Position numbers and translations under genes: made by a program
Shown: positions 1 to 53,824 of the stretch, piece after piece
How the letters are laid out: every line of letters begins with the position of its first letter
Position numbering within the stretch: the first letter of the stretch is position 1
The notes under the pieces: model-generated
Databases searched by the model: none
What the model saw: the letters and a program-made list of their open reading frames with translations, nothing else
What the model was told of the DNA's origin: nothing
Source: an uncultured Verrucomicrobiales bacterium
GTDB taxonomy: Bacteria; Verrucomicrobiota; Verrucomicrobiia; Verrucomicrobiales; Akkermansiaceae
Assembly (NCBI GenBank): GCA_937928425.1
Contig: CALFVL010000035.1
Location: 1-53,824 of the forward strand
Direction: 5' to 3'
Length of the DNA stretch: 53,824 nucleotides

Positions 1-603
1 GATGAAATCAACCGCGCCTCCCCCCGCACCCAGTCCGCTCTCCTCGAGGCCATGAATGAACGCCAAGTCACCATCGATGGTACCACCCATTCACTTCCCC
101 ATCCCTTCCTCGTCATCGCCACCCAGAACGACACCTCCTCCACTGGAACCTTTCCCCTCCCAGAACCCCAGCTCGATCGCTTCCTTCTCTCCATTCCCAT
201 GACGCTCCCTGACGATCAAACGCAACTCGAAATCCTCCGCTTCCACTCCGAAAAATCAGCCAGCACCACCCCTTCCCCCGTTCTTTCGCTCGAACAACTC
301 CGTGACCTTCAGGAGCAAGCAAGTCAAATCTCAGTCTCCGACACCCTCCAGCGGTATCTCCTCTCCCTCTGCCAGGCCGTCCGCACCATCATCGGTCAAG
401 ACCACAGCGTCTCCACCCGTGCCACCCTCGCCCTCCAGCGCGCCGCCCAAGCCACAGCCTTACTTGACCAACAAGACAGCGTCCTCCCTGACCACGTTCA
501 GACCATCTTCCCCCATGTCCTCCGCCACCGCCTCCTGAGCGAAGGTAGCCCAGACCCAGATCACCTCCTCACCTCAGCCCTTGAGCAAACCCCCGTCCCC
601 TAA
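1..603 (+). CDS. MoxR-family AAA+ ATPase, 5' end cut by window
   Basis: This is the C-terminal 200 residues of a MoxR-type AAA+ ATPase; the start and Walker A motif lie before the window. The reading frame is open from base 1, beginning with the Walker B motif DEINRASP. The sensor segment VIATQND and the family hallmark LPEPQLDRF follow at about residues 36-60. The C-terminal lid has the STRATLALQRAAQA segment that matches the usual arginine-containing MoxR signature. MoxR proteins act as cytoplasmic chaperone ATPases that usually work with VWA-domain proteins, and are commonly followed by DUF58 and VWA genes. Here the next gene, 35 bases on, is an AsmA-like protein instead, so any VWA partner would have to be upstream. 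Family identity is firm; the client is unknown. Confidence 0.93.
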   Translation, partial: DEINRASPRTQSALLEAMNERQVTIDGTTHSLPHPFLVIATQNDTSSTGTFPLPEPQLDRFLLSIPMTLPDDQTQLEILRFHSEKSASTTPSPVLSLEQLRDLQEQASQISVSDTLQRYLLSLCQAVRTIIGQDHSVSTRATLALQRAAQATALLDQQDSVLPDHVQTIFPHVLRHRLLSEGSPDPDHLLTSALEQTPVP

Positions 604-638
604 AGCTCTCTCTAAAAACGCCCCCACCACCCACCTCG

Positions 639-3140
639 ATGATCCACACCTACCGCATCGTAAAAACCACCCTCACCCTCACCTCACTACTTATCTTCAT
701 TACTGGACTCCTCGGCATCATTTACCTGAATCAAGTCGGCTTCCCCGGACGCTACGGAGACCTACTCCAGCAAGAACTCACCAAACGCGGCATCCACCTC
801 AGCTTCGACTCCCTCCGCTTCGACCTCCGGCGCGGACTCATCGCAAAAAACGTCTCCTTCTTCATGAGTGAAGAAAATCGTACCCCCCTTTTAGAAGCTG
901 GAGAAATAACCGTAAATCTTGATAAGATTAAAGCCCTTCAAGGCCGCTTCAAGCTCCGCAACATTCACCTTGAAAAAGGAACAGCCCGCATCCCAGTCGT
1001 AGAAAAAAAGTCCCTCATCACCGCCCACCACATCAATGGTAAACTCATGATCACAGACCAAGGTCGAGCCCGTATCCAGAACGCCACTGGCCTGATTGAA
1101 GGAGTCCACATCACCTTCTCTGCTGACCTTCGACTCGGAAAAAAACCCAGTGACAAGCCCACTGATAACCTTCCCCCAGACCAACAAAAAAACCACCAAC
1201 TTAATCACATCCTTAGCCTCATCTTAGATGAACTCGCCCTCTGGAACATCCCCTCATCAAATCCCCCCCAGCTCGACTTCAAAATCAGAGGAGACCTCCA
1301 CCACCCTGAGGAACTCACCACCACCTTCACCCTCCTCGCCCATCAACTCACCCGGAACAAATACCACCTAGACAAGCTCATGGTCACTGGAGACCTCCGT
1401 GACCAAGTCCTCACCTTAGACGAAATCACCCTAAAGGACGAAAGCGGCTCCGCCACAGGCCAAGCAGATTGGAATACCACCCGCCAGGAAGGACGCTTCA
1501 AATTCACCTCAGACCTCCAACTCCAAGACTTTCTAAAAAACTGCTTCAACATCAACATCCTTGATAAACTCACCCTACACAGCCCACCCATCCTAGAACT
1601 CACAGGCACCCTCGCAGCCCTCAACGGACAAAAATTCTCCGTCCGCGCCAGTGGGCACGGAACCATAGGCTCATTTCTCCTTGTCGACACCCCCTACAAG
1701 AGTCTCACCTCAGACCTATCATGGCATGACGGTGATCTCTACCTTCGCGACCTAGAAGTGAAACACCAAAAAGGCCAAATAAATGGCAGCCTCCTCCTAG
1801 AAAACGGACTCGCCCGCTATGACCTCCGTTCCACCCTCCCCATCCAAGCCTTCCAGCCATTCATTAAAAAAGGCGGCCCCCTTGCCAAGATCATTGAGGG
1901 ATTCACCTTCGCTGATAATTCCATCATTGCCCTTGATGCCGTAGGCACCTCAGACCGCAGTGACCTCACCTCATGGTCCGCCCTTGGTAAAACCCATCTC
2001 ACCAACTTCTCCTACCAAGGGACCCACTTTCACCACCTCGCCGCAAACTTTAACTTCATCCCCGGCCTCGTCGAATTTTCACGCAGTATTACCCAGCTGA
2101 ACGATGAAAAAGAAAACACCCGTCTCCGCTTCCACGCACCAGCCTCCAGTGAAATTTATGCCGACCGCATCCTCTACGACACCGACACAAGACTCACCAC
2201 CATCAGCAACCTACGCGGACAAACATGGCCCACTCCCATCGTCAGAATTTTCGCTCCTAAAATCGCCACCCACCTTGAAGAAAACTACCGCTTCCATCGT
2301 CCCCCTCACCTCGCCGTAAACGGAACCTTCGCTAGCCGAGAAAAAGACAGCGCGAAAACTCTATTCAGCATCAACACCACCACAGACGGCCAGACAGACT
2401 ACCCCTTTCTTGGCCAGAACCTCCCCCTCTACAACCTAAAAGCAGATACCATCGTCCGGGGGAACCACATCACCGTAAAAAACCTCTCCTGTGACACCCT
2501 AGGCGGCTCCATCAGTGGCTCCATCTTTACAGATGTCTCACCCTCTCAGAAAAGCCCCTACCAAGGAGCTCTTAAATGGGACCAACTGTCATTCCCCCTC
2601 ATTTCGCGGACTTACCAATTCGATGAAGAAGAGCAAGGCACCCTTACCGGTAGTATCGACTTCAGAGGGAATGCTGACGGCATTTCTAACTTTAACGCCA
2701 GCGGCCTCATCGCCATCCGACAAGGGAAACTCGTCTCCCTTCCTATCTTAGGCCCCCTCTCACCCCTCATCGCCGGCGTCCTAGGTGACAAGCGAGCTGG
2801 CTATGAACACGCCAAAGACGCCTCCGCTAACTTCGCGATCATTAATGGAGTCGCCCAGACGAATGACTTCGTCGCCACCTCCAAAAACATCACCCTGACC
2901 GGGCAGGGAACCATCGACCTACGCAGCGACCAAATGGACATGACCATTCGCATTAACGCTCGGGGACTCCTCGGCTTCCTAGCCCTTCCACTTAAGCCGC
3001 TAAAAGGCATTTTCCAATTTCGCGGCAGTGGTCCCTATACTGCCCCTACTTGGAGAGTATCCCCCTTCACTCGTCCCCCTAGTGGGAAAGAAGATCCCCT
3101 CTTCCAAAAACCCGCCAAAGCCCAGATTATCCCCCAATAA
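639..3140 (+). CDS. AsmA-like inner-membrane-anchored protein
   Basis: A predicted 833-residue protein with an N-terminal membrane helix (about residues 8-29, rich in L, I and T) followed by a long beta-rich extracytoplasmic region. The last 200 residues resemble the AsmA C-terminal region: stretches such as GSISGSIF, GTLTGSIDFRGNADG, LPILGPLSPLIAGVLG and GTIDLRSDQMDMTIRI are typical. AsmA/YhdP-class proteins span the periplasm and are linked to phospholipid transport and outer membrane assembly, so a similar envelope role is inferred. The gene follows the MoxR gene by 35 bases in the same direction and may be cotranscribed. It ends 21 bases from the convergent avtA-like gene. The family call rests on general architecture; the substrate is unknown. 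Confidence 0.8.
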   Translation: MIHTYRIVKTTLTLTSLLIFITGLLGIIYLNQVGFPGRYGDLLQQELTKRGIHLSFDSLRFDLRRGLIAKNVSFFMSEENRTPLLEAGEITVNLDKIKALQGRFKLRNIHLEKGTARIPVVEKKSLITAHHINGKLMITDQGRARIQNATGLIEGVHITFSADLRLGKKPSDKPTDNLPPDQQKNHQLNHILSLILDELALWNIPSSNPPQLDFKIRGDLHHPEELTTTFTLLAHQLTRNKYHLDKLMVTGDLRDQVLTLDEITLKDESGSATGQADWNTTRQEGRFKFTSDLQLQDFLKNCFNINILDKLTLHSPPILELTGTLAALNGQKFSVRASGHGTIGSFLLVDTPYKSLTSDLSWHDGDLYLRDLEVKHQKGQINGSLLLENGLARYDLRSTLPIQAFQPFIKKGGPLAKIIEGFTFADNSIIALDAVGTSDRSDLTSWSALGKTHLTNFSYQGTHFHHLAANFNFIPGLVEFSRSITQLNDEKENTRLRFHAPASSEIYADRILYDTDTRLTTISNLRGQTWPTPIVRIFAPKIATHLEENYRFHRPPHLAVNGTFASREKDSAKTLFSINTTTDGQTDYPFLGQNLPLYNLKADTIVRGNHITVKNLSCDTLGGSISGSIFTDVSPSQKSPYQGALKWDQLSFPLISRTYQFDEEEQGTLTGSIDFRGNADGISNFNASGLIAIRQGKLVSLPILGPLSPLIAGVLGDKRAGYEHAKDASANFAIINGVAQTNDFVATSKNITLTGQGTIDLRSDQMDMTIRINARGLLGFLALPLKPLKGIFQFRGSGPYTAPTWRVSPFTRPPSGKEDPLFQKPAKAQIIPQ

Positions 3141-3161
3141 AATCTCCCATCCTGATAAGAA

Positions 3162-4430
3162 CTAAGTCGTATAAAGTCCATTCACCTCCTCCGCGATCAC
3201 CTTAATTCCTCCCTCCACCGTCTCCGCATCCATCGTATAACTCACCCGAATACACTCCTGCGTGTGCTTCCACTCCAGATCCTCCGGCAGCCCGAAGAAA
3301 AAGAACTCACTCGGCACCACCAACACTCCTCTCTTCTTCAAACGCTCATACAGCTCCCGCGCTGAGATTGGTAAATTCTCAAACCACAGCCATAAAAAAA
3401 GCGCCCCCTCGCTCTTATGAATATAGTAAGGCACTTCATCATTCAACTCCCGGGTAAACCATGCTCTAGCCAGCCTAGAACGCTCCTCATAAAACGGCTT
3501 CACCACCTCCCGACTCAGCCGTAAAATCTCACCACTCTCCACCAAGGGCCGTAAAATTTCCGGCCCGATATTCCCGTTCGCCAGCCCCACAATCGATGTC
3601 ATCGACGCCACCCGACGGCACATCTCCTGACTCGCTACCACGATTCCCGCTCGCGTCCCCGGTAAGCCAAGCTTCGAGAGGCTCAAGGTTAAAATCATTC
3701 CCTCATCCCACACCGGCTTCACCTCAGAAAAAATCACCCCAGGAAAAGGCGCCCCATAAGCACCATCCACGATTAAAGGAATGCCCCTCCCCCTCGCAAT
3801 CTCACGCAAGCGGTCCACCTCAGCATCCGTCAGCACATTTCCCGAGGGATTCGTCGGCCGTGACACACAAATCGCCGCAATGTCATCGCCCGGTTTAAGT
3901 GCATCGAAATCCACCCTATACTTAAACTCATGGCGCCCAGTTTTCTCCAATCGGGCAGGAATTGCCTCAAAAAAATCCGCCCCCACTGCCTGATTTGCAT
4001 ACCCTATATATTCGGGTAACAGAGGGAGCATCACCTTCCTGCGTGATCCATCAGAGAAATCTCCCGCCAAGGCATTAAACAGAAAAAAGAAAGCCGTCTG
4101 TCCCCCCATCGTCACTGCGAAATTCTCGTGCGTGACCTCCCAGCCAAATTCCTTGCGGAACAAAAGTGCGAGCGCTCTCCGGAAGGCCTCCCCCCCAGCT
4201 GGAACATCATAATTTCCCAGCATCCTCTCCACTGCTCCCGGCTCGGCCACTATCTCCTCCATTCGCTTCCGCCACAGCTTATCCATCTCTGGAACATGCG
4301 CTGGTTGACCTCCACCCAGCATCTTCACCCCAGCTCCACCAGCCAAGGCCTCTCCCAGATCATCCATTAATTCCCCAATGCCACTCCCACGTGCCAAATT
4401 CTCACCAAAAGTCGATAAATCCCACCCCAT
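3162..4430 (-). CDS. avtA: valine--pyruvate aminotransferase (AvtA-like)
   Basis: A fold-type I PLP aminotransferase of 422 residues that probably interconverts valine and pyruvate with 2-oxoisovalerate and alanine. The N-terminus WDLSTFGENLARGSGIGELM and the following MLGGGQPAHVPEM match the AvtA subfamily rather than general class I enzymes. Other landmarks are YDVPAGGEAFRRALA, the substrate/PLP segment SRPTNPSGNVL, and the Schiff-base lysine in LSLSKLGLPGTRAG. I chose the ATG at 4430, although the frame stays open to 4571, because homology begins there, a GGGAGGAGG purine tract lies about 13 bases upstream, and the longer form would overlap the divergent gene starting at 4523. It is a single gene, convergent with the AsmA-like gene. 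Confidence 0.9.
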   Translation of the reverse strand: MGWDLSTFGENLARGSGIGELMDDLGEALAGGAGVKMLGGGQPAHVPEMDKLWRKRMEEIVAEPGAVERMLGNYDVPAGGEAFRRALALLFRKEFGWEVTHENFAVTMGGQTAFFFLFNALAGDFSDGSRRKVMLPLLPEYIGYANQAVGADFFEAIPARLEKTGRHEFKYRVDFDALKPGDDIAAICVSRPTNPSGNVLTDAEVDRLREIARGRGIPLIVDGAYGAPFPGVIFSEVKPVWDEGMILTLSLSKLGLPGTRAGIVVASQEMCRRVASMTSIVGLANGNIGPEILRPLVESGEILRLSREVVKPFYEERSRLARAWFTRELNDEVPYYIHKSEGALFLWLWFENLPISARELYERLKKRGVLVVPSEFFFFGLPEDLEWKHTQECIRVSYTMDAETVEGGIKVIAEEVNGLYTT

Positions 4431-4522
4431 AAGTGAAGTTTCCCCTCCTCCCGAAATTTTGTCACTATATCTTTCCACTTTCACGAAAACTCTGCCACAT
4501 TCCAGACGTATAACCCTTTCAC

Positions 4523-6775
4523 ATGAAGAGAATCCTCTGCGCCCTCCTCCTAAGCTCTCCCCTCCACGCATCAGACTCCCTCTTCATCGAGGCCGAAGCC
4601 TTCCAAGATCGCGGCGGCTGGTCTGTGGACTCCCAATTCATCCTTAACATGGGATCCGCGTATCTCATGGCACACGGGCTCGGAACCCCCGTCACCGATG
4701 CCAACACCACAGTCACCTTCCCCTCCACTGGTACTTACCATCTTCACGTCCGCACGAAAGACTGGGTTGCCAAGTGGGATGCCCCCGGCACTCCTGGGAA
4801 ATTTAAAGTAAGCATCGGAGAGGAACAGAATACCACCATCTTTGGTACCGTTGGTGCCCAGTGGCACTGGCAAAGCGGAGGCACCGTAGAAATCACTTCC
4901 CCCCTCACCACCATTAAGATTCAAGACCTCACCGGATTTAATGGCCGTTGTGACGCCCTCTACTTCACCAAAGATGCTGATGACCTTCCTCCGAACAGTG
5001 GACAAGCCCTCTTCGACTTCCGCCGCGAAAAACTCGGCCTCCCCGCCACTCCACCAACTAAAAACGGCTACGACCTCGTCGTCGTAGGTGGGGGATACTC
5101 TGGACTCGCTGCTGGAATCTCCGCAGCCCGCCAAGGCCTCAAAGTCGCACTCATTCATGACCGCAACGTCTTCGGTGGGAATGGATCATCAGAAGTGCAA
5201 GTCTGGGCGATGGGAGGCACCCAGCTTGGAAAGTTTCCTCATCTGGGAGAAATCGTAAACGAGTTCTCAGACTTCTCGCGAGACTCTCCCGGACTCATCA
5301 AGGATTTCGCGGATGACCTAAAAACCCAAGTCGCGCAGGCCGAAGACCGCCTAGAAATCTACCTCAACCACTTCGCCTTCCGGACTAATGCCAAAAATAA
5401 CACCATCGAGTCAGTCGATGCCGTAGACACCACCACCGGAAACATCATCCGCATCGCCGGAAACCTATTCTGTGATGCCACCGGTCACGGAACCATCGGC
5501 GCACAAGCCGGAGCTAAATTCATGATGCTTGAAAAAGGGCACATGGGCATGTCTAATATGTGGTCCACTCGTGACACTGGGAAAAAAGTCGAATGGCCCG
5601 AAACTCCATGGGCACTCCCACTCGGTGACGATGACTACCCGCCCCTCCACACCTCACGCGGCCCCTACGAGAGCTTCCAAAAGGCCGAGTGGTTCTGGGA
5701 AGGCGGTTATGATAAACACCCCATTGACGATCTGGAAGAAATTCGTGACTGGAACCTCCGTGCCAATTTCGGAGCCTTCACCCACATTAAAAAATCTGAA
5801 GCCAACACCCAGCTCATGTGGATGGCCTTCATCGGCGGGAATCGTGAATCTCGCCGCCTAGAAGGTGATGTGATCCTAACCGGAGACGACATCCTCGCAC
5901 GGAAAGAATTCCCAGACGCCTCTGTTCCCACCACTTGGTCGATCGACCTCCATTACCCCAAGAAAGAATACATGAAAGGAGCGGCCAAAGAAAACCCCTT
6001 CATCTCCATCGCCGTTCATGACCGTAAAGTGGATCGTAAAAAAGGCTACAATATCCCCTACCGCACCCTCTATTCTAAGAATATCCAAAATCTCTTCATG
6101 GCTGGCCGCTGCATCTCCGTAGATCGCCGCGCCCTTGGCACGACCCGCGTCATGCGAACCTGTGGCATGATGGGTGAAGTCGTCGGAAAAGCTGCTTGGA
6201 TCGCCACCACTCAAAAGACCAATCCGCGTGGAGTTTACCAAAACTACCTTCCCCTCCTCATCGACCTCATGGAACAGCCCGGCCGTGCTCGCCGCGCCTC
6301 GATCGAACAAGCCCTCACCGTCCCTCCACTTCCCTCTGAAGGACTCAGATTAGCCACTCCGAAAATCCGCCCAATTAAACTCGATGGACTCATCATTGAC
6401 GACATCAAGGCGAAACTCACTGGAGAATGGGCCTCTGATAAAAAACTGAAACCTAATCACGGGGACGGCTACCGATACGCGCCCGCCCCAGCCACCGCCA
6501 CCTTCCCCATCCGCGTCAGACAAAGTGGCAAATACGAAGTCCGCTACCACTGGGCAAAGCACAAGAGTAACTCTACCGCCGTAGAACTCACCCTCACCCA
6601 TGCTAAGGGGCAAGAAATCATCAAGATCGACCAAAGCAAAAAACCAGCTCAGAAAGCCTACACCTCACTAGGAACCTTTGAATTCATCGACGTCCTCCCT
6701 GCAAGCCTCAGCATACAAGCCAAAGCAGCCGGAAATATCCACATAGATCTCGTCCAGCTCCTCAAGACCGAGTAA
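4523..6775 (+). CDS. secreted FAD-dependent oxidoreductase with golvesin-like C-terminus
   Basis: A 750-residue protein with a short Sec-type signal peptide (MKRILCALLLSSPLHA, predicted cut after residue 16; no twin arginine). Residues about 17-150 form a beta-rich module that looks carbohydrate-binding-like. A Rossmann FAD site follows (VVVGGGYSGLAAG, about 186-198) with GGNGSSEVQVW, placing it in the FAD_oxidored group. The motif LFMAGRCISVDRRALGTTRV near residue 530 is the second FAD-contact segment. Residues about 640-750 resemble the golvesin C-terminal/xanthan-lyase-associated domain. The substrate is unknown; relatives in Verrucomicrobiota and Planctomycetota are often linked to polysaccharide use. 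The next gene starts 10 bases downstream and encodes a membrane FMN/Fe-S protein, so a redox partnership outside the cytoplasm is plausible but inferred. Confidence 0.87.
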   Translation: MKRILCALLLSSPLHASDSLFIEAEAFQDRGGWSVDSQFILNMGSAYLMAHGLGTPVTDANTTVTFPSTGTYHLHVRTKDWVAKWDAPGTPGKFKVSIGEEQNTTIFGTVGAQWHWQSGGTVEITSPLTTIKIQDLTGFNGRCDALYFTKDADDLPPNSGQALFDFRREKLGLPATPPTKNGYDLVVVGGGYSGLAAGISAARQGLKVALIHDRNVFGGNGSSEVQVWAMGGTQLGKFPHLGEIVNEFSDFSRDSPGLIKDFADDLKTQVAQAEDRLEIYLNHFAFRTNAKNNTIESVDAVDTTTGNIIRIAGNLFCDATGHGTIGAQAGAKFMMLEKGHMGMSNMWSTRDTGKKVEWPETPWALPLGDDDYPPLHTSRGPYESFQKAEWFWEGGYDKHPIDDLEEIRDWNLRANFGAFTHIKKSEANTQLMWMAFIGGNRESRRLEGDVILTGDDILARKEFPDASVPTTWSIDLHYPKKEYMKGAAKENPFISIAVHDRKVDRKKGYNIPYRTLYSKNIQNLFMAGRCISVDRRALGTTRVMRTCGMMGEVVGKAAWIATTQKTNPRGVYQNYLPLLIDLMEQPGRARRASIEQALTVPPLPSEGLRLATPKIRPIKLDGLIIDDIKAKLTGEWASDKKLKPNHGDGYRYAPAPATATFPIRVRQSGKYEVRYHWAKHKSNSTAVELTLTHAKGQEIIKIDQSKKPAQKAYTSLGTFEFIDVLPASLSIQAKAAGNIHIDLVQLLKTE

Positions 6776-6785
6776 AGAACTTGGA

Positions 6786-8372
6786 ATGCCAGAAATTAGA
6801 CAGCTCTGGCTTAGGCTCTACCGCCTCGCGATCATCACCCTTATCGCATGGCTCATCTACCAACGAGCAGAAATCCCACCTTCGCAAGGAAACTTCCGCA
6901 CCCTCTTTCCAAGTGGAGACCGTATCGAGGGGCAGCGAGTCCTCGACTCAGAAGGGAAAACCCTAGGCCACTTTCTGACCACCTCGCCCAGCTGTGATCA
7001 CCTTAAAGGCTACTCTGGTCCCACCAATATCGCCTTAGCTCTCAGCCCGAGCGGGCAACTCATAGACACTCAGATCATCCACTCTGCGGACACCCCAGAC
7101 CACCTCCAATCCATCATCGCAGATCAAGCCTTCTGGGACGCTCATCTTGGCCTCACCCTTGGTGCTCCCCGCCAAGTAGAAATCGACGCCGTTTCTGGAT
7201 CCACCCTCACCAGCAGTGCCATCACCCGTAGCATCATCGAGCGGCTCGGTGGACTCACTTCTTCCAGACTATTTCCCACCCAGATCCTCCTGGCAGAACT
7301 CCCGGAAGCAGCCTCCCTCACTCCACACCCCCACTGGCCTGGAGTCTCATCCATCTACGATCACTCCCGTACATTAATCGGCCATGCTCTCCGTACCGCC
7401 CCCTCACAAGAATACTTCCACGGCTACCAAGGCCCTACTGACATCCTCATCATTCTTAATCCCAGCGCCACTAAAGTCACCCGCCTCCGTTTCCGTAAAA
7501 GCTATGATAACCCAGAATACTATGAACGCATTCTCGACCATGCCCACTTTCTGGAACTCTACGATGGCCTCCTCATCTCAGAAATCCTCGCCATAGATCA
7601 ATCCACAGTAGAAGGCGTCAGCGGAGCCACCCACACCTCATGGGCCATCGCCGAAAGCGTCGCCCGCCGCCTCGCTCGCTTCGAGTCAGACCGCCGCCCA
7701 GCACCCACGCCTATCCCTTGGCGTAATCTCGCCCTCATCGCCCTCACTCTCGGCGCCACCCTCTTCTCCTTCACTAAACTTCGTGGAAAACCCATCCCAC
7801 GGCTCCTTTGGCAAATTAGCGTCATCATAATTTTAGGCCTCCTCCTCGGTGACCTCATCTCTCAGGCCCTTCTCCTCGGCTGGGCTCGCCACGGGCTCCC
7901 CTTCTCAGACTCATGGGGTCTCGCCGCTCTCGTCGGAGCAGCTCTTCTCATCCCCTGGGCGAGTGGCCGCCAACTTTACTGTCACCAGCTATGTCCTCAC
8001 GGATTCTTACAACGCTGGCTTGGTAAACTTCCCATCAAGCCCATTAAACTGCCCCCATCACTCCACCGACTCCTCACACATCTTCCCTTTCTCCTCCTCA
8101 CCCTCCTCATTGCCTCGGCCATTACAGGAGCCTCATGGAACCTTGCCGCGTGGGAAGGTTTTGACGCTTGGCTGTGGCGCTCGGCAGGACTCTCCACCAT
8201 CGTCATCGCCATCTTGGGGCTTGTCGCCTCCATTTTCTCCCCGCTCGCTTACTGTAAATACGGATGTCCAACTGGAGCTCTCTTCAAATTCCTTAGTAAA
8301 TCATCCGCTACGAACCGCTTCACCCTCCGTGATCTGCTCGCCGCGCTCCTATGCCTCCTCGCCCTCCTCTGA
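6786..8372 (+). CDS. membrane protein with two FMN-binding domains and NosR-type Cys motifs
   Basis: A 528-residue membrane redox protein. After an N-terminal helix (about residues 10-26) come two tandem FMN_bind domains. Each ends in a flavin-transferase attachment motif: SGSTLT (137-142, acceptor T142) and SGATHT (279-284, acceptor T284). In NqrC, RnfG and NosR an equivalent threonine is covalently loaded with FMN by ApbE. The C-terminal half has about six hydrophobic helices and two CxxxCP motifs, C399-C403-P404 and C490-C494-P495, as in the NosR/NirI membrane core. It lacks the C-terminal bacterial ferredoxin domain of full NosR and ends in a leucine-rich helix. It sits 10 bases after the secreted FAD oxidoreductase, suggesting delivery of electrons to or from that enzyme. 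No nos genes or apbE are in the window. Confidence 0.85.
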   Translation: MPEIRQLWLRLYRLAIITLIAWLIYQRAEIPPSQGNFRTLFPSGDRIEGQRVLDSEGKTLGHFLTTSPSCDHLKGYSGPTNIALALSPSGQLIDTQIIHSADTPDHLQSIIADQAFWDAHLGLTLGAPRQVEIDAVSGSTLTSSAITRSIIERLGGLTSSRLFPTQILLAELPEAASLTPHPHWPGVSSIYDHSRTLIGHALRTAPSQEYFHGYQGPTDILIILNPSATKVTRLRFRKSYDNPEYYERILDHAHFLELYDGLLISEILAIDQSTVEGVSGATHTSWAIAESVARRLARFESDRRPAPTPIPWRNLALIALTLGATLFSFTKLRGKPIPRLLWQISVIIILGLLLGDLISQALLLGWARHGLPFSDSWGLAALVGAALLIPWASGRQLYCHQLCPHGFLQRWLGKLPIKPIKLPPSLHRLLTHLPFLLLTLLIASAITGASWNLAAWEGFDAWLWRSAGLSTIVIAILGLVASIFSPLAYCKYGCPTGALFKFLSKSSATNRFTLRDLLAALLCLLALL

Positions 8373-8582
8373 GCGGAGATACTTCTTCTAAATCCCCGAT
8401 GATCGCCTCAGATCGCCCAGAGCAAAAAACCTTGAAAAATTCGCTCTACTCCCAGAAACAGCACACTCTTCTCACCCACTCAAGTGAGTCACGAAGCTCC
8501 TCAGCGCTTCCTTAAACCCACCCAGAGAGAATCGCTTTCATCTCGCCCTCTGAGAAAATTCAGCATAGTTTCTGGTGAATCC

Positions 8583-9191
8583 ATGAAAAAAGTCCGTCTT
8601 CCCCGCTCCGTTGTTCTCGTAACGGTTCTTTACCTCGTCGCTGCGACGAGTGCGGCTATCACCCTTCAAAACTGGGACTTTCTAAAAACCTACATCCCCT
8701 TCCTCATCGCTATCAGCGCGCTACTTGCTACCCTTCACCGCCGGATACACTTCTCCCATACCCTCCTCTGGGCTCTCACCCTCTGGGGCGCGATGCATCT
8801 AGCAGGAGGACTCGTTAGAATCCCAGAAACTTGGGACTCTCACGGAGAACACCAGATCCTCTCCTCTTGGCTAATGATCGGGACCTGGCTGAAATATGAT
8901 CATCTCGCCCACACCTTCGGATTCGGCACTTGCACCTGGCTTATCTGGGAATCCTTCCGGGCTAGCATCCAAGCCCGCCTCGGCAGAAAACTCTACCCCT
9001 CAATAGGTATGATTCTCCTCTGTATCTTTGCCGCAATGGGCCTCGGTGCGATCAGTGAACTGATCGAATTTATCACCATTCATAAAACTCCTCTGAATAG
9101 CTCACAAGGACAGCTCGATACCTACTGGGACCTTTTTGCCAACCTCATCGGCTGCCTCTTCGCCGGCGTCCTGATCCTCTTCCGTGGTTAA
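8583..9191 (+). CDS. YjdF-like (DUF2238) integral membrane protein
   Basis: A 202-residue polytopic membrane protein resembling the DUF2238/YjdF family, with five or six hydrophobic helices. Family-like conserved segments are KYDHLAHTFGFG in the middle and the C-terminal AISELIEF ... QLDTYWDLFANLIG, where charged residues lie at helix ends. The function of the family is not established. The frame is open from a GTG at 8484, but I prefer the ATG at 8583. It begins MKKVRLPRS directly before the first membrane helix and has GGTGA a few bases upstream, while the extra 33 residues are low-complexity. The stop codon overlaps the start of the pseudouridine synthase gene by one base (TAATG), so the two are translationally coupled. 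Confidence 0.72.
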   Translation: MKKVRLPRSVVLVTVLYLVAATSAAITLQNWDFLKTYIPFLIAISALLATLHRRIHFSHTLLWALTLWGAMHLAGGLVRIPETWDSHGEHQILSSWLMIGTWLKYDHLAHTFGFGTCTWLIWESFRASIQARLGRKLYPSIGMILLCIFAAMGLGAISELIEFITIHKTPLNSSQGQLDTYWDLFANLIGCLFAGVLILFRG

Positions 9192-10156
9192 TGACACTCA
9201 CGATTTCAAACGACGATGGGCAGCGGCTTGACTCTTATCTAGCCAGTCAACTTCCAGACCTCTCCCGTTCGCGAATCCAAGGCCTCATCAAAGGCGGGCA
9301 TATTCTTCTTAACGGAGCAAAAGTCAAAACTCGAACAGCCCTCAAACATGGCGACTCCATCTCGGTAGAAATTCCTGAGGAGGCACCTATGGCTCCTCAG
9401 GCAGAAAACATCCCACTCACCGTGATTTATGAAGATTCAGAAATCATCATCATCAACAAAACCCCCGGCATGGTTGTCCACCCAGCCGTCGGAAACTCAG
9501 AGGGAACCCTAGTCAACGCCCTTCTCCACCATTGTAGAGGCCAGCTCGCCAGCGATGGCGGTGAGAACCGGCCCGGGATCGTTCACCGTCTCGATAAAGA
9601 CACCTCGGGGTGCATCATCGCAGCGAAGACAAACAACTCCCTAAAAAACCTCGCTAGCCAGTTCGCGGAACGTAAAACCGTAAAACTCTACCTCGCAGTC
9701 AGCCAATCCCCCCCTAAACAAGTCCATCAAACTGTCTTCAATAACATTGCCCGGCACCCAGTTCACCGGCAGAGGATGGACGTCTGTAACCCCGGAAGTG
9801 GAAAACCCGCCATCACAGACCTCCACCTCCTCCACACCCTAGAAAATGGCACCTCACTGCTACTTTGTGCTCTTCACACCGGCCGCACTCACCAGATCCG
9901 CGTTCACAACCGCTTCCTAGGCCACCCTCTCCTTGGCGACCCAATCTACAGTAAACCAGCCCGCCAAGCGGAGGCTCCTGCTCGCCTTATGCTGCACGCT
10001 TGGCGACTAGGACTTAAACATCCCAGCAGCGATAACTGGCACCAAAGCGAGGCCCCGATTCCTCCAGAATTTCACCCATGGACACAACAAGTGACAGAGA
10101 GACTAGCCCAAATCCGTTTAATCTCTGACACCCGCGAACTCGACACTCTCTGGTAA
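9191..10156 (+). CDS. RluA-family pseudouridine synthase (RluD-like)
   Basis: A 321-residue RluA-family enzyme that isomerises uridine to pseudouridine in RNA, most likely 23S rRNA. It has an N-terminal S4 RNA-binding domain (about residues 8-70, with SRSRIQGLIKGGHILLNG) and a catalytic domain carrying GIVHRLDKDTSGCIIAAKT, whose HRLDxxTSG contains the catalytic aspartate. The later segment TGRTHQIRVH is also diagnostic. The length and the S4 domain fit RluD best, but substrate site cannot be fixed from sequence, so no gene symbol is given. The ATG overlaps the upstream stop codon by one base. The DUF2062 gene follows after 57 bases. Confidence 0.92.
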   Translation: MTLTISNDDGQRLDSYLASQLPDLSRSRIQGLIKGGHILLNGAKVKTRTALKHGDSISVEIPEEAPMAPQAENIPLTVIYEDSEIIIINKTPGMVVHPAVGNSEGTLVNALLHHCRGQLASDGGENRPGIVHRLDKDTSGCIIAAKTNNSLKNLASQFAERKTVKLYLAVSQSPPKQVHQTVFNNIARHPVHRQRMDVCNPGSGKPAITDLHLLHTLENGTSLLLCALHTGRTHQIRVHNRFLGHPLLGDPIYSKPARQAEAPARLMLHAWRLGLKHPSSDNWHQSEAPIPPEFHPWTQQVTERLAQIRLISDTRELDTLW

Positions 10157-10213
10157 GCCTTTAAAAAAAGGAAAAAAACACCCTATCACTCATCTCTGCG
10201 ACAAAATCCCCCG

Positions 10214-10828
10214 ATGGCAGCCCAACTCAAACGCCGCTACCTCCGCATCGTCAGGAAGGTCTACCGCTTCCTCCGGAGCCCAGTCCTTAAACGGCGCGCT
10301 TGGATTCAGAAAGCCATCGCCCCTATGTTCGAGCGCGAATTTTGGCACCCTTGCCGGGACTCAGTAGCCACAGGTCTAGCTATTGGCCTCTTTGTCTCAC
10401 AACTCCCAATTCCTGGTCAAATGCTCCTCGCCGGAATCTGGTCTGTTTTCTTTCGCGCGAATATCCCTATCGCCCTTACAGCCTGCTGGGTGACGAACCC
10501 CATCAGCCAGCTCCCTATCATGCTCTTTCAAGAACGCTTTGGAGACTTTCTCCGTGAAAGTCTTCACATTCCCATTCACCCCATCCTAGAGCGGATCCAA
10601 GTCCCCCTAGGTTTCATCCCCGGTATGGAGGGAGAAAGCTTAAATGGCGGAAGCTTCATCCTCGGTTTCCTCTCCCTTGCCTTCCTTTTCTTCTTACTCG
10701 CCTTCCCTCTTATCTACCTCCTATCAGCCCTCATGCCCCGGATTCTTCCGAAAACACGCTATCAACGTGCCAAGGCCAAGGTCATAGCACGTCAGAAAAA
10801 GGAGGAATCTCAAATTCAACCACGCTAA
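10214..10828 (+). CDS. DUF2062 domain membrane protein
   Basis: A 204-residue protein of the DUF2062 group. The conserved core includes DSVATGLAIGLFVSQLPIPG and the ACWVTNPISQLP segment, where the family usually has TNP near a helix end. Two or three hydrophobic segments are present, including a strong one near residues 152-176 (FLSLAFLFFLLAFPLIYLLSAL), and the C-terminus is Lys/Arg-rich. The N-terminus is also basic. The biochemical role of the family is unknown. The last 47 bases of the gene overlap the 3' end of the convergent TPM-domain gene in antisense, which leaves no room for a conventional terminator between them. It is likely cotranscribed with the RluA-family gene upstream. Confidence 0.8.
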   Translation: MAAQLKRRYLRIVRKVYRFLRSPVLKRRAWIQKAIAPMFEREFWHPCRDSVATGLAIGLFVSQLPIPGQMLLAGIWSVFFRANIPIALTACWVTNPISQLPIMLFQERFGDFLRESLHIPIHPILERIQVPLGFIPGMEGESLNGGSFILGFLSLAFLFFLLAFPLIYLLSALMPRILPKTRYQRAKAKVIARQKKEESQIQPR

Positions 10829-11564
10829 TTTTACCCCCTCCACACCGCCCATTAAGGCGACGCTCGATTCTAAAATCAGGAAACTGATACGTCCTCTTTA
10901 TCCTCTTCTCCACCGAACCCAAGGTCCTGCAAAAAACCACAAACACTCCGGCGCACAAAACAAGAAGTAGCATGATCCACACGAAAAAGCGGGAACCTTC
11001 ATTACTTTTTTCAACTTCCGCTTTGACTAAAAAATGCTCTTTCAACTTCCCTGAGACGCTTTCCACAAAATCGTGGCACCACTTCACCTTATTCTGCTCT
11101 CCTGCAAGCGCCTTGATCGAATCGCCAATAATCCCTTCCAAGCGAACATAACTCACCCGAGGCATTAAACCACGCTCGATAAAGTGCCCATTATAGAGCT
11201 TCTGAGAGCGTCCAACATTCCCCGTAACCAGATCATTAAAACCTAGGACAATGACCAAGCCATCACTCTCTAGTCCTAACCACTTATCATGACATCTATC
11301 TGCAAAGGACTTCCCACCCTCCCTGATTCCAGACGAGTAGGTGACCACATAAACTTCCATCCCAGTATCCTCCTCCAAGCTACGCAGGCACTCCATAACC
11401 TCTCGTAGCTTCTCAGGATGGCCACGGAACAAATCATCTCGGTCCCACACATACTCCACTGGGCGCTCAATGATGGGCACCTGTTCCCTACCTAAAGCGA
11501 AAGCCTCTTCAGCCCCTAGGCAGACTAGCCCAAAACAGAGCATTAATTTAAACAAGTTCATCAT
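10782..11564 (-). CDS. TPM-domain membrane-anchored protein
   Basis: A 260-residue protein with a signal peptide (about residues 1-23, FKLMLCFGLVCLGAEEAFA), a TPM domain at about 35-165 and one membrane helix near 190-212 (WIMLLLVLCAGVFVVFC). The TPM features include the opening VWDRDDLF, TGMEVYVVTYSSG, SDGLVIVLGFND and the later IGDSIKALAG. TPM proteins occur in phosphatases of plant thylakoids and in bacterial envelope proteins of unclear role, so no reaction is assigned. The start overlaps the lspA stop region by 17 bases, so translation is probably coupled. It closes the nrnA-truB-lspA run. Its 3' end is antisense to 47 bases of the DUF2062 coding region. Confidence 0.8.
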   Translation of the reverse strand: MMNLFKLMLCFGLVCLGAEEAFALGREQVPIIERPVEYVWDRDDLFRGHPEKLREVMECLRSLEEDTGMEVYVVTYSSGIREGGKSFADRCHDKWLGLESDGLVIVLGFNDLVTGNVGRSQKLYNGHFIERGLMPRVSYVRLEGIIGDSIKALAGEQNKVKWCHDFVESVSGKLKEHFLVKAEVEKSNEGSRFFVWIMLLLVLCAGVFVVFCRTLGSVEKRIKRTYQFPDFRIERRLNGRCGGGKISVVEFEIPPFSDVL

Positions 11565-12165
11565 TCTTCTTTTCCACCTCCTCAGGTCTGAATGCTGATA
11601 AGAACAAGAGCGAGGCTGCTACTGAGATGCATGAGTCGGCCACGTTAAAAGTCGGGAAAAATCCTCCACTCCGAGGGGATAATTTCTCATACCCTGGAAT
11701 TTTCACCCTGATAAAATCGACCACATAACCCTTCGATAAGCGCTGCATCAGTGACTTGTCCTTATGCTCTTCTAAGAAAAATCCCTGTAACAAACGATCC
11801 GTAAAATTCCCACAAACACCCGCGAATAATAAAGCCGCGGCAAGCCTAGCAGGTGCATTGACAAACGCTCCCTTCCTCCACGAAACAACTATAATTACCA
11901 GAGCCAAAACCAGCACGAGGCTAAACACCAATGGGGCCCATGCTGTCCCATTGCCTAGCCCGAAGGCCACTCCCTGATTGTGCACCCGCCACCACCAAAG
12001 CACCCCATCTATCACTGGCACAGAAGGATCAGGGGTCGCAAAGTCTCCTTCAATCGGCTCATGAAATTTAAAGACAACCCACCACTTCGTCACCTGATCC
12101 AAAACGAATAAGGGCAAGGAAAGGAAAAGAAAAATCTTAGGGATACGACTCATACCAAAAAACAC
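11548..12165 (-). CDS. lspA: lipoprotein signal peptidase II
   Basis: A 205-residue prolipoprotein signal peptidase, an aspartyl protease of the inner membrane that removes signal peptides from lipidated prolipoproteins. It shows the four-helix layout and family boxes: LDQVTKWW near the start, VHNQGVAFGLG, CGNFTDRLL, GYVVDFI and FNVADSCI. The aspartates of VVDFI and FNVAD are the expected catalytic pair. It is about 40 residues longer than the E. coli enzyme, owing to an insertion between FTDRL and VVDFI and another before FNVAD. The window encodes at least two candidate substrates with lipoboxes (18331-18657 and 50014-50526). It lies 41 bases after truB and overlaps the TPM gene. Confidence 0.94.
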   Translation of the reverse strand: MFFGMSRIPKIFLFLSLPLFVLDQVTKWWVVFKFHEPIEGDFATPDPSVPVIDGVLWWWRVHNQGVAFGLGNGTAWAPLVFSLVLVLALVIIVVSWRKGAFVNAPARLAAALLFAGVCGNFTDRLLQGFFLEEHKDKSLMQRLSKGYVVDFIRVKIPGYEKLSPRSGGFFPTFNVADSCISVAASLLFLSAFRPEEVEKKNDELV

Positions 12166-12206
12166 AGGTAAACAAATCTTACTGACTGGGCCAAGCTCAC
12201 ATAAAT

Positions 12207-12938
12207 TTAAGCCCCACGCATCAAAGAAATTTCAGCCAGGCTCACAAACGACTTTACTAAGTCATCACGGCTCGCCGTTTTTAAATCCTCTACCGCGACT
12301 GCACGCTCCAAAGTAAATTTGCCTGAGCGAGTCCTCCTCAGCGCACTCAAGTGCGCCCCACAGCCCACTTTTTGGCCAATATCATGAGCATAAGTGCGGA
12401 CGTAGAAGCCCTTAGAACAATCAACCCTAAAGTCGATCTCAGGAAGCTCTACCCGAGACAGCTCATAACTCTTCACATAAATTTCGCGAGGCTTCCGCTC
12501 CACCACCTTCCCCTTCCGTGCCAACTTATAAAGCGGAACCCCATCTTTCTTAATCGCCGAAACCATCGGAGGAATTTGCTCAAAATCTCCCACAAATTCC
12601 CCGAAAATTTTCTGAATTTCCTCTTCCCCGATCTCGGGAACCTCCTGCTCTTCCTCTACCTCACCTTCCTTATCCTGAGTCGTCGTCGTCACTCCCAGAG
12701 TCATCGTTCCCTCATAGGTCTTATCCTCACTCATGAGAAGGTCTTGGATCTTCGTCGCTCGGTTGATCACAAGCATGAGTAAACCGGTCGCCATCGGATC
12801 TAAGGTCCCGCAATGACCGATCTTCTTCATCTTTAGCTGACGGCGAGCGATCGCCACCACATCGTGAGACGTCATTCCAGACGCCTTATCAATTAACAGG
12901 ACCCCACTCGGAAGGTCATTTGAGTTTTGCATTGTCAT
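12207..12938 (-). CDS. truB: tRNA pseudouridine(55) synthase
   Basis: A 243-residue TruB that makes pseudouridine at position 55 in the T loop of tRNAs. The N-terminal box GVLLIDKASGMTSHDVV and the catalytic segment GHCGTLDPMATGLLM, with the catalytic aspartate in TLDP, are textbook. KTYEGTMTLG and the later GFYVRTYAHDIG also fit. An acidic stretch (EGEVEEEQEVPEIGEEE) near residues 90-108 replaces the usual short loop. The length is short compared with E. coli (314 residues), because the C-terminal PUA domain is absent, as in many bacteria. It starts 13 bases after the nrnA stop, matching the common nrnA-truB pairing. Confidence 0.95.
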   Translation of the reverse strand: MTMQNSNDLPSGVLLIDKASGMTSHDVVAIARRQLKMKKIGHCGTLDPMATGLLMLVINRATKIQDLLMSEDKTYEGTMTLGVTTTTQDKEGEVEEEQEVPEIGEEEIQKIFGEFVGDFEQIPPMVSAIKKDGVPLYKLARKGKVVERKPREIYVKSYELSRVELPEIDFRVDCSKGFYVRTYAHDIGQKVGCGAHLSALRRTRSGKFTLERAVAVEDLKTASRDDLVKSFVSLAEISLMRGA

Positions 12939-12951
12939 GAAATGAAATTGA

Positions 12952-13947
12952 TCAGTTCAGCCCCTCGCGCTTCATCACGGCGCGAATCTCCGCCAGCACC
13001 TTCTCCCCTGCTTTCTCAATCGGTCCATCCATCCGGATTCCCGCAGCCAAGGCATGTCCTCCTCCACCAAACTGCCCACAAATTTCACTCGCATTAAGGC
13101 GGGAATCTTTAGAACGCATCGAGACACGCACCTTCCCACCTTCTAAATCTTCAAAAAACACTGCAACGATCACTCCCTGCACCGCTCGGATAAAATCAAT
13201 CATCCCCTCAGTATCGTCATCCACTAAAGACAGCTCATTTTTTGTTGCCATCTTGAGGTCCCACCAGACCAACTTCCCCTCATCACTACGCTTCAAGGTA
13301 TTTAAAAGAGCGCGCATCAATTCCACCTTCCGATAAGGCTGATTATCATAAGTGAGTTGATTGATCCTCCCCACATCTAAACCACGCGCTACCAAGTCTG
13401 CCGCCATCTCATAAGTCCGCTGCGTGGTCCCAGGATACTGAAACGACCCCGTATCAGTCGAAACTGCTACATAAATTGCATCCCTCGTGATCTCAGAAAA
13501 CGGTAAATCTAAGGCCAAGAGAAGATCATAAATGATCTGACCAGTCGCAGGGCTATCAGAGTCGATGTAATTCAAGTCTCCATAACCCGGATTTGAAATA
13601 TGATGATCAATATTCACCAACAGCTTTGCACCCTTTATCGCCTCCAAGCTGCCCTCACCCACCCGAGCGTGAGCCGCTGTGTCTAAGGTAATCGCCACAT
13701 CCACATCCACCTCGCCCGCCTCTGCGGAAATTTCCACCTTCTCCGAGCCGGGCAGAAAAACCAGACTCTCCGGACAACCATCATTATTAAGATAGCGTAC
13801 CGTCTTACCCATCTGCTCGAGAGCGTGGCCCAGGGCCAAGATCGATCCAATCGCATCTCCATCGGGGCGCACGTGACTGACCACAGCAAAAGAACTGTAG
13901 GCCTTAAAAACGTCACCTATCTCTGCGAAAGAAGAATTTTTTGACAT
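12952..13947 (-). CDS. nrnA: DHH-family bifunctional oligoribonuclease/PAP phosphatase
   Basis: A 331-residue DHH/DHHA1 phosphoesterase of the NrnA type, which degrades short oligoribonucleotides and dephosphorylates 3'-phosphoadenosine 5'-phosphate. The metal-binding motifs run in order: HVRPDGDAIGS, TLDTA, NIDHHISN and DTGSFQYPGT. The DHHA1 motif GGGGHALAAG closes the protein. The length is typical. It is the first gene of a minus-strand run with truB, lspA and the TPM gene. The nrnA-truB neighbourhood, often with rbfA and infB upstream in other bacteria, supports the assignment, although no rbfA is present here. The 182-base gap upstream, to the PEP-CTERM gene, must contain its promoter. 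Confidence 0.9.
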   Translation of the reverse strand: MSKNSSFAEIGDVFKAYSSFAVVSHVRPDGDAIGSILALGHALEQMGKTVRYLNNDGCPESLVFLPGSEKVEISAEAGEVDVDVAITLDTAAHARVGEGSLEAIKGAKLLVNIDHHISNPGYGDLNYIDSDSPATGQIIYDLLLALDLPFSEITRDAIYVAVSTDTGSFQYPGTTQRTYEMAADLVARGLDVGRINQLTYDNQPYRKVELMRALLNTLKRSDEGKLVWWDLKMATKNELSLVDDDTEGMIDFIRAVQGVIVAVFFEDLEGGKVRVSMRSKDSRLNASEICGQFGGGGHALAAGIRMDGPIEKAGEKVLAEIRAVMKREGLN

Positions 13948-14129
13948 AGACTATGTAGCTGACCCTTCCCCACCAGAGCCCCTTGATCAAGGATTGATCG
14001 ACAAGAAAGCTCCCAACACAAAACCACCACCCATCCTAGCTAAGAATCTAGAAATAGATAGGCCACTAAATACAGAATCAATTTGACTTCACGATTGAGG
14101 CAATTACCCTCTCGATAATCTTTAATTTT
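13948..14129. other. divergent intergenic region between nrnA and the PEP-CTERM gene
   Basis: This 182-base AT-richer gap separates two divergent genes and should hold both promoters. On the + strand a TTGACT hexamer stands at 14083-14088 and a GATAAT at 14114-14119. The 25-base gap between them is too long for a standard sigma-70 promoter, so I do not call one. TTGATCAA near 13981 is a short palindrome. No RNA gene was seen. Confidence 0.4.
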
Positions 14130-14900
14130 ATGAAATTTTCTATTGCAAAGCTAAGCCTCCTCCTATCCTCCCTCACCGCAGCATCCCACGCAGTTGTGGT
14201 CTTTACCGAAGACTTCTCTTCAATCGCGCCCGGCGGCGCCATCAACGGCCTCAACGCAACTGGGGACGGCTCCTTCGCGAGCTCCGCTGGAAATGTCACT
14301 GGTAATGCCAATAACCAAGCCGCTCTTGTATCAGATGGAGGACGAGACGCTATTCAAATTAACTCCACCACTCAGACTAGCTTTGGCAATCTCGGCTTCG
14401 ACATCGCATTTCTTGGAGACACCGTAGTGGATCCAGCCGTGCCGGCTAGCGACACCGACATATTCTTTGTCCAGCTCACTGAAGGAAATCGTAGCACAGG
14501 AGGATCTCCAGTTTCCGGTTTTGCGCACGCCATCGACGCCAGTAACTTAGGAATCTCCACCGTAGCGACTTCTCCTAGCAGAGCTAATTATTTCTTCAAT
14601 GCAACCGCTGCTCCCCTCAACTACACCGCTCCAGATGGAACGACCCAGACCCTCGCTGCTGGCGCCTTTGACTTCTGGGTTGATACCACCCAACAACTCG
14701 TTGGATCTTCAAATACCACGAACGGCACCGCTACTCCGGGATTTATTTCCACCTTCGTCGCGCAAACTTTTCCTCAACAAGAAGGACAGACCTTCGTTTT
14801 CGACAACATCGAGTTACAAGACATTACCGTCCCTGAGCCATCAACAAGCATGGTCCTAGCTCTTGGTCTCCTTGGCTTCATCAGCAAGCGTAAGCGCTAA
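14130..14900 (+). CDS. PEP-CTERM sorting domain protein
   Basis: A 256-residue secreted protein with an N-terminal signal peptide (MKFSIAKLSLLLSSLTAASHA) and a C-terminal PEP-CTERM tail. The tail is VPEPSTSMVLALGLLGFISKRKR: the PEP box, one hydrophobic helix and a basic end. Such proteins are processed by an exosortase (EpsH/XrtA type) and often end up in an exopolysaccharide matrix. The middle is rich in A, S, T, N and G with the DNIELQDITV segment typical of PEP-CTERM beta-sandwich proteins, and it has no catalytic motif I recognise. No exosortase gene is in the window, so it must lie elsewhere. A strong hairpin terminator follows directly, so this is a single-gene transcript. Confidence 0.85.
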   Translation: MKFSIAKLSLLLSSLTAASHAVVVFTEDFSSIAPGGAINGLNATGDGSFASSAGNVTGNANNQAALVSDGGRDAIQINSTTQTSFGNLGFDIAFLGDTVVDPAVPASDTDIFFVQLTEGNRSTGGSPVSGFAHAIDASNLGISTVATSPSRANYFFNATAAPLNYTAPDGTTQTLAAGAFDFWVDTTQQLVGSSNTTNGTATPGFISTFVAQTFPQQEGQTFVFDNIELQDITVPEPSTSMVLALGLLGFISKRKR

Positions 14901-14932
14901 GAAGTAAAACTAAATTTTTTTTCTTTCTCAGA

Positions 14933-14967
14933 AGTTCCTCATCGCTCGCGGTGAGGAACTTTTTTTG
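14933..14967 (+). terminator. intrinsic terminator after the PEP-CTERM gene
   Basis: AGTTCCTCA (14933-14941) pairs with TGAGGAACT (14952-14960), extended inward by two or three more pairs around a CTCG loop. A run of seven T residues (14960-14966) follows. It lies 33 bases after the stop codon, and isolates this gene from the DUF1537 kinase. Confidence 0.93.
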
Positions 14968-15020
14968 TATCTTATCGGCACGTTCATCTAGGACTCCTCT
15001 CAGGTAGAACCCACTTTCCC

Positions 15021-16331
15021 ATGACTCGTTCAGAACTTCTAACTCATCTTTCTCAACCTCCTGCTAAAGACCCTCTTCCCGCTATTCATGAAGCTCTAGA
15101 GCACTCGGGAAGAAGTATCATCGTCCTAGATGAGGACCCCAGTGGCGCACAAGGCGTATTCGATGTCCCCGTCCTCACCCACTTAGATGCCCAGTCGATT
15201 CGAGCAGCCATCGATCAAGCTCCCCCTCTCCTCTTTATCCTTACAAATTCGCGAACTCTCACCACCACCCAGACAGTTCAGCTCCACCAAGACCTCGGAA
15301 ATATTCTTAAAGAATATGGTGATGAAATCATTATAATTTCTCGCTCTAATTCCAGCTTGAACGAGCGCTTCCCCCTCGAAACAGAAACCCTGAAAACTGC
15401 TCTGGATATCCCAGAGGCCCCTACTCTTTTCATTCCTTTTCTAGAAACCAGGCAACAACTCACTCTCCACGACACTCATTACTTCCTAGAAGGAGGAGGA
15501 GACGAAAAACTCGCCCACTCCTATCTTCCTGATGCCTTAAGGAAAAACTCCCAGCAAAAAATACCGATCCACTCCATCTCATTAGAAGAATTACGAAGTC
15601 GTGATCTCAACGAAAAACTCGACTCACTCCCGCCTTCCTCTATCTGTATCGTTAATGCTCTATCTCTTCACGACCTGACCCCTGTTTCCTTAGCCCTCCA
15701 TCAGAGCAAACGCCGCTTTATTATCCGTTCTGCCTCTACCTTCGTCCAATCTCTTGCAGGCATTGCTAGCCGCCCCACACTCTCTCCTTGGCAGATGCAA
15801 GACCTTGAACCTAACCCAAACGGTGGCCTCATCATCATCAGCCCAGACCGCCCCCAGAACTGCCCGCAGCTGAATCACCTCCTTAAACACGCCCCAAGAC
15901 TCAGCGCGCTGAAACTCAGTATTCCGGATATTTTAAACTCCACATTTAAGCTATCTGAGACCGTAAAATCAGCCCAAGAGGCCCTCAGTTCTGGCCAGAA
16001 TCTCATTCTCTTCACTTCCCACACATCTAATGATAAACCTAATAAGAGGACCATTGATAAAAAAATCTCTGACGTATTCACCAGCCTGATCAGAGAACTC
16101 ACACTCCGACCCAGCTTTATCATCACAGCAAATTCTCCGGCATCTTCGGATATTGCCACGAATGGCCTCGGTATTAAAACCGCCCAAGTTCTAGGACAAA
16201 TTCTTCCTGGCATTCCAATCTGGACCATCGGGAATGAGACTCCCCACCCTGGCCTTGCCTGCCTCATCTTTCCCAGCGAGGTCCCTGACTCCACTGCTCT
16301 TACCGAAGCCTACCTTAAGCTCGATTCTTAA
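15021..16331 (+). CDS. four-carbon acid sugar kinase family protein (DUF1537)
   Basis: A 436-residue protein of the DUF1537 family, whose characterised members phosphorylate four-carbon acid sugars such as erythronate and threonate. The N-terminal substrate domain opens with IIVLDEDPSGAQGVFDVPVL, where the family usually has DDDPTGTQ and then a VPVLT-like segment. FILTNSRTL and IISRSNSSLNERFPLE match the next conserved blocks, where RxDSTLRGHFP is usual. So several substrate-site residues differ. The C-terminal nucleotide-binding domain includes IITANSPASSDIATNGLGI. Classic members sit next to PdxA2-like or aldolase genes, and none is present here. It stands alone after a terminator and converges with the coiled-coil operon. 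The substrate may not be a standard one. Confidence 0.82.
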   Translation: MTRSELLTHLSQPPAKDPLPAIHEALEHSGRSIIVLDEDPSGAQGVFDVPVLTHLDAQSIRAAIDQAPPLLFILTNSRTLTTTQTVQLHQDLGNILKEYGDEIIIISRSNSSLNERFPLETETLKTALDIPEAPTLFIPFLETRQQLTLHDTHYFLEGGGDEKLAHSYLPDALRKNSQQKIPIHSISLEELRSRDLNEKLDSLPPSSICIVNALSLHDLTPVSLALHQSKRRFIIRSASTFVQSLAGIASRPTLSPWQMQDLEPNPNGGLIIISPDRPQNCPQLNHLLKHAPRLSALKLSIPDILNSTFKLSETVKSAQEALSSGQNLILFTSHTSNDKPNKRTIDKKISDVFTSLIRELTLRPSFIITANSPASSDIATNGLGIKTAQVLGQILPGIPIWTIGNETPHPGLACLIFPSEVPDSTALTEAYLKLDS

Positions 16332-16366
16332 GCCACCTCAGCAGCCTCGTAAGAATTCCTCATCCC

Positions 16367-17323
16367 TCAGGGCCTTGGGATCCGGTAGTCAGGATCAAGC
16401 GCCCGCACCTCTTCCGCTGCTTTAGAGAATCTAGCTCGGTAACCTAGTGCAATCTGATCGAACTTCCGAGCTCGCCCAGCCCAGGTCTCCAGCTTTCCAG
16501 GGACCGACCGTTTCGAGGAAAAGCGGTCATTACGTCGGGCCGTTTCTGCAGTCTCTTCAGCATAACGAATCAAGTCGACATACTTCTCCATCTCCACCAC
16601 TGCTTTTGCCAACTCCGCATCCAAGGCCGCCTTAATTTCAGAGCGGCTCGGCTGCCCTGGTTTTGTCGTCTTCTGTGATCTAAACTTCTTACCCCGCGCA
16701 TCCTTCAGTAACATCGCAGCCATCACCGCTCTTGCCTCAGCTAGATCGAGGTCGAGAAGTTTACGGAATTTAGGACTAAGCTCCGCCACCTTGACCCGAG
16801 CTGCCCCGCTACGGTGCATCACCATAAGGCCAGCGGGATCAATCCGAGAAATTTTCGCATCCTGATACTTGAGTGGTCGTAATAGATACTCTGCCTTGAG
16901 CTCTTTATTCAGGTACTGAGACCAGATCTTTCCTCGGACAATCTGTCGATACCGCGAGTGCTTATTTTCAATTTCCTCGAGCTCATCATCTTGGCGAGAA
17001 GTCAGAAGCTGCAGGTCTGCTACTTCGTCATTTAGGATTTCTAAATCGGCCTTTAAAGCTTTGCCATCTGCCAGTGGTTTCACCAATCTTTCCTGCTCAG
17101 CAAGTAATCTTTTCTGCCGGATCAAGTCCCTCTTTAAAGATGCTAACAGCGCGGCTTGATCATGGATCCTCCCGCGCCGTTCCTCATTAAGTTCCACGGC
17201 GGATGTCGGCTCAAAAAGCCCCTTACTCACCGCAGATAAGCCAGCTGTCACCGCGACAATCGCCACGATTCCCCCCACGATTAAAGTCCCAAAACCAGAC
17301 GACTGACTCGAAAAAACACTCAT
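16367..17323 (-). CDS. membrane-anchored coiled-coil protein, paralogue of the upstream gene
   Basis: A 318-residue protein of unknown function. It has one N-terminal membrane helix (about residues 12-33, GTLIVGGIVAIVAVTAGLSAV), then a long charged coiled-coil region (about 45-130) and a small module. The module includes HSRYRQ, then KISRIDPAGLMVMHRSGAAR and VAELSPKFRKLLDLD. The gene upstream shows the same order: HGRYRS, KIREITP, RVMRSSGP and LPVSVQDRFQF. They are therefore diverged tandem paralogues. The module resembles an 'xxITPxGVxVxHxxGxxxxPxxxLP' segment that I associate with secreted Verrucomicrobiota proteins. The start overlaps the upstream stop in an ATGA arrangement (17320-17323). 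No enzymatic motif is visible, and an envelope structural or tethering role is a guess. Confidence 0.75.
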   Translation of the reverse strand: MSVFSSQSSGFGTLIVGGIVAIVAVTAGLSAVSKGLFEPTSAVELNEERRGRIHDQAALLASLKRDLIRQKRLLAEQERLVKPLADGKALKADLEILNDEVADLQLLTSRQDDELEEIENKHSRYRQIVRGKIWSQYLNKELKAEYLLRPLKYQDAKISRIDPAGLMVMHRSGAARVKVAELSPKFRKLLDLDLAEARAVMAAMLLKDARGKKFRSQKTTKPGQPSRSEIKAALDAELAKAVVEMEKYVDLIRYAEETAETARRNDRFSSKRSVPGKLETWAGRARKFDQIALGYRARFSKAAEEVRALDPDYRIPRP

Positions 17324-18297
17324 CTTTTTAATTCACTTAACTGCCTCGATAACTCCACGGCCTTTTCCCTTAACTCAGAGATTTCTAGCTTTGCCTGGAT
17401 TTCCCGTTTCACATGTAACTCGGAAAATTTCCTCGCTCTGGTCGCCTTACCCCGGCTAGAGGAAATTTTCCCTGAGGCCTTCGCTCGGTCCGCCGAAGTT
17501 TGGTGCTCCGTCGCCTCCCGCTTGTATCTCAGGGCTGCGGCTTGCTCTCGATCTGCCAATTCCCTCTTCGCCTGCATCTCAGCTTCTAGTCGGGCAATTT
17601 GATGCCGCAGGTTCTCTTTTCTCGAGCGCTCCTTTTTCTCACTCAAGCGCTGCTGGTTCGCCGCATGAAAAGCGTCACGCTTTTCACTCGCGTGACTCAT
17701 CTTCTCTCTAAAGTCACTTGCCTCTTCTTCGCTAAATTGGAAGCGATCCTGCACTGAGACAGGAAGTCGCTGATAGGGAATCCCGATCGGTCCTGAACTT
17801 CTCATTACGCGGACATGGATCGGCGTGATTTCCCTGATTTTACTACGCTTATATTCAGCTCCCAGAGTTTCAGAAAGATCTAGAACTTCACCAATCGCGG
17901 TCCTGCGCTCACTCAGGCGGTAACGGCTCCGATAGCGCCCATGCTCTTCCTCGATTTCTCCTAAGCCTGCTTTGAGATCTTCAAGAAAAGCCTCACACTT
18001 CCCAACTGCCCCTTCATGTTCAGCAAGCTCCTCTGACATCTTCGCCGCAATTTGAACCTCTTCACGAGCCTGAACAGCTTTCTTAAGTCTCTCTTCTTCC
18101 CTTTTAAGATCGTAAGAAAGTTGCTCAATGATTCTTCCGCGATCAGCGATCCTAGAGCTCAGGCTGTGGTCTTTTCTTCCCGCATCCCCACTCATCACTG
18201 CCATTCCTAAGCCACAAAAACCGGCTAAGACAAGAAGCCCTAGCACTAAACCAGCAACTCCGACACTCCGGGAGTCATCATTAAAATCGTTAAACAT
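17320..18297 (-). CDS. membrane-anchored coiled-coil protein, paralogue of the downstream gene
   Basis: A 325-residue protein with an N-terminal helix (about residues 11-33, SVGVAGLVLGLLVLAGFCGLG). A heptad-like charged region follows (about 45-125). Then comes the module with HGRYRSRYR, KIREITPIHVRVMRSSGP and LPVSVQDRFQFSEEEA. A second long, Lys/Glu/Arg/Ala-rich coiled coil runs from about residue 200 to the end. It shares the module and layout with the next gene, to which it is coupled by a 4-base ATGA overlap. A coiled-coil lipoprotein gene lies 33 bases upstream in the same direction. The function is unknown. The architecture suggests a filament or spacer in the periplasm, which is inference only. 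Confidence 0.75.
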   Translation of the reverse strand: MFNDFNDDSRSVGVAGLVLGLLVLAGFCGLGMAVMSGDAGRKDHSLSSRIADRGRIIEQLSYDLKREEERLKKAVQAREEVQIAAKMSEELAEHEGAVGKCEAFLEDLKAGLGEIEEEHGRYRSRYRLSERRTAIGEVLDLSETLGAEYKRSKIREITPIHVRVMRSSGPIGIPYQRLPVSVQDRFQFSEEEASDFREKMSHASEKRDAFHAANQQRLSEKKERSRKENLRHQIARLEAEMQAKRELADREQAAALRYKREATEHQTSADRAKASGKISSSRGKATRARKFSELHVKREIQAKLEISELREKAVELSRQLSELKR

Positions 18298-18330
18298 CGT
18301 GTATAAGCGTTTAGACTGGATCTCTGCCCT

Positions 18331-18657
18331 CTACCGAATCGGGTAGTCTTTTTTGTATTTTTCGAGGTTTTCAGCTGCCTCTTTCTTCTTCACCTCTAGG
18401 TCCTCGAGCTCCTTCTCTAGGTCAGTTTTTTTCTGAGCTGCTTCTTTCACTTGTCCCTTTAACTTTTCAAGATCAGGGAATTCCTCAGGAATTTCGATTT
18501 CTTCAATTTTATTCCGAACCGCCCTAACCTTATCTTCTAGAACTTCGATTTGCTCGGCTTGTTCGCGGTGCTTCTTCACTAAGGACTCATCCTCTTGCTC
18601 TCCCTGACAGGAAAATAAAAAAAAGCAGATAGGAGAAAGAACTAATGAACACCTCAC
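18331..18657 (-). CDS. small coiled-coil lipoprotein
   Basis: A 108-residue predicted lipoprotein. The signal peptide MRCSLVLSPICFFLFSC ends in a lipobox-like LFSC with the lipidated cysteine at about residue 17. The rest is almost wholly a charged coiled coil (E, K, L and V heptads, about residues 25-100), reminiscent in build but not sequence of Lpp-like spacer lipoproteins. It is the first gene of a three-gene minus-strand run with two membrane-anchored coiled-coil proteins. So one lipid-anchored and two inner-membrane-anchored coiled coils are made together. Lipidation would need LspA, encoded at 11548-12165. The function is unknown. Confidence 0.7.
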   Translation of the reverse strand: MRCSLVLSPICFFLFSCQGEQEDESLVKKHREQAEQIEVLEDKVRAVRNKIEEIEIPEEFPDLEKLKGQVKEAAQKKTDLEKELEDLEVKKKEAAENLEKYKKDYPIR

Positions 18658-18778
18658 CCCCTAGATATCAAAGTAAAACGGTCACTATGTCAACTTTAAG
18701 AAGAACCAATGAAGTGTCTCAAAGTAGATCTCTCTAACAGAAAAAGCAGCTCGCAGACATGTCCTCTAACCCTCTCCC

Positions 18779-19960
18779 TTATGAATAAACCGTGACTGGC
18801 CCTACCCCAGAGCCCCCTTGAACCTGCCTCAGTTTTCGCACTGCATTCTTAATCTTTTCCACCGCCTCCTCTGTCTCCGCACGAGTGGTGAAACTCGAGA
18901 AAGAAATCCTTAAACTACTCTTCGCCAAGTTCTCTGAAATCCCCATCGCTCTCTGGACATGACTCGCCTGCTGCTTACCAGTCATGCAGGCACTTCCAGT
19001 CGAAATTTGCACCCCCGCTTCATCTAAAAGAATCATCAGTCCATCTCCTTCACATCCTTCAAATGAGATGTGCGCGCAAGTCGGGACTCGATGATCCCGA
19101 TTGCCATTTAAAATCACCCCTTCCACTTCCTCACTGAGCCGTTTCTCAAGGTGATCACGGTTCGCAGTAAGCTCTGCATGCCCGCCCTTCGCAAGGGCTG
19201 CACGCATCAGAGCAGCAGCCTTCCCAAGCCCCACGATAAAGGGAACATTCTCGGTCCCACTACGTCTCCCCGCCTCCTGCCCTCCTCCTCGAATAAGAGG
19301 TTCAAAGCGCACCCCTTCTCGCAAGAAGAGAGCTCCCACTCCCTTCGGAGCATGGAGCTTATGTCCGCTCACACTCAAGAAATCGACCGGCACCTGCGCC
19401 ACATTCACGGGGATTTTCCCCACCGCTTGTATCGCATCAGTATGAAAAGCCAGTCCATTCTCCTTCGCCAGTTTACTGGCCTCCGAAATCGGCTGGATCA
19501 CCCCAGTTTCATTATTGGCCCACATCACACTCGCGAACCCGCTTTGCGCTCCTTCACAAGCTTGTTTAAACTCTACCAGATCAAGGCGTCCTCCAGCATC
19601 GACTCCACAGCGCTCTACTGTAAATCCCACATCCTCCATCGCCTGGCAGGGCCGCAGCACAGCACTGTGCTCAATCTTACTAGTAATCACACGTGAATTC
19701 TTACGCCCATAGACCCGAGCCAGAGACTTCAGGACCATATTATTCGACTCCGTCCCACAGCCCGTAAACACAATTTCTTCCTCCTTAGCCCCGATCAGGT
19801 CAGCGACTTCTCCACGAGCCTCAGCGATCGCTTTTTTCACCACTCGGCTCGCCCGATAACCGCTGGATGGGTTATGGAAATGCTCCCTTAAGAATGGTAA
19901 CATAGCCTCCACCACCTCAGGGTGGACCGGAGTCGTGGCATGGTTATCGAGATAGATCAT
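18779..19960 (-). CDS. cysteine desulfurase (NifS/IscS-like)
   Basis: A 393-residue class V PLP enzyme that takes sulfur from cysteine, making alanine and an enzyme persulfide for Fe-S cluster or thio-nucleoside synthesis. The start MIYLDNHATTPVHPEV is characteristic. The PLP lysine is in LSVSGHKLHAPKGVGAL and the catalytic cysteine in STGSACMTG. RRSGTENVPFIVGLG is also diagnostic. I use the ATG at 19960. The open frame extends to 20032, but that would overlap the divergent gene at 20009, and homology begins at 19960. No iscU, iscR or suf gene is adjacent, so it is a stand-alone copy. NifS-like and IscS-like forms cannot be told apart here. Confidence 0.92.
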   Translation of the reverse strand: MIYLDNHATTPVHPEVVEAMLPFLREHFHNPSSGYRASRVVKKAIAEARGEVADLIGAKEEEIVFTGCGTESNNMVLKSLARVYGRKNSRVITSKIEHSAVLRPCQAMEDVGFTVERCGVDAGGRLDLVEFKQACEGAQSGFASVMWANNETGVIQPISEASKLAKENGLAFHTDAIQAVGKIPVNVAQVPVDFLSVSGHKLHAPKGVGALFLREGVRFEPLIRGGGQEAGRRSGTENVPFIVGLGKAAALMRAALAKGGHAELTANRDHLEKRLSEEVEGVILNGNRDHRVPTCAHISFEGCEGDGLMILLDEAGVQISTGSACMTGKQQASHVQRAMGISENLAKSSLRISFSSFTTRAETEEAVEKIKNAVRKLRQVQGGSGVGPVTVYS

Positions 19961-20008
19961 TGAAGAGATCTTATCTGACCCTATCCTTTCCGCAAGCCGA
20001 TCTCCTTT

Positions 20009-20386
20009 ATGTCCGTTCAACGCCTTCGACAAAGCTTAAGCTATCTCATCGTCATCGTGGTGACCTTGTGCGTGGCCTTCATTCTAAGACATCTTCAGGA
20101 CCAGACGAACTACCGGCAAGTCGCCACGGAGATCAGCGAGGTCTGCGAACTCCCGGATATCCCACAAGCGCTCACCATTCACCACGCCAGCATCGATCAT
20201 TCAGAAAGCGAGCAATACGTTAATATCATTCTCTCACTAGGCGGTCCCACTCACACGCTCGATGCTTGGCTTGAAAAAGTCGACCAGTGGGAAAATAAGC
20301 GCCCCGGCGTGATCCAGAACCACCGGATCAGAGAGTCCGAGATGAGTTCCCGAGCCGACTTCACCGCAGAGGTTTTTCTGAAGTAA
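20009..20386 (+). CDS. hypothetical single-pass membrane protein
   Basis: A 125-residue protein I do not recognise. It has one membrane helix (about residues 10-27, LSYLIVIVVTLCVAFIL) and a soluble region of about 95 residues with HHASIDHSESEQYVNIILSL and LDAWLEKVDQWE. The predicted topology is N-in with the soluble part outside the cytoplasm. It is divergent from the cysteine desulfurase, with 48 bases between starts, so promoters must lie in the overlapping upstream areas. Codon use is like its neighbours. It is probably real because the frame is intact, starts with ATG and has a sensible membrane segment, but without a family match confidence is moderate. Confidence 0.6.
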   Translation: MSVQRLRQSLSYLIVIVVTLCVAFILRHLQDQTNYRQVATEISEVCELPDIPQALTIHHASIDHSESEQYVNIILSLGGPTHTLDAWLEKVDQWENKRPGVIQNHRIRESEMSSRADFTAEVFLK

Positions 20387-20431
20387 ATCCCACATCAAAT
20401 TTTCCAGCTGATCTGCTGCTCCCCCCCTCTT

Positions 20432-20467
20432 AGAAAAAAGAAATCTTCTACTCTCCCGAGTAGAAGA
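20432..20467 (-). terminator. intrinsic terminator of the ECF sigma factor gene
   Basis: On the minus strand TCTTCTACTC (20467-20458) pairs perfectly with GAGTAGAAGA (20453-20444) around a 4-base loop. A T-rich tract (TTTCTTTTTTC, 20443-20433) follows. It lies 60 bases after the stop of the 20527-22197 gene. On the + strand there is no T tract, so it acts in one direction. Confidence 0.92.
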
Positions 20468-20526
20468 CCTCAAATGACCTCGTAGGTATTCACCCCACTT
20501 GCAGGGAACCCAGATGAATTATCTCC

Positions 20527-22197
20527 CTAGCGTCTCTTTTCCTTTTTAAGGACTTTCTGCAACTCAGGGGTGAAAATCTCAGCGACTTCATCCTGACTCG
20601 CGTTCGGATTCTGCTCCAAGAAAGTTCTCAAATCCGCCTTCTCTTCAATCGTTAGTCCCAAGTTCGATGAAATCTGATCGACTCGCTTGAAAACTCTTCG
20701 ATCTATCTCAGCAGCTTCTTGCTCCGTGATAAAAGCTTCCAGCTCACGCCTTTGATCCGCTGATAAGAAATTCCCGATTTCTGATAGAATCTCATCATTA
20801 CTTTTCCAGAGATTAGGAGGGATGCCCCCTTCATCCTCTTGAGAAAAGTGTTCTTTTTCGATTTGCTCATACTCAGCCTCCAGATCATCTAAGTAAGTTC
20901 GCAGCTCAGGATCCATCTCACCCTTCTCTTCTAAAATCATCAGAGCCATGAAATCCACTGCCGCATTATCACCTTCTAGCAAGGGCAAGACATCCTTAAA
21001 GTCCGGCTCTGATCCCGCCTCAAAACTCTGACGTTGATCAAAGTTAGCCTCGACCAAGCTGGCTAGTTTCTCTTTCTGCTCCTCGTTCAACTCTAGTCTC
21101 AGACCGATCACTTCCACTTCAGCAAGAGCCTTTCCCTTATCAATCCCCCCCAAAAACTCCTCAGAGAATAGCCCTTTCTCGGTTCCAGAGTCCTCCTCCG
21201 CTTGTAGCATCTCTAACATAAGAGCACCTTGCTTTAAGTAAACTTGCGGAATCTTATTCCTTATTGAATCTGAGGAAGATTTATTCCTTTCAGCGGCAGA
21301 ACGCTTGAGCTTTTTATCCATCCCCTCATCGCTGGCAGCTCTCACACTCGAGGATGAGGTGGCACTCGCCACTTGCGAGCTCGCTTCAGCTTGAGAATAG
21401 GCTTTTCCAGAGTCGTCACTTTGATTTTTAGCCACATACACCGTGGTCCCGACGAGAAGAGATGCTGCAACAGCACCTCCGGCAATCATTTTCGTTTTCA
21501 TAATAATAAGAGAGCTTACCGCAGCTCCAGCGGTTGAGGCTCCGGCCTGCGCGGCCAGAACATTTATTTTAAGATTCGTAATTAAAGAAGGAGGGAGTGT
21601 TTGAACCCCTTGGCTAGAAATAGTGCTCGTCAAGAGAGCGATGCTTGAGGTGACCCCTCTCCGCTTAAGTAGATGGTTTAATTTTTCCAAAGAACGCTGG
21701 AGCCGCATCCGTGCGGCATCAGGACTCAAACCGAGCTGATTACCTAGATCTGCAAAACTTAGACCCTTAAAAAAACGGAGGACGACTAGCTCTTTCTCTA
21801 AAGGCTTCAACTTATCTAAAGCCCCGATGATGAGAGGCCGAGTTGACTCAGGGAGAACTTGTTCATCCTCATCTAAATTCATCTTTTGTTCCATATATCT
21901 TTCCTCTCTTTTCCTACGTCGGATTTCCTCTCGGCGAAGATTTCGAGCATGATTCCGGGCACTTAGAAAAATCCACCCTGCTACGGTCTTCCTCTTCCGT
22001 AGCTTCTTCGCCTCCTTCGCTAGCTGGAGAAAGGTTAACTGGCACGCTTCCTCTGCTAAATTCTCGGCACCTGTCTCCATCACCACAGCTGAATAGGCCA
22101 CCTTGGCGTGCCTTGCGATCAGGCTCGAGAAAGCCTCTTCATCACCCTGAGTGACAAATTTAGAAAGCAGCTGAGTATCAGATCTCAAGTCGTCCAT
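20527..22197 (-). CDS. ECF sigma factor fused to a membrane helix and extracytoplasmic helical domain
   Basis: A 556-residue protein. Residues about 1-90 are sigma-70 region 2 and about 120-180 are region 4 (LRFFKGLSFADLGNQLGLSPDAA is the helix-turn-helix part). A linker leads to a membrane helix at about 236-256 (MIAGGAVAASLLVGTTVYVA). The rest, about 300 residues, is Glu/Lys/Ser-rich and would lie outside the cytoplasm. It repeats short LTxxQ-like elements, ELNEEQKEKL (369-378), LSADQRREL (478-486) and LTIEEKADL (515-523), which recall Spy/CpxP-type helices. Sigma factors with C-terminal membrane extensions are known in Verrucomicrobiota and Planctomycetota. It may sense envelope state without a separate anti-sigma factor; this is inference. 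A perfect terminator follows. No anti-sigma gene is adjacent. Confidence 0.86.
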   Translation of the reverse strand: MDDLRSDTQLLSKFVTQGDEEAFSSLIARHAKVAYSAVVMETGAENLAEEACQLTFLQLAKEAKKLRKRKTVAGWIFLSARNHARNLRREEIRRRKREERYMEQKMNLDEDEQVLPESTRPLIIGALDKLKPLEKELVVLRFFKGLSFADLGNQLGLSPDAARMRLQRSLEKLNHLLKRRGVTSSIALLTSTISSQGVQTLPPSLITNLKINVLAAQAGASTAGAAVSSLIIMKTKMIAGGAVAASLLVGTTVYVAKNQSDDSGKAYSQAEASSQVASATSSSSVRAASDEGMDKKLKRSAAERNKSSSDSIRNKIPQVYLKQGALMLEMLQAEEDSGTEKGLFSEEFLGGIDKGKALAEVEVIGLRLELNEEQKEKLASLVEANFDQRQSFEAGSEPDFKDVLPLLEGDNAAVDFMALMILEEKGEMDPELRTYLDDLEAEYEQIEKEHFSQEDEGGIPPNLWKSNDEILSEIGNFLSADQRRELEAFITEQEAAEIDRRVFKRVDQISSNLGLTIEEKADLRTFLEQNPNASQDEVAEIFTPELQKVLKKEKRR

Positions 22198-22288
22198 TTA
22201 CAACTTTAGTGTCCGCCATTTTTAACACCGAACAAAAAAACGAACTAAAAAATAAACAATCCTTCCTCTCTGACCAACGGAGGCCTTC

Positions 22289-25255
22289 TCACTCGGGAAA
22301 AAAAATCTCCGCTTTCAAGATATCTTTGTATGTCTTCTCCTCGATCCGTAGCGCTCTAATCTCCCGAGTCTCTTGAGCTGAACCAAAATTACGGATCACT
22401 TGTAGCTCTGCGGTTACCGTGCTCGTCCCTTCATCACTCCAATCTCCAAAAAATCTCGCTCCGAAGTGATGCTTCCCAGGGCCTAAGCCCTGTAAAGCCA
22501 GAGATTCTGGCCCAAATCCGGCCGAAACATTCCCTGAGCTCCAGATGAATGAATGAGGTTTTGCTGATCGTAAATTCGTAACCCAAGATTTGCTCGCGTC
22601 ACGAAAGATTAAATCTAAATTACTCTGAGTCGCATCCCATTCTAAAACGGCCCGCAGCTCGAGCGGAACATGCTTCACAAAGCGGGGATCGATCCCAAAC
22701 TCCGCAGCATTCAACTTCTCCTTAGCTAAAAGAGCATTCATCTCTTCTATCATCACAAGCTGGCGCCCCACGTTATATTTACCTTCCTCGATTTGGGCCG
22801 CCGCCCAATAAAGTTTAACGGCCTCAGTTGTCATCCCCAGCGCCTGTTTCACCCTAGCTAAATCATACATCGCAAGGGGATCATCCGGCTGACTTTCGTT
22901 TAAATAACGGAAAATTTCATGTGCGTATTCTAAGCCTCCAAGGCGACGAAAAGCTCGTGCCGCTCGGCGGAGAATCTCATAATTTTCTGGAAACAGCTCA
23001 GCTAAATCCCCTGTGACTAACAGGGCATTTTCCCTCTCATCTCGTTCCTCTAGAAAACTAATGACATCTAGGTAAAAATCGGCCCTCCAGCCGCAAGCAG
23101 CACGATAAGTTCGGTAGCTCTCCCACCATTTTTTCTCGTCTCCTACTACTTTAGCGAGTGCCTCCAGATAGTATCGAGCAGCTTGCTCATCTCCTTTTTC
23201 AAAAGAAATTGCACCTGTAACTTGATCCACGAACGGGGCTTTTATCATGCCCTTCCCACCCCCATTCCCGATCCACCTCTTCTCGGGGACTTCCACGAGG
23301 TCGCCATCATACAATGTGACTCCTCGCTGAGCGTCCGTTTTTAAATTGAAAACATACACTTTCCCACTTCGATAAAGTTTCACGCGATTGATCGCCCCAA
23401 AGGGGGTGGCGCCGCCAGCAGCAGCCACTGCCTCAAAGAGCGTGCTCCGAAGTGGCAACAGTTTCTGCCCAGCGTCCAGCACCTGCCCTCCCACCGTAAC
23501 CACCATCCAAGGAATTTGCGATTTGGACTCGGACTCCAAATCAGCAAAAGATTCCCATAGTTTTTTAACGCTAGGCAGATCATCTTTCTCAACTGCGCCC
23601 TCTAAAGACTTCTGAATTTTAATATACTGAGCCGCTAAGAGGATGACCTTGTCCGTCTCGACCTCTCCCTTGTGCTTAAGAATATCCTCTAGCTGAGCGA
23701 CTCTTCCTCTGACTGCCCGTAAAGCTCGTTCTGCTAAGGGCAACACTGGAGCACTCAAGCTCTCACACCTTTCTTTCCAGAACTCGGCGAGCTGATCCAT
23801 TTGCCCCTCCTGTCGTACGATTGATGTCTTTTGTAGCTTCTCCCACTCTTGATATAACTTCTCATCCTCCTTTGGGGGGGTGATTTGGAACTCTTGATAC
23901 TGGCTTGCGGTCTCTAAGACGATCATAGATGACGAGGAATCCATAACTCCATAATGGTAATTAAAGGCACTTAACTCCTCCCCTTTCACTCCGAGGTTTC
24001 TCATTTCTTGACTACGTAGGCGAGCCCAGAGCCAAGTTGCGATTGGCGTCTCTAAACCCTCTGAACCATCTCTCAGGGCGATCAACTGACCGAGAACTTC
24101 CCCCACGAGACTCACCTTAGAATCAAGCGCACCCATCAGCGGGTCTAATCCCACCGAACTATGCCATCCACCTCCTGAGCGGAGAGCTCGTCCGCGGAGC
24201 CATTTGCTAGAGCCCTTGCCACTATCGATGACATGCAGCGGGCAATTGGTCTCCCCTAGACCAGTCCGTCCGGTGGCAAAGTTCCCATCCGAAAGAAAGA
24301 TCAGAGCATCAGCATGAACCTCTTTCCAAGGAAGCACGTGGGGACGGGCCATCCCCATCCGGTCTACTTTGGAAATCATCTGGAAAAGTTCCGGGGCCTC
24401 ACCTCCTTTTAGGATAAATTTTTGCTCTTCCTCCACCTCGTCACGGAAGACGTGTAGGCTAATCTCAGCATCTTGATAAAGACCTAAAAGTTCGCTGAGC
24501 CGGTCCACCGCAGCTTTAGAAATCTGAGCTGTTCCATCTAGCCACAGCTCGATCGTTTCTGCTTCCAAAGCCACCTCATCTCCGTCTCGCTCGATGAAAG
24601 ACAAGTCTCCATAATCACAACGGTAAGAAGAGCCTGCAATAGGCCTCCACGTCATTTTCTCAAGGGGCACTGCTCCACTTTCTCCCGCCTGCTGTTCCGG
24701 GAAATTTCCGTATTCCCCGCCTCTTGTCTCCAGTGCCAAACTCCACTTCTCAGGCTGGCCAAGTCCCCTCGGCCACACTCTCACTTCCCCTTCTTCCACG
24801 CTCTGAACCGTCCTGATCCACACAGTCTTAGTTCCTTTGGCCGGAATCGGGAACACTCGAGTCCGGAACTCATGAGTCACCTCATTCACCTCGATTAAAC
24901 CGGGGTCGACTCCACGCCTCACAATCGTTTCGTAGGCGATCTTTGCCTGCTTCTTAGGGACGACCACTCCCTTCCGCTTGATTCCATTCACATCCATCGA
25001 GAAGGAGACGATTTCCTCCCCTTCATCAAGCGGGCAAGTTAAGTCTCCCTCAGCGACTGAGCGGCCCGGATTATAAAAAGTCAGGGTGAGATCGCGGATC
25101 AACAAGCGTCCATGAAGTCGACACGCTACCTCTGCTTCTTTAAAGGAAGCGGGTCTCCCTGCGATATTTAAACTGATCTCAGCGAAACTGGCCACGCACA
25201 GGGACAGCATTAAAAAGAATAACTTCACACAAAAAGAGACCAGCCAGCCCCTCAA
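22289..25255 (-). CDS. secreted VIT / VWA-like / SLBB / TPR / DUF2135-like protein
   Basis: A 988-residue multidomain protein starting at a TTG codon. That is the only start giving a full signal peptide (FCVKLFFLMLSLCVASFA, residues 8-25), and an in-frame TAG lies just upstream. Order: VIT domain (about 30-150); VWA-like region (about 233-345) with LFLSDGNFATGRT-type strand ends but LWLDGTAQ where the metal-binding DxSxS should be, so the MIDAS is degenerate. An SLBB domain (about 585-661; VTVGGQVLDAG, AAAGGATPFGAINRVKLYR, LYDGDLVEVPE) is followed by TPR-like repeats (about 690-830). A C-terminal DUF2135-like beta region (about 868-955) begins VLEWDATQSNLDLIF. VIT-VWA proteins act at cell surfaces and SLBB occurs in polysaccharide export. 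The function is unknown. Confidence 0.8.
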   Translation of the reverse strand: MRGWLVSFCVKLFFLMLSLCVASFAEISLNIAGRPASFKEAEVACRLHGRLLIRDLTLTFYNPGRSVAEGDLTCPLDEGEEIVSFSMDVNGIKRKGVVVPKKQAKIAYETIVRRGVDPGLIEVNEVTHEFRTRVFPIPAKGTKTVWIRTVQSVEEGEVRVWPRGLGQPEKWSLALETRGGEYGNFPEQQAGESGAVPLEKMTWRPIAGSSYRCDYGDLSFIERDGDEVALEAETIELWLDGTAQISKAAVDRLSELLGLYQDAEISLHVFRDEVEEEQKFILKGGEAPELFQMISKVDRMGMARPHVLPWKEVHADALIFLSDGNFATGRTGLGETNCPLHVIDSGKGSSKWLRGRALRSGGGWHSSVGLDPLMGALDSKVSLVGEVLGQLIALRDGSEGLETPIATWLWARLRSQEMRNLGVKGEELSAFNYHYGVMDSSSSMIVLETASQYQEFQITPPKEDEKLYQEWEKLQKTSIVRQEGQMDQLAEFWKERCESLSAPVLPLAERALRAVRGRVAQLEDILKHKGEVETDKVILLAAQYIKIQKSLEGAVEKDDLPSVKKLWESFADLESESKSQIPWMVVTVGGQVLDAGQKLLPLRSTLFEAVAAAGGATPFGAINRVKLYRSGKVYVFNLKTDAQRGVTLYDGDLVEVPEKRWIGNGGGKGMIKAPFVDQVTGAISFEKGDEQAARYYLEALAKVVGDEKKWWESYRTYRAACGWRADFYLDVISFLEERDERENALLVTGDLAELFPENYEILRRAARAFRRLGGLEYAHEIFRYLNESQPDDPLAMYDLARVKQALGMTTEAVKLYWAAAQIEEGKYNVGRQLVMIEEMNALLAKEKLNAAEFGIDPRFVKHVPLELRAVLEWDATQSNLDLIFRDASKSWVTNLRSAKPHSFIWSSGNVSAGFGPESLALQGLGPGKHHFGARFFGDWSDEGTSTVTAELQVIRNFGSAQETREIRALRIEEKTYKDILKAEIFFPE

Positions 25256-25343
25256 ATGTTCAAAATGCTAAGATTCTCTTCTGCAAGGGGCACCTTAACA
25301 ACAGCGATCAAGCACTCCCTCTCCCAGCAAGAGACCTCTCCTC

Positions 25344-26834
25344 TCACTCCCGCTTCTTCACGACATGATAGCGTAAGATATCACCCATCAGACCTTTACC
25401 TTCAAGGTCACTCGCACCGCTAAATTGGAGCGTATAAAGTCGCCGCTCGACAATCTCAGGAAGCTCTATTCGAAGCCTCGTTCCATCTTCAGAGAGAGCG
25501 TGCTGAAGCACTTCCACATCTCTCAGATCGACCTTCGGAGAACCATAATTAGCATGATAAGAGTAGGTGTGTCGGGAAATTTTCAACACAGGTGCCTCTT
25601 TGAGAGGTCTATTAAATGAAATTTCAAATCCATCTTTTAACAAGCTCACCCCCGTCGCAAGAAACGGGACCTTCTTGTTCCATGACACTTTTAAAAGTCC
25701 CTCTGCTCCCGCCCACTTCATGTGAGTTTTCCCAATCCAGAGACTTCCTGACTGGTCGAAAGTAAAACGATGATTTCCGATTCCAAGGGTATCGCTTTCG
25801 AGAAAAGGAATGAGTGTCCCTTGCAGGGTTCCTGCGACTTCTTCCGGCAAGAAGCGAATGAGGTTTTTCTGATTCATATCTCCAATTAGGAGCTCCCCCT
25901 TAGGAAGACCAAAGAGGCTTGGATCGATCGTATCAATTGGCTGAGTCGGTGAGTTTGCTAACTCCCCCTGAGGAAATAAAGCCGCCGCTGGGGTTCTCAT
26001 TTTTTCCAATTCTTCCGCCGATATCTTCAGAGGATCACGAGTCCACCCCTCCTTCCAAACCAGGGATGCCGGATGTCCGTAAAAGCCCCCCTCAGTAACA
26101 TGGTAAAGTGGACTGGTCCCTCGCCAATCACCCTGATTATCTGTGACCCATAGTCGGTCTTGCGAGTCCACGTGGATTCCGTTTGGAGAGCGAAAGCCAT
26201 AAGCGTAAACAGAGCTCTGTCCACTCGGGGTAATTTTTAAAACGCAGCCCCGGTATGGAACACGTGAATACATCCGCCCCGCCTTCCCTTTAATTTTTTT
26301 CCAATCCCCACCCAAATGAGAGGCGCGATCTAGCCCAATTTCTTTCCACGGACCACGGATTTTTTCCTGAATCCCCGCCCCATTCGAGGCGAGGTTCAGG
26401 CTAATATAATAATTCCCCTTCGAGTCCCTTGCAGGGCCATAGAGAAATTCATGATAATTCCCCGTGATTCCGAAATCATTACATAAGGTCTCGTACTCAT
26501 CCGCCACTCCATCTTGATCTGCATCACGAAGACGAGTTAACTCTGCCCACTGCGTAACTACTAATGAGCCATCGTCATCTTCTAAAATCCCTAATGGAAG
26601 AGACAGTCCCTGCGCAAAGAGCGACCAAGACTGGCTCTCTGGTGAATAGAGTTGAACCTCACCACTATTAAAACAGCAGGCAACTTTTCCATCTCTTAAA
26701 AGCGTCACTCCCCCCACTTGTTTATCGACTCCCGGAGGGGGTGAAATTTTTTCAAAGTGATAGTAGTCCTGCCACTCTTGTCCCAGAGAAAACCCGGTCG
26801 AGATAAGGAAAGATAATAAGAAATGCTTCATCAT
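25344..26834 (-). CDS. PVC-type sorbosone-dehydrogenase-like beta-propeller protein
   Basis: A 496-residue secreted protein (signal peptide about residues 1-18, HFLLSFLISTGFSLG) with six-bladed-propeller-like repeats. Segments such as GFRSPNGIHVDSQDRLWVTDNQGDW and EGGFYGHPASLVWKEGW are typical of the L-sorbosone/glucose dehydrogenase-like group of Planctomycetota and Verrucomicrobiota. The loop LRDADQDGVADEYETL resembles a calcium-binding loop. Characterised relatives oxidise sugars with PQQ and pass electrons to cytochromes, but the substrate here is unknown. The start overlaps the cytochrome c gene stop by 4 bases (ATGA, 26831-26834), supporting a shared transcript and a cytochrome electron acceptor. 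The last 90 residues are a separate beta domain. Activity is inferred from family, not proven. Confidence 0.82.
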   Translation of the reverse strand: MMKHFLLSFLISTGFSLGQEWQDYYHFEKISPPPGVDKQVGGVTLLRDGKVACCFNSGEVQLYSPESQSWSLFAQGLSLPLGILEDDDGSLVVTQWAELTRLRDADQDGVADEYETLCNDFGITGNYHEFLYGPARDSKGNYYISLNLASNGAGIQEKIRGPWKEIGLDRASHLGGDWKKIKGKAGRMYSRVPYRGCVLKITPSGQSSVYAYGFRSPNGIHVDSQDRLWVTDNQGDWRGTSPLYHVTEGGFYGHPASLVWKEGWTRDPLKISAEELEKMRTPAAALFPQGELANSPTQPIDTIDPSLFGLPKGELLIGDMNQKNLIRFLPEEVAGTLQGTLIPFLESDTLGIGNHRFTFDQSGSLWIGKTHMKWAGAEGLLKVSWNKKVPFLATGVSLLKDGFEISFNRPLKEAPVLKISRHTYSYHANYGSPKVDLRDVEVLQHALSEDGTRLRIELPEIVERRLYTLQFSGASDLEGKGLMGDILRYHVVKKRE

Positions 26835-27691
26835 TTAGTGAGAGTTAAAGTGAAAGACTTCGCCTCGTCGGCGCTTAAGGTGAGCTTCCCGTCTTGGAGA
26901 GAACCCTTATCAACGTTTAGCAGCGCAGTGCCCTCCCCAGAAAGGTCTAACACTATATCTTCTGTAAGATTTTGGATGGTGAAGCGGCGGGTCAGTTCCT
27001 TCGGGCGATTCCCTGCTGAGATCAGCTCACGAAACTCTACGGACCCGATCTTAAATCGAAACTCGGGATCTTTTTCAACGAGGCGATACCCTAAAAATTT
27101 AGGCTGTCCCATTCCTACAAAGAGCTGCTCCGCGCTTTCTCGGTAGTAAGGTTTATTGGGCAATTTAGCAGGCCTCCACATACTAAAGAGGGCCGTTTTA
27201 TCTCCTACATAAGCGTAGCGAAAACGACAGGCCTCAGTATCCCAGCACACAGTCAGCCCATTTTCTAAGACGATACCCACAGAGGCTGGGCTAGAGTCAG
27301 GCATCGAAGCACGCGCAACATAGGGCAGCGCCCGCTTGGGCTCCTTAAACTTAGGAAATACTTCCTTATTTTTCTTATTCTTTACCCCCTTCGTGACGGC
27401 CAAAAGATAGTCATGAATCGCAGAGAGCTCTACATCGGGCACGTGGGCCATCGATGGCATCTGGATCATCTTGGCATTCTTTTTCCCAGGAGTTTTAGCC
27501 CAAGTGATAAAGGCTTCCTTCTGCCCAGCTGGATAGGTCTCCGCCACCGTTACAAGAGATGGCCCGACCACCGCATTCGCCAATAGATGACAAGCCGCAC
27601 AGTGAATCTTAAAAGACTGTTCTCCCTTAGACTGCACTTGATCTTGTGCTGAGAGTGAGGAAATAAAAAAAAGAACTAAAAAATACTTCAT
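26831..27691 (-). CDS. secreted mono-heme cytochrome c with extra C-terminal domain
   Basis: A 286-residue protein with a signal peptide (MKYFLVLFFISSLSAQ) and a single CxxCH heme site (C31, C34, H35; CAACH). The heme domain covers about residues 20-105; methionines in MIQMPSMAH are candidates for the distal ligand. Residues about 125-286 form a second, beta-rich domain with no heme motif and a pattern such as MWRPAKLPNKPYYRES, seen in cytochromes beside PVC-type dehydrogenases. It probably accepts electrons from the propeller enzyme encoded just downstream, to which it is linked by a 4-base overlap. The upstream gap of 133 bases to glcD suggests its own promoter. Confidence 0.88.
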   Translation of the reverse strand: MKYFLVLFFISSLSAQDQVQSKGEQSFKIHCAACHLLANAVVGPSLVTVAETYPAGQKEAFITWAKTPGKKNAKMIQMPSMAHVPDVELSAIHDYLLAVTKGVKNKKNKEVFPKFKEPKRALPYVARASMPDSSPASVGIVLENGLTVCWDTEACRFRYAYVGDKTALFSMWRPAKLPNKPYYRESAEQLFVGMGQPKFLGYRLVEKDPEFRFKIGSVEFRELISAGNRPKELTRRFTIQNLTEDIVLDLSGEGTALLNVDKGSLQDGKLTLSADEAKSFTLTLTK

Positions 27692-27824
27692 CGAAAGTGA
27701 CTGGCCTTAAACTACGAATAATAAGAGCCAAATCTCACAGAAAATTTCAACAACTCTCTCGTAAAGTTTTCTAATCGGGTACCACGACTGAGGCCCACTG
27801 AGACACTTCACAGCAGGCTCTCTT

Positions 27825-29246
27825 CTAATCTAGAAACTTCCCGGGATTTAAAATCCCCTTCGGGTCTAGGGCGTTCTTCACTCGCAGATGTGTCGTAAAA
27901 CCTGAGTGTCCCAGTGCCTCCTTAATCCAGCGCTTCTTAGCTAAGCCCACTCCATGCTCACCCGTGATCACCCCCCCATTTTCTAGGACCCATTTAAAAA
28001 GAATATCTAATGCCGCGTCCGCCTTTTCCTGAACTAAAGGATCCTCATAATTCTCCACCATCAGATTCGTATGGATATTTCCATCCCCCGCGTGACCAAA
28101 ACAAGCCACCGGAATTCCCGTCTTATCTTCTAAACCGGCCGTAAATTCGGCGAGATCTACGAGCTTTGACCTAGGAACAACAATGTCTTCGTTCAGCTTC
28201 GTCAGACCTGTCGCCCTGAGTGAGTAAGAAAAATCCCGCCGTAACTGCCACACCTTTTCACAAGCCTCAGCGTCTCCGTGAAGCTCTACCACCAAAGCAC
28301 CTGCCCCTTCCAGAACCTTCCGTAGCTCCACTAACTCTCCCGCCACCGCCTGTTGCCGCCCATCAATCTCTACGATCAGATGCGCATCACCCTCCGGAAG
28401 ACAATCCTCCCCTAAGTAAGCTCGCGCCGCCTTCAGCGTAAACTGGTCAGTGATTTCAAGCGCCGAGGGTAAATGTCCCGCATTCAGCACGGCCTGCACC
28501 GCCCCCGCCGCCACGACGAAGTCCGGAAAAGTCGCGGTCAACATCGCCCGCACCTGCGGGTGTGGAATCATCCGCAGAGTCGCCTCCGTAATCACCCCTA
28601 GCATCCCCTCACTCCCCACAAATAAATGGAGAAGATCAAAACCCGTCTTATTTTTGTGACAACGCCCCCCTAACTTTAGCACCTCCCCATTTGCTAAAAC
28701 CACCTCAAGACCTAGCACATAATTCTTAGTCACCCCGTACTTGAGGCAACGGGGTCCACCTGCATTCGTCGCCAAATTCCCCCCGATCGAGCACTCTTTA
28801 AGAGAGGCCGGATCTGGTGGATAATACCACCCGATCTCACTTGCCCCGCTTTGTAGTTTCCCCAAAATCACTCCCGGCTGCGTGACAATCACCCCATCCT
28901 CAGGAGAAAGCTCGATCACCTGATTCATCCGCGCCAACGAGAGCGCGATTCCCCCCTTCACCGGCACACAGCCTCCCACATAGCCCACTCCGGCCCCACG
29001 TGTCGTCACTGGAATTTCACGTTCATTGGCAAATTTCATCACCTTGACCACATCATCACGGCACTCCGCAAAAACCACCACCTCCGGCAAATGAGAAAAA
29101 TTCCAGCGATCCTTCCCATGCTCCTCTAAAACCTCCGCCAGCGTAGAAACCTGCCCCTCACTCAAAAGTGCTCGTAACTCATCAATCACCCCGCCTGTTT
29201 CGCTTAAATTCCATGACAACTCAAGCCTATGCCACCTAGACTTCAC
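27825..29246 (-). CDS. glcD: FAD-binding oxidase, GlcD-type (glycolate/D-lactate oxidation)
   Basis: A 473-residue flavoenzyme of the FAD-linked oxidase family that oxidises 2-hydroxy acids such as glycolate or D-lactate. The FAD-binding domain contains TTRGAGVGYVGGCVP and GGNLATNAGGPRCLKYG. The C-terminal cap has CFGHAGDGNIHTN and ITGEHGVGLAKK, all standard for GlcD. No ATG lies before the conserved domain, so translation starts at a non-ATG codon. GTG at 29246 gives a 473-residue protein, but a downstream TTG is possible. GlcE and GlcF genes are not adjacent, so either they are elsewhere or this is a stand-alone dehydrogenase. It may feed electrons to a quinone. Confidence 0.85.
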   Translation of the reverse strand: MKSRWHRLELSWNLSETGGVIDELRALLSEGQVSTLAEVLEEHGKDRWNFSHLPEVVVFAECRDDVVKVMKFANEREIPVTTRGAGVGYVGGCVPVKGGIALSLARMNQVIELSPEDGVIVTQPGVILGKLQSGASEIGWYYPPDPASLKECSIGGNLATNAGGPRCLKYGVTKNYVLGLEVVLANGEVLKLGGRCHKNKTGFDLLHLFVGSEGMLGVITEATLRMIPHPQVRAMLTATFPDFVVAAGAVQAVLNAGHLPSALEITDQFTLKAARAYLGEDCLPEGDAHLIVEIDGRQQAVAGELVELRKVLEGAGALVVELHGDAEACEKVWQLRRDFSYSLRATGLTKLNEDIVVPRSKLVDLAEFTAGLEDKTGIPVACFGHAGDGNIHTNLMVENYEDPLVQEKADAALDILFKWVLENGGVITGEHGVGLAKKRWIKEALGHSGFTTHLRVKNALDPKGILNPGKFLD

Positions 29247-29298
29247 CTACTAAAGAACCTCCAATAAACCATCACCCCCTCGCCTGAGCCCATAAAAC

Positions 29299-29709
29299 AT
29301 GTTAGAAAAACTCCTCCTCATTCAGCTCATCGCCTGCGCTGCCATGACCGGTATCATCTGGATGGTCCAAGTCTCCACCTATCCCCTCTTCAGCTACCTA
29401 GAGGAGCACAGCTTCCACGACTACCACCACCGCTACACTCAGAAGGTCAGCTACGTCATCGCCCCCATCATGTTTCTAGAAGCCATCACCTGCGCAGCCT
29501 GTCTTCTCCTCGGAAACTGGGTAGCCCACCTTCTGCCAACCCTCCTCCTAGCTCTCATTTGGGCCTCCACCGCCTTCATCCAAGTTCCCCAACACCGTAA
29601 ACTCACTCCCCATAACAGCCCAGCCCTCGTCCGCTCGAACTGGATCCGCACCATCGCCTGGACAGCTCGCCTTAGCTACCTAGCCCTCCTCTTTCACACT
29701 AAAAATTAA
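29299..29709 (+). CDS. small four-helix membrane protein, DUF1772-like
   Basis: A 136-residue integral membrane protein with four predicted helices, starting MLEKLLLIQLIACAAMTGII. The segment WMVQVSTYPLFSYL followed by FHDYHHRYTQK recalls the 'QVxxYPLF...F..YH..Y' pattern of small integral membrane proteins related to DUF1772. I am not sure of the family. The function is unknown. It is divergent from glcD (52 bases between starts). Its last 11 bases overlap the convergent MBOAT gene, so both stop codons share sequence. Confidence 0.65.
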   Translation: MLEKLLLIQLIACAAMTGIIWMVQVSTYPLFSYLEEHSFHDYHHRYTQKVSYVIAPIMFLEAITCAACLLLGNWVAHLLPTLLLALIWASTAFIQVPQHRKLTPHNSPALVRSNWIRTIAWTARLSYLALLFHTKN

Positions 29710-31060
29710 AATAGATAAACCCTCCCTCCATTGCCGGAGAGAGAAAGAAAATCCCTACGATCAAAAAAAGCTGAACCCAGCGGTTAAGTAGGACATCGTA
29801 AAAAACTCCACGACGTAAAGAAATCTCCTCAGCGAGCATCACCAAGATCACGAGTAACACAATCACTCCAGCGAGAATCAGATTTTTTTGATCTCCAAAA
29901 ATAACAAGCATAGCCTCTAAGCTTAATTGATAGGCTGAGAAATCAGTGAGTAATCTTAAATCACCCAAAGCGAACTCCCAGCTCGTTTCTTTGAAAAAAA
30001 TCCAAGAAATCGTGACGAAGCTCATCGTCACAAACCAAGAAATCAATCGAGGTAACTGAAAACTCCCCATTAACACACAGGAGAGGACTGCCACCCCGTG
30101 TAAACCACCCCAAACTAAAAAATTCCAACCAGCACCATGCCAAAGCCCTGAGACTAAAAACACCACCAAAAGATTCACCCCTAAAAACCCCTTACGGCTC
30201 CCCCCCATCGGAAAATAGAGATAATCACGGAACCAACGTGATAAAGTCACATGCCACTGCCGCCAAAACTCTTGTAAATTACGAGCAAGGTAAGGGCTCC
30301 TAAAATTTAAAGTCAACCTGACACCCAAAGCCCTCGCCAACCCTAGCGCGATAAAAGAATAACCTGCGAAATCAAAATAAATTCGAAAGGTGAAAAAGAC
30401 TGCCTCTAGCCAAACTTGCACCGCATTCACCGCCACCTCCCTCATCTCTGAATCAATCAAAGCTAAGTTTTCCGCCAAAACCAGTTTCAGAAATAAGCCC
30501 AGCACAATCCACGGAATCCCACCTTCCACATCCTCACGTCGAAGCACAAATTTCAAACCCTCCACCTGTGGTAAGAGATCCTTCCGACGCTCGATCGGGC
30601 CTGCGACAATTTGCGGGAAAAAACTCGCAAAATTAAAATAATCAACCAGCCCTGTCCTCTCGCCACCTCGCCGAAAACTATCAATCACGAAGGAAAGAAT
30701 CTGAAAGGTATAAAAAGAAATCCCCATCGGAATGAACGCCTGAATAAGGGAGCGTTCTCCCGAAAAAATTTCAGCCAAAAATCCCCCGTATTTATAATAC
30801 GTCAAAGGAGCAAGCATCAGCACCCCTACCAAAAAAAGCTGATCTCGCCTCCAACAGAAAAGACCTACATAACCGATGGCCGCAACCCACCCGAAAATTG
30901 CCACCGTCTCCAGGCTCTCCATTCCCAGCAAAAATAAACTCAGCACAAGAAAGGCAAATCGGTCATACCTGCGAGAACCTCGAAACCCCAAACGCAGTAG
31001 AGAAAGAAACGCGAAACCCAGCACGAGAGACGCCCAAAATGTCAGTGACGTAAAATTCAT
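29699..31060 (-). CDS. MBOAT-family O-acyltransferase (AlgI-like)
   Basis: A 453-residue polytopic membrane enzyme of the MBOAT family, resembling AlgI, DltB and PatA. It moves acyl groups, usually acetyl, across the inner membrane for transfer to polysaccharides. The landmarks are NLQEFWRQWHVTLSRWFRDY, YFPMGGSRKG, and VSGLWHGAGWNFLVWGGLHG with the catalytic histidine in LWHGAGW. Around ten hydrophobic segments are present. Its start overlaps the stop of the SGNH-like gene by 4 bases (ATGA), a typical MBOAT/partner pair. The usual polysaccharide synthase genes are not nearby, so the acylated polymer is unknown. Confidence 0.92.
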   Translation of the reverse strand: MNFTSLTFWASLVLGFAFLSLLRLGFRGSRRYDRFAFLVLSLFLLGMESLETVAIFGWVAAIGYVGLFCWRRDQLFLVGVLMLAPLTYYKYGGFLAEIFSGERSLIQAFIPMGISFYTFQILSFVIDSFRRGGERTGLVDYFNFASFFPQIVAGPIERRKDLLPQVEGLKFVLRREDVEGGIPWIVLGLFLKLVLAENLALIDSEMREVAVNAVQVWLEAVFFTFRIYFDFAGYSFIALGLARALGVRLTLNFRSPYLARNLQEFWRQWHVTLSRWFRDYLYFPMGGSRKGFLGVNLLVVFLVSGLWHGAGWNFLVWGGLHGVAVLSCVLMGSFQLPRLISWFVTMSFVTISWIFFKETSWEFALGDLRLLTDFSAYQLSLEAMLVIFGDQKNLILAGVIVLLVILVMLAEEISLRRGVFYDVLLNRWVQLFLIVGIFFLSPAMEGGFIYFNF

Positions 31061-32037
31061 TTCTCCTCTGCAAGGGCCAGATTCAAAGCCTCTCCAAGAG
31101 CCTGTGAGCGGAAACGCCCACCCTTCTCCGTCATATGGAATCCACTATCTAAGAAAAGATCATTATCTCCCACCGCCCCCATCATGGCATCTCGCAGCAC
31201 TGGCAGATATTTCTCAATTTTACTCAGATAAGCATCATGCTCCACCCTCTGGTCCGCCAAAGACCGCTCATCGTAGGACTCCCACGGGAGAGTATAAAAA
31301 ACTCGTATCCCATTTTTTCGCGCATACTGGCCCATCCGTCTCAAGTCTTCTTGGACAGCTAGCTCATCAGCCCATTGACTCATCTTTTGGAAGGACTGCC
31401 TATCGGGATTTGCCTGATCCACCACCACTGAGAGAGTCCCATTTTCTCTCATCCCTTCCATCTCATAGAGATACATTGGCCCAGGCTTTAGCAACTTCGC
31501 GCACAGCACTCCCATAAATCTCGCCCCCGGTTTAAGTGCTTTTATCTTCTCAAGAAAGGGCTTCTCGTAAAGCGCTCCTTTGAAAACCCCTCTCCCACAA
31601 CCGCGAACTCCCATTGATAAATCCATTTTTACCGCCAGCGGGGTCATTCGCCCTTCCCCGCCTCGGAAAATCCCTGGCTCCACTTGTAGAATGACAATAT
31701 CACCCCTCTTCGCATGAGCCGTCGCTAGATCCACTAGGTAACGATAGCCCATCCCTGCAGAACCTCCCAAATTCACAGCCTGAAAACCAGTGACCTCACC
31801 TAAGACATCCGGATGCACTGAAAATGAACAACTTGATCCCCCACCCACGAAAATCACTGGCTCACCCTGCGCACGCTCCCTCGCAAGCTTCGCCCTCATT
31901 TCTCGATCTCGAAGAACCTCCCTCCAAAAAACCGCCTCAGGATCAGCAAAGTAAGAAATCCCAGAAGCAGCACCCCACATTAACAACGCAAGGACCAAAG
32001 TCACCGGCCACCGCCATACTTTCCTCTCAAATTTCAT
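31057..32037 (-). CDS. membrane-anchored SGNH-like O-acetyltransferase partner (AlgJ/AlgX-like)
   Basis: A 326-residue protein with one N-terminal membrane helix (about residues 10-31) and an extracytoplasmic SGNH-hydrolase-like domain. GGGSSCSFSVHP carries the likely nucleophile serine. A C-terminal FLDSGFHMTEKG supplies the D..H pair. LGGSAGMGYRYLVDLA is in the region of the oxyanion block. In MBOAT pairs such as AlgI with AlgJ/AlgX, or DltB with DltD, such partners complete acetyl transfer to a polymer. The frame opens at GTG 32058, but I use ATG 32037, as it precedes the membrane helix directly. It is coupled to the MBOAT gene by a 4-base overlap and divergent from nadB. Confidence 0.82.
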   Translation of the reverse strand: MKFERKVWRWPVTLVLALLMWGAASGISYFADPEAVFWREVLRDREMRAKLARERAQGEPVIFVGGGSSCSFSVHPDVLGEVTGFQAVNLGGSAGMGYRYLVDLATAHAKRGDIVILQVEPGIFRGGEGRMTPLAVKMDLSMGVRGCGRGVFKGALYEKPFLEKIKALKPGARFMGVLCAKLLKPGPMYLYEMEGMRENGTLSVVVDQANPDRQSFQKMSQWADELAVQEDLRRMGQYARKNGIRVFYTLPWESYDERSLADQRVEHDAYLSKIEKYLPVLRDAMMGAVGDNDLFLDSGFHMTEKGGRFRSQALGEALNLALAEEK

Positions 32038-32213
32038 CACTGGACTGAAAAAACCCACCCCCGCAACCTATAAAGCGATAAAATAACTCCAATATTTTTT
32101 CCAAGCTAAGCGAAAAAATTCAACCTCTGGACTCACTATCGCTAAACCAGATGGTGAACAAGCTGCTAAATCCAATTGCCAAGCCCCGCTTTCGGACCGA
32201 TCTTCCCCCTACC

Positions 32214-33830
32214 ATGACCGACTTTCTCGTGATCGGCTCCGGCATTGCTGGCCTCTCCTTCGCCCTCAAGGCTGCCCAGCATGGGAGCGTCACCGTCATC
32301 ACCAAAGGGAAGCTCCTTGAATCGAACACTGCTTGGGCACAAGGCGGCATCTCCGCTGTCCTCCCTGAAGGGCTGCGTGACCCTAGCGACAGCTGCGCAA
32401 AGCACAGCGCAGACACCCTCGATGCAGGCGCCGGACTCTGCGACGAAGAAGCCGTGCGCGTCATCATTGAAGAAGGAGCAGAAACGATCGACGAGCTCGT
32501 CACATGGGGGACCGATTTTGACAAAAATCACAACAGCCCAGACCGCTACTCCTTAGGTAAAGAAGGCGGCCACTCAGAACGCCGCATTCTCCATGCTAAA
32601 GACACCACCGGCCGTGAAATCGCCACCTCCCTCATCGAGGCTGCCAAAAAAGACCAAAACATCACCCTCCTAGAAAACCACTACGCGATCGACCTCATCA
32701 CCACCGGTAAACTCGGCTCCGTGACTGATGACCGCATCCTAGGTGCCTACGTCCTAGACACCACATCACAGCAGGTCAAAGTCATCCAGTCACCGCGCGT
32801 CATCCTCGCCACCGGAGGCTGTGGGAAAAGCTACCTCTACACCACAAATCCGGACTCCGCTACCGGAGACGGCCTCGCCATGTCATGGCGAGCTGGGGCC
32901 TCCATCGCGAATATGGAATTTATCCAGTTCCACCCCACCTGTTTCTACAACCCCGCCGCCACCGGCCCCGAGGCACGCTCCTTCCTCGTCTCTGAGGCCG
33001 TTCGCGGTGAAGGTGCCATTTTGGTAAATGCTGAGGGCCACCAGTTCGTAAAAGACCATGATCCCCGCGGATCTCTTGCCCCTCGTGATATCGTCGCCCG
33101 TGCCATCGATACCGAGATTAAGCGCACTGGCGCTACCTGCGTATACCTCGATGTCTCCCCCCTCGGCAGCACCTTCCCAGAACGCTTCCCCTTCATCCAT
33201 AAAACCCTCCTCCAGTTCGGTCATAATGCCCTAGAAAAAGCCATTCCCGTAGTTCCCGCCGCACATTACCAGTGCGGTGGAGTCGTCACTGACCTCCAAG
33301 GAAAGACCTCGATCCGTGGACTCTACGCCATCGGAGAAGTCGCCTGCACTGGCCTTCACGGCGCAAATCGCCTCGCCTCAAACAGCCTGCTAGAAGGGAA
33401 CGTCATGGCGCGCCGCGCCCTTGCCGAGATCATGCGCCTCTACCCCCCCGGCAAGGAAGTCCCATCACCTCCTACCATCCCTGATTGGGAAAGCGGAAAT
33501 GCCGCCCCTCCAGATGAACTCGTAAACATCTATCATGCGTGGGATGAACTCCGGCGCACCATGCAAGACTACGTCTCAATCGTCCGCACCGATAACCGCC
33601 TCCGCCGGGCAGGTTCTCGTTTAAAAAATCTCCGTAAAGAAGTGAAAGAATTCTACTGGGGATATACCCTCACCCCTGACATTTTAGAGCTCCGTAACCT
33701 CGTCGCCACCGCCTCTATCATCGTAGACTCAGCCCTCTTGCGCAAGGAGTCACGCGGCTCCCACCACACCCTAGACTACCCTAAGCGTGAAGAACGCTTT
33801 GACCAAGCCACCGTCCTCAGACGCTTCTAG
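32214..33830 (+). CDS. nadB: L-aspartate oxidase
   Basis: A 538-residue flavoprotein that oxidises L-aspartate to iminoaspartate, the first step of de novo NAD synthesis. The FAD site DFLVIGSGIAGLSFALKAA opens the protein. NTAWAQGGISAVL, GREIATSLI, and VVPAAHYQCGGVVTDLQG, followed by GLYAIGEVACTGLHGANRLASNS, are the NadB signature. These distinguish it from SdhA/FrdA. I chose ATG 32214, because upstream ATG 32151 adds 21 residues with no homology. nadA and nadC are not in the window, but NAD synthetase lies 1.5 kb downstream at 35358. The gene is divergent from the SGNH gene. Confidence 0.95.
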   Translation: MTDFLVIGSGIAGLSFALKAAQHGSVTVITKGKLLESNTAWAQGGISAVLPEGLRDPSDSCAKHSADTLDAGAGLCDEEAVRVIIEEGAETIDELVTWGTDFDKNHNSPDRYSLGKEGGHSERRILHAKDTTGREIATSLIEAAKKDQNITLLENHYAIDLITTGKLGSVTDDRILGAYVLDTTSQQVKVIQSPRVILATGGCGKSYLYTTNPDSATGDGLAMSWRAGASIANMEFIQFHPTCFYNPAATGPEARSFLVSEAVRGEGAILVNAEGHQFVKDHDPRGSLAPRDIVARAIDTEIKRTGATCVYLDVSPLGSTFPERFPFIHKTLLQFGHNALEKAIPVVPAAHYQCGGVVTDLQGKTSIRGLYAIGEVACTGLHGANRLASNSLLEGNVMARRALAEIMRLYPPGKEVPSPPTIPDWESGNAAPPDELVNIYHAWDELRRTMQDYVSIVRTDNRLRRAGSRLKNLRKEVKEFYWGYTLTPDILELRNLVATASIIVDSALLRKESRGSHHTLDYPKREERFDQATVLRRF

Positions 33831-33842
33831 CCCTAAAAGAAC

Positions 33843-34139
33843 TTAAAGCTGATATTCCCCATCCTCATCAGTACCATACCACCCCAGTTCGCGGAAAGCC
33901 GTAATGATTGGAATCTCAAGGTGATCATCCTCTCCCTCGGAAAACTCCACCGTGGCAGAGCGTGTCATGCCACGCTCAGAAGAAATGCTGATCACCGTCT
34001 TATGAGGAGGAAGATTAATCCAATCTCCCCAATCCTTCTTATCATGCACTGGCTCTAAACCTGCAGACTGCAAGGACGAGACGACTTGCTTAATGGATGA
34101 GGCCTTTTCAGTTTCGGGTAAATGTAAAACGGTTTCCAT
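33843..34139 (-). CDS. hypothetical small soluble protein
   Basis: A 98-residue acidic protein I do not recognise. It has no signal peptide or membrane helix. Segments include HKTVISISSERGMTRSATVEFSEGED and a C-terminal AFRELGWYGTDEDGEYQ. The aromatic-rich C-terminus and beta-like middle suggest a compact cytoplasmic fold. The gene is complete, starts with ATG, and sits convergent to nadB with 12 bases between stops. Because it is short and has no family match, it is a hypothetical, but its coding bias fits neighbouring minus-strand genes. Confidence 0.62.
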   Translation of the reverse strand: METVLHLPETEKASSIKQVVSSLQSAGLEPVHDKKDWGDWINLPPHKTVISISSERGMTRSATVEFSEGEDDHLEIPIITAFRELGWYGTDEDGEYQL

Positions 34140-34238
34140 AAATGATATGAATGCTAAAGAGGACTTTCACCGAGAAAAGGGGGAACGCGCAAGGGCGAAA
34201 GAGACACTTTCTTAATTTTTATCAAAAAAATCCTCCTT

Positions 34239-35255
34239 CTAACCCATCGGATACTTAATTTTTTCACTCACCTCATTAATCTTAGCTAAAGTCTCCTCGG
34301 CTAAGACTAAGCCCGCTGCCGCTAAAATTGGCTCCATCTGCGCGACTGACCTCACCCCCACAATCGTAGACGCCACATACTCATGCTGCTTACTCCATGC
34401 CGTAGCTAGAGTCGTCACATCCAGCCCCAGCTCTTTCGCAATCTCACCGAAAGCCCTAGTCGAAGCGATCGTCCCCTCATTCACGAAGCGCGTCGCCATA
34501 GCCCGCTGACGCTCTCCCCCCGCCTTAAGATACTCTGAAAACCGGGCATCATCAGGCACTCCCTCATTATACTTACCTGTCAGAACCCCACCTCCTAGCG
34601 GACTGTAAGGTAATAAACTCACCTGCTCTCTCCTCAGACACTCAGCCAGCTCATCCTCATCCCGCCGATTGTTCAGTGAGAAATTATTCTGCACGCTATC
34701 CACCCTCGTCAGCCCCTCCGCCTCGCTCGTCCATAAACTCTTCATCAGCCCATAGGAATTATCATTACTCAGCCCGATCGCTCGCACCTTCCCCTCCTTC
34801 ACAAACTCATCTAACACCTCCAGCGTATCTTCCGCCCGCATCCCATGATCTGGCCAATGTACCTGATACAGATCCAGATAATCAGTCCCTAATCTCCGCA
34901 AACTCCCCTCCAGCGCCTTCCTTAAATGCACCCGATCTAAAGCCGCCTTCCCATGCCTCACCGGGGGGCAAAACCACCCATGCGCCGCCCCCGCCACCTT
35001 CGAGGCAATAATGAGAGACTCCCTTGGCCTCCCCTTCATCCACTCCCCCATCCAACTCTCCGTCAAACCCGCCAACTCCTCCGTCGGAGGCACCGGATAC
35101 ACCTCAGCCGTATCAAAGAAATCAATCCCAGCCTCTACCGACTCACTCATAATACGGAAACTCTCCTCCTTATCCGCCTGCGTCCCAAAAGTCATCGTCC
35201 CCATACAAATCTCACTCACCACGATCCCGCTTCTTCCTAATCTCCGTTTTTCCAT
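34239..35255 (-). CDS. aldo/keto reductase
   Basis: A 338-residue NADPH-dependent aldo/keto reductase, similar to the Tas/YajO-like or voltage-channel beta-subunit-like groups. The start EKRRLGRSGIVVSEICMGTM is typical. The catalytic tetrad is visible as DFFDTAEVYP (D and Y), IIASKVAG (K) and YQVHWPDHG (H). The cofactor end is STIVGVRSVAQM. The frame stays open to 35309, but MEKRRLGRSG at 35255 is the expected start; upstream would put a hydrophobic extra piece before it. The physiological substrate is unknown. It is divergent from nadE by 102 bases. Confidence 0.92.
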   Translation of the reverse strand: MEKRRLGRSGIVVSEICMGTMTFGTQADKEESFRIMSESVEAGIDFFDTAEVYPVPPTEELAGLTESWMGEWMKGRPRESLIIASKVAGAAHGWFCPPVRHGKAALDRVHLRKALEGSLRRLGTDYLDLYQVHWPDHGMRAEDTLEVLDEFVKEGKVRAIGLSNDNSYGLMKSLWTSEAEGLTRVDSVQNNFSLNNRRDEDELAECLRREQVSLLPYSPLGGGVLTGKYNEGVPDDARFSEYLKAGGERQRAMATRFVNEGTIASTRAFGEIAKELGLDVTTLATAWSKQHEYVASTIVGVRSVAQMEPILAAAGLVLAEETLAKINEVSEKIKYPMG

Positions 35256-35357
35256 AAGCCAAAAAATCTCCCATCCCACTCCCCAAAGCAAGCACACAAA
35301 ACCCCTCATCCCTTTCCGACTCGCTTATTCACATCCCCAAGTTAAAATTCCCCCGTC

Positions 35358-37301
35358 ATGACCGACACCATCCGCGTAGGCGCAGGCTGCCTTAACCAAA
35401 TCCCACTCGACTGGTCCGGCAACCGCCGCCGCATCCTAGAAGCCATCTCCCAAGCCCGCTCCGCTGACCTCTCCCTTCTCTGCCTCCCTGAACTCGCCAT
35501 CACCGGATACGGCTGCGAAGACCACTTCCTCTCCCACGAAGTCGCCACCCGCGCCTGGGACAGCCTTCTCCAAATCACCCCACACAGCTCCGGCCTCATC
35601 GTAGCCCTCGGCCTCCCCGTCTGGATTAAAAATGCCGTCTATAACGCCACCGCCCTCCTCGTTGATGGGAAAATCGCCGGCCTAGTCGCTAAGCAAAACC
35701 TCGCGGGAGATGGTCTCCACTACGAGCCCCGCTGGTTTAAACCCTGGCCTACAGGCCAGCACATTCACAGCGACTTCCATGGTAAAAACATCCCCATCGG
35801 TGACCTTATCTTTAAACTCGGGGACATCCGTATCGGCCTAGAGATCTGCGAAGACGCCTGGGTCGCCGACCGTCCCGGCCGCCACTTCTCCAGTAGCGGA
35901 GTCGACATCATCCTAAACCCCTCCGCATCCCACTTCGCCTTTGGGAAACAGGAAATCCGCCAGCAATTCACCCGCGAAGGCTCCCGCGCCTTCGGTGCCG
36001 CATACATCTACGCCAACCTCCTCGGGAACGAGTCCGGCCGCGCCATCTTTGACGGAGGCGGCCTCATCGCAGACCACGGAAAAATCACCGCCGAGGGCCC
36101 ACGCTTCTCATTCCAAGAAGTCACCCTCATCTCCAAAACAGTCGACATCGAACGGAACCGCCTACACCAAGCCCGCACCGCCAGCCGCCGCGTCGAGGTC
36201 CAAGACCACCCCGAAGTTTCACTCCCCTTCGACTGGCCAAAAACCACCCCAGAACAGCCCCAAGACCCCCTCCCCCCCATGTCAAAGGAAGAAGAATTCA
36301 CCCGCGCCATGGCCCTAGCCTACTTCGACTACATGCGTAAAAGCTGGTCAAAAGGCTTCGTCGTCTCCCTCTCCGGTGGAGCAGACTCCGCCGCCGTCTC
36401 CTCCCTCGTAAAAATCATGCTCCAGCTCGCCACCCATGAGCTGGGCCAGCAGACCTTCCGCGACCGCCTCGCCTACCTGAACCTCCCAGAAGACCCATCC
36501 ACCTGGATGCACCACCTCCTCTTCTGCGCCTACCAAGGCACCAAAAACAGCGGAGAAACCACCCGCCAAGCCGCCCGCCACCTCGCCCACTTCCTCACCT
36601 GTGACTTCGCCGAATGGGAAGTCGACTCACTCGTAGAAGAATACGAGCGCAGCGTAGAAAAAGTCCTTAATCGCCCACTCAGTTGGGAAAATGATGACCT
36701 CACCCGCCAGAACATCCAGGCCCGCGTCCGCGCACCCAGCATCTGGATGTTTGCTAACCTCCGTAACGCCCTCCTCCTCTCCACCTCTAACCGCTCAGAA
36801 GCTGCCGTCGGATACGCCACTATGGATGGTGACACCTCAGGAGGCCTCAGCCCCATCGCCGGAATTGATAAAAACTACCTTCGTCACTGGCTCCGCTGGC
36901 TAGAACACCAAGGCCTCCCCCAGACCGGCCCCTACCCCGCCCTCAGCCACATCAACTCCCAGCAACCCACCGCCGAGCTCCGCCCACCAAAACACAAGCA
37001 GAGCGACGAAAGCGACCTCATGCCCTATGACGTCCTAGACAGCATCGAACGCGCCGCCATCCGTGACAAAAAAGGGCCCAAAGCAGCCATGACCTACGCC
37101 CTCCAAAAACACCCCAACTACTCAGAAACAGAAATGAAAGAATGGATCATAAAATTCTTCACCCTCTGGTCCCGTAACCAATGGAAGCGCGAACGCTACG
37201 CCGTCTCCTTCCACCTTGATGACCTAAACCTAGACCCTAAATCATGGTGCCGCTTCCCCATCCTCTCCTCGGGCTTCGCCGAAGAACTCGCCGAACTCTA
37301 G
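35358..37301 (+). CDS. nadE: glutamine-dependent NAD+ synthase
   Basis: A 647-residue two-domain NAD synthetase that amidates nicotinic acid adenine dinucleotide with glutamine-derived ammonia. The N-terminal nitrilase-like glutaminase (about residues 1-290) has its catalytic Glu in LPELAITGYGCED, Lys in KQNLAGDGLHYEPRWF and Cys in GLEICEDAW. The C-terminal ATP-pyrophosphatase domain has VSLSGGADSAA as its P-loop, then the NRSEAAVGYATMDGDTSGG segment. The length matches glutamine-dependent enzymes with an N-terminal domain. It follows the aldo/keto reductase divergently and precedes the dihydrouridine synthase by 55 bases. Together with nadB it marks de novo NAD synthesis. Confidence 0.95.
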   Translation: MTDTIRVGAGCLNQIPLDWSGNRRRILEAISQARSADLSLLCLPELAITGYGCEDHFLSHEVATRAWDSLLQITPHSSGLIVALGLPVWIKNAVYNATALLVDGKIAGLVAKQNLAGDGLHYEPRWFKPWPTGQHIHSDFHGKNIPIGDLIFKLGDIRIGLEICEDAWVADRPGRHFSSSGVDIILNPSASHFAFGKQEIRQQFTREGSRAFGAAYIYANLLGNESGRAIFDGGGLIADHGKITAEGPRFSFQEVTLISKTVDIERNRLHQARTASRRVEVQDHPEVSLPFDWPKTTPEQPQDPLPPMSKEEEFTRAMALAYFDYMRKSWSKGFVVSLSGGADSAAVSSLVKIMLQLATHELGQQTFRDRLAYLNLPEDPSTWMHHLLFCAYQGTKNSGETTRQAARHLAHFLTCDFAEWEVDSLVEEYERSVEKVLNRPLSWENDDLTRQNIQARVRAPSIWMFANLRNALLLSTSNRSEAAVGYATMDGDTSGGLSPIAGIDKNYLRHWLRWLEHQGLPQTGPYPALSHINSQQPTAELRPPKHKQSDESDLMPYDVLDSIERAAIRDKKGPKAAMTYALQKHPNYSETEMKEWIIKFFTLWSRNQWKRERYAVSFHLDDLNLDPKSWCRFPILSSGFAEELAEL

Positions 37302-37356
37302 GAACCCCAAGAAAACACCCATCTGCTCTCTCCTAGCACCTCTCTCCTGGCACCCC

Positions 37357-38376
37357 ATGCTCCCCCCTGACCGTCCTGCCCTCTTGCTGGCCCCCATGCA
37401 GGACGTCACCGACCTCCCCTTCCTCCGCTCCATCGCCGCCTTCGGCGGTGCTGACCTCTACATCACCGAGTACTTTCGCGTCCACATCCACTCCCGCCCA
37501 GACCCCTACATCCTCCGCTCCATCACGGAAAACCCCACCCAGCGCCCCATCATCGCTCAGATGATCGGCCAAGACCCAGACGAGCTCGTCCGCACCGCCC
37601 TAGAACTAAAAAAATACCCCATCGCAGGGATCGACCTAAACCTCGGTTGCCCAGCTCCCGTCGTCTACCGTAAAAATGCCGGAGGTGGTCTCCTCCGTAA
37701 ACCCGCCCAGATCAGCACCCTCCTCGCCCGCCTGCGCGAAGCCTGCGGAGAACTCCCCCTCACCGTAAAAACTCGTATCGGCTTCGAGACTGAGGACGAA
37801 TTCCATACCCTTCTCCCACTTTTCAAAAAACACCCCATCGACCTCCTCACCATCCATGCTCGCACCGTAAAAGAACGCTACCAAACTCCCGTCCACACCC
37901 ACTGGGTCCGGCAAGCCGTCACAGAAATGCCCTGCCCCGTCATCGCAAATGGGAACATCGTAAACTGTCAAACTGGCCTGAACTACCTCCACTCCACCCG
38001 AGCTGCCGGCCTCATGATCGGGCGTGGTGCCATCCGTAACCCATGGATCTTTGACCAACTCCGGGCCTCACTCACCCACTCCACTCCCCCACCAGTCACC
38101 CAGCGCATGATCCTCAGCTACATTCACCTCCTCTTTGAAGAAACCGCCCGCATCGTCAGCGATTTCGTGGAACAAAAACACGTCCAAAAAATGAAAAAAT
38201 ACCTCAACTACATCACCCAAGGACAGCCACCCAGCTTTGAGCACCACATCCGCCGCGTAAAAACCAAAGAAGAATTCTTTACCGTCTGTCAGGACCATCT
38301 CGGCTCAGATGAGCTAGCGCCAGACCTCCCTTCAGAAAACTCAAAACTCTTCTGCGGTTTTTCCCAATTCCTCTAA
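37357..38376 (+). CDS. tRNA-dihydrouridine synthase
   Basis: A 339-residue Dus-family FMN enzyme that reduces uridines in tRNA D loops. LLAPMQDVTDLPF is the conserved start, GADLYITEYFRVH follows, and GIDLNLGCPAPVVYRKNAGGG carries the catalytic cysteine in GCPAP. LTVKTRIGFE is the usual FMN segment, and GLMIGRGAIRNPW completes the barrel. It cannot be assigned to DusA, DusB or DusC confidently. It starts 55 bases after nadE and is followed by the Pur-like gene. Confidence 0.93.
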   Translation: MLPPDRPALLLAPMQDVTDLPFLRSIAAFGGADLYITEYFRVHIHSRPDPYILRSITENPTQRPIIAQMIGQDPDELVRTALELKKYPIAGIDLNLGCPAPVVYRKNAGGGLLRKPAQISTLLARLREACGELPLTVKTRIGFETEDEFHTLLPLFKKHPIDLLTIHARTVKERYQTPVHTHWVRQAVTEMPCPVIANGNIVNCQTGLNYLHSTRAAGLMIGRGAIRNPWIFDQLRASLTHSTPPPVTQRMILSYIHLLFEETARIVSDFVEQKHVQKMKKYLNYITQGQPPSFEHHIRRVKTKEEFFTVCQDHLGSDELAPDLPSENSKLFCGFSQFL

Positions 38377-38409
38377 ACCAAATTTCACGTTGACTTTACA
38401 AAGGTCCAC

Positions 38410-38661
38410 GTGAATTCTCACCTCGTAAAAGCCATGAACCAGGAAGTCCTTCATACTGAAAAAATTCTCGCTGATCGAAAAATTTTCTTTCTAGACCTTA
38501 AAGAAAATAGCCGTGGTCGGGTCGTCAAAATCACCGAAGACGTCAGCGGAAACAGAGATACCATCATGGTCCCTGCCGAGATCCTCGGTGACTTCATCGA
38601 AGCCCTCACCGACATTAAAGAAACTGCTGACAGCGGAGAAGCAAGCGGCGGGGAAGACTAA
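38410..38661 (+). CDS. small Pur-alpha-like nucleic-acid-binding protein (DUF3276 type)
   Basis: An 83-residue protein with a single PUR-like repeat: RKIFFLDLKENSRGRVVKI, then EDVSGNRDTIMVPAEILGDF. This matches bacterial Pur-alpha homologues, for example the Borrelia BpuR/DUF3276 group, which bind single-stranded DNA or RNA. The start is uncertain. GTG at 38410 follows an AAAGG 5 bases upstream, while ATG at 38434 yields MNQEVLHTEKI, which also looks natural. TTGACT at 38390-38395 could be a -35 element, but no good -10 follows. A strong terminator ends the gene. It could have an RNA regulatory role with the upstream tRNA-modifying gene, which is inference. Confidence 0.8.
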   Translation: MNSHLVKAMNQEVLHTEKILADRKIFFLDLKENSRGRVVKITEDVSGNRDTIMVPAEILGDFIEALTDIKETADSGEASGGED

Positions 38662-38691
38662 ACCACGCAACACACCTTTAATAAACAAATG

Positions 38692-38720
38692 ACGACGGCC
38701 AGAAACGCCGTCGTTTTTTT
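38692..38720 (+). terminator. intrinsic terminator after the Pur-like gene
   Basis: ACGACGGC (38692-38699) pairs with GCCGTCGT (38707-38714) around a 7-base loop, followed by T residues to 38720. It is a compact GC-rich terminator 31 bases beyond the stop codon, and closes the nadE, dus and Pur-like run. Confidence 0.95.
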
Positions 38721-38813
38721 GTGTCAACAAATCACCTCCTCCCCGTGCTCGAACCACCTAAGACAGCTTCAGAATGAAACCCGCAAAGAACAAAAACCTC
38801 TCCCCCTTAAAAC

Positions 38814-39833
38814 CTATCGCCTTCTCCCCCTGAAACGCTCACGCGGATCATCCTCTGCTTCATCCTCATCCTTATAACGTAAAACCCCGTTCCTCTTCAA
38901 ATTCCTCACAAAATCCTTCACATCAGTCTTCAGTTCTTGGTCAGAAACCAAGGCCCCTAAAGCCCCCTTCTTTCCATCAATCTTATCAATCGCCTCCGTC
39001 GCACGATCCGCCGTCTTCCCGATAGAAGACAACACCGCTGGCACCTCCTCCAAGGCAGGATCGATCTTCGCCAAGGTCCCCTCCGCCGCCTTAATCGTCC
39101 CTTGAATCACTTGATTCGTCTCACGCACCTCTCCCACCACCAAATGCACCTCACCGACCAAGGGATCTAAACGCTCACCTAAATCGGCAAAACTTGCGCT
39201 AGCCCGCTCTAAGTTTGCTAAAGTACTTCCAAATGCCCCTAGATTCCCTTCGGTCAAAATCCCCTCATTCACCGCATCCATCGTCGTCCCCACCTTCGTC
39301 ACAACGCGCCGTATCTCATCCATAGAACCCTCCAGCTTTGCTAAGCTCCCCTTCGCATCTCGTAAAAAATCCCGCGCATCCACCACGATCAGCTCCGCCT
39401 CACTTTGTAATAGATCTAAACCACCCGGCTCACTTCCCATCACAACAGAGCCTGAAGGAAGAGGAACTGCCACGCCCTCCGCTGGCGGAGTGATAATCAC
39501 CTCCTTATCACCCAATAGACTCGCCTGCCCGATTTGGAAAACAGAACCCTCAGCCACTTGGAACTGCTCCTCGATTTTCAAAACCACCTGAATCATTGAA
39601 CCATCCGTCAGCTGCGGCTTCCCACCCACTTCCCCGATCTTTGCCCCGCGCAAGCGCACCGTACTTCCCTCGATGATCCCCGCTGCCTCCTTAAAATTCA
39701 CCCTCAGCTCGTAATGGCCTTTGAACAAATCTCCAATATTCCCGAAGAGCAGAATAATCCCCCCCAGCAAACCGAAGCCGATGAAAAGAAAAACCCCGAC
39801 AAGCGTCTCGGTCCTCTTAGAATTTGTCGCCAT
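38814..39833 (-). CDS. MlaD-family (MCE) protein
   Basis: A 339-residue MCE-domain protein with one N-terminal helix (about residues 13-32, LVGVFLFIGFGLLGGIILLFG). The MCE segment is about 40-120: YELRVNFKEAAGIIEGSTVRLRG and GKPQLTDGSMIQVVLKIEEQF match, with the VPLPSG-like end. A long helical or coiled-coil tail with repeating Ala, Val and Leu (about 150-300) follows, and the C-terminus is acidic then basic. MCE proteins form hexameric channels for lipid transport between membranes with an MlaE permease and MlaF ATPase. The ATPase gene lies just upstream (28 bases), but no permease gene is adjacent. Confidence 0.88.
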   Translation of the reverse strand: MATNSKRTETLVGVFLFIGFGLLGGIILLFGNIGDLFKGHYELRVNFKEAAGIIEGSTVRLRGAKIGEVGGKPQLTDGSMIQVVLKIEEQFQVAEGSVFQIGQASLLGDKEVIITPPAEGVAVPLPSGSVVMGSEPGGLDLLQSEAELIVVDARDFLRDAKGSLAKLEGSMDEIRRVVTKVGTTMDAVNEGILTEGNLGAFGSTLANLERASASFADLGERLDPLVGEVHLVVGEVRETNQVIQGTIKAAEGTLAKIDPALEEVPAVLSSIGKTADRATEAIDKIDGKKGALGALVSDQELKTDVKDFVRNLKRNGVLRYKDEDEAEDDPRERFRGRRR

Positions 39834-39861
39834 TTCCCAACTATGCCTCGGAAGCCAAAAA

Positions 39862-40635
39862 TCACAAACCTGAATCCTCAGAACGCCCCTCGATAAAATT
39901 CCTCAAAACCGGATCATCACTCTCCCTCAGCTCCTCAGGAGTCCCCACCCAGTAAATCAACCCCTCCTTCATAAAAACCACCCGGTCCGCGATCCGGAAC
40001 ACACTGCGGATCTCATGCGTAATCACCACATTAGTAATCCCATGATCCTTCGCTAAATCACGGATTAAATGATCGATCGAATCCCCCGTTACCGGATCTA
40101 GCCCCGCGTGCGGTTCATCATAAAGAACACAGCACGGCTTCTCCACCACCGCCCGTGCCAAAGCCACCCGCTTCCGCATCCCACCTGAAAGATCAGAAGG
40201 CATCTTCTCCTCTTGCCCCGGCAACTTCACGATGCGTAAAGCCTCCTCCACCCGCCGCCTAATCTCCTCCTCATCCCGGACCCCCGCCTCCACTAAAGCA
40301 AACCCGATATTCCCACCCACCGTGAGGGAATCAAAAAGAGCCCCGTTTTGGAACATCATACTAATCTTCCGCCTGGCCCACGTCAGCTCCCGCTCAGAAA
40401 GCTCAGAAATCACCTTCCCCTCCAAAGTCACCATCCCCTCATCAGGCTGAAGTAAACCCACCATATGCTTCATCAACACCGACTTCCCACCACCAGAACC
40501 ACCTAACAACACCAAGGTCTCTCCACGATACACATCCAGATCCACCCCACGTAAAACTTGCTGAGCACCGAAGCTCTTCTCAATGCCACGCATCTTTAAA
40601 AAAACCTCTCCTTTCATCCCTTTCATCCCTTTCAT
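39862..40635 (-). CDS. ABC transporter ATPase, MlaF-like
   Basis: A 257-residue ABC ATPase with the Walker A GGSGGGKSVLMKH, the signature LSGGMRKRVALARA, Walker B CCVLYDEP and the H-loop VVITHEI. The sequence HAGLDPVTGDSIDHLI after Walker B is characteristic of MlaF/Ttg2A-type ATPases. It likely powers lipid movement with the MCE protein encoded next. The start is unclear: three in-frame ATG codons at 40635, 40626 and 40617 come from a 9-base tandem repeat and yield MKGMKGMKGE. I give the outermost. The longer open frame to 40683 is rejected, as it leaves only 63 bases to the divergent flavoprotein gene. Confidence 0.88.
   Translation of the reverse strand: MKGMKGMKGEVFLKMRGIEKSFGAQQVLRGVDLDVYRGETLVLLGGSGGGKSVLMKHMVGLLQPDEGMVTLEGKVISELSERELTWARRKISMMFQNGALFDSLTVGGNIGFALVEAGVRDEEEIRRRVEEALRIVKLPGQEEKMPSDLSGGMRKRVALARAVVEKPCCVLYDEPHAGLDPVTGDSIDHLIRDLAKDHGITNVVITHEIRSVFRIADRVVFMKEGLIYWVGTPEELRESDDPVLRNFIEGRSEDSGL
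40611..40635 (-). repeat. 9-bp tandem repeat covering the start codon region of the MlaF-like gene
   Basis: Unit CTTTCATCC on the + strand occurs as two full copies and a third lacking its last two bases. Because it is 9 bases long, copy-number change would keep the frame. Each unit supplies one ATG on the minus strand, giving MKGMKGMKG. Confidence 0.85.
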
Positions 40636-40746
40636 AAAAGCGACCTTACGCCACATTCTCCCCTCCGCAAAGCCCACTTCCACCCCATTCTCAGAGCACC
40701 CATCAATGATTGGCAGAACCCTAAAATTAGCATTAGCTCAGCACAG

Positions 40747-42000
40747 ATGCCCGAGGAAGAATACCAACTCATCGTAATCGGCGGGGGAGCTGCCGGCTTC
40801 TTCGCCGCCATCACTGCCGCCGAGGCTGGCCTTAACAAAATCCTCATCTTAGAAAAAACCGCCGAAGTCCTCAGCAAAGTACGCATCTCCGGAGGAGGTC
40901 GCTGTAATGTCACCCACGACTGCTATGACCCTAAAGAACTTGTCCAAAACTACCCCCGTGGAGAAAAAAACCTCATAGGCCCCTTCCACCACTTCCAGCC
41001 CGCTGACACCATCGCCTGGTTTTCAGAACACGGCGTCACCCTAAAAACTGAGCCTGATGGCCGTATGTTCCCCACCAGCGACCGCTCAGAAACCATCATC
41101 AACTGCCTCACCGACGCAGCCCATAATCAACGCATCACTTGGCGCACCCGCTGCACCGCCTCCGAAGTGAAAATCACCCCACAAGGCTTCCAGATCCTAA
41201 ACACCCTCGGTCACAGCTACCGCAGTCAAAAACTCCTCATCGCCACCGGAGGACTCCGCAGCAAAGACGCCGCCCAAGCCCTCATAGACCTCCGCCAAGA
41301 CCACAGCCCAACCGTCCCCTCCCTCTTCACCTTCAAAATCGGAGACATCCGGCTGCACGACCTCCAAGGAATCTCCGTCCCCCACGCCCGCATTAAAATC
41401 GGCTCACTTCAGTCAGAAGGCCCCCTCCTCATCACCCACTGGGGACTCAGCGGACCCGCCATCCTTAAAGCCTCAGCTTGGGGCGCACGTAAACTCGCCG
41501 ATTGCGACTACCGCTTTAAAATCGAAGTCAACTGGACTGGGCAACATGATACCGAAAGCCTCAGCACCATCTTCCAAACCCAACGTAAAACGAACGGAAC
41601 GCGCCGCGTCTATAAGCGCAGCCCCCTAGAAAACATCACAAAACGCCTCTGGCAACGTATGTGTGAAAGCTCATCCATCTCCCCAGAAAGCACCTGGTCC
41701 ACTCTCACTAAGGACCAAAGCACCAGACTCATTAAAGAACTCACCTGCGCCACCTTCACCGTAGACGGAAAAAGCCTTAATAAAGACGAGTTCGTCACCT
41801 GCGGAGGCGTCCCACTCGATGACCTCCACCTAAAAACAATGGAAAGTAAGCACCTCCCCGGCCTCTACTTCGCCGGAGAAGTCCTAGACATCGACGGCAT
41901 CACCGGAGGCTTTAACTTCCAAGCCGCATGGACCACCGGCCACCTCGCCGGCACCGCCATCGCAAAACACAGCACAAGGGCCCCCTCGAAACCTAGCTAA
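40747..42000 (+). CDS. HI0933/BaiN-like NAD(P)/FAD-dependent oxidoreductase
   Basis: A 417-residue flavoprotein of the HI0933-like family. The N-terminal FAD site is LIVIGGGAAGFFAAITAAE. SKVRISGGGRCNVTHD and GRMFPTSDRSETI are family hallmarks, with LTHWGLSGPAILKASAWGAR-like text in the middle (here LLITHWGLSGPAILK) and a C-terminal GLYFAGEVLDIDGITGGFNFQ. The physiological role of most members is not known; BaiN from gut clostridia acts on bile acid intermediates. No pathway is implied by neighbours: it is divergent from the MCE ATPase gene, and its last 8 bases overlap the convergent GbsR-type gene. Confidence 0.9.
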   Translation: MPEEEYQLIVIGGGAAGFFAAITAAEAGLNKILILEKTAEVLSKVRISGGGRCNVTHDCYDPKELVQNYPRGEKNLIGPFHHFQPADTIAWFSEHGVTLKTEPDGRMFPTSDRSETIINCLTDAAHNQRITWRTRCTASEVKITPQGFQILNTLGHSYRSQKLLIATGGLRSKDAAQALIDLRQDHSPTVPSLFTFKIGDIRLHDLQGISVPHARIKIGSLQSEGPLLITHWGLSGPAILKASAWGARKLADCDYRFKIEVNWTGQHDTESLSTIFQTQRKTNGTRRVYKRSPLENITKRLWQRMCESSSISPESTWSTLTKDQSTRLIKELTCATFTVDGKSLNKDEFVTCGGVPLDDLHLKTMESKHLPGLYFAGEVLDIDGITGGFNFQAAWTTGHLAGTAIAKHSTRAPSKPS

Positions 42001-42514
42001 AGATCTTCATCGCCAGCTTCATCGCCTTCCCATGCGGCAGCGTCGCCACTCGGTCACCCATCTTTGAGCCAAAACTCACAAAGTCCTCCAGCTGCACCAT
42101 CTGCTCATGAAACGCCCTAGCCTCCGGCGTCTTCATCTCCGCCGTCTGCTCTTTACAATGACGTAAAGTCTCCAACGCTGGATCGATCTCACGACGCTTA
42201 CGCTCACGAGCTACCCTCCGGAAAATTTCCCAAACGTCCTTCTCCGCCTCGAAAAACTCCTTCCGCTCCCCCTTCTTCGTCACAATGCGGACCAGACCCC
42301 ACGCCACCAAATCCTTTAAATTCGTATGAGCATTCCCGCGACTGATCTCTAAACTCCCCATCACCTCATCCGTGCTTAACACCTCGGGAGCCGTCATTAA
42401 AAGCGCGTGGATCTGGGCCATCGTCCGGTTAATTCCCCACTGTGCCCCCATCACCCCCCACTGAGTCACGAACTCCTCCCGGACCTTTTCAAGACTGACA
42501 TTCTTTTCATCCAT
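41993..42514 (-). CDS. GbsR/MarR-family transcriptional regulator
   Basis: A 173-residue winged-helix regulator of the GbsR branch of MarR proteins. The N-terminus FVTQWGVMGAQWGINRTMAQIHALL is diagnostic. The helix-turn-helix lies around LSTDEVMGSLEISRGNAHTNLKDLVAWGLV, and the wing follows with KGERKEFFEAEKDVWEIFRRV. The C-terminus is a helical dimerisation part. GbsR members control osmoprotectant genes in Bacillus, but no such genes are nearby, so the targets and effector are unknown. It has a short 3' antisense overlap with the BaiN-like gene. Confidence 0.88.
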   Translation of the reverse strand: MDEKNVSLEKVREEFVTQWGVMGAQWGINRTMAQIHALLMTAPEVLSTDEVMGSLEISRGNAHTNLKDLVAWGLVRIVTKKGERKEFFEAEKDVWEIFRRVARERKRREIDPALETLRHCKEQTAEMKTPEARAFHEQMVQLEDFVSFGSKMGDRVATLPHGKAMKLAMKIFS

Positions 42515-42575
42515 TTGCTTTCTGTAACTACTGAAAGTTCACTAGCCTGTCAACTCCCCCGCACCCTAGAAACAG

Positions 42576-42608
42576 AAAAACCTGACCCTCTAAACAGAAG
42601 ATCAGGTT
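42576..42608 (-). terminator. probable intrinsic terminator of pgk
   Basis: On the minus strand AACCTGA (42608-42602) pairs with TCAGGTT (42585-42579) across a 16-base loop, and TTTTT (42580-42576) follows. It is 30 bases after the pgk stop. The long loop makes it weaker than the other hairpins in the window. Confidence 0.75.
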
Positions 42609-42637
42609 CTAAAAATCTCACCTCACTCACTCAGGCA

Positions 42638-43837
42638 TTAAGCCTCAGAAAGAGCTGCCACTCCAGGGAGCGTCTTCCCTTCTAAGAGTTCCAGACTCGC
42701 TCCACCCCCAGTGGAAATAAAGCTCATCTGCTCTGCCACGCCGAACTTCACCGCCGCCGTGACTGAATCCCCTCCACCTACGATGCTTAAGGCACCACTC
42801 TCCACCACAGCCTCCGCGATCGCTCGGGTCCCCTTAGAGAAACAATCTTTCTCAAATACCCCCATCGGACCATTCCAGAGCACCGTCTTAGCACCCGCGA
42901 GAACCTCTTTAAACTCCTCGATTGCCACATCACCGATGTCGATCCCCTCCTTATCCGCAGGAATCGCCCCTCCTTGGCCATAAACCTCCGTATTCCAAGT
43001 TTCAGCCCCCTCTTTAAATTCCTTCGTAATCCGTGTATCAGCAGGGAGTAAGAAATTCACCCCCTTCGCCTTCGCCGTCTCCAGAATCTCCAGCGCGAGT
43101 GCCTGCTTATCATCCTCCACCAGACTCATCCCCACCTCATAACCTTGAGCCTTGCGGAAAGTGTAAGCCATCGCTCCACCGATCAAAATCGTATCCGCCT
43201 TCTCTAACAAAGCTGAAATCACCTCAATCTTATCACTCACCTTGGCACCGCCCATAATCACCACAAAAGGACGCTCGGCCTTAGCCAGCTTCCCCTCCAG
43301 ATACTCCAACTCACGCTCGATCAAAAGACCCATCACACTCTGATCCACATAATGAGTCACCCCTTCAGTCGAAGCATGCGCACGGTGCGCCGTGCCGAAG
43401 GCATCATTCACGAAAATCTTCGCTGACCCCGCTAAAGCCTTAGCGAACTCCCCATCATTCTTCTTCTCCTCCGCATAGTAACGCGTGTTTTCTAAAAGAA
43501 GAACATCCCCGCCACCCATCTCTGCGCGTAATGCAGCCGTCTCCTCTCCGATGCAGTCCTCGGCGAAGGTCACATCCTGTTCCAGTAACTCACAGAGCCG
43601 AGCCGCCACCGGCTCCAGCGAATACTTCTTCTCACGTGCCTCACTAGGTCTCCCCATATGAGAGCAAAGAACCAGCTTAGCGCCCTCTGCAAGGAGATGC
43701 TTAATCGTCGGTAAAGCAGCCCGGATCCGAGTCTCGTCGGTAATCTCTAACGCCTCATTTTTAGGCACATTAAAATCGGCTCGCATTAAAACCTCTTGGC
43801 CTGCCACATCAACATCACGGATCGTAAGTTTACTCAT
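42638..43837 (-). CDS. pgk: phosphoglycerate kinase
   Basis: A 399-residue glycolytic kinase that makes ATP from 1,3-bisphosphoglycerate. VLMRADFNVPKN opens the protein, then LVLCSHMGRPSEAREK, LLENTRYYAEEKKND, FVVIMGGAKVSDKI, ILIGGAMAYTF, VLWNGPMGVFEKD and GGGDSVTAAVKFG, in family order. The length is standard. The gene stands alone here, with no gap gene next to it. The hinge segment and C-terminal phosphate-binding loops are intact. A TTGACA is visible on the minus strand at about 43882-43877, but I saw no matching -10. Confidence 0.97.
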   Translation of the reverse strand: MSKLTIRDVDVAGQEVLMRADFNVPKNEALEITDETRIRAALPTIKHLLAEGAKLVLCSHMGRPSEAREKKYSLEPVAARLCELLEQDVTFAEDCIGEETAALRAEMGGGDVLLLENTRYYAEEKKNDGEFAKALAGSAKIFVNDAFGTAHRAHASTEGVTHYVDQSVMGLLIERELEYLEGKLAKAERPFVVIMGGAKVSDKIEVISALLEKADTILIGGAMAYTFRKAQGYEVGMSLVEDDKQALALEILETAKAKGVNFLLPADTRITKEFKEGAETWNTEVYGQGGAIPADKEGIDIGDVAIEEFKEVLAGAKTVLWNGPMGVFEKDCFSKGTRAIAEAVVESGALSIVGGGDSVTAAVKFGVAEQMSFISTGGGASLELLEGKTLPGVAALSEA

Positions 43838-44016
43838 AACTTTAAGCCCCTTCCGTGCCGGAGAGCAAGGCCCCTGTCAAGAAAGGGATGTGCGTATTCC
43901 CCGCTAAAGCGCCTATAACTGAAAGGTGAGAAAGAAGAATAAGACAGCGTGAAAAGAGCGCCCTTCCCTGACTCGCCACTTGACCCCACGTCCCCTCTCC
44001 CCTACTTCCCTCAGGC

Positions 44017-44577
44017 ATGGCAATCGTCGCAACGAATCTTAAACGTGGTCAGTGCATTCAGTATGAAGGTGAGCGTGGAGTCGTCCTCGGCTTAGAGCAC
44101 CGCACTCCGGGGAAAGGAAACGCCCTCATCGCCGCAACGATCCGTTCCTTCAAATCTGGTAAGACCAAGACCATACGCTTCGCCTCCAGTGAAAAGGTCG
44201 ACATTGTCGATACCGACCGCCAGAAGCTAGAGTTCTCCTACGCTGAGCCAGGCACCTACCACTTTATGGATCCTGTTTCCTTCGAGTCCGTAGGAATTGA
44301 TGAAGGCTTCGTAGGAGATGCTAAAAATTTCATCAAAGAAGGCCAGGTGGTCGAAATTCTCTTCATCGAGGAGAATCCTGTTTCGATTGATCTGCCCGAT
44401 AACGTAGAACTCAGCGTTTCTGACACCTCAGAGGGACTTAAGGGAGATACCGCAAATAACCCCACCAAGCCAGCCACTCTTGAGACTGGCCTTACGGTGC
44501 AAGTCCCTCTCTTTGTGAAGCAAGGTGACATCGTAAAGGTCAGCACTAAAGACAGTGCTTACATGGGCCGCGCTTAA
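44017..44577 (+). CDS. efp: elongation factor P
   Basis: A 186-residue elongation factor P, which relieves ribosome stalling at polyproline stretches. The KOW-like domain I is MAIVATNLKRGQCIQYEGER. The tip loop PGKGNALI holds K33, equivalent to the modified lysine 34 of E. coli. Domains II and III follow, with the C-terminal TVQVPLFVKQGDIVKVSTKDSAYMGR a textbook ending. No EpmA, EpmB or EarP gene is in the window. The lysine tip would fit EpmA-type modification or none. The proteins on the + strand here are rich in proline runs, so EF-P would be in demand. A good terminator follows. Confidence 0.96.
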   Translation: MAIVATNLKRGQCIQYEGERGVVLGLEHRTPGKGNALIAATIRSFKSGKTKTIRFASSEKVDIVDTDRQKLEFSYAEPGTYHFMDPVSFESVGIDEGFVGDAKNFIKEGQVVEILFIEENPVSIDLPDNVELSVSDTSEGLKGDTANNPTKPATLETGLTVQVPLFVKQGDIVKVSTKDSAYMGRA

Positions 44578-44613
44578 TCATCATCATCCGGCTTCAGCAC
44601 CCTCTGGGTGATC

Positions 44614-44649
44614 ACCCGTATGTGAGAAAACTCGCCTACGGGTTTTTTG
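44614..44649 (+). terminator. intrinsic terminator after efp
   Basis: CCCGTATGTGAG (44614-44625) pairs with CTCGCCTACGGG (44630-44641) around an AAAA loop, with one mismatch and one G-T pair. A run of six T residues (44643-44648) follows. It lies 36 bases after the efp stop and before the small membrane-protein gene. Confidence 0.93.
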
Positions 44650-44685
44650 TTTCTCATCTTAGCAAACTCCGTTAGTTTTCTGGCA

Positions 44686-44826
44686 ATGAAGAACTTCTTC
44701 CTCCTTCTTTTTGCACTACTAATCATCGTAGTCTTTGGCGGATCTGCCTTCTTCTTCTGGGACATCTCAAAGGGGGCCCGCTTTGAACGTCTAGACCAAA
44801 GCAGCACTGAGACTGAGACCCCTTAG
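44686..44826 (+). CDS. 46-residue predicted membrane protein
   Basis: A tiny gene with an ATG and TAG stop, encoding 46 residues: MKNFFLLLFALLIIVVFGG, then SAFFFWDISKGARFERL and a Thr/Glu tail ending TETETP. The first 25 residues form one strong hydrophobic helix after MKN, so it is a single-pass membrane protein or an uncleaved signal anchor. A terminator ends about 37 bases before it, so it needs its own promoter. The stop codon overlaps the convergent zinc-ribbon gene by 4 bases. Support is only the clean frame, membrane-like content and position, since no family is recognised. Confidence 0.5.
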   Translation: MKNFFLLLFALLIIVVFGGSAFFFWDISKGARFERLDQSSTETETP

Positions 44827-46427
44827 CGAGAGCGGATCGAGTCGATCGCATTCTGAGCAATGATTTTCACCTCTGCGTCTCCCCTCGCTTTCGCTTTTTC
44901 TAGTGCCGCAAGTGACTTATCAGTTCCTGTCTTCTCTAAAATGAGAATGGCCGATTTTTTAAGGCGCTCAGGAGACTCTTCGAGATGAAAGAGCAGACGT
45001 TTCTCTGCCTTACTTCCTAAGTCAATATACTGGCGGCTCCATAACTCTGGGTCCTTACCCCAGAGCTGGTCAACGATGGCGAGAGCTCCTTCAGCCTCAT
45101 TGTCATTAAGATAATTCACGAAAGACTTAGGAACGACGACTCCAGTCTCGATCCATTTTTTAACATTCCTCTCAGCCACTTGGATACAAGCTGCCTGACC
45201 ACTGGCCCATATCCGTAAGGCCTTCCCCAGATCAGAAAGAAGAGCGGGGTCATCTTCCTCCGCTAGGATTCTCATAAACTCAGGAACAATCTTTTCACCA
45301 TGTAGAAGCTGAATCTCAGGACGAAGACTCGCAAGACGTGCCACTGCATCCCGCACTCGTGTCGGGTCCAGCGCTTTTAACTCATTCAAGTTATTGGAGA
45401 AAAAACCAGGATGGCTAGAGTCGGTGAGTTTTTTCAAAAGCCCCCCGCTCGGCTCCGAAAAGAGAGTGGATGCTAATTTTAAGTCGATGAGGCGGTACTC
45501 TGGATAAGTGCGGACCTCTCCGAGGCGCTCATCACAGCGGCGGGCCACCGTATCAAAGTCTAAAGGAAGGCCGGAGATGACCAAGAGACTATCTTTATCA
45601 TTATTCCGAGTGTAGCGGCCAATTCCCTCACTGGGAGGGATACTAAGCACCTTCATAAGGAATTTTTCAATCTCATGATACTGACGGCCTGTCATGTTCT
45701 CAATGAAAATGCCCACCACATAATCCTCACCTTCCACGCCATGCTTATCGACCATTTCATTAATCTTACGCTGCATCCCGAAGAAGCCCACTCGCGCTTT
45801 AATGCCAGCTTCATCGAGGCGGTCTGTGGAGTCAGTATCCTGCTCCTTTTCATTCTCCTCTGTAATATTGAAACCCGCGTAGGGAGTCAGATAAACTGGA
45901 CGCATGAAGACGAGCGTAAGGAGCCCCGCCGTGAGAATAAGTGACACCATGATCGCTCTTTTACGCCAATTCTTAGCACCTGAGATGATTAAAAAAGAAC
46001 TTAGCAAACCCACGAAAGCACCTAAGATGATGCGCTTTTCCTTAAGGACGTCTTGAAACACTCCATCTTCTGAAGAGCCGATTAAAAAGATTAAACTATA
46101 GATAAGAATCAGGCCCAAGCCACAACCAAGGGCAATCCGCTGCCCAGCTGAAGCGGGCATAATGGCATCTAACTGGGGCGCGTAAGCTCTCTCTGCGACA
46201 GGCTTCACTCCTTTCTCATCTTGCTTAGTGGAATCACGGCCTAAGCGATTTAAAAAATCCTCTTCACGGTGCTCCCCCGGATAAACTCGGACCCGCTCAT
46301 GGATGACCGAGTCTTCTTTTACAGGGAAACGATGGTCACACGCGCCACACTCTACGGTCTTACCAGTGAGGTCTTTTTCGACAGAAAAACGCTTACTGCA
46401 CTTAGGGCATTGAATTTTAAGATTCAT
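44823..46427 (-). CDS. MJ0042-type zinc-ribbon membrane protein with helical C-terminal repeat region
   Basis: A 534-residue protein with an N-terminal MJ0042-like zinc ribbon (C7-C10 and C27-C30; IQCPKCSKRFSV and KTVECGACDHRF). A basic/acidic linker and three membrane helices at about 98-116, 131-150 and 158-175 follow. The remaining 340 residues are predicted extracytoplasmic or cytoplasmic alpha-helical, with Ala/Leu-rich repeats near residues 330-530 that resemble HEAT-like repeats (for example SAILILEKTGTDKSLAALEKA). The zinc-ribbon module recurs in Verrucomicrobiota and Planctomycetota proteins. The function is unknown. It is convergent with the small membrane-protein gene. Confidence 0.75.
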   Translation of the reverse strand: MNLKIQCPKCSKRFSVEKDLTGKTVECGACDHRFPVKEDSVIHERVRVYPGEHREEDFLNRLGRDSTKQDEKGVKPVAERAYAPQLDAIMPASAGQRIALGCGLGLILIYSLIFLIGSSEDGVFQDVLKEKRIILGAFVGLLSSFLIISGAKNWRKRAIMVSLILTAGLLTLVFMRPVYLTPYAGFNITEENEKEQDTDSTDRLDEAGIKARVGFFGMQRKINEMVDKHGVEGEDYVVGIFIENMTGRQYHEIEKFLMKVLSIPPSEGIGRYTRNNDKDSLLVISGLPLDFDTVARRCDERLGEVRTYPEYRLIDLKLASTLFSEPSGGLLKKLTDSSHPGFFSNNLNELKALDPTRVRDAVARLASLRPEIQLLHGEKIVPEFMRILAEEDDPALLSDLGKALRIWASGQAACIQVAERNVKKWIETGVVVPKSFVNYLNDNEAEGALAIVDQLWGKDPELWSRQYIDLGSKAEKRLLFHLEESPERLKKSAILILEKTGTDKSLAALEKAKARGDAEVKIIAQNAIDSIRSR

Positions 46428-46519
46428 AGTGGTGAAAGGGTGGTGATCGGCAGAAGCCTCCCTAAGTATCCGTGTTTTAGACTAAACTGACAACTATTCC
46501 GTTCATAAAATAGCCAGCT

Positions 46520-47140
46520 CTAGAGCTCTGAAGGATGCTTAATTTTGGAAATTGCAGCCATAATCCGATCAGAAATCGCTTGGTAAGCCTCCCGTCCCTT
46601 CGCTTTTTTCTCCTCTTCAGTCAGGGTGATGGGGTCTCCCACCACGATCGTGATCGGGTGAAAGCGCAGGCGCCCACTTCCTCGGGGAAGAGCCTCAAAC
46701 GCTCCAAAAATCCGAATTGGTTGGATCGTCGCCTTAGCCTTCGTGGCGATAAGTCCCACACCGGGTTCTCCAGCTTGGAGCTCCCCTGTCAAGGTGCGTG
46801 CACCCTCCGGGAAGACCACCACCTGCTCGCCGCTTTTTAAAATCTTAATGATTCTTTTAAGGCTGCTCATATCAGGAGCTTCTTGATCCACCGGAATCGC
46901 ATTCCATCGGGGATAAAGCCACTTGGTGGGCCCTTTAAAAAGAGTCTTACGTGCCAGATAGTAAACCTCCTCATCCCAAGCGATCCCCACGAGAGGTGGG
47001 TCTAAGAAACTCTCATGATTCGCCGCGATCAAGAGAGGACCTGACTGGACCAACTTCTCCCGCCCCACCACCTGATAACGAAAAAACGCCTTTGCTGCGG
47101 CCCGAAAAACACTATGCCCGATCCAGTATATTGTCTTCAT
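46520..47140 (-). CDS. plsC: 1-acyl-sn-glycerol-3-phosphate acyltransferase
   Basis: A 206-residue acyltransferase that acylates lysophosphatidic acid to phosphatidic acid in membrane lipid synthesis. The HX4D motif is in ANHESFLDPPLVG and the FPEG motif in VVFPEGARTLTG; VGLIATKAKATIQPI is the later conserved block. Its N-terminal helical part is short. It begins four bases after the cmk stop, continuing the tyrA, aroA, cmk and plsC run. The cmk-plsC pair is also known in Chlamydiae, another PVC group. No strong terminator was seen downstream. Confidence 0.93.
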   Translation of the reverse strand: MKTIYWIGHSVFRAAAKAFFRYQVVGREKLVQSGPLLIAANHESFLDPPLVGIAWDEEVYYLARKTLFKGPTKWLYPRWNAIPVDQEAPDMSSLKRIIKILKSGEQVVVFPEGARTLTGELQAGEPGVGLIATKAKATIQPIRIFGAFEALPRGSGRLRFHPITIVVGDPITLTEEEKKAKGREAYQAISDRIMAAISKIKHPSEL

Positions 47141-47144
47141 GTTA

Positions 47145-47795
47145 TTAATCTTCCCAGCCTAGTTCTATGAGCGCTTCTTGAGCGGCGAGCACCGTTTGAT
47201 CAATCGTCAGGCTGGAAGAGTCGATCACGATGGCTCCCTCAGAAATTTTAAGTGGTGAGGCCTCACGCTGACTATCTTGAGCATCCCGCTCAGCCACCAC
47301 GTCCGCTTCACCATCCTTAGAGCGGCGGGCTGCACGCACTTCCTCTGAAGCATCAATATAAATTTTAAAGGGCGTTTCAGGAAAAACCACCGAGCCGATA
47401 TCTCGCCCCTCCATGACCACATCATCACTCTCGAGATAAGCCCTCTGCATAGCTACCAGACCTTCACGGAGTTTAGAAAAAGAGGCTAAGGTGGAGACAT
47501 TTTCATTCACCGCCGGAGTCCTAAGTTCCGAGCTGAGCATCCGCCCATTCACCGAGATCGTAGAAACCCCATCTTCCACACCACAAATGATTTTCATCCG
47601 CTCAAAGGCCTGAATCACTGCATCTTGATCACTAGGCAGGATTCCATCTTGGAGGATTTGCCAAGTGACGGCACGGTACATCGCACCTGAATTCACCATA
47701 ATGAGCCCCAGACGGGCAGCGAGACACTTCGCCACTGTACTTTTTCCAGAAGCGGCAGGTCCGTCAATCGCGACAGCTCGGTGAGAAGCACTCAT
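47145..47795 (-). CDS. cmk: cytidylate kinase
   Basis: A 216-residue CMP/dCMP kinase with VAIDGPAASGKSTVAKCLAARL as its P-loop, MVNSGAMYRAVTW next, and VVMEGRDIGSVVFPETPFKIYIDAS with the catalytic core. The later AARRSKDGEADVVAERDAQDS matches the lid. The start overlaps the aroA stop by one base, TAATG, which couples their translation. aroA-cmk gene neighbours are common in bacteria. The length is typical. Confidence 0.96.
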   Translation of the reverse strand: MSASHRAVAIDGPAASGKSTVAKCLAARLGLIMVNSGAMYRAVTWQILQDGILPSDQDAVIQAFERMKIICGVEDGVSTISVNGRMLSSELRTPAVNENVSTLASFSKLREGLVAMQRAYLESDDVVMEGRDIGSVVFPETPFKIYIDASEEVRAARRSKDGEADVVAERDAQDSQREASPLKISEGAIVIDSSSLTIDQTVLAAQEALIELGWED

Positions 47796-49105
47796 TATTT
47801 ACAGATTTCTTGGAGGTGTTCTAAAAAATTCGGGTAGGAAGTCGCCACGCACTCGGTATTTGTAATCGTAGTCTGTCCTTCTTGTGCGAGAAGCCCTGCG
47901 ATTGCGAAAGCCATCGCGATTCGGTGGTCACCGTAACTATCAAGAGTAGCCCCCTTAAGACTCTGTCCGCCGGTAACGATCAGGCCATCTTCAAACTCCT
48001 CCACATCTGCGCCCATCAGGCGGAGGTTCTCAGTGGTAGTCTCGATGCGGTCTGTCTCCTTCACTCGGAGTTCAGCTGCATTACGGATGACCAATTCCCC
48101 CTCGGCTAAAGCTCCAGCCACCGCTAGAATCGGGACTTCATCAATGAGATTAGGAACTTCCTCCCGCTTAATTTCAGTGCCCTTGAGCTGACGCCCGATG
48201 ATCTCAATACTCCCTCTGGGTTCCCCTCCGTCTTCATGCTGAACGTGATCTCTAATGTGCGCTCCCATGCGGATGAGCACATCTAATAAGGCGGTCCGAG
48301 TCGGGTTGAGGCCCACATTGCTTAACAAAAGGCGAGACCCCGGCACGCAGGCGGCTGCGACGATCCAGAAGGCCGCACTAGAAATATCACCCGGCACGAC
48401 AAGGTCCCGGGAACGCACTTTTTGCCCTCCGTAGACCGATATCTCATTTCCTTCCGTCTTCACCTTCACACCGAAGGAATTCAGCATACGCTCCGTGTGG
48501 TCACGATTGATCGCTGGCTGAATCACCGTGGTCTTATCTGGAGCGAACATTCCTGCGAGCAGAACCGCGCTTTTCACCTGCGCACTCGCCATCGGCATTT
48601 CATAAGTGATTGGACTTAGACTCCCTCCGGTGATGGCCAAAGGAGCACAGCCCGGCTTCTCACCCCTCGTCTCAAATTGAGCACCCATCTCAGCTAGCGG
48701 CGTAATGATCCGTCCCATCGGTCGCCCTGAAAGGGACTCATCACCCACTAAAACACTATCAAATTTCTGCGCTGCTAAGACGCCTGCTAAGAGGCGCATT
48801 CCCGTTCCTGAATTACCACAATCCAGCTCCACACTAGCCTTCTCTAAATTCCCTCCACAACCGTGAATGACAAGATCTACTGGGCGCTCATCAGTCCCAT
48901 TCTCCACCTCATACTTGACCCCTAATTGAGCCATCGCCCGGAGCGTATTGACACAGTCTTCACTAGGGAGAAAATTCTCCACATAACAAGACCCGTCCGA
49001 GAGTCCGGCCAGAATAGCAGCACGGTGGGAGATGCTCTTATCACCTGGGACCGCGATTTCTCCGGTGATTTTTTTTAGCGGACTGACTTTAATGGTCTCA
49101 CTCAT
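47795..49105 (-). CDS. aroA: 3-phosphoshikimate 1-carboxyvinyltransferase
   Basis: A 436-residue EPSP synthase, the sixth enzyme of the shikimate pathway. It joins shikimate-3-phosphate and phosphoenolpyruvate. Conserved segments are GDKSISHRAAIL, VELDCGNSGTGMRLLAG, SLSGRPMGRI, RDHTERMLNSFGV and ELRVKETDRI, in the right order. Family-class cannot be fixed by eye; NSGTGMR has alanine replaced relative to NAGTAMR of plant-type (class I) enzymes, so it is more like class II. The start overlaps the tyrA stop by 4 bases (ATGA). Confidence 0.96.
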   Translation of the reverse strand: MSETIKVSPLKKITGEIAVPGDKSISHRAAILAGLSDGSCYVENFLPSEDCVNTLRAMAQLGVKYEVENGTDERPVDLVIHGCGGNLEKASVELDCGNSGTGMRLLAGVLAAQKFDSVLVGDESLSGRPMGRIITPLAEMGAQFETRGEKPGCAPLAITGGSLSPITYEMPMASAQVKSAVLLAGMFAPDKTTVIQPAINRDHTERMLNSFGVKVKTEGNEISVYGGQKVRSRDLVVPGDISSAAFWIVAAACVPGSRLLLSNVGLNPTRTALLDVLIRMGAHIRDHVQHEDGGEPRGSIEIIGRQLKGTEIKREEVPNLIDEVPILAVAGALAEGELVIRNAAELRVKETDRIETTTENLRLMGADVEEFEDGLIVTGGQSLKGATLDSYGDHRIAMAFAIAGLLAQEGQTTITNTECVATSYPNFLEHLQEICK

Positions 49106-49941
49106 TTTACTTGCGATGGTAGGCTCGGGTTTTCTTTTCGGACTTTTACCTCCGCGAGATAATCCTGCAGCCCTTTCTTGTCCGAATTTGCCAGTTGATC
49201 AAGCATCTCTGAGATCTCCTTTTGAGCATCTCCCAGAGCTCGTATCAAGGCATCACGATTTTCTACCATGATTTCTGCCCACATCGCAGGGTCTCCTCCT
49301 GCCACTCGCGTCGTATCCCTAAACCCCCCACCAGCTAACTCTAAATCTCGTGGTGAGCGCAGGGCCGCCGCCGCCGTCGCCACCGCCATCGCGTGAGGAA
49401 GATGACTAATCCGGGCCACCGCTTGATCATGAGCTGCCGCCTCCATCAGAACACAGTGGCATCCTAGTTTTTTCCAAAATCCCTCTAGCTCCCTGATCTC
49501 ATTTTCTGGTCGCTCTTGATCATTAGTAAGCACACACACTGCTCCTTGAAAAAGATCACCTCGGGCCGCCTCAATTCCGGTCTGTTCAGATCCTGCCATC
49601 GGGTGGCTCCCGATAAAAGGGATCTTGAAACCATTTGCTAGCTCGTGAGGTAGCACCTTCACACTGCCCACATCTGTCACGAGGCAGCCAGCTTCTAAAA
49701 AGGCCTTCGACTGCTCAGCGAGTCCCGCCATCACCCCCACCGGAACTGCTAAAATCACAAGATCTGCACCCTCCAGAGCCTCCGCCAAATCAGTCGTTGC
49801 CATCAGGCCCAGGGCACGAGTGGCCGCCACCCGCGCTGGGTTTCTTCCCCACAAAGCCACCTCATACCCAGCAGCCCTAGCCGCAAGTCCTACCGACCCT
49901 CCTAAAAGGCCCGGACCTAGAATAGTAACCCGTGAGAACAT
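49102..49941 (-). CDS. tyrA: prephenate dehydrogenase
   Basis: A 279-residue NAD-dependent dehydrogenase that converts prephenate to 4-hydroxyphenylpyruvate for tyrosine synthesis. The N-terminal TILGPGLLGGSVGLAARAAGY is the nucleotide site; LVTDVGSVK and GSHPMAGSEQTGIEAA are catalytic-region blocks, and RISHLPHAMAVATAAA carries conserved His. It could be an arogenate enzyme instead; specificity cannot be told. It is the first gene of the tyrA-aroA-cmk-plsC run. No chorismate mutase domain is fused. Confidence 0.92.
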   Translation of the reverse strand: MFSRVTILGPGLLGGSVGLAARAAGYEVALWGRNPARVAATRALGLMATTDLAEALEGADLVILAVPVGVMAGLAEQSKAFLEAGCLVTDVGSVKVLPHELANGFKIPFIGSHPMAGSEQTGIEAARGDLFQGAVCVLTNDQERPENEIRELEGFWKKLGCHCVLMEAAAHDQAVARISHLPHAMAVATAAAALRSPRDLELAGGGFRDTTRVAGGDPAMWAEIMVENRDALIRALGDAQKEISEMLDQLANSDKKGLQDYLAEVKVRKENPSLPSQVK

Positions 49942-49954
49942 GATAAAGATTAGG

Positions 49955-49989
49955 AAAAAAAGAGCCGGACTCCCATCTGGAAATCCGGC
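49955..49989 (-). terminator. intrinsic terminator of the Lys/Ala-rich lipoprotein gene
   Basis: On the minus strand GCCGGA (49989-49984) pairs with TCCGGC (49969-49964) across a 14-base loop, then seven T residues (49961-49955) follow after two bases. It lies 24 bases beyond the stop of the 50014-50526 gene and just before tyrA. Confidence 0.88.
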
Positions 49990-50013
49990 ACTGGGAAATT
50001 TAAATGAACCACC

Positions 50014-50526
50014 CTAGGGGACTCGGAACTTATGATCAGGGTTTCCATCGTTCGGGTCACGCACCACTGAACCTCCGGGAATACCACGCACATCCACCGC
50101 CTTATTCGTCCATGGATTAAAGACGAAACCGGGCTTCCCGGGGATCGAAGTCGCCGTCCGGAACTTACTCTTAGGCTTCACCACTGGCTTCTTTGGAGTC
50201 GGTGGAGGAGTCGGCTTAGCTTGAGGCTTAGAGCTCGAGACACTACTGCTAGAAGAGCTATTAGACTTCTTAGCTCTAGCCTCCGCCTCTCGCTTCTTTT
50301 TCAGCCGCGCACGCCGTGCCGCAGCCTCTTTATTCGCCTGGATTCTGGCGGCCTCTCTCTTCGCTGCTGCGCTCGAGTTCTGGGCCGGCTTCGTCGCCAC
50401 GGTCTTCTTGACAGGAACCGGCTTCGCCGCTCCCCTCTTCACACCACCAAGGGGAACTGAAGGAGAACAGCTAGTAAAGAAAAGGCCCGTGAAGATGAGC
50501 CCGACAAAAGGTTTGAGTGAAAACAT
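50014..50526 (-). CDS. Lys/Ala-rich lipoprotein with a small C-terminal domain
   Basis: A 170-residue predicted lipoprotein. The signal peptide FVGLIFTGLFFTSC has a TSC end with the lipidated cysteine near residue 20. A long low-complexity region follows: Ala/Lys/Arg-rich (about 45-90) with ARRARLKKKREAEARAKK, then a Ser run and a Pro/Lys linker (about 90-120). The conserved-looking C-terminus contains NPWTNKAVDVRGIPGGSVVRDP and DHKFRVP. I use the ATG at 50526 because it sits next to the signal sequence; the frame extends to 50541. The layout suggests a surface lipoprotein with a flexible charged stalk. It has its own terminator. Confidence 0.72.
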   Translation of the reverse strand: MFSLKPFVGLIFTGLFFTSCSPSVPLGGVKRGAAKPVPVKKTVATKPAQNSSAAAKREAARIQANKEAAARRARLKKKREAEARAKKSNSSSSSSVSSSKPQAKPTPPPTPKKPVVKPKSKFRTATSIPGKPGFVFNPWTNKAVDVRGIPGGSVVRDPNDGNPDHKFRVP

Positions 50527-50638
50527 GACTTTGAAAATCAATTGAGTTGGGGATAGCTTTTCGCCAAGCCACTATAAAACCTGACGAAGATCTTTTTGCG
50601 AGCTTTCGCCCTCTTGTCAAGCCACCACCTAGCTCTAA

Positions 50639-51661
50639 ATGCCAGACCAGACCATCCCTCCACCCCCTCTCCCCGTCCAGAAGGAGCTTAGCAACTTTAT
50701 CGCTCATGAATCCAGCTCCAGCTTTTCTTCCCTCGCCCTACGCATCTTCACCCACCAATTCCTAAATAACACCCCCTACCAAAACTTCTCAAAACACCTC
50801 AACTGCACCCCTCAAAACATCAAAAATTGGCAAAGCATCCCCGCCGTCCCCACCAGCGCCTTCAAGCTCCCATCCCACCCCCTCACCTGCGGCCAGCACA
50901 GCACAAAAATCTTCCACACCTCCGGCACCACCACTGAGACACACGGCTCCCACCACCTCCCAGACACCTCCCTCTATGAGCTCGCCATAGACCACTCCTG
51001 GCCCCTCCCGCAGCACACTCGCTTCTTCCTCGCCCCCTCAGCCAGCCAAGCCCCCCACTCATCCCTCAGCCACATGCTCTCCCATCTTAACCACGGAGAC
51101 CACTCACACTTCCTCCTGCATGATTCACAATTCCACCTCGCCCCCCTCTTCCAGCACCTAAGCTCTGGCCAGCCCCTCTCCCTCATCGGCACCGCCCTCG
51201 CCTTCCACCACCTCATGGAAGTCCACGGCCCCATCCCCCTCCCCCCCGACTCACAACTCCTCGAAACCGGAGGCTACAAAGGCAGCTCCCTCACCCTCTC
51301 GAAGCCCGAATTCTACCAAAAACTCAGCCAATACTTCTCCATCCCACTCGCCCAAATTCATAACGAATACGGCATGACCGAGCTCTCCAGCCAAGCCTAC
51401 GCCAGCGGCCCAGAAGGTCGCCACCGCTTCCCCCACTGGTGCCGCCACCTCATCATAGACCCAGACTCCGGCCAGCCCCTCCCCTCCGGTCAAATGGGCT
51501 ACCTCATCATCCACGACCTCGCTAACCTCCACAGCGTCGCTAAAATCCGCACCCAAGACCTCGCCATCGGCCACCCTGACCACACCTTCACCCTCATTGG
51601 CCGTGACCCCTCCGCACTCCCTCGTGGCTGTTCACGTAGCATTGACCACACCCTCTCATGA
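50639..51661 (+). CDS. LuxE-like acyl-protein synthetase / acyltransferase
   Basis: A 340-residue ANL-superfamily protein of the LuxE/PaaK-like group, which activates a carboxylic acid with ATP and hands the acyl group to a reductase. The phosphate-binding loop is in FHTSGTTTETHG, and EYGMTELSSQAY is the adenylate-binding motif. GYLIIHDLANLHSVAKIRTQDLA is a late conserved block. It is slightly shorter than LuxE (about 370). It is coupled by a 4-base overlap (ATGA, 51658-51661) to a LuxC-like reductase gene. No luxAB luciferase genes are in the window. The composition is unusually rich in H, P, S and L, reflecting the C-rich strand. The acyl substrate is unknown. Confidence 0.8.
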   Translation: MPDQTIPPPPLPVQKELSNFIAHESSSSFSSLALRIFTHQFLNNTPYQNFSKHLNCTPQNIKNWQSIPAVPTSAFKLPSHPLTCGQHSTKIFHTSGTTTETHGSHHLPDTSLYELAIDHSWPLPQHTRFFLAPSASQAPHSSLSHMLSHLNHGDHSHFLLHDSQFHLAPLFQHLSSGQPLSLIGTALAFHHLMEVHGPIPLPPDSQLLETGGYKGSSLTLSKPEFYQKLSQYFSIPLAQIHNEYGMTELSSQAYASGPEGRHRFPHWCRHLIIDPDSGQPLPSGQMGYLIIHDLANLHSVAKIRTQDLAIGHPDHTFTLIGRDPSALPRGCSRSIDHTLS

Positions 51662-52647
51662 AGCTTCCAGACCGTCTCGACCTCATCATGGCCGCCGCTG
51701 GGGACTTCGCTCCCTACACCGGCCCCTTCACCCGTAATGACCTCCTCCACACCCTCTCCACCCAGGTCCCCCCCACCGCCATCCTCCCTAAAACCCTCCT
51801 CCACATCATCAGCGGAAACACCCCCCACGCCGCCTACCAATCTCTCCTAAACGGCCTCCTCCTCGGCGCGAAAAACCTCCTAAAACTCCCCTCCCACTCC
51901 CTTCTTGATTTCAAAATCCCACCCTCCCTCATCCCCCTCATAGAAACTTCCCGCACCCTCCCAGACCACTGGATCTCCGTCGCAGACGCCCTCATCGTCT
52001 TCGGCTCAGACCCCACCCTACGCCACTTCCAGACCCTCTGCCCCCTAGAAACCCCCTTCGTCGGCCACGGCCAGCGCATCGGCATCGGCATCATCCATGA
52101 CCCCAGCCCCAGCGCCGCCCAGCTCGCCGCACGTGACATCGGCCTCTATAACCAGCAAGGCTGCCTCTCCCTCCAGACCCTCTTCGTAAAAGATCCCCTC
52201 ACCTTCGCCCCCCTCCTCGCCACCGCCATGGCCCGCTTTGAAAAAGAACACCCACGTGGCCCCCTCACCCCCTCAGAAGCAGGAGCCATCACTAATCTCC
52301 GTGAAGAAACCCGCTACCTCATCGCCCAAGACCCACAAAAACACGCCCTCTGGGAAAGCCCCCACTCCACCGCCTGGACCATCATCTACGAGGACAGCCG
52401 TACCATTCCCCTCTCACCCGGAAACCGCTGCGTCTTCCTCCGCCCACTCAGCTCAGGCATCCCCTTTCCACCCTACCTCTCCGGCATCGCCCTCCATCCC
52501 CCAGAACACATCCATGATAAAAACACCCAGCTCCCCTCCCCCAGACTCTTCCCCCTCGGCCAAGCACAATCCCCCCCAGCCCTCTGGGCTCACGATGGCC
52601 TCCTCCCCCTCGCACCCCTCCTCAAACACCAAACTCGCCAGAGCTAA
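51658..52647 (+). CDS. LuxC-like acyl-CoA/acyl-protein reductase
   Basis: A 329-residue protein similar to the LuxC acyl reductase family, which makes a fatty aldehyde with NADPH. Landmarks are ALIVFGSDPTLRHF, the dinucleotide-related GHGQRIGIGI, and LYNQQGCLSLQTLFV, where the cysteine is the expected nucleophile of the thioester reduction. The protein is considerably shorter than vibrio LuxC (about 480 residues), but the core motifs are present. The 4-base overlap with the LuxE-like gene makes a reductase pair very likely. An ArgD-type aminotransferase gene begins 35 bases after the stop and could share the transcript, in which case an aldehyde amination is an idea to test. Confidence 0.78.
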   Translation: MKLPDRLDLIMAAAGDFAPYTGPFTRNDLLHTLSTQVPPTAILPKTLLHIISGNTPHAAYQSLLNGLLLGAKNLLKLPSHSLLDFKIPPSLIPLIETSRTLPDHWISVADALIVFGSDPTLRHFQTLCPLETPFVGHGQRIGIGIIHDPSPSAAQLAARDIGLYNQQGCLSLQTLFVKDPLTFAPLLATAMARFEKEHPRGPLTPSEAGAITNLREETRYLIAQDPQKHALWESPHSTAWTIIYEDSRTIPLSPGNRCVFLRPLSSGIPFPPYLSGIALHPPEHIHDKNTQLPSPRLFPLGQAQSPPALWAHDGLLPLAPLLKHQTRQS

Positions 52648-52682
52648 AAAAACATCCTAAATCACACCCCATCCACAACAGC

Positions 52683-53824
52683 ATGACCACTCACGAAAAA
52701 AGCCAACACTACATCCTCCCCACCTACGGAAGATTCCCCCTCACCCCCGTCCGTGGAAAAGGCACGAAAATATGGGATGAACAAGGCCGCGAATACCTCG
52801 ACTTCTGCTCCGGCATCGCCACCTGCTCACTCGGCCACTGCCACCCCCACCTCAGCGCCGCCATCGCCGAACAGGCCCAAACCCTCATCCACTGCTCCAA
52901 CCTCTACCACATCCCCGCACAAGCCGAGCTCGCTCAACTCCTCGTCGAAAAAATCGCCCAGCAACCCGGTAAAATCTTCTTCGCCAACTCCGGCGCTGAA
53001 GCGAACGATGGCCTCATCAAACTCGCCCGGAGATTTGGACTCTCCAGCGGACGCTCAGAAATCATCACCTTCCACCAATCCTTCCACGGCCGCACCATCG
53101 GCGCCATGTCTGCCACCGCTCAGACTAAAATCCACGAAGGCTTTGACCCCCTCCTCCCCGGCTTCACCTACCTTCCCCCAAATGACCTCGCAGCAGTAAA
53201 AGCCGCCCTAAATGACCAAAGCGTCGCCATCCTCCTAGAACCCATCCAAGGAGAAGGCGGAGTCCACCCCATGACCCCAGAATTCCTCCAAGGCCTCGCC
53301 ACCCTCGCCAAAGAAAAAAACCTCCTCCTCCTCCTCGATGAAGTCCAGTGCGGCTTCGGCAGAAGCGGCCAACTTAACGGCTACCAAAGCATCCTCCCAG
53401 ACCTCACCCCAGACGCCATCTCATGGGCGAAAGGCATGGGCGGAGGCTTCCCCATCGGCGCCTTCTGGGTCGCAGAAAAACACAGCCACCTCCTCGGCCC
53501 CGGCAGCCACGGCTCCACCTACGGAGGGAACCCCCTCGCCTGCGCCGCCTCTAAAGCCGTCATCGACACCATCATCGCAGAAGACCTCCCTGCCCATGCC
53601 AGAGCCCGCGAAGCCCAAATCCGCCAAATCATCACCTCCTGGCAACATCCCGCCATCAGTGAAATTCGTGGCCATGGACTCCTCCTCGGCATCGCCCTAG
53701 ACCCCGCTCAGCTCAACATCCCCACAGACCAAACACCCTCACTCCACCTCTGCCAAACACTCCTAGAAAAAGGACTCCTCGTCCCCCCCGCCGGCCCACA
53801 CACCATCCGCCTTCTCCCCCCTCT
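52683..53824 (+). CDS. argD: ArgD-type aminotransferase, 3' end cut by window
   Basis: A class III PLP aminotransferase of at least 380 residues that runs past the window edge with no stop. It starts MTTHEKSQHYILPTYGRFPL, and the next segment VRGKGTKIWDEQGREYLDF is typical of acetylornithine aminotransferase. ANSGAEANDGLIKLAR, FHGRTIGAMSAT, LLDEVQCGFGRSG, SWAKGMGGGFPIGAFW (PLP lysine in WAKG) and STYGGNPLACAA complete the ArgD-like set. It could equally act on succinylornithine or 4-aminobutyrate, and the adjacency to the luxEC-like pair leaves a role with fatty aldehydes open. The gene symbol is therefore tentative. Confidence 0.85.
   Translation, partial: MTTHEKSQHYILPTYGRFPLTPVRGKGTKIWDEQGREYLDFCSGIATCSLGHCHPHLSAAIAEQAQTLIHCSNLYHIPAQAELAQLLVEKIAQQPGKIFFANSGAEANDGLIKLARRFGLSSGRSEIITFHQSFHGRTIGAMSATAQTKIHEGFDPLLPGFTYLPPNDLAAVKAALNDQSVAILLEPIQGEGGVHPMTPEFLQGLATLAKEKNLLLLLDEVQCGFGRSGQLNGYQSILPDLTPDAISWAKGMGGGFPIGAFWVAEKHSHLLGPGSHGSTYGGNPLACAASKAVIDTIIAEDLPAHARAREAQIRQIITSWQHPAISEIRGHGLLLGIALDPAQLNIPTDQTPSLHLCQTLLEKGLLVPPAGPHTIRLLPP

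Follow-up and report, generated by a model that had tools for sequence, protein, structure and literature searches.

What kind of structure at the cell envelope can be formed by one small lipoprotein and two membrane-anchored coiled-coil proteins that are encoded side by side in a member of the Akkermansiaceae? The question arises from three adjacent genes, here called P3, P2 and P1, in a stretch of 53,824 nucleotides from an uncultured Verrucomicrobiales bacterium (the window). The envelope biology of the Verrucomicrobiota, Akkermansia included, is poorly charted, and we found no paper on these three proteins.

Gene organisation

The first-pass annotation had placed a three-gene operon in this region (16367-18657), and minus-strand open reading frames are indeed found exactly there:

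18658-18778, minus strand: gap of 121 bp upstream of P3, which may contain a promoter
18331-18657, minus strand: P3, 108 aa, GTG start, lipobox LFSC with Cys17; a coiled-coil stalk alone, with YKKDYPIR at the C-terminus
17320-18297, minus strand: P2, 325 aa, hydrophobic segment/TM at about residues 12-35; in the AlphaFold2 model a stalk helix (46-134), a beta module (about 136-190) and a C-terminal helical hairpin (190-324)
17728-17890, minus strand: predicted beta module of P2, an SHD1-like small beta domain
17320-17323, minus strand: 4-nt stop/start overlap (ATGA) of P2 and P1
16367-17323, minus strand: P1, 318 aa, a P2 paralogue, hydrophobic segment/TM at about residues 12-33, stalk (39-137), beta module (about 138-193), then C-terminal helices with an RSVPGxLETW-like motif
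16744-16908, minus strand: predicted beta module of P1 (residues about 139-193)

P3 and P2 are spaced by 33 nt, and the overlap of P2 and P1, which had been noted before and is seen as ATGA, is repeated in L100, L102, L118 and L124, giving five loci with the window. The gap upstream of P3 contains a single weak sigma-70-like match (18722-18693), such matches being no commoner than in shuffled sequences, and is bordered by a same-strand gene for a class-V aminotransferase (cysteine desulfurase type) that ends 121 bp upstream of P3. Downstream of the cassette lies a convergent kinase-like gene (SBD_N/NBD_C). Elsewhere in the window we observed an ECF sigma factor (20527-22197, minus) that contains a hydrophobic segment and is much extended at its C-terminus, an adjoining gene for a protein with VIT and SLBB domains (22289-25255) and a secreted protein (14130-14900, plus) whose C-terminus resembles a PEP-CTERM anchor (VPEPSTSMVLALGLLGFISKRKR).

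The lipobox of P3 occupies residues 14-17 and its cysteine is kept in every aligned P3 member, as expected for a type II signal peptide. Nearly all P1 and P2 orthologues have a single strong hydrophobic segment, and these proteins are probably exported, to judge from relatives that carry a lipobox (at locus B and in P0, see below). The AlphaFold2 models of P2 (pLDDT 84) and P1 (pLDDT 75) predict an unbroken helix over residues 46-134 and 39-137, respectively, and in both proteins a small beta module flanked by long helices. The two long proteins had been described as sharing a module that begins with HxRYR and K-I-x-x-I-x-P. The corresponding letters (HGRYR/HSRYR and KIREITP/KISRIDP) are present in both, but the HxRYR spelling is peculiar to the window genome, the form found in the family being F/W-x-x-Y-R-x-x-Y-R.

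Homology of the three proteins

The picture of a lipoprotein next to two membrane-anchored coiled-coil paralogues, given by the first-pass annotation, was upheld by the lipobox, by the hydrophobic segments and by direct comparison of P1 with P2 (BLASTP, E=1e-5). When the profiles of the P1 and P2 families were compared with hhalign, residues 1-200 aligned with a probability of 99.7% and a score of 183 (best reversed-profile control 39.9). A relation that the annotation had overlooked is that of P3 to the stalks of the other two: P3 aligned both with the stalk of P1 (score 41.2) and, over the whole distance between anchor and YxxxYR motif, with that of P2 (score 55.6). Since these scores exceed those of the controls (100 heptad-block shuffles of the P2 profile never rose above 24.9, and reversed profiles never above 21.0), the likeness goes beyond coiled-coil bias. 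On these profile comparisons P3, P2 and P1 are mutually homologous, and P3 is a version of the P2/P1 stalk that lacks the module. In a tree, which includes some long-branch rows, one branch (91/83) parts the P1 from the P2 proteins, with the P0, g3 and C types on the P1 side; this is consistent with an old duplication.

Searches against known families placed none of the three proteins. Neither Pfam (cut-off E 10) nor NCBIfam gave a family for P1 or P2, and P3 gave coiled-coil noise, with weak NCBIfam matches to NF040598 (E=0.028) and the GspS pilotin (E=0.0027) that both fall far below the cut-off. A sequence search of the PDB returned nothing but coiled-coil noise (E 0.005 and weaker). A viral origin was considered and dropped, no relative being present among viral contigs, and so was a role as a defence system, PADLOC giving no match for P1 or P2 and coiled-coil noise alone for P3. 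In our view P1-P3 represent a family that has not been described before, and not a machine of a new category.

Distribution of the cassette

Among 58 near genomes, relatives of P2 were found in 30, of P1 in 14 and of P3 in 17. The set had been called an operon, and in the neighbourhood survey the order P3-P2-P1 indeed recurred in 14 genomes of five Akkermansiaceae genera (by genus: G000, G010, G001 and G008; G027; G032, G300, G355, G367 and G325; G266, G292 and G303; G426); in G026 it is divided between two contig ends. The flanking genes change from genus to genus, which makes the cassette a unit of its own. Genus g7 retains two flanking genes (PfkB-like and dehydrogenase-like) and another two are common to G426 and genus g3. 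Neighbouring genes were rejected as a clue to function, their conservation being limited to within g7, locus B, and G426/g3.

P3 adjoins P2 in most relatives and stays with P2 where P1 is missing, namely in G289, in G032:C11 (two copies), at G300:C1:4.50 Mb, in genus g3 (its P2 relative being about 75 residues longer at the N-terminus) and at locus B. L104 likewise holds P3 and P2 without P1 and is partial, lying at a contig end. The minimal unit is thus P3 plus P2. In G020, P2 and P1 are present and P3 is not nearby. In four g7 genomes and in G303 a fourth gene, P0, precedes the cassette (L067, L116, L117, L118 and L121); its product contains the module and, in g7, begins like a lipoprotein and has a C-terminal tail rich in Tyr. 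Across the 387 genomes surveyed in the phylum, near-full-length matches to the P2 profile occurred, among the matches listed, only in Akkermansiaceae, and the matches listed from outside this family cover chiefly the module.

Anchors and stalk length

The window's genus has a second locus (locus B), situated between a DUF5069-like and a NUDIX-like gene, names that were assigned by eye and not by search. Here the relative of P2 is itself a lipoprotein, a P3-like lipoprotein lies close by and P1 is absent; the example of the window genome is G000:C34:282-1247. Compared with P2, these relatives have a similar stalk and module; they differ in being anchored by a lipid or a signal peptide and not by a TM segment, in the absence of P1 and in their fixed position. 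One relative, L079, apparently has a signal peptide alone as its N-terminus. The locus-B proteins are nested in the P2 clade of the window's genus (95/89), and in G008 the locus-B site is occupied by a TM-type P3-P2-P1 cassette, from which it follows that at least one exchange of a TM for a lipid anchor has taken place. Another locus, L072 (G004:C85), encodes a lipoprotein of 186 aa (7677-8237, minus) that looks chimaeric, with the N-terminal stalk of a P3 and the C-terminal part of a locus-B P2, and also carries a duplicated DUF5069-like gene.

The stalks are conserved in length and alike across P3, P2 and P1 despite low identity. Up to the tyrosine of the YxxxYxxR motif they measure 82.0 +/- 1.9 residues in P3 (from the lipobox cysteine, n=32; an upstream Cys was picked in two P3 rows), 88.5 +/- 3.5 in P2 (mode 87) and 91.9 +/- 2.5 in P1, the latter two counted from the hydrophobic segment, the end of which was set by a hydropathy window and is good to a few residues. 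The C-terminal parts after the module are far more variable in length. A mid-stalk proline is seen in 28/37 P3, 8/16 P1 and 1/20 P2 proteins; it may mean that P3 is kinked or folded back as a hairpin and that the stalks are perhaps not identical rods.

In the whole genome of the window organism (G000), estimated to be 97% complete, lipoproteins are clearly encoded and no LolA-family match was found, so that the membrane of P3 cannot be assumed.

The beta module

The module is widespread in Verrucomicrobiota in apparently exported proteins and has the consensus L-t-t-x-x-G-x-x-Y-x-d-V-x-I-x-x-V-x-p-x-G-i-x-I-r-H-x-x-G-x-a-r-I-p-x-x-x-L-P. Most module proteins are free of peptidase domains. Apparently exported fusions to Trypsin_2 (L130, G286:C5, 6535-8211, minus; L096, G034:C4, 4556-6166, plus) and to Peptidase_C1 (L153, L154 and L159) were also found.

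Profile searches with the module gave no known enzyme domain, and the nearest likeness was to SHD1 (PF03983, SLA1 homology domain 1), an SH3-like domain that, in its proper form, is also encoded in the window genome and the phylum. An hhalign comparison of the module profile (83 sequences) with SHD1 domains of the same phylum aligned 48 columns with a score of 24.6 and a probability of 60%, against a mean of 8.9 and a maximum of 16.0 in 200 shuffles and 11.4 with the reversed profile. The two are collinear, each strand having its counterpart, down to the closing I/V-P-x-x-x-L-[SP]; they differ in that the R-x-W-T start is missing from the module, ahead of which stands the YxxxYR end of the stalk. 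The Pfam SHD1 model matched neither P1 nor P2 nor any of 20 module sequences at a cut-off E of 10. The module appears to resemble SHD1 (SH3-like), and we do not file it as SHD1.

Structure comparison gave no significant match to a known fold. The P2 model has a small beta sheet at residues 139-174, and a Foldseek search with P2 gave nothing at E<0.001, the top rows being helical hairpins (e.g. Vipp1 and ESCRT-III) and the small-barrel protein Rpp29 appearing among the non-significant matches (E=1.5). With P1, VIA-align covered the C-terminal helices 223-313 alone (best Z 9.4, usual for helical bundles). The best PDB match of the module profile, to the C-terminal domain of ProQ (E=0.084), was not significant.

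Proposed arrangement and alternatives

Stalks that are homologous, similar and fixed in length and attached by the same end can be read most simply as lying side by side, in parallel, on one membrane. We therefore tentatively favour, from sequence comparison and predicted models, a heteromeric scaffold of parallel stalks that would present SHD1-like binding domains above a single membrane. P3, P2 and P1 would descend from one anchored stalk protein and would pack side by side as a heteromeric coiled-coil complex, most likely on the outer face of the inner membrane. On top of its stalk each of the two long proteins would bear an SHD1-like beta module and, after it, a helical hairpin at the C-terminus, and P3 would be a lipid-anchored stalk without module that pairs with P2. 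Two different binding modules could in this way be held at a fixed height and recruit a periplasmic partner (a peptide, a protein or a wall component). That the three form a heteromer is suggested by the co-occurrence of their genes and the common length of the stalks. The occurrence of P2-P1 without a nearby P3 in G020, the proline difference among the stalks, the SHD1 probability of 60% and the lack of a significant fold match and of a LolA match speak against this model.

The first-pass annotation had pictured a periplasm-spanning or spacing structure. In such a structure P1 and P2 would be rooted in the inner membrane and P3 in the outer one, and the coiled coils would meet in the periplasm. 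Such a bridge could be long enough, the predicted stalk helix (89 residues) and C-terminal helix (85 residues) of P2 reaching more than 20 nm if extended, and P3 is a small lipoprotein like many of those in the outer membrane. The P3 stalk, however, is homologous to that of P2, almost equal in length and anchored at the same end, which argues for parallel packing; the conserved mid-stalk proline would shorten the reach of P3, and the lack of a LolA match counts against the bridge as well. As the partners at locus B are both lipoproteins, an arrangement side by side on one membrane fits better than a two-membrane bridge. The homologous stalks and the anchor swap thus suit one membrane better, and we consider the spacer unlikely. 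A chaperone or protease adaptor, in which the module recognises substrates or wall fragments and the cassette tethers this recognition to the membrane, would be in line with the apparently exported module-peptidase fusions, but P1-P3 contain no peptidase domain, no conserved peptidase gene lies beside the cassette and most module proteins are without a peptidase, which makes this reading quite improbable. Least probable, in our view, is an alignment subcomplex similar to PilN/PilO/PilP or GspL/M/C that links an inner-membrane motor to an outer-membrane pore. Its general layout is alike and one relative of the cassette (L068) adjoins a prepilin-peptidase-like gene; against it, Pfam gave no match to the PilN, PilO, PilP and T2SS families at a cut-off E of 10, no conserved secretin, ATPase, pilin or PilM neighbours were noticed in the loci compared, and the module profile resembles SHD1.

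If the parallel scaffold on one membrane is correct, the Akkermansiaceae could possess an envelope complex in which three paralogous stalks with interchangeable lipid and TM anchors hold a lineage-expanded SHD1-like domain at a set height, a verrucomicrobial scaffold without counterpart in model bacteria; we regard this wider claim as possible and rather doubtful. A conserved three-gene unit without a Pfam or NCBIfam family has now been named, so that three proteins formerly called hypothetical can be studied as a proposed complex, and an apparently extracytoplasmic domain found throughout the phylum links the cassette to secreted peptidases. The P3-P2 pair occurs in a genus with complete genomes of 2.7-3.2 Mb, so that a cultured relative could serve for such work.

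Comparison with known systems

PilN, PilO and PilP comprise paralogous bitopic proteins (a short N-terminus, a TM segment, a coiled coil and a small beta domain) and a lipoprotein, all encoded in one operon. The cassette has a similar layout of two paralogous, probably bitopic coiled-coil/beta proteins and a lipoprotein in an operon-like set; it differs from the Pil proteins in lacking a sequence match and a pilus gene context and in having a stalk that is common to the lipoprotein. With the small coiled-coil lipoproteins (e.g. the alanine zipper of Lpp/OprI and the GspS pilotin) P3 shares its short length and a sequence that is nearly all coiled coil. What sets P3 apart from these proteins is its homology with the P2 and P1 stalks, the proline halfway along its own stalk and the YxxxYxxR motif at its C-terminus.
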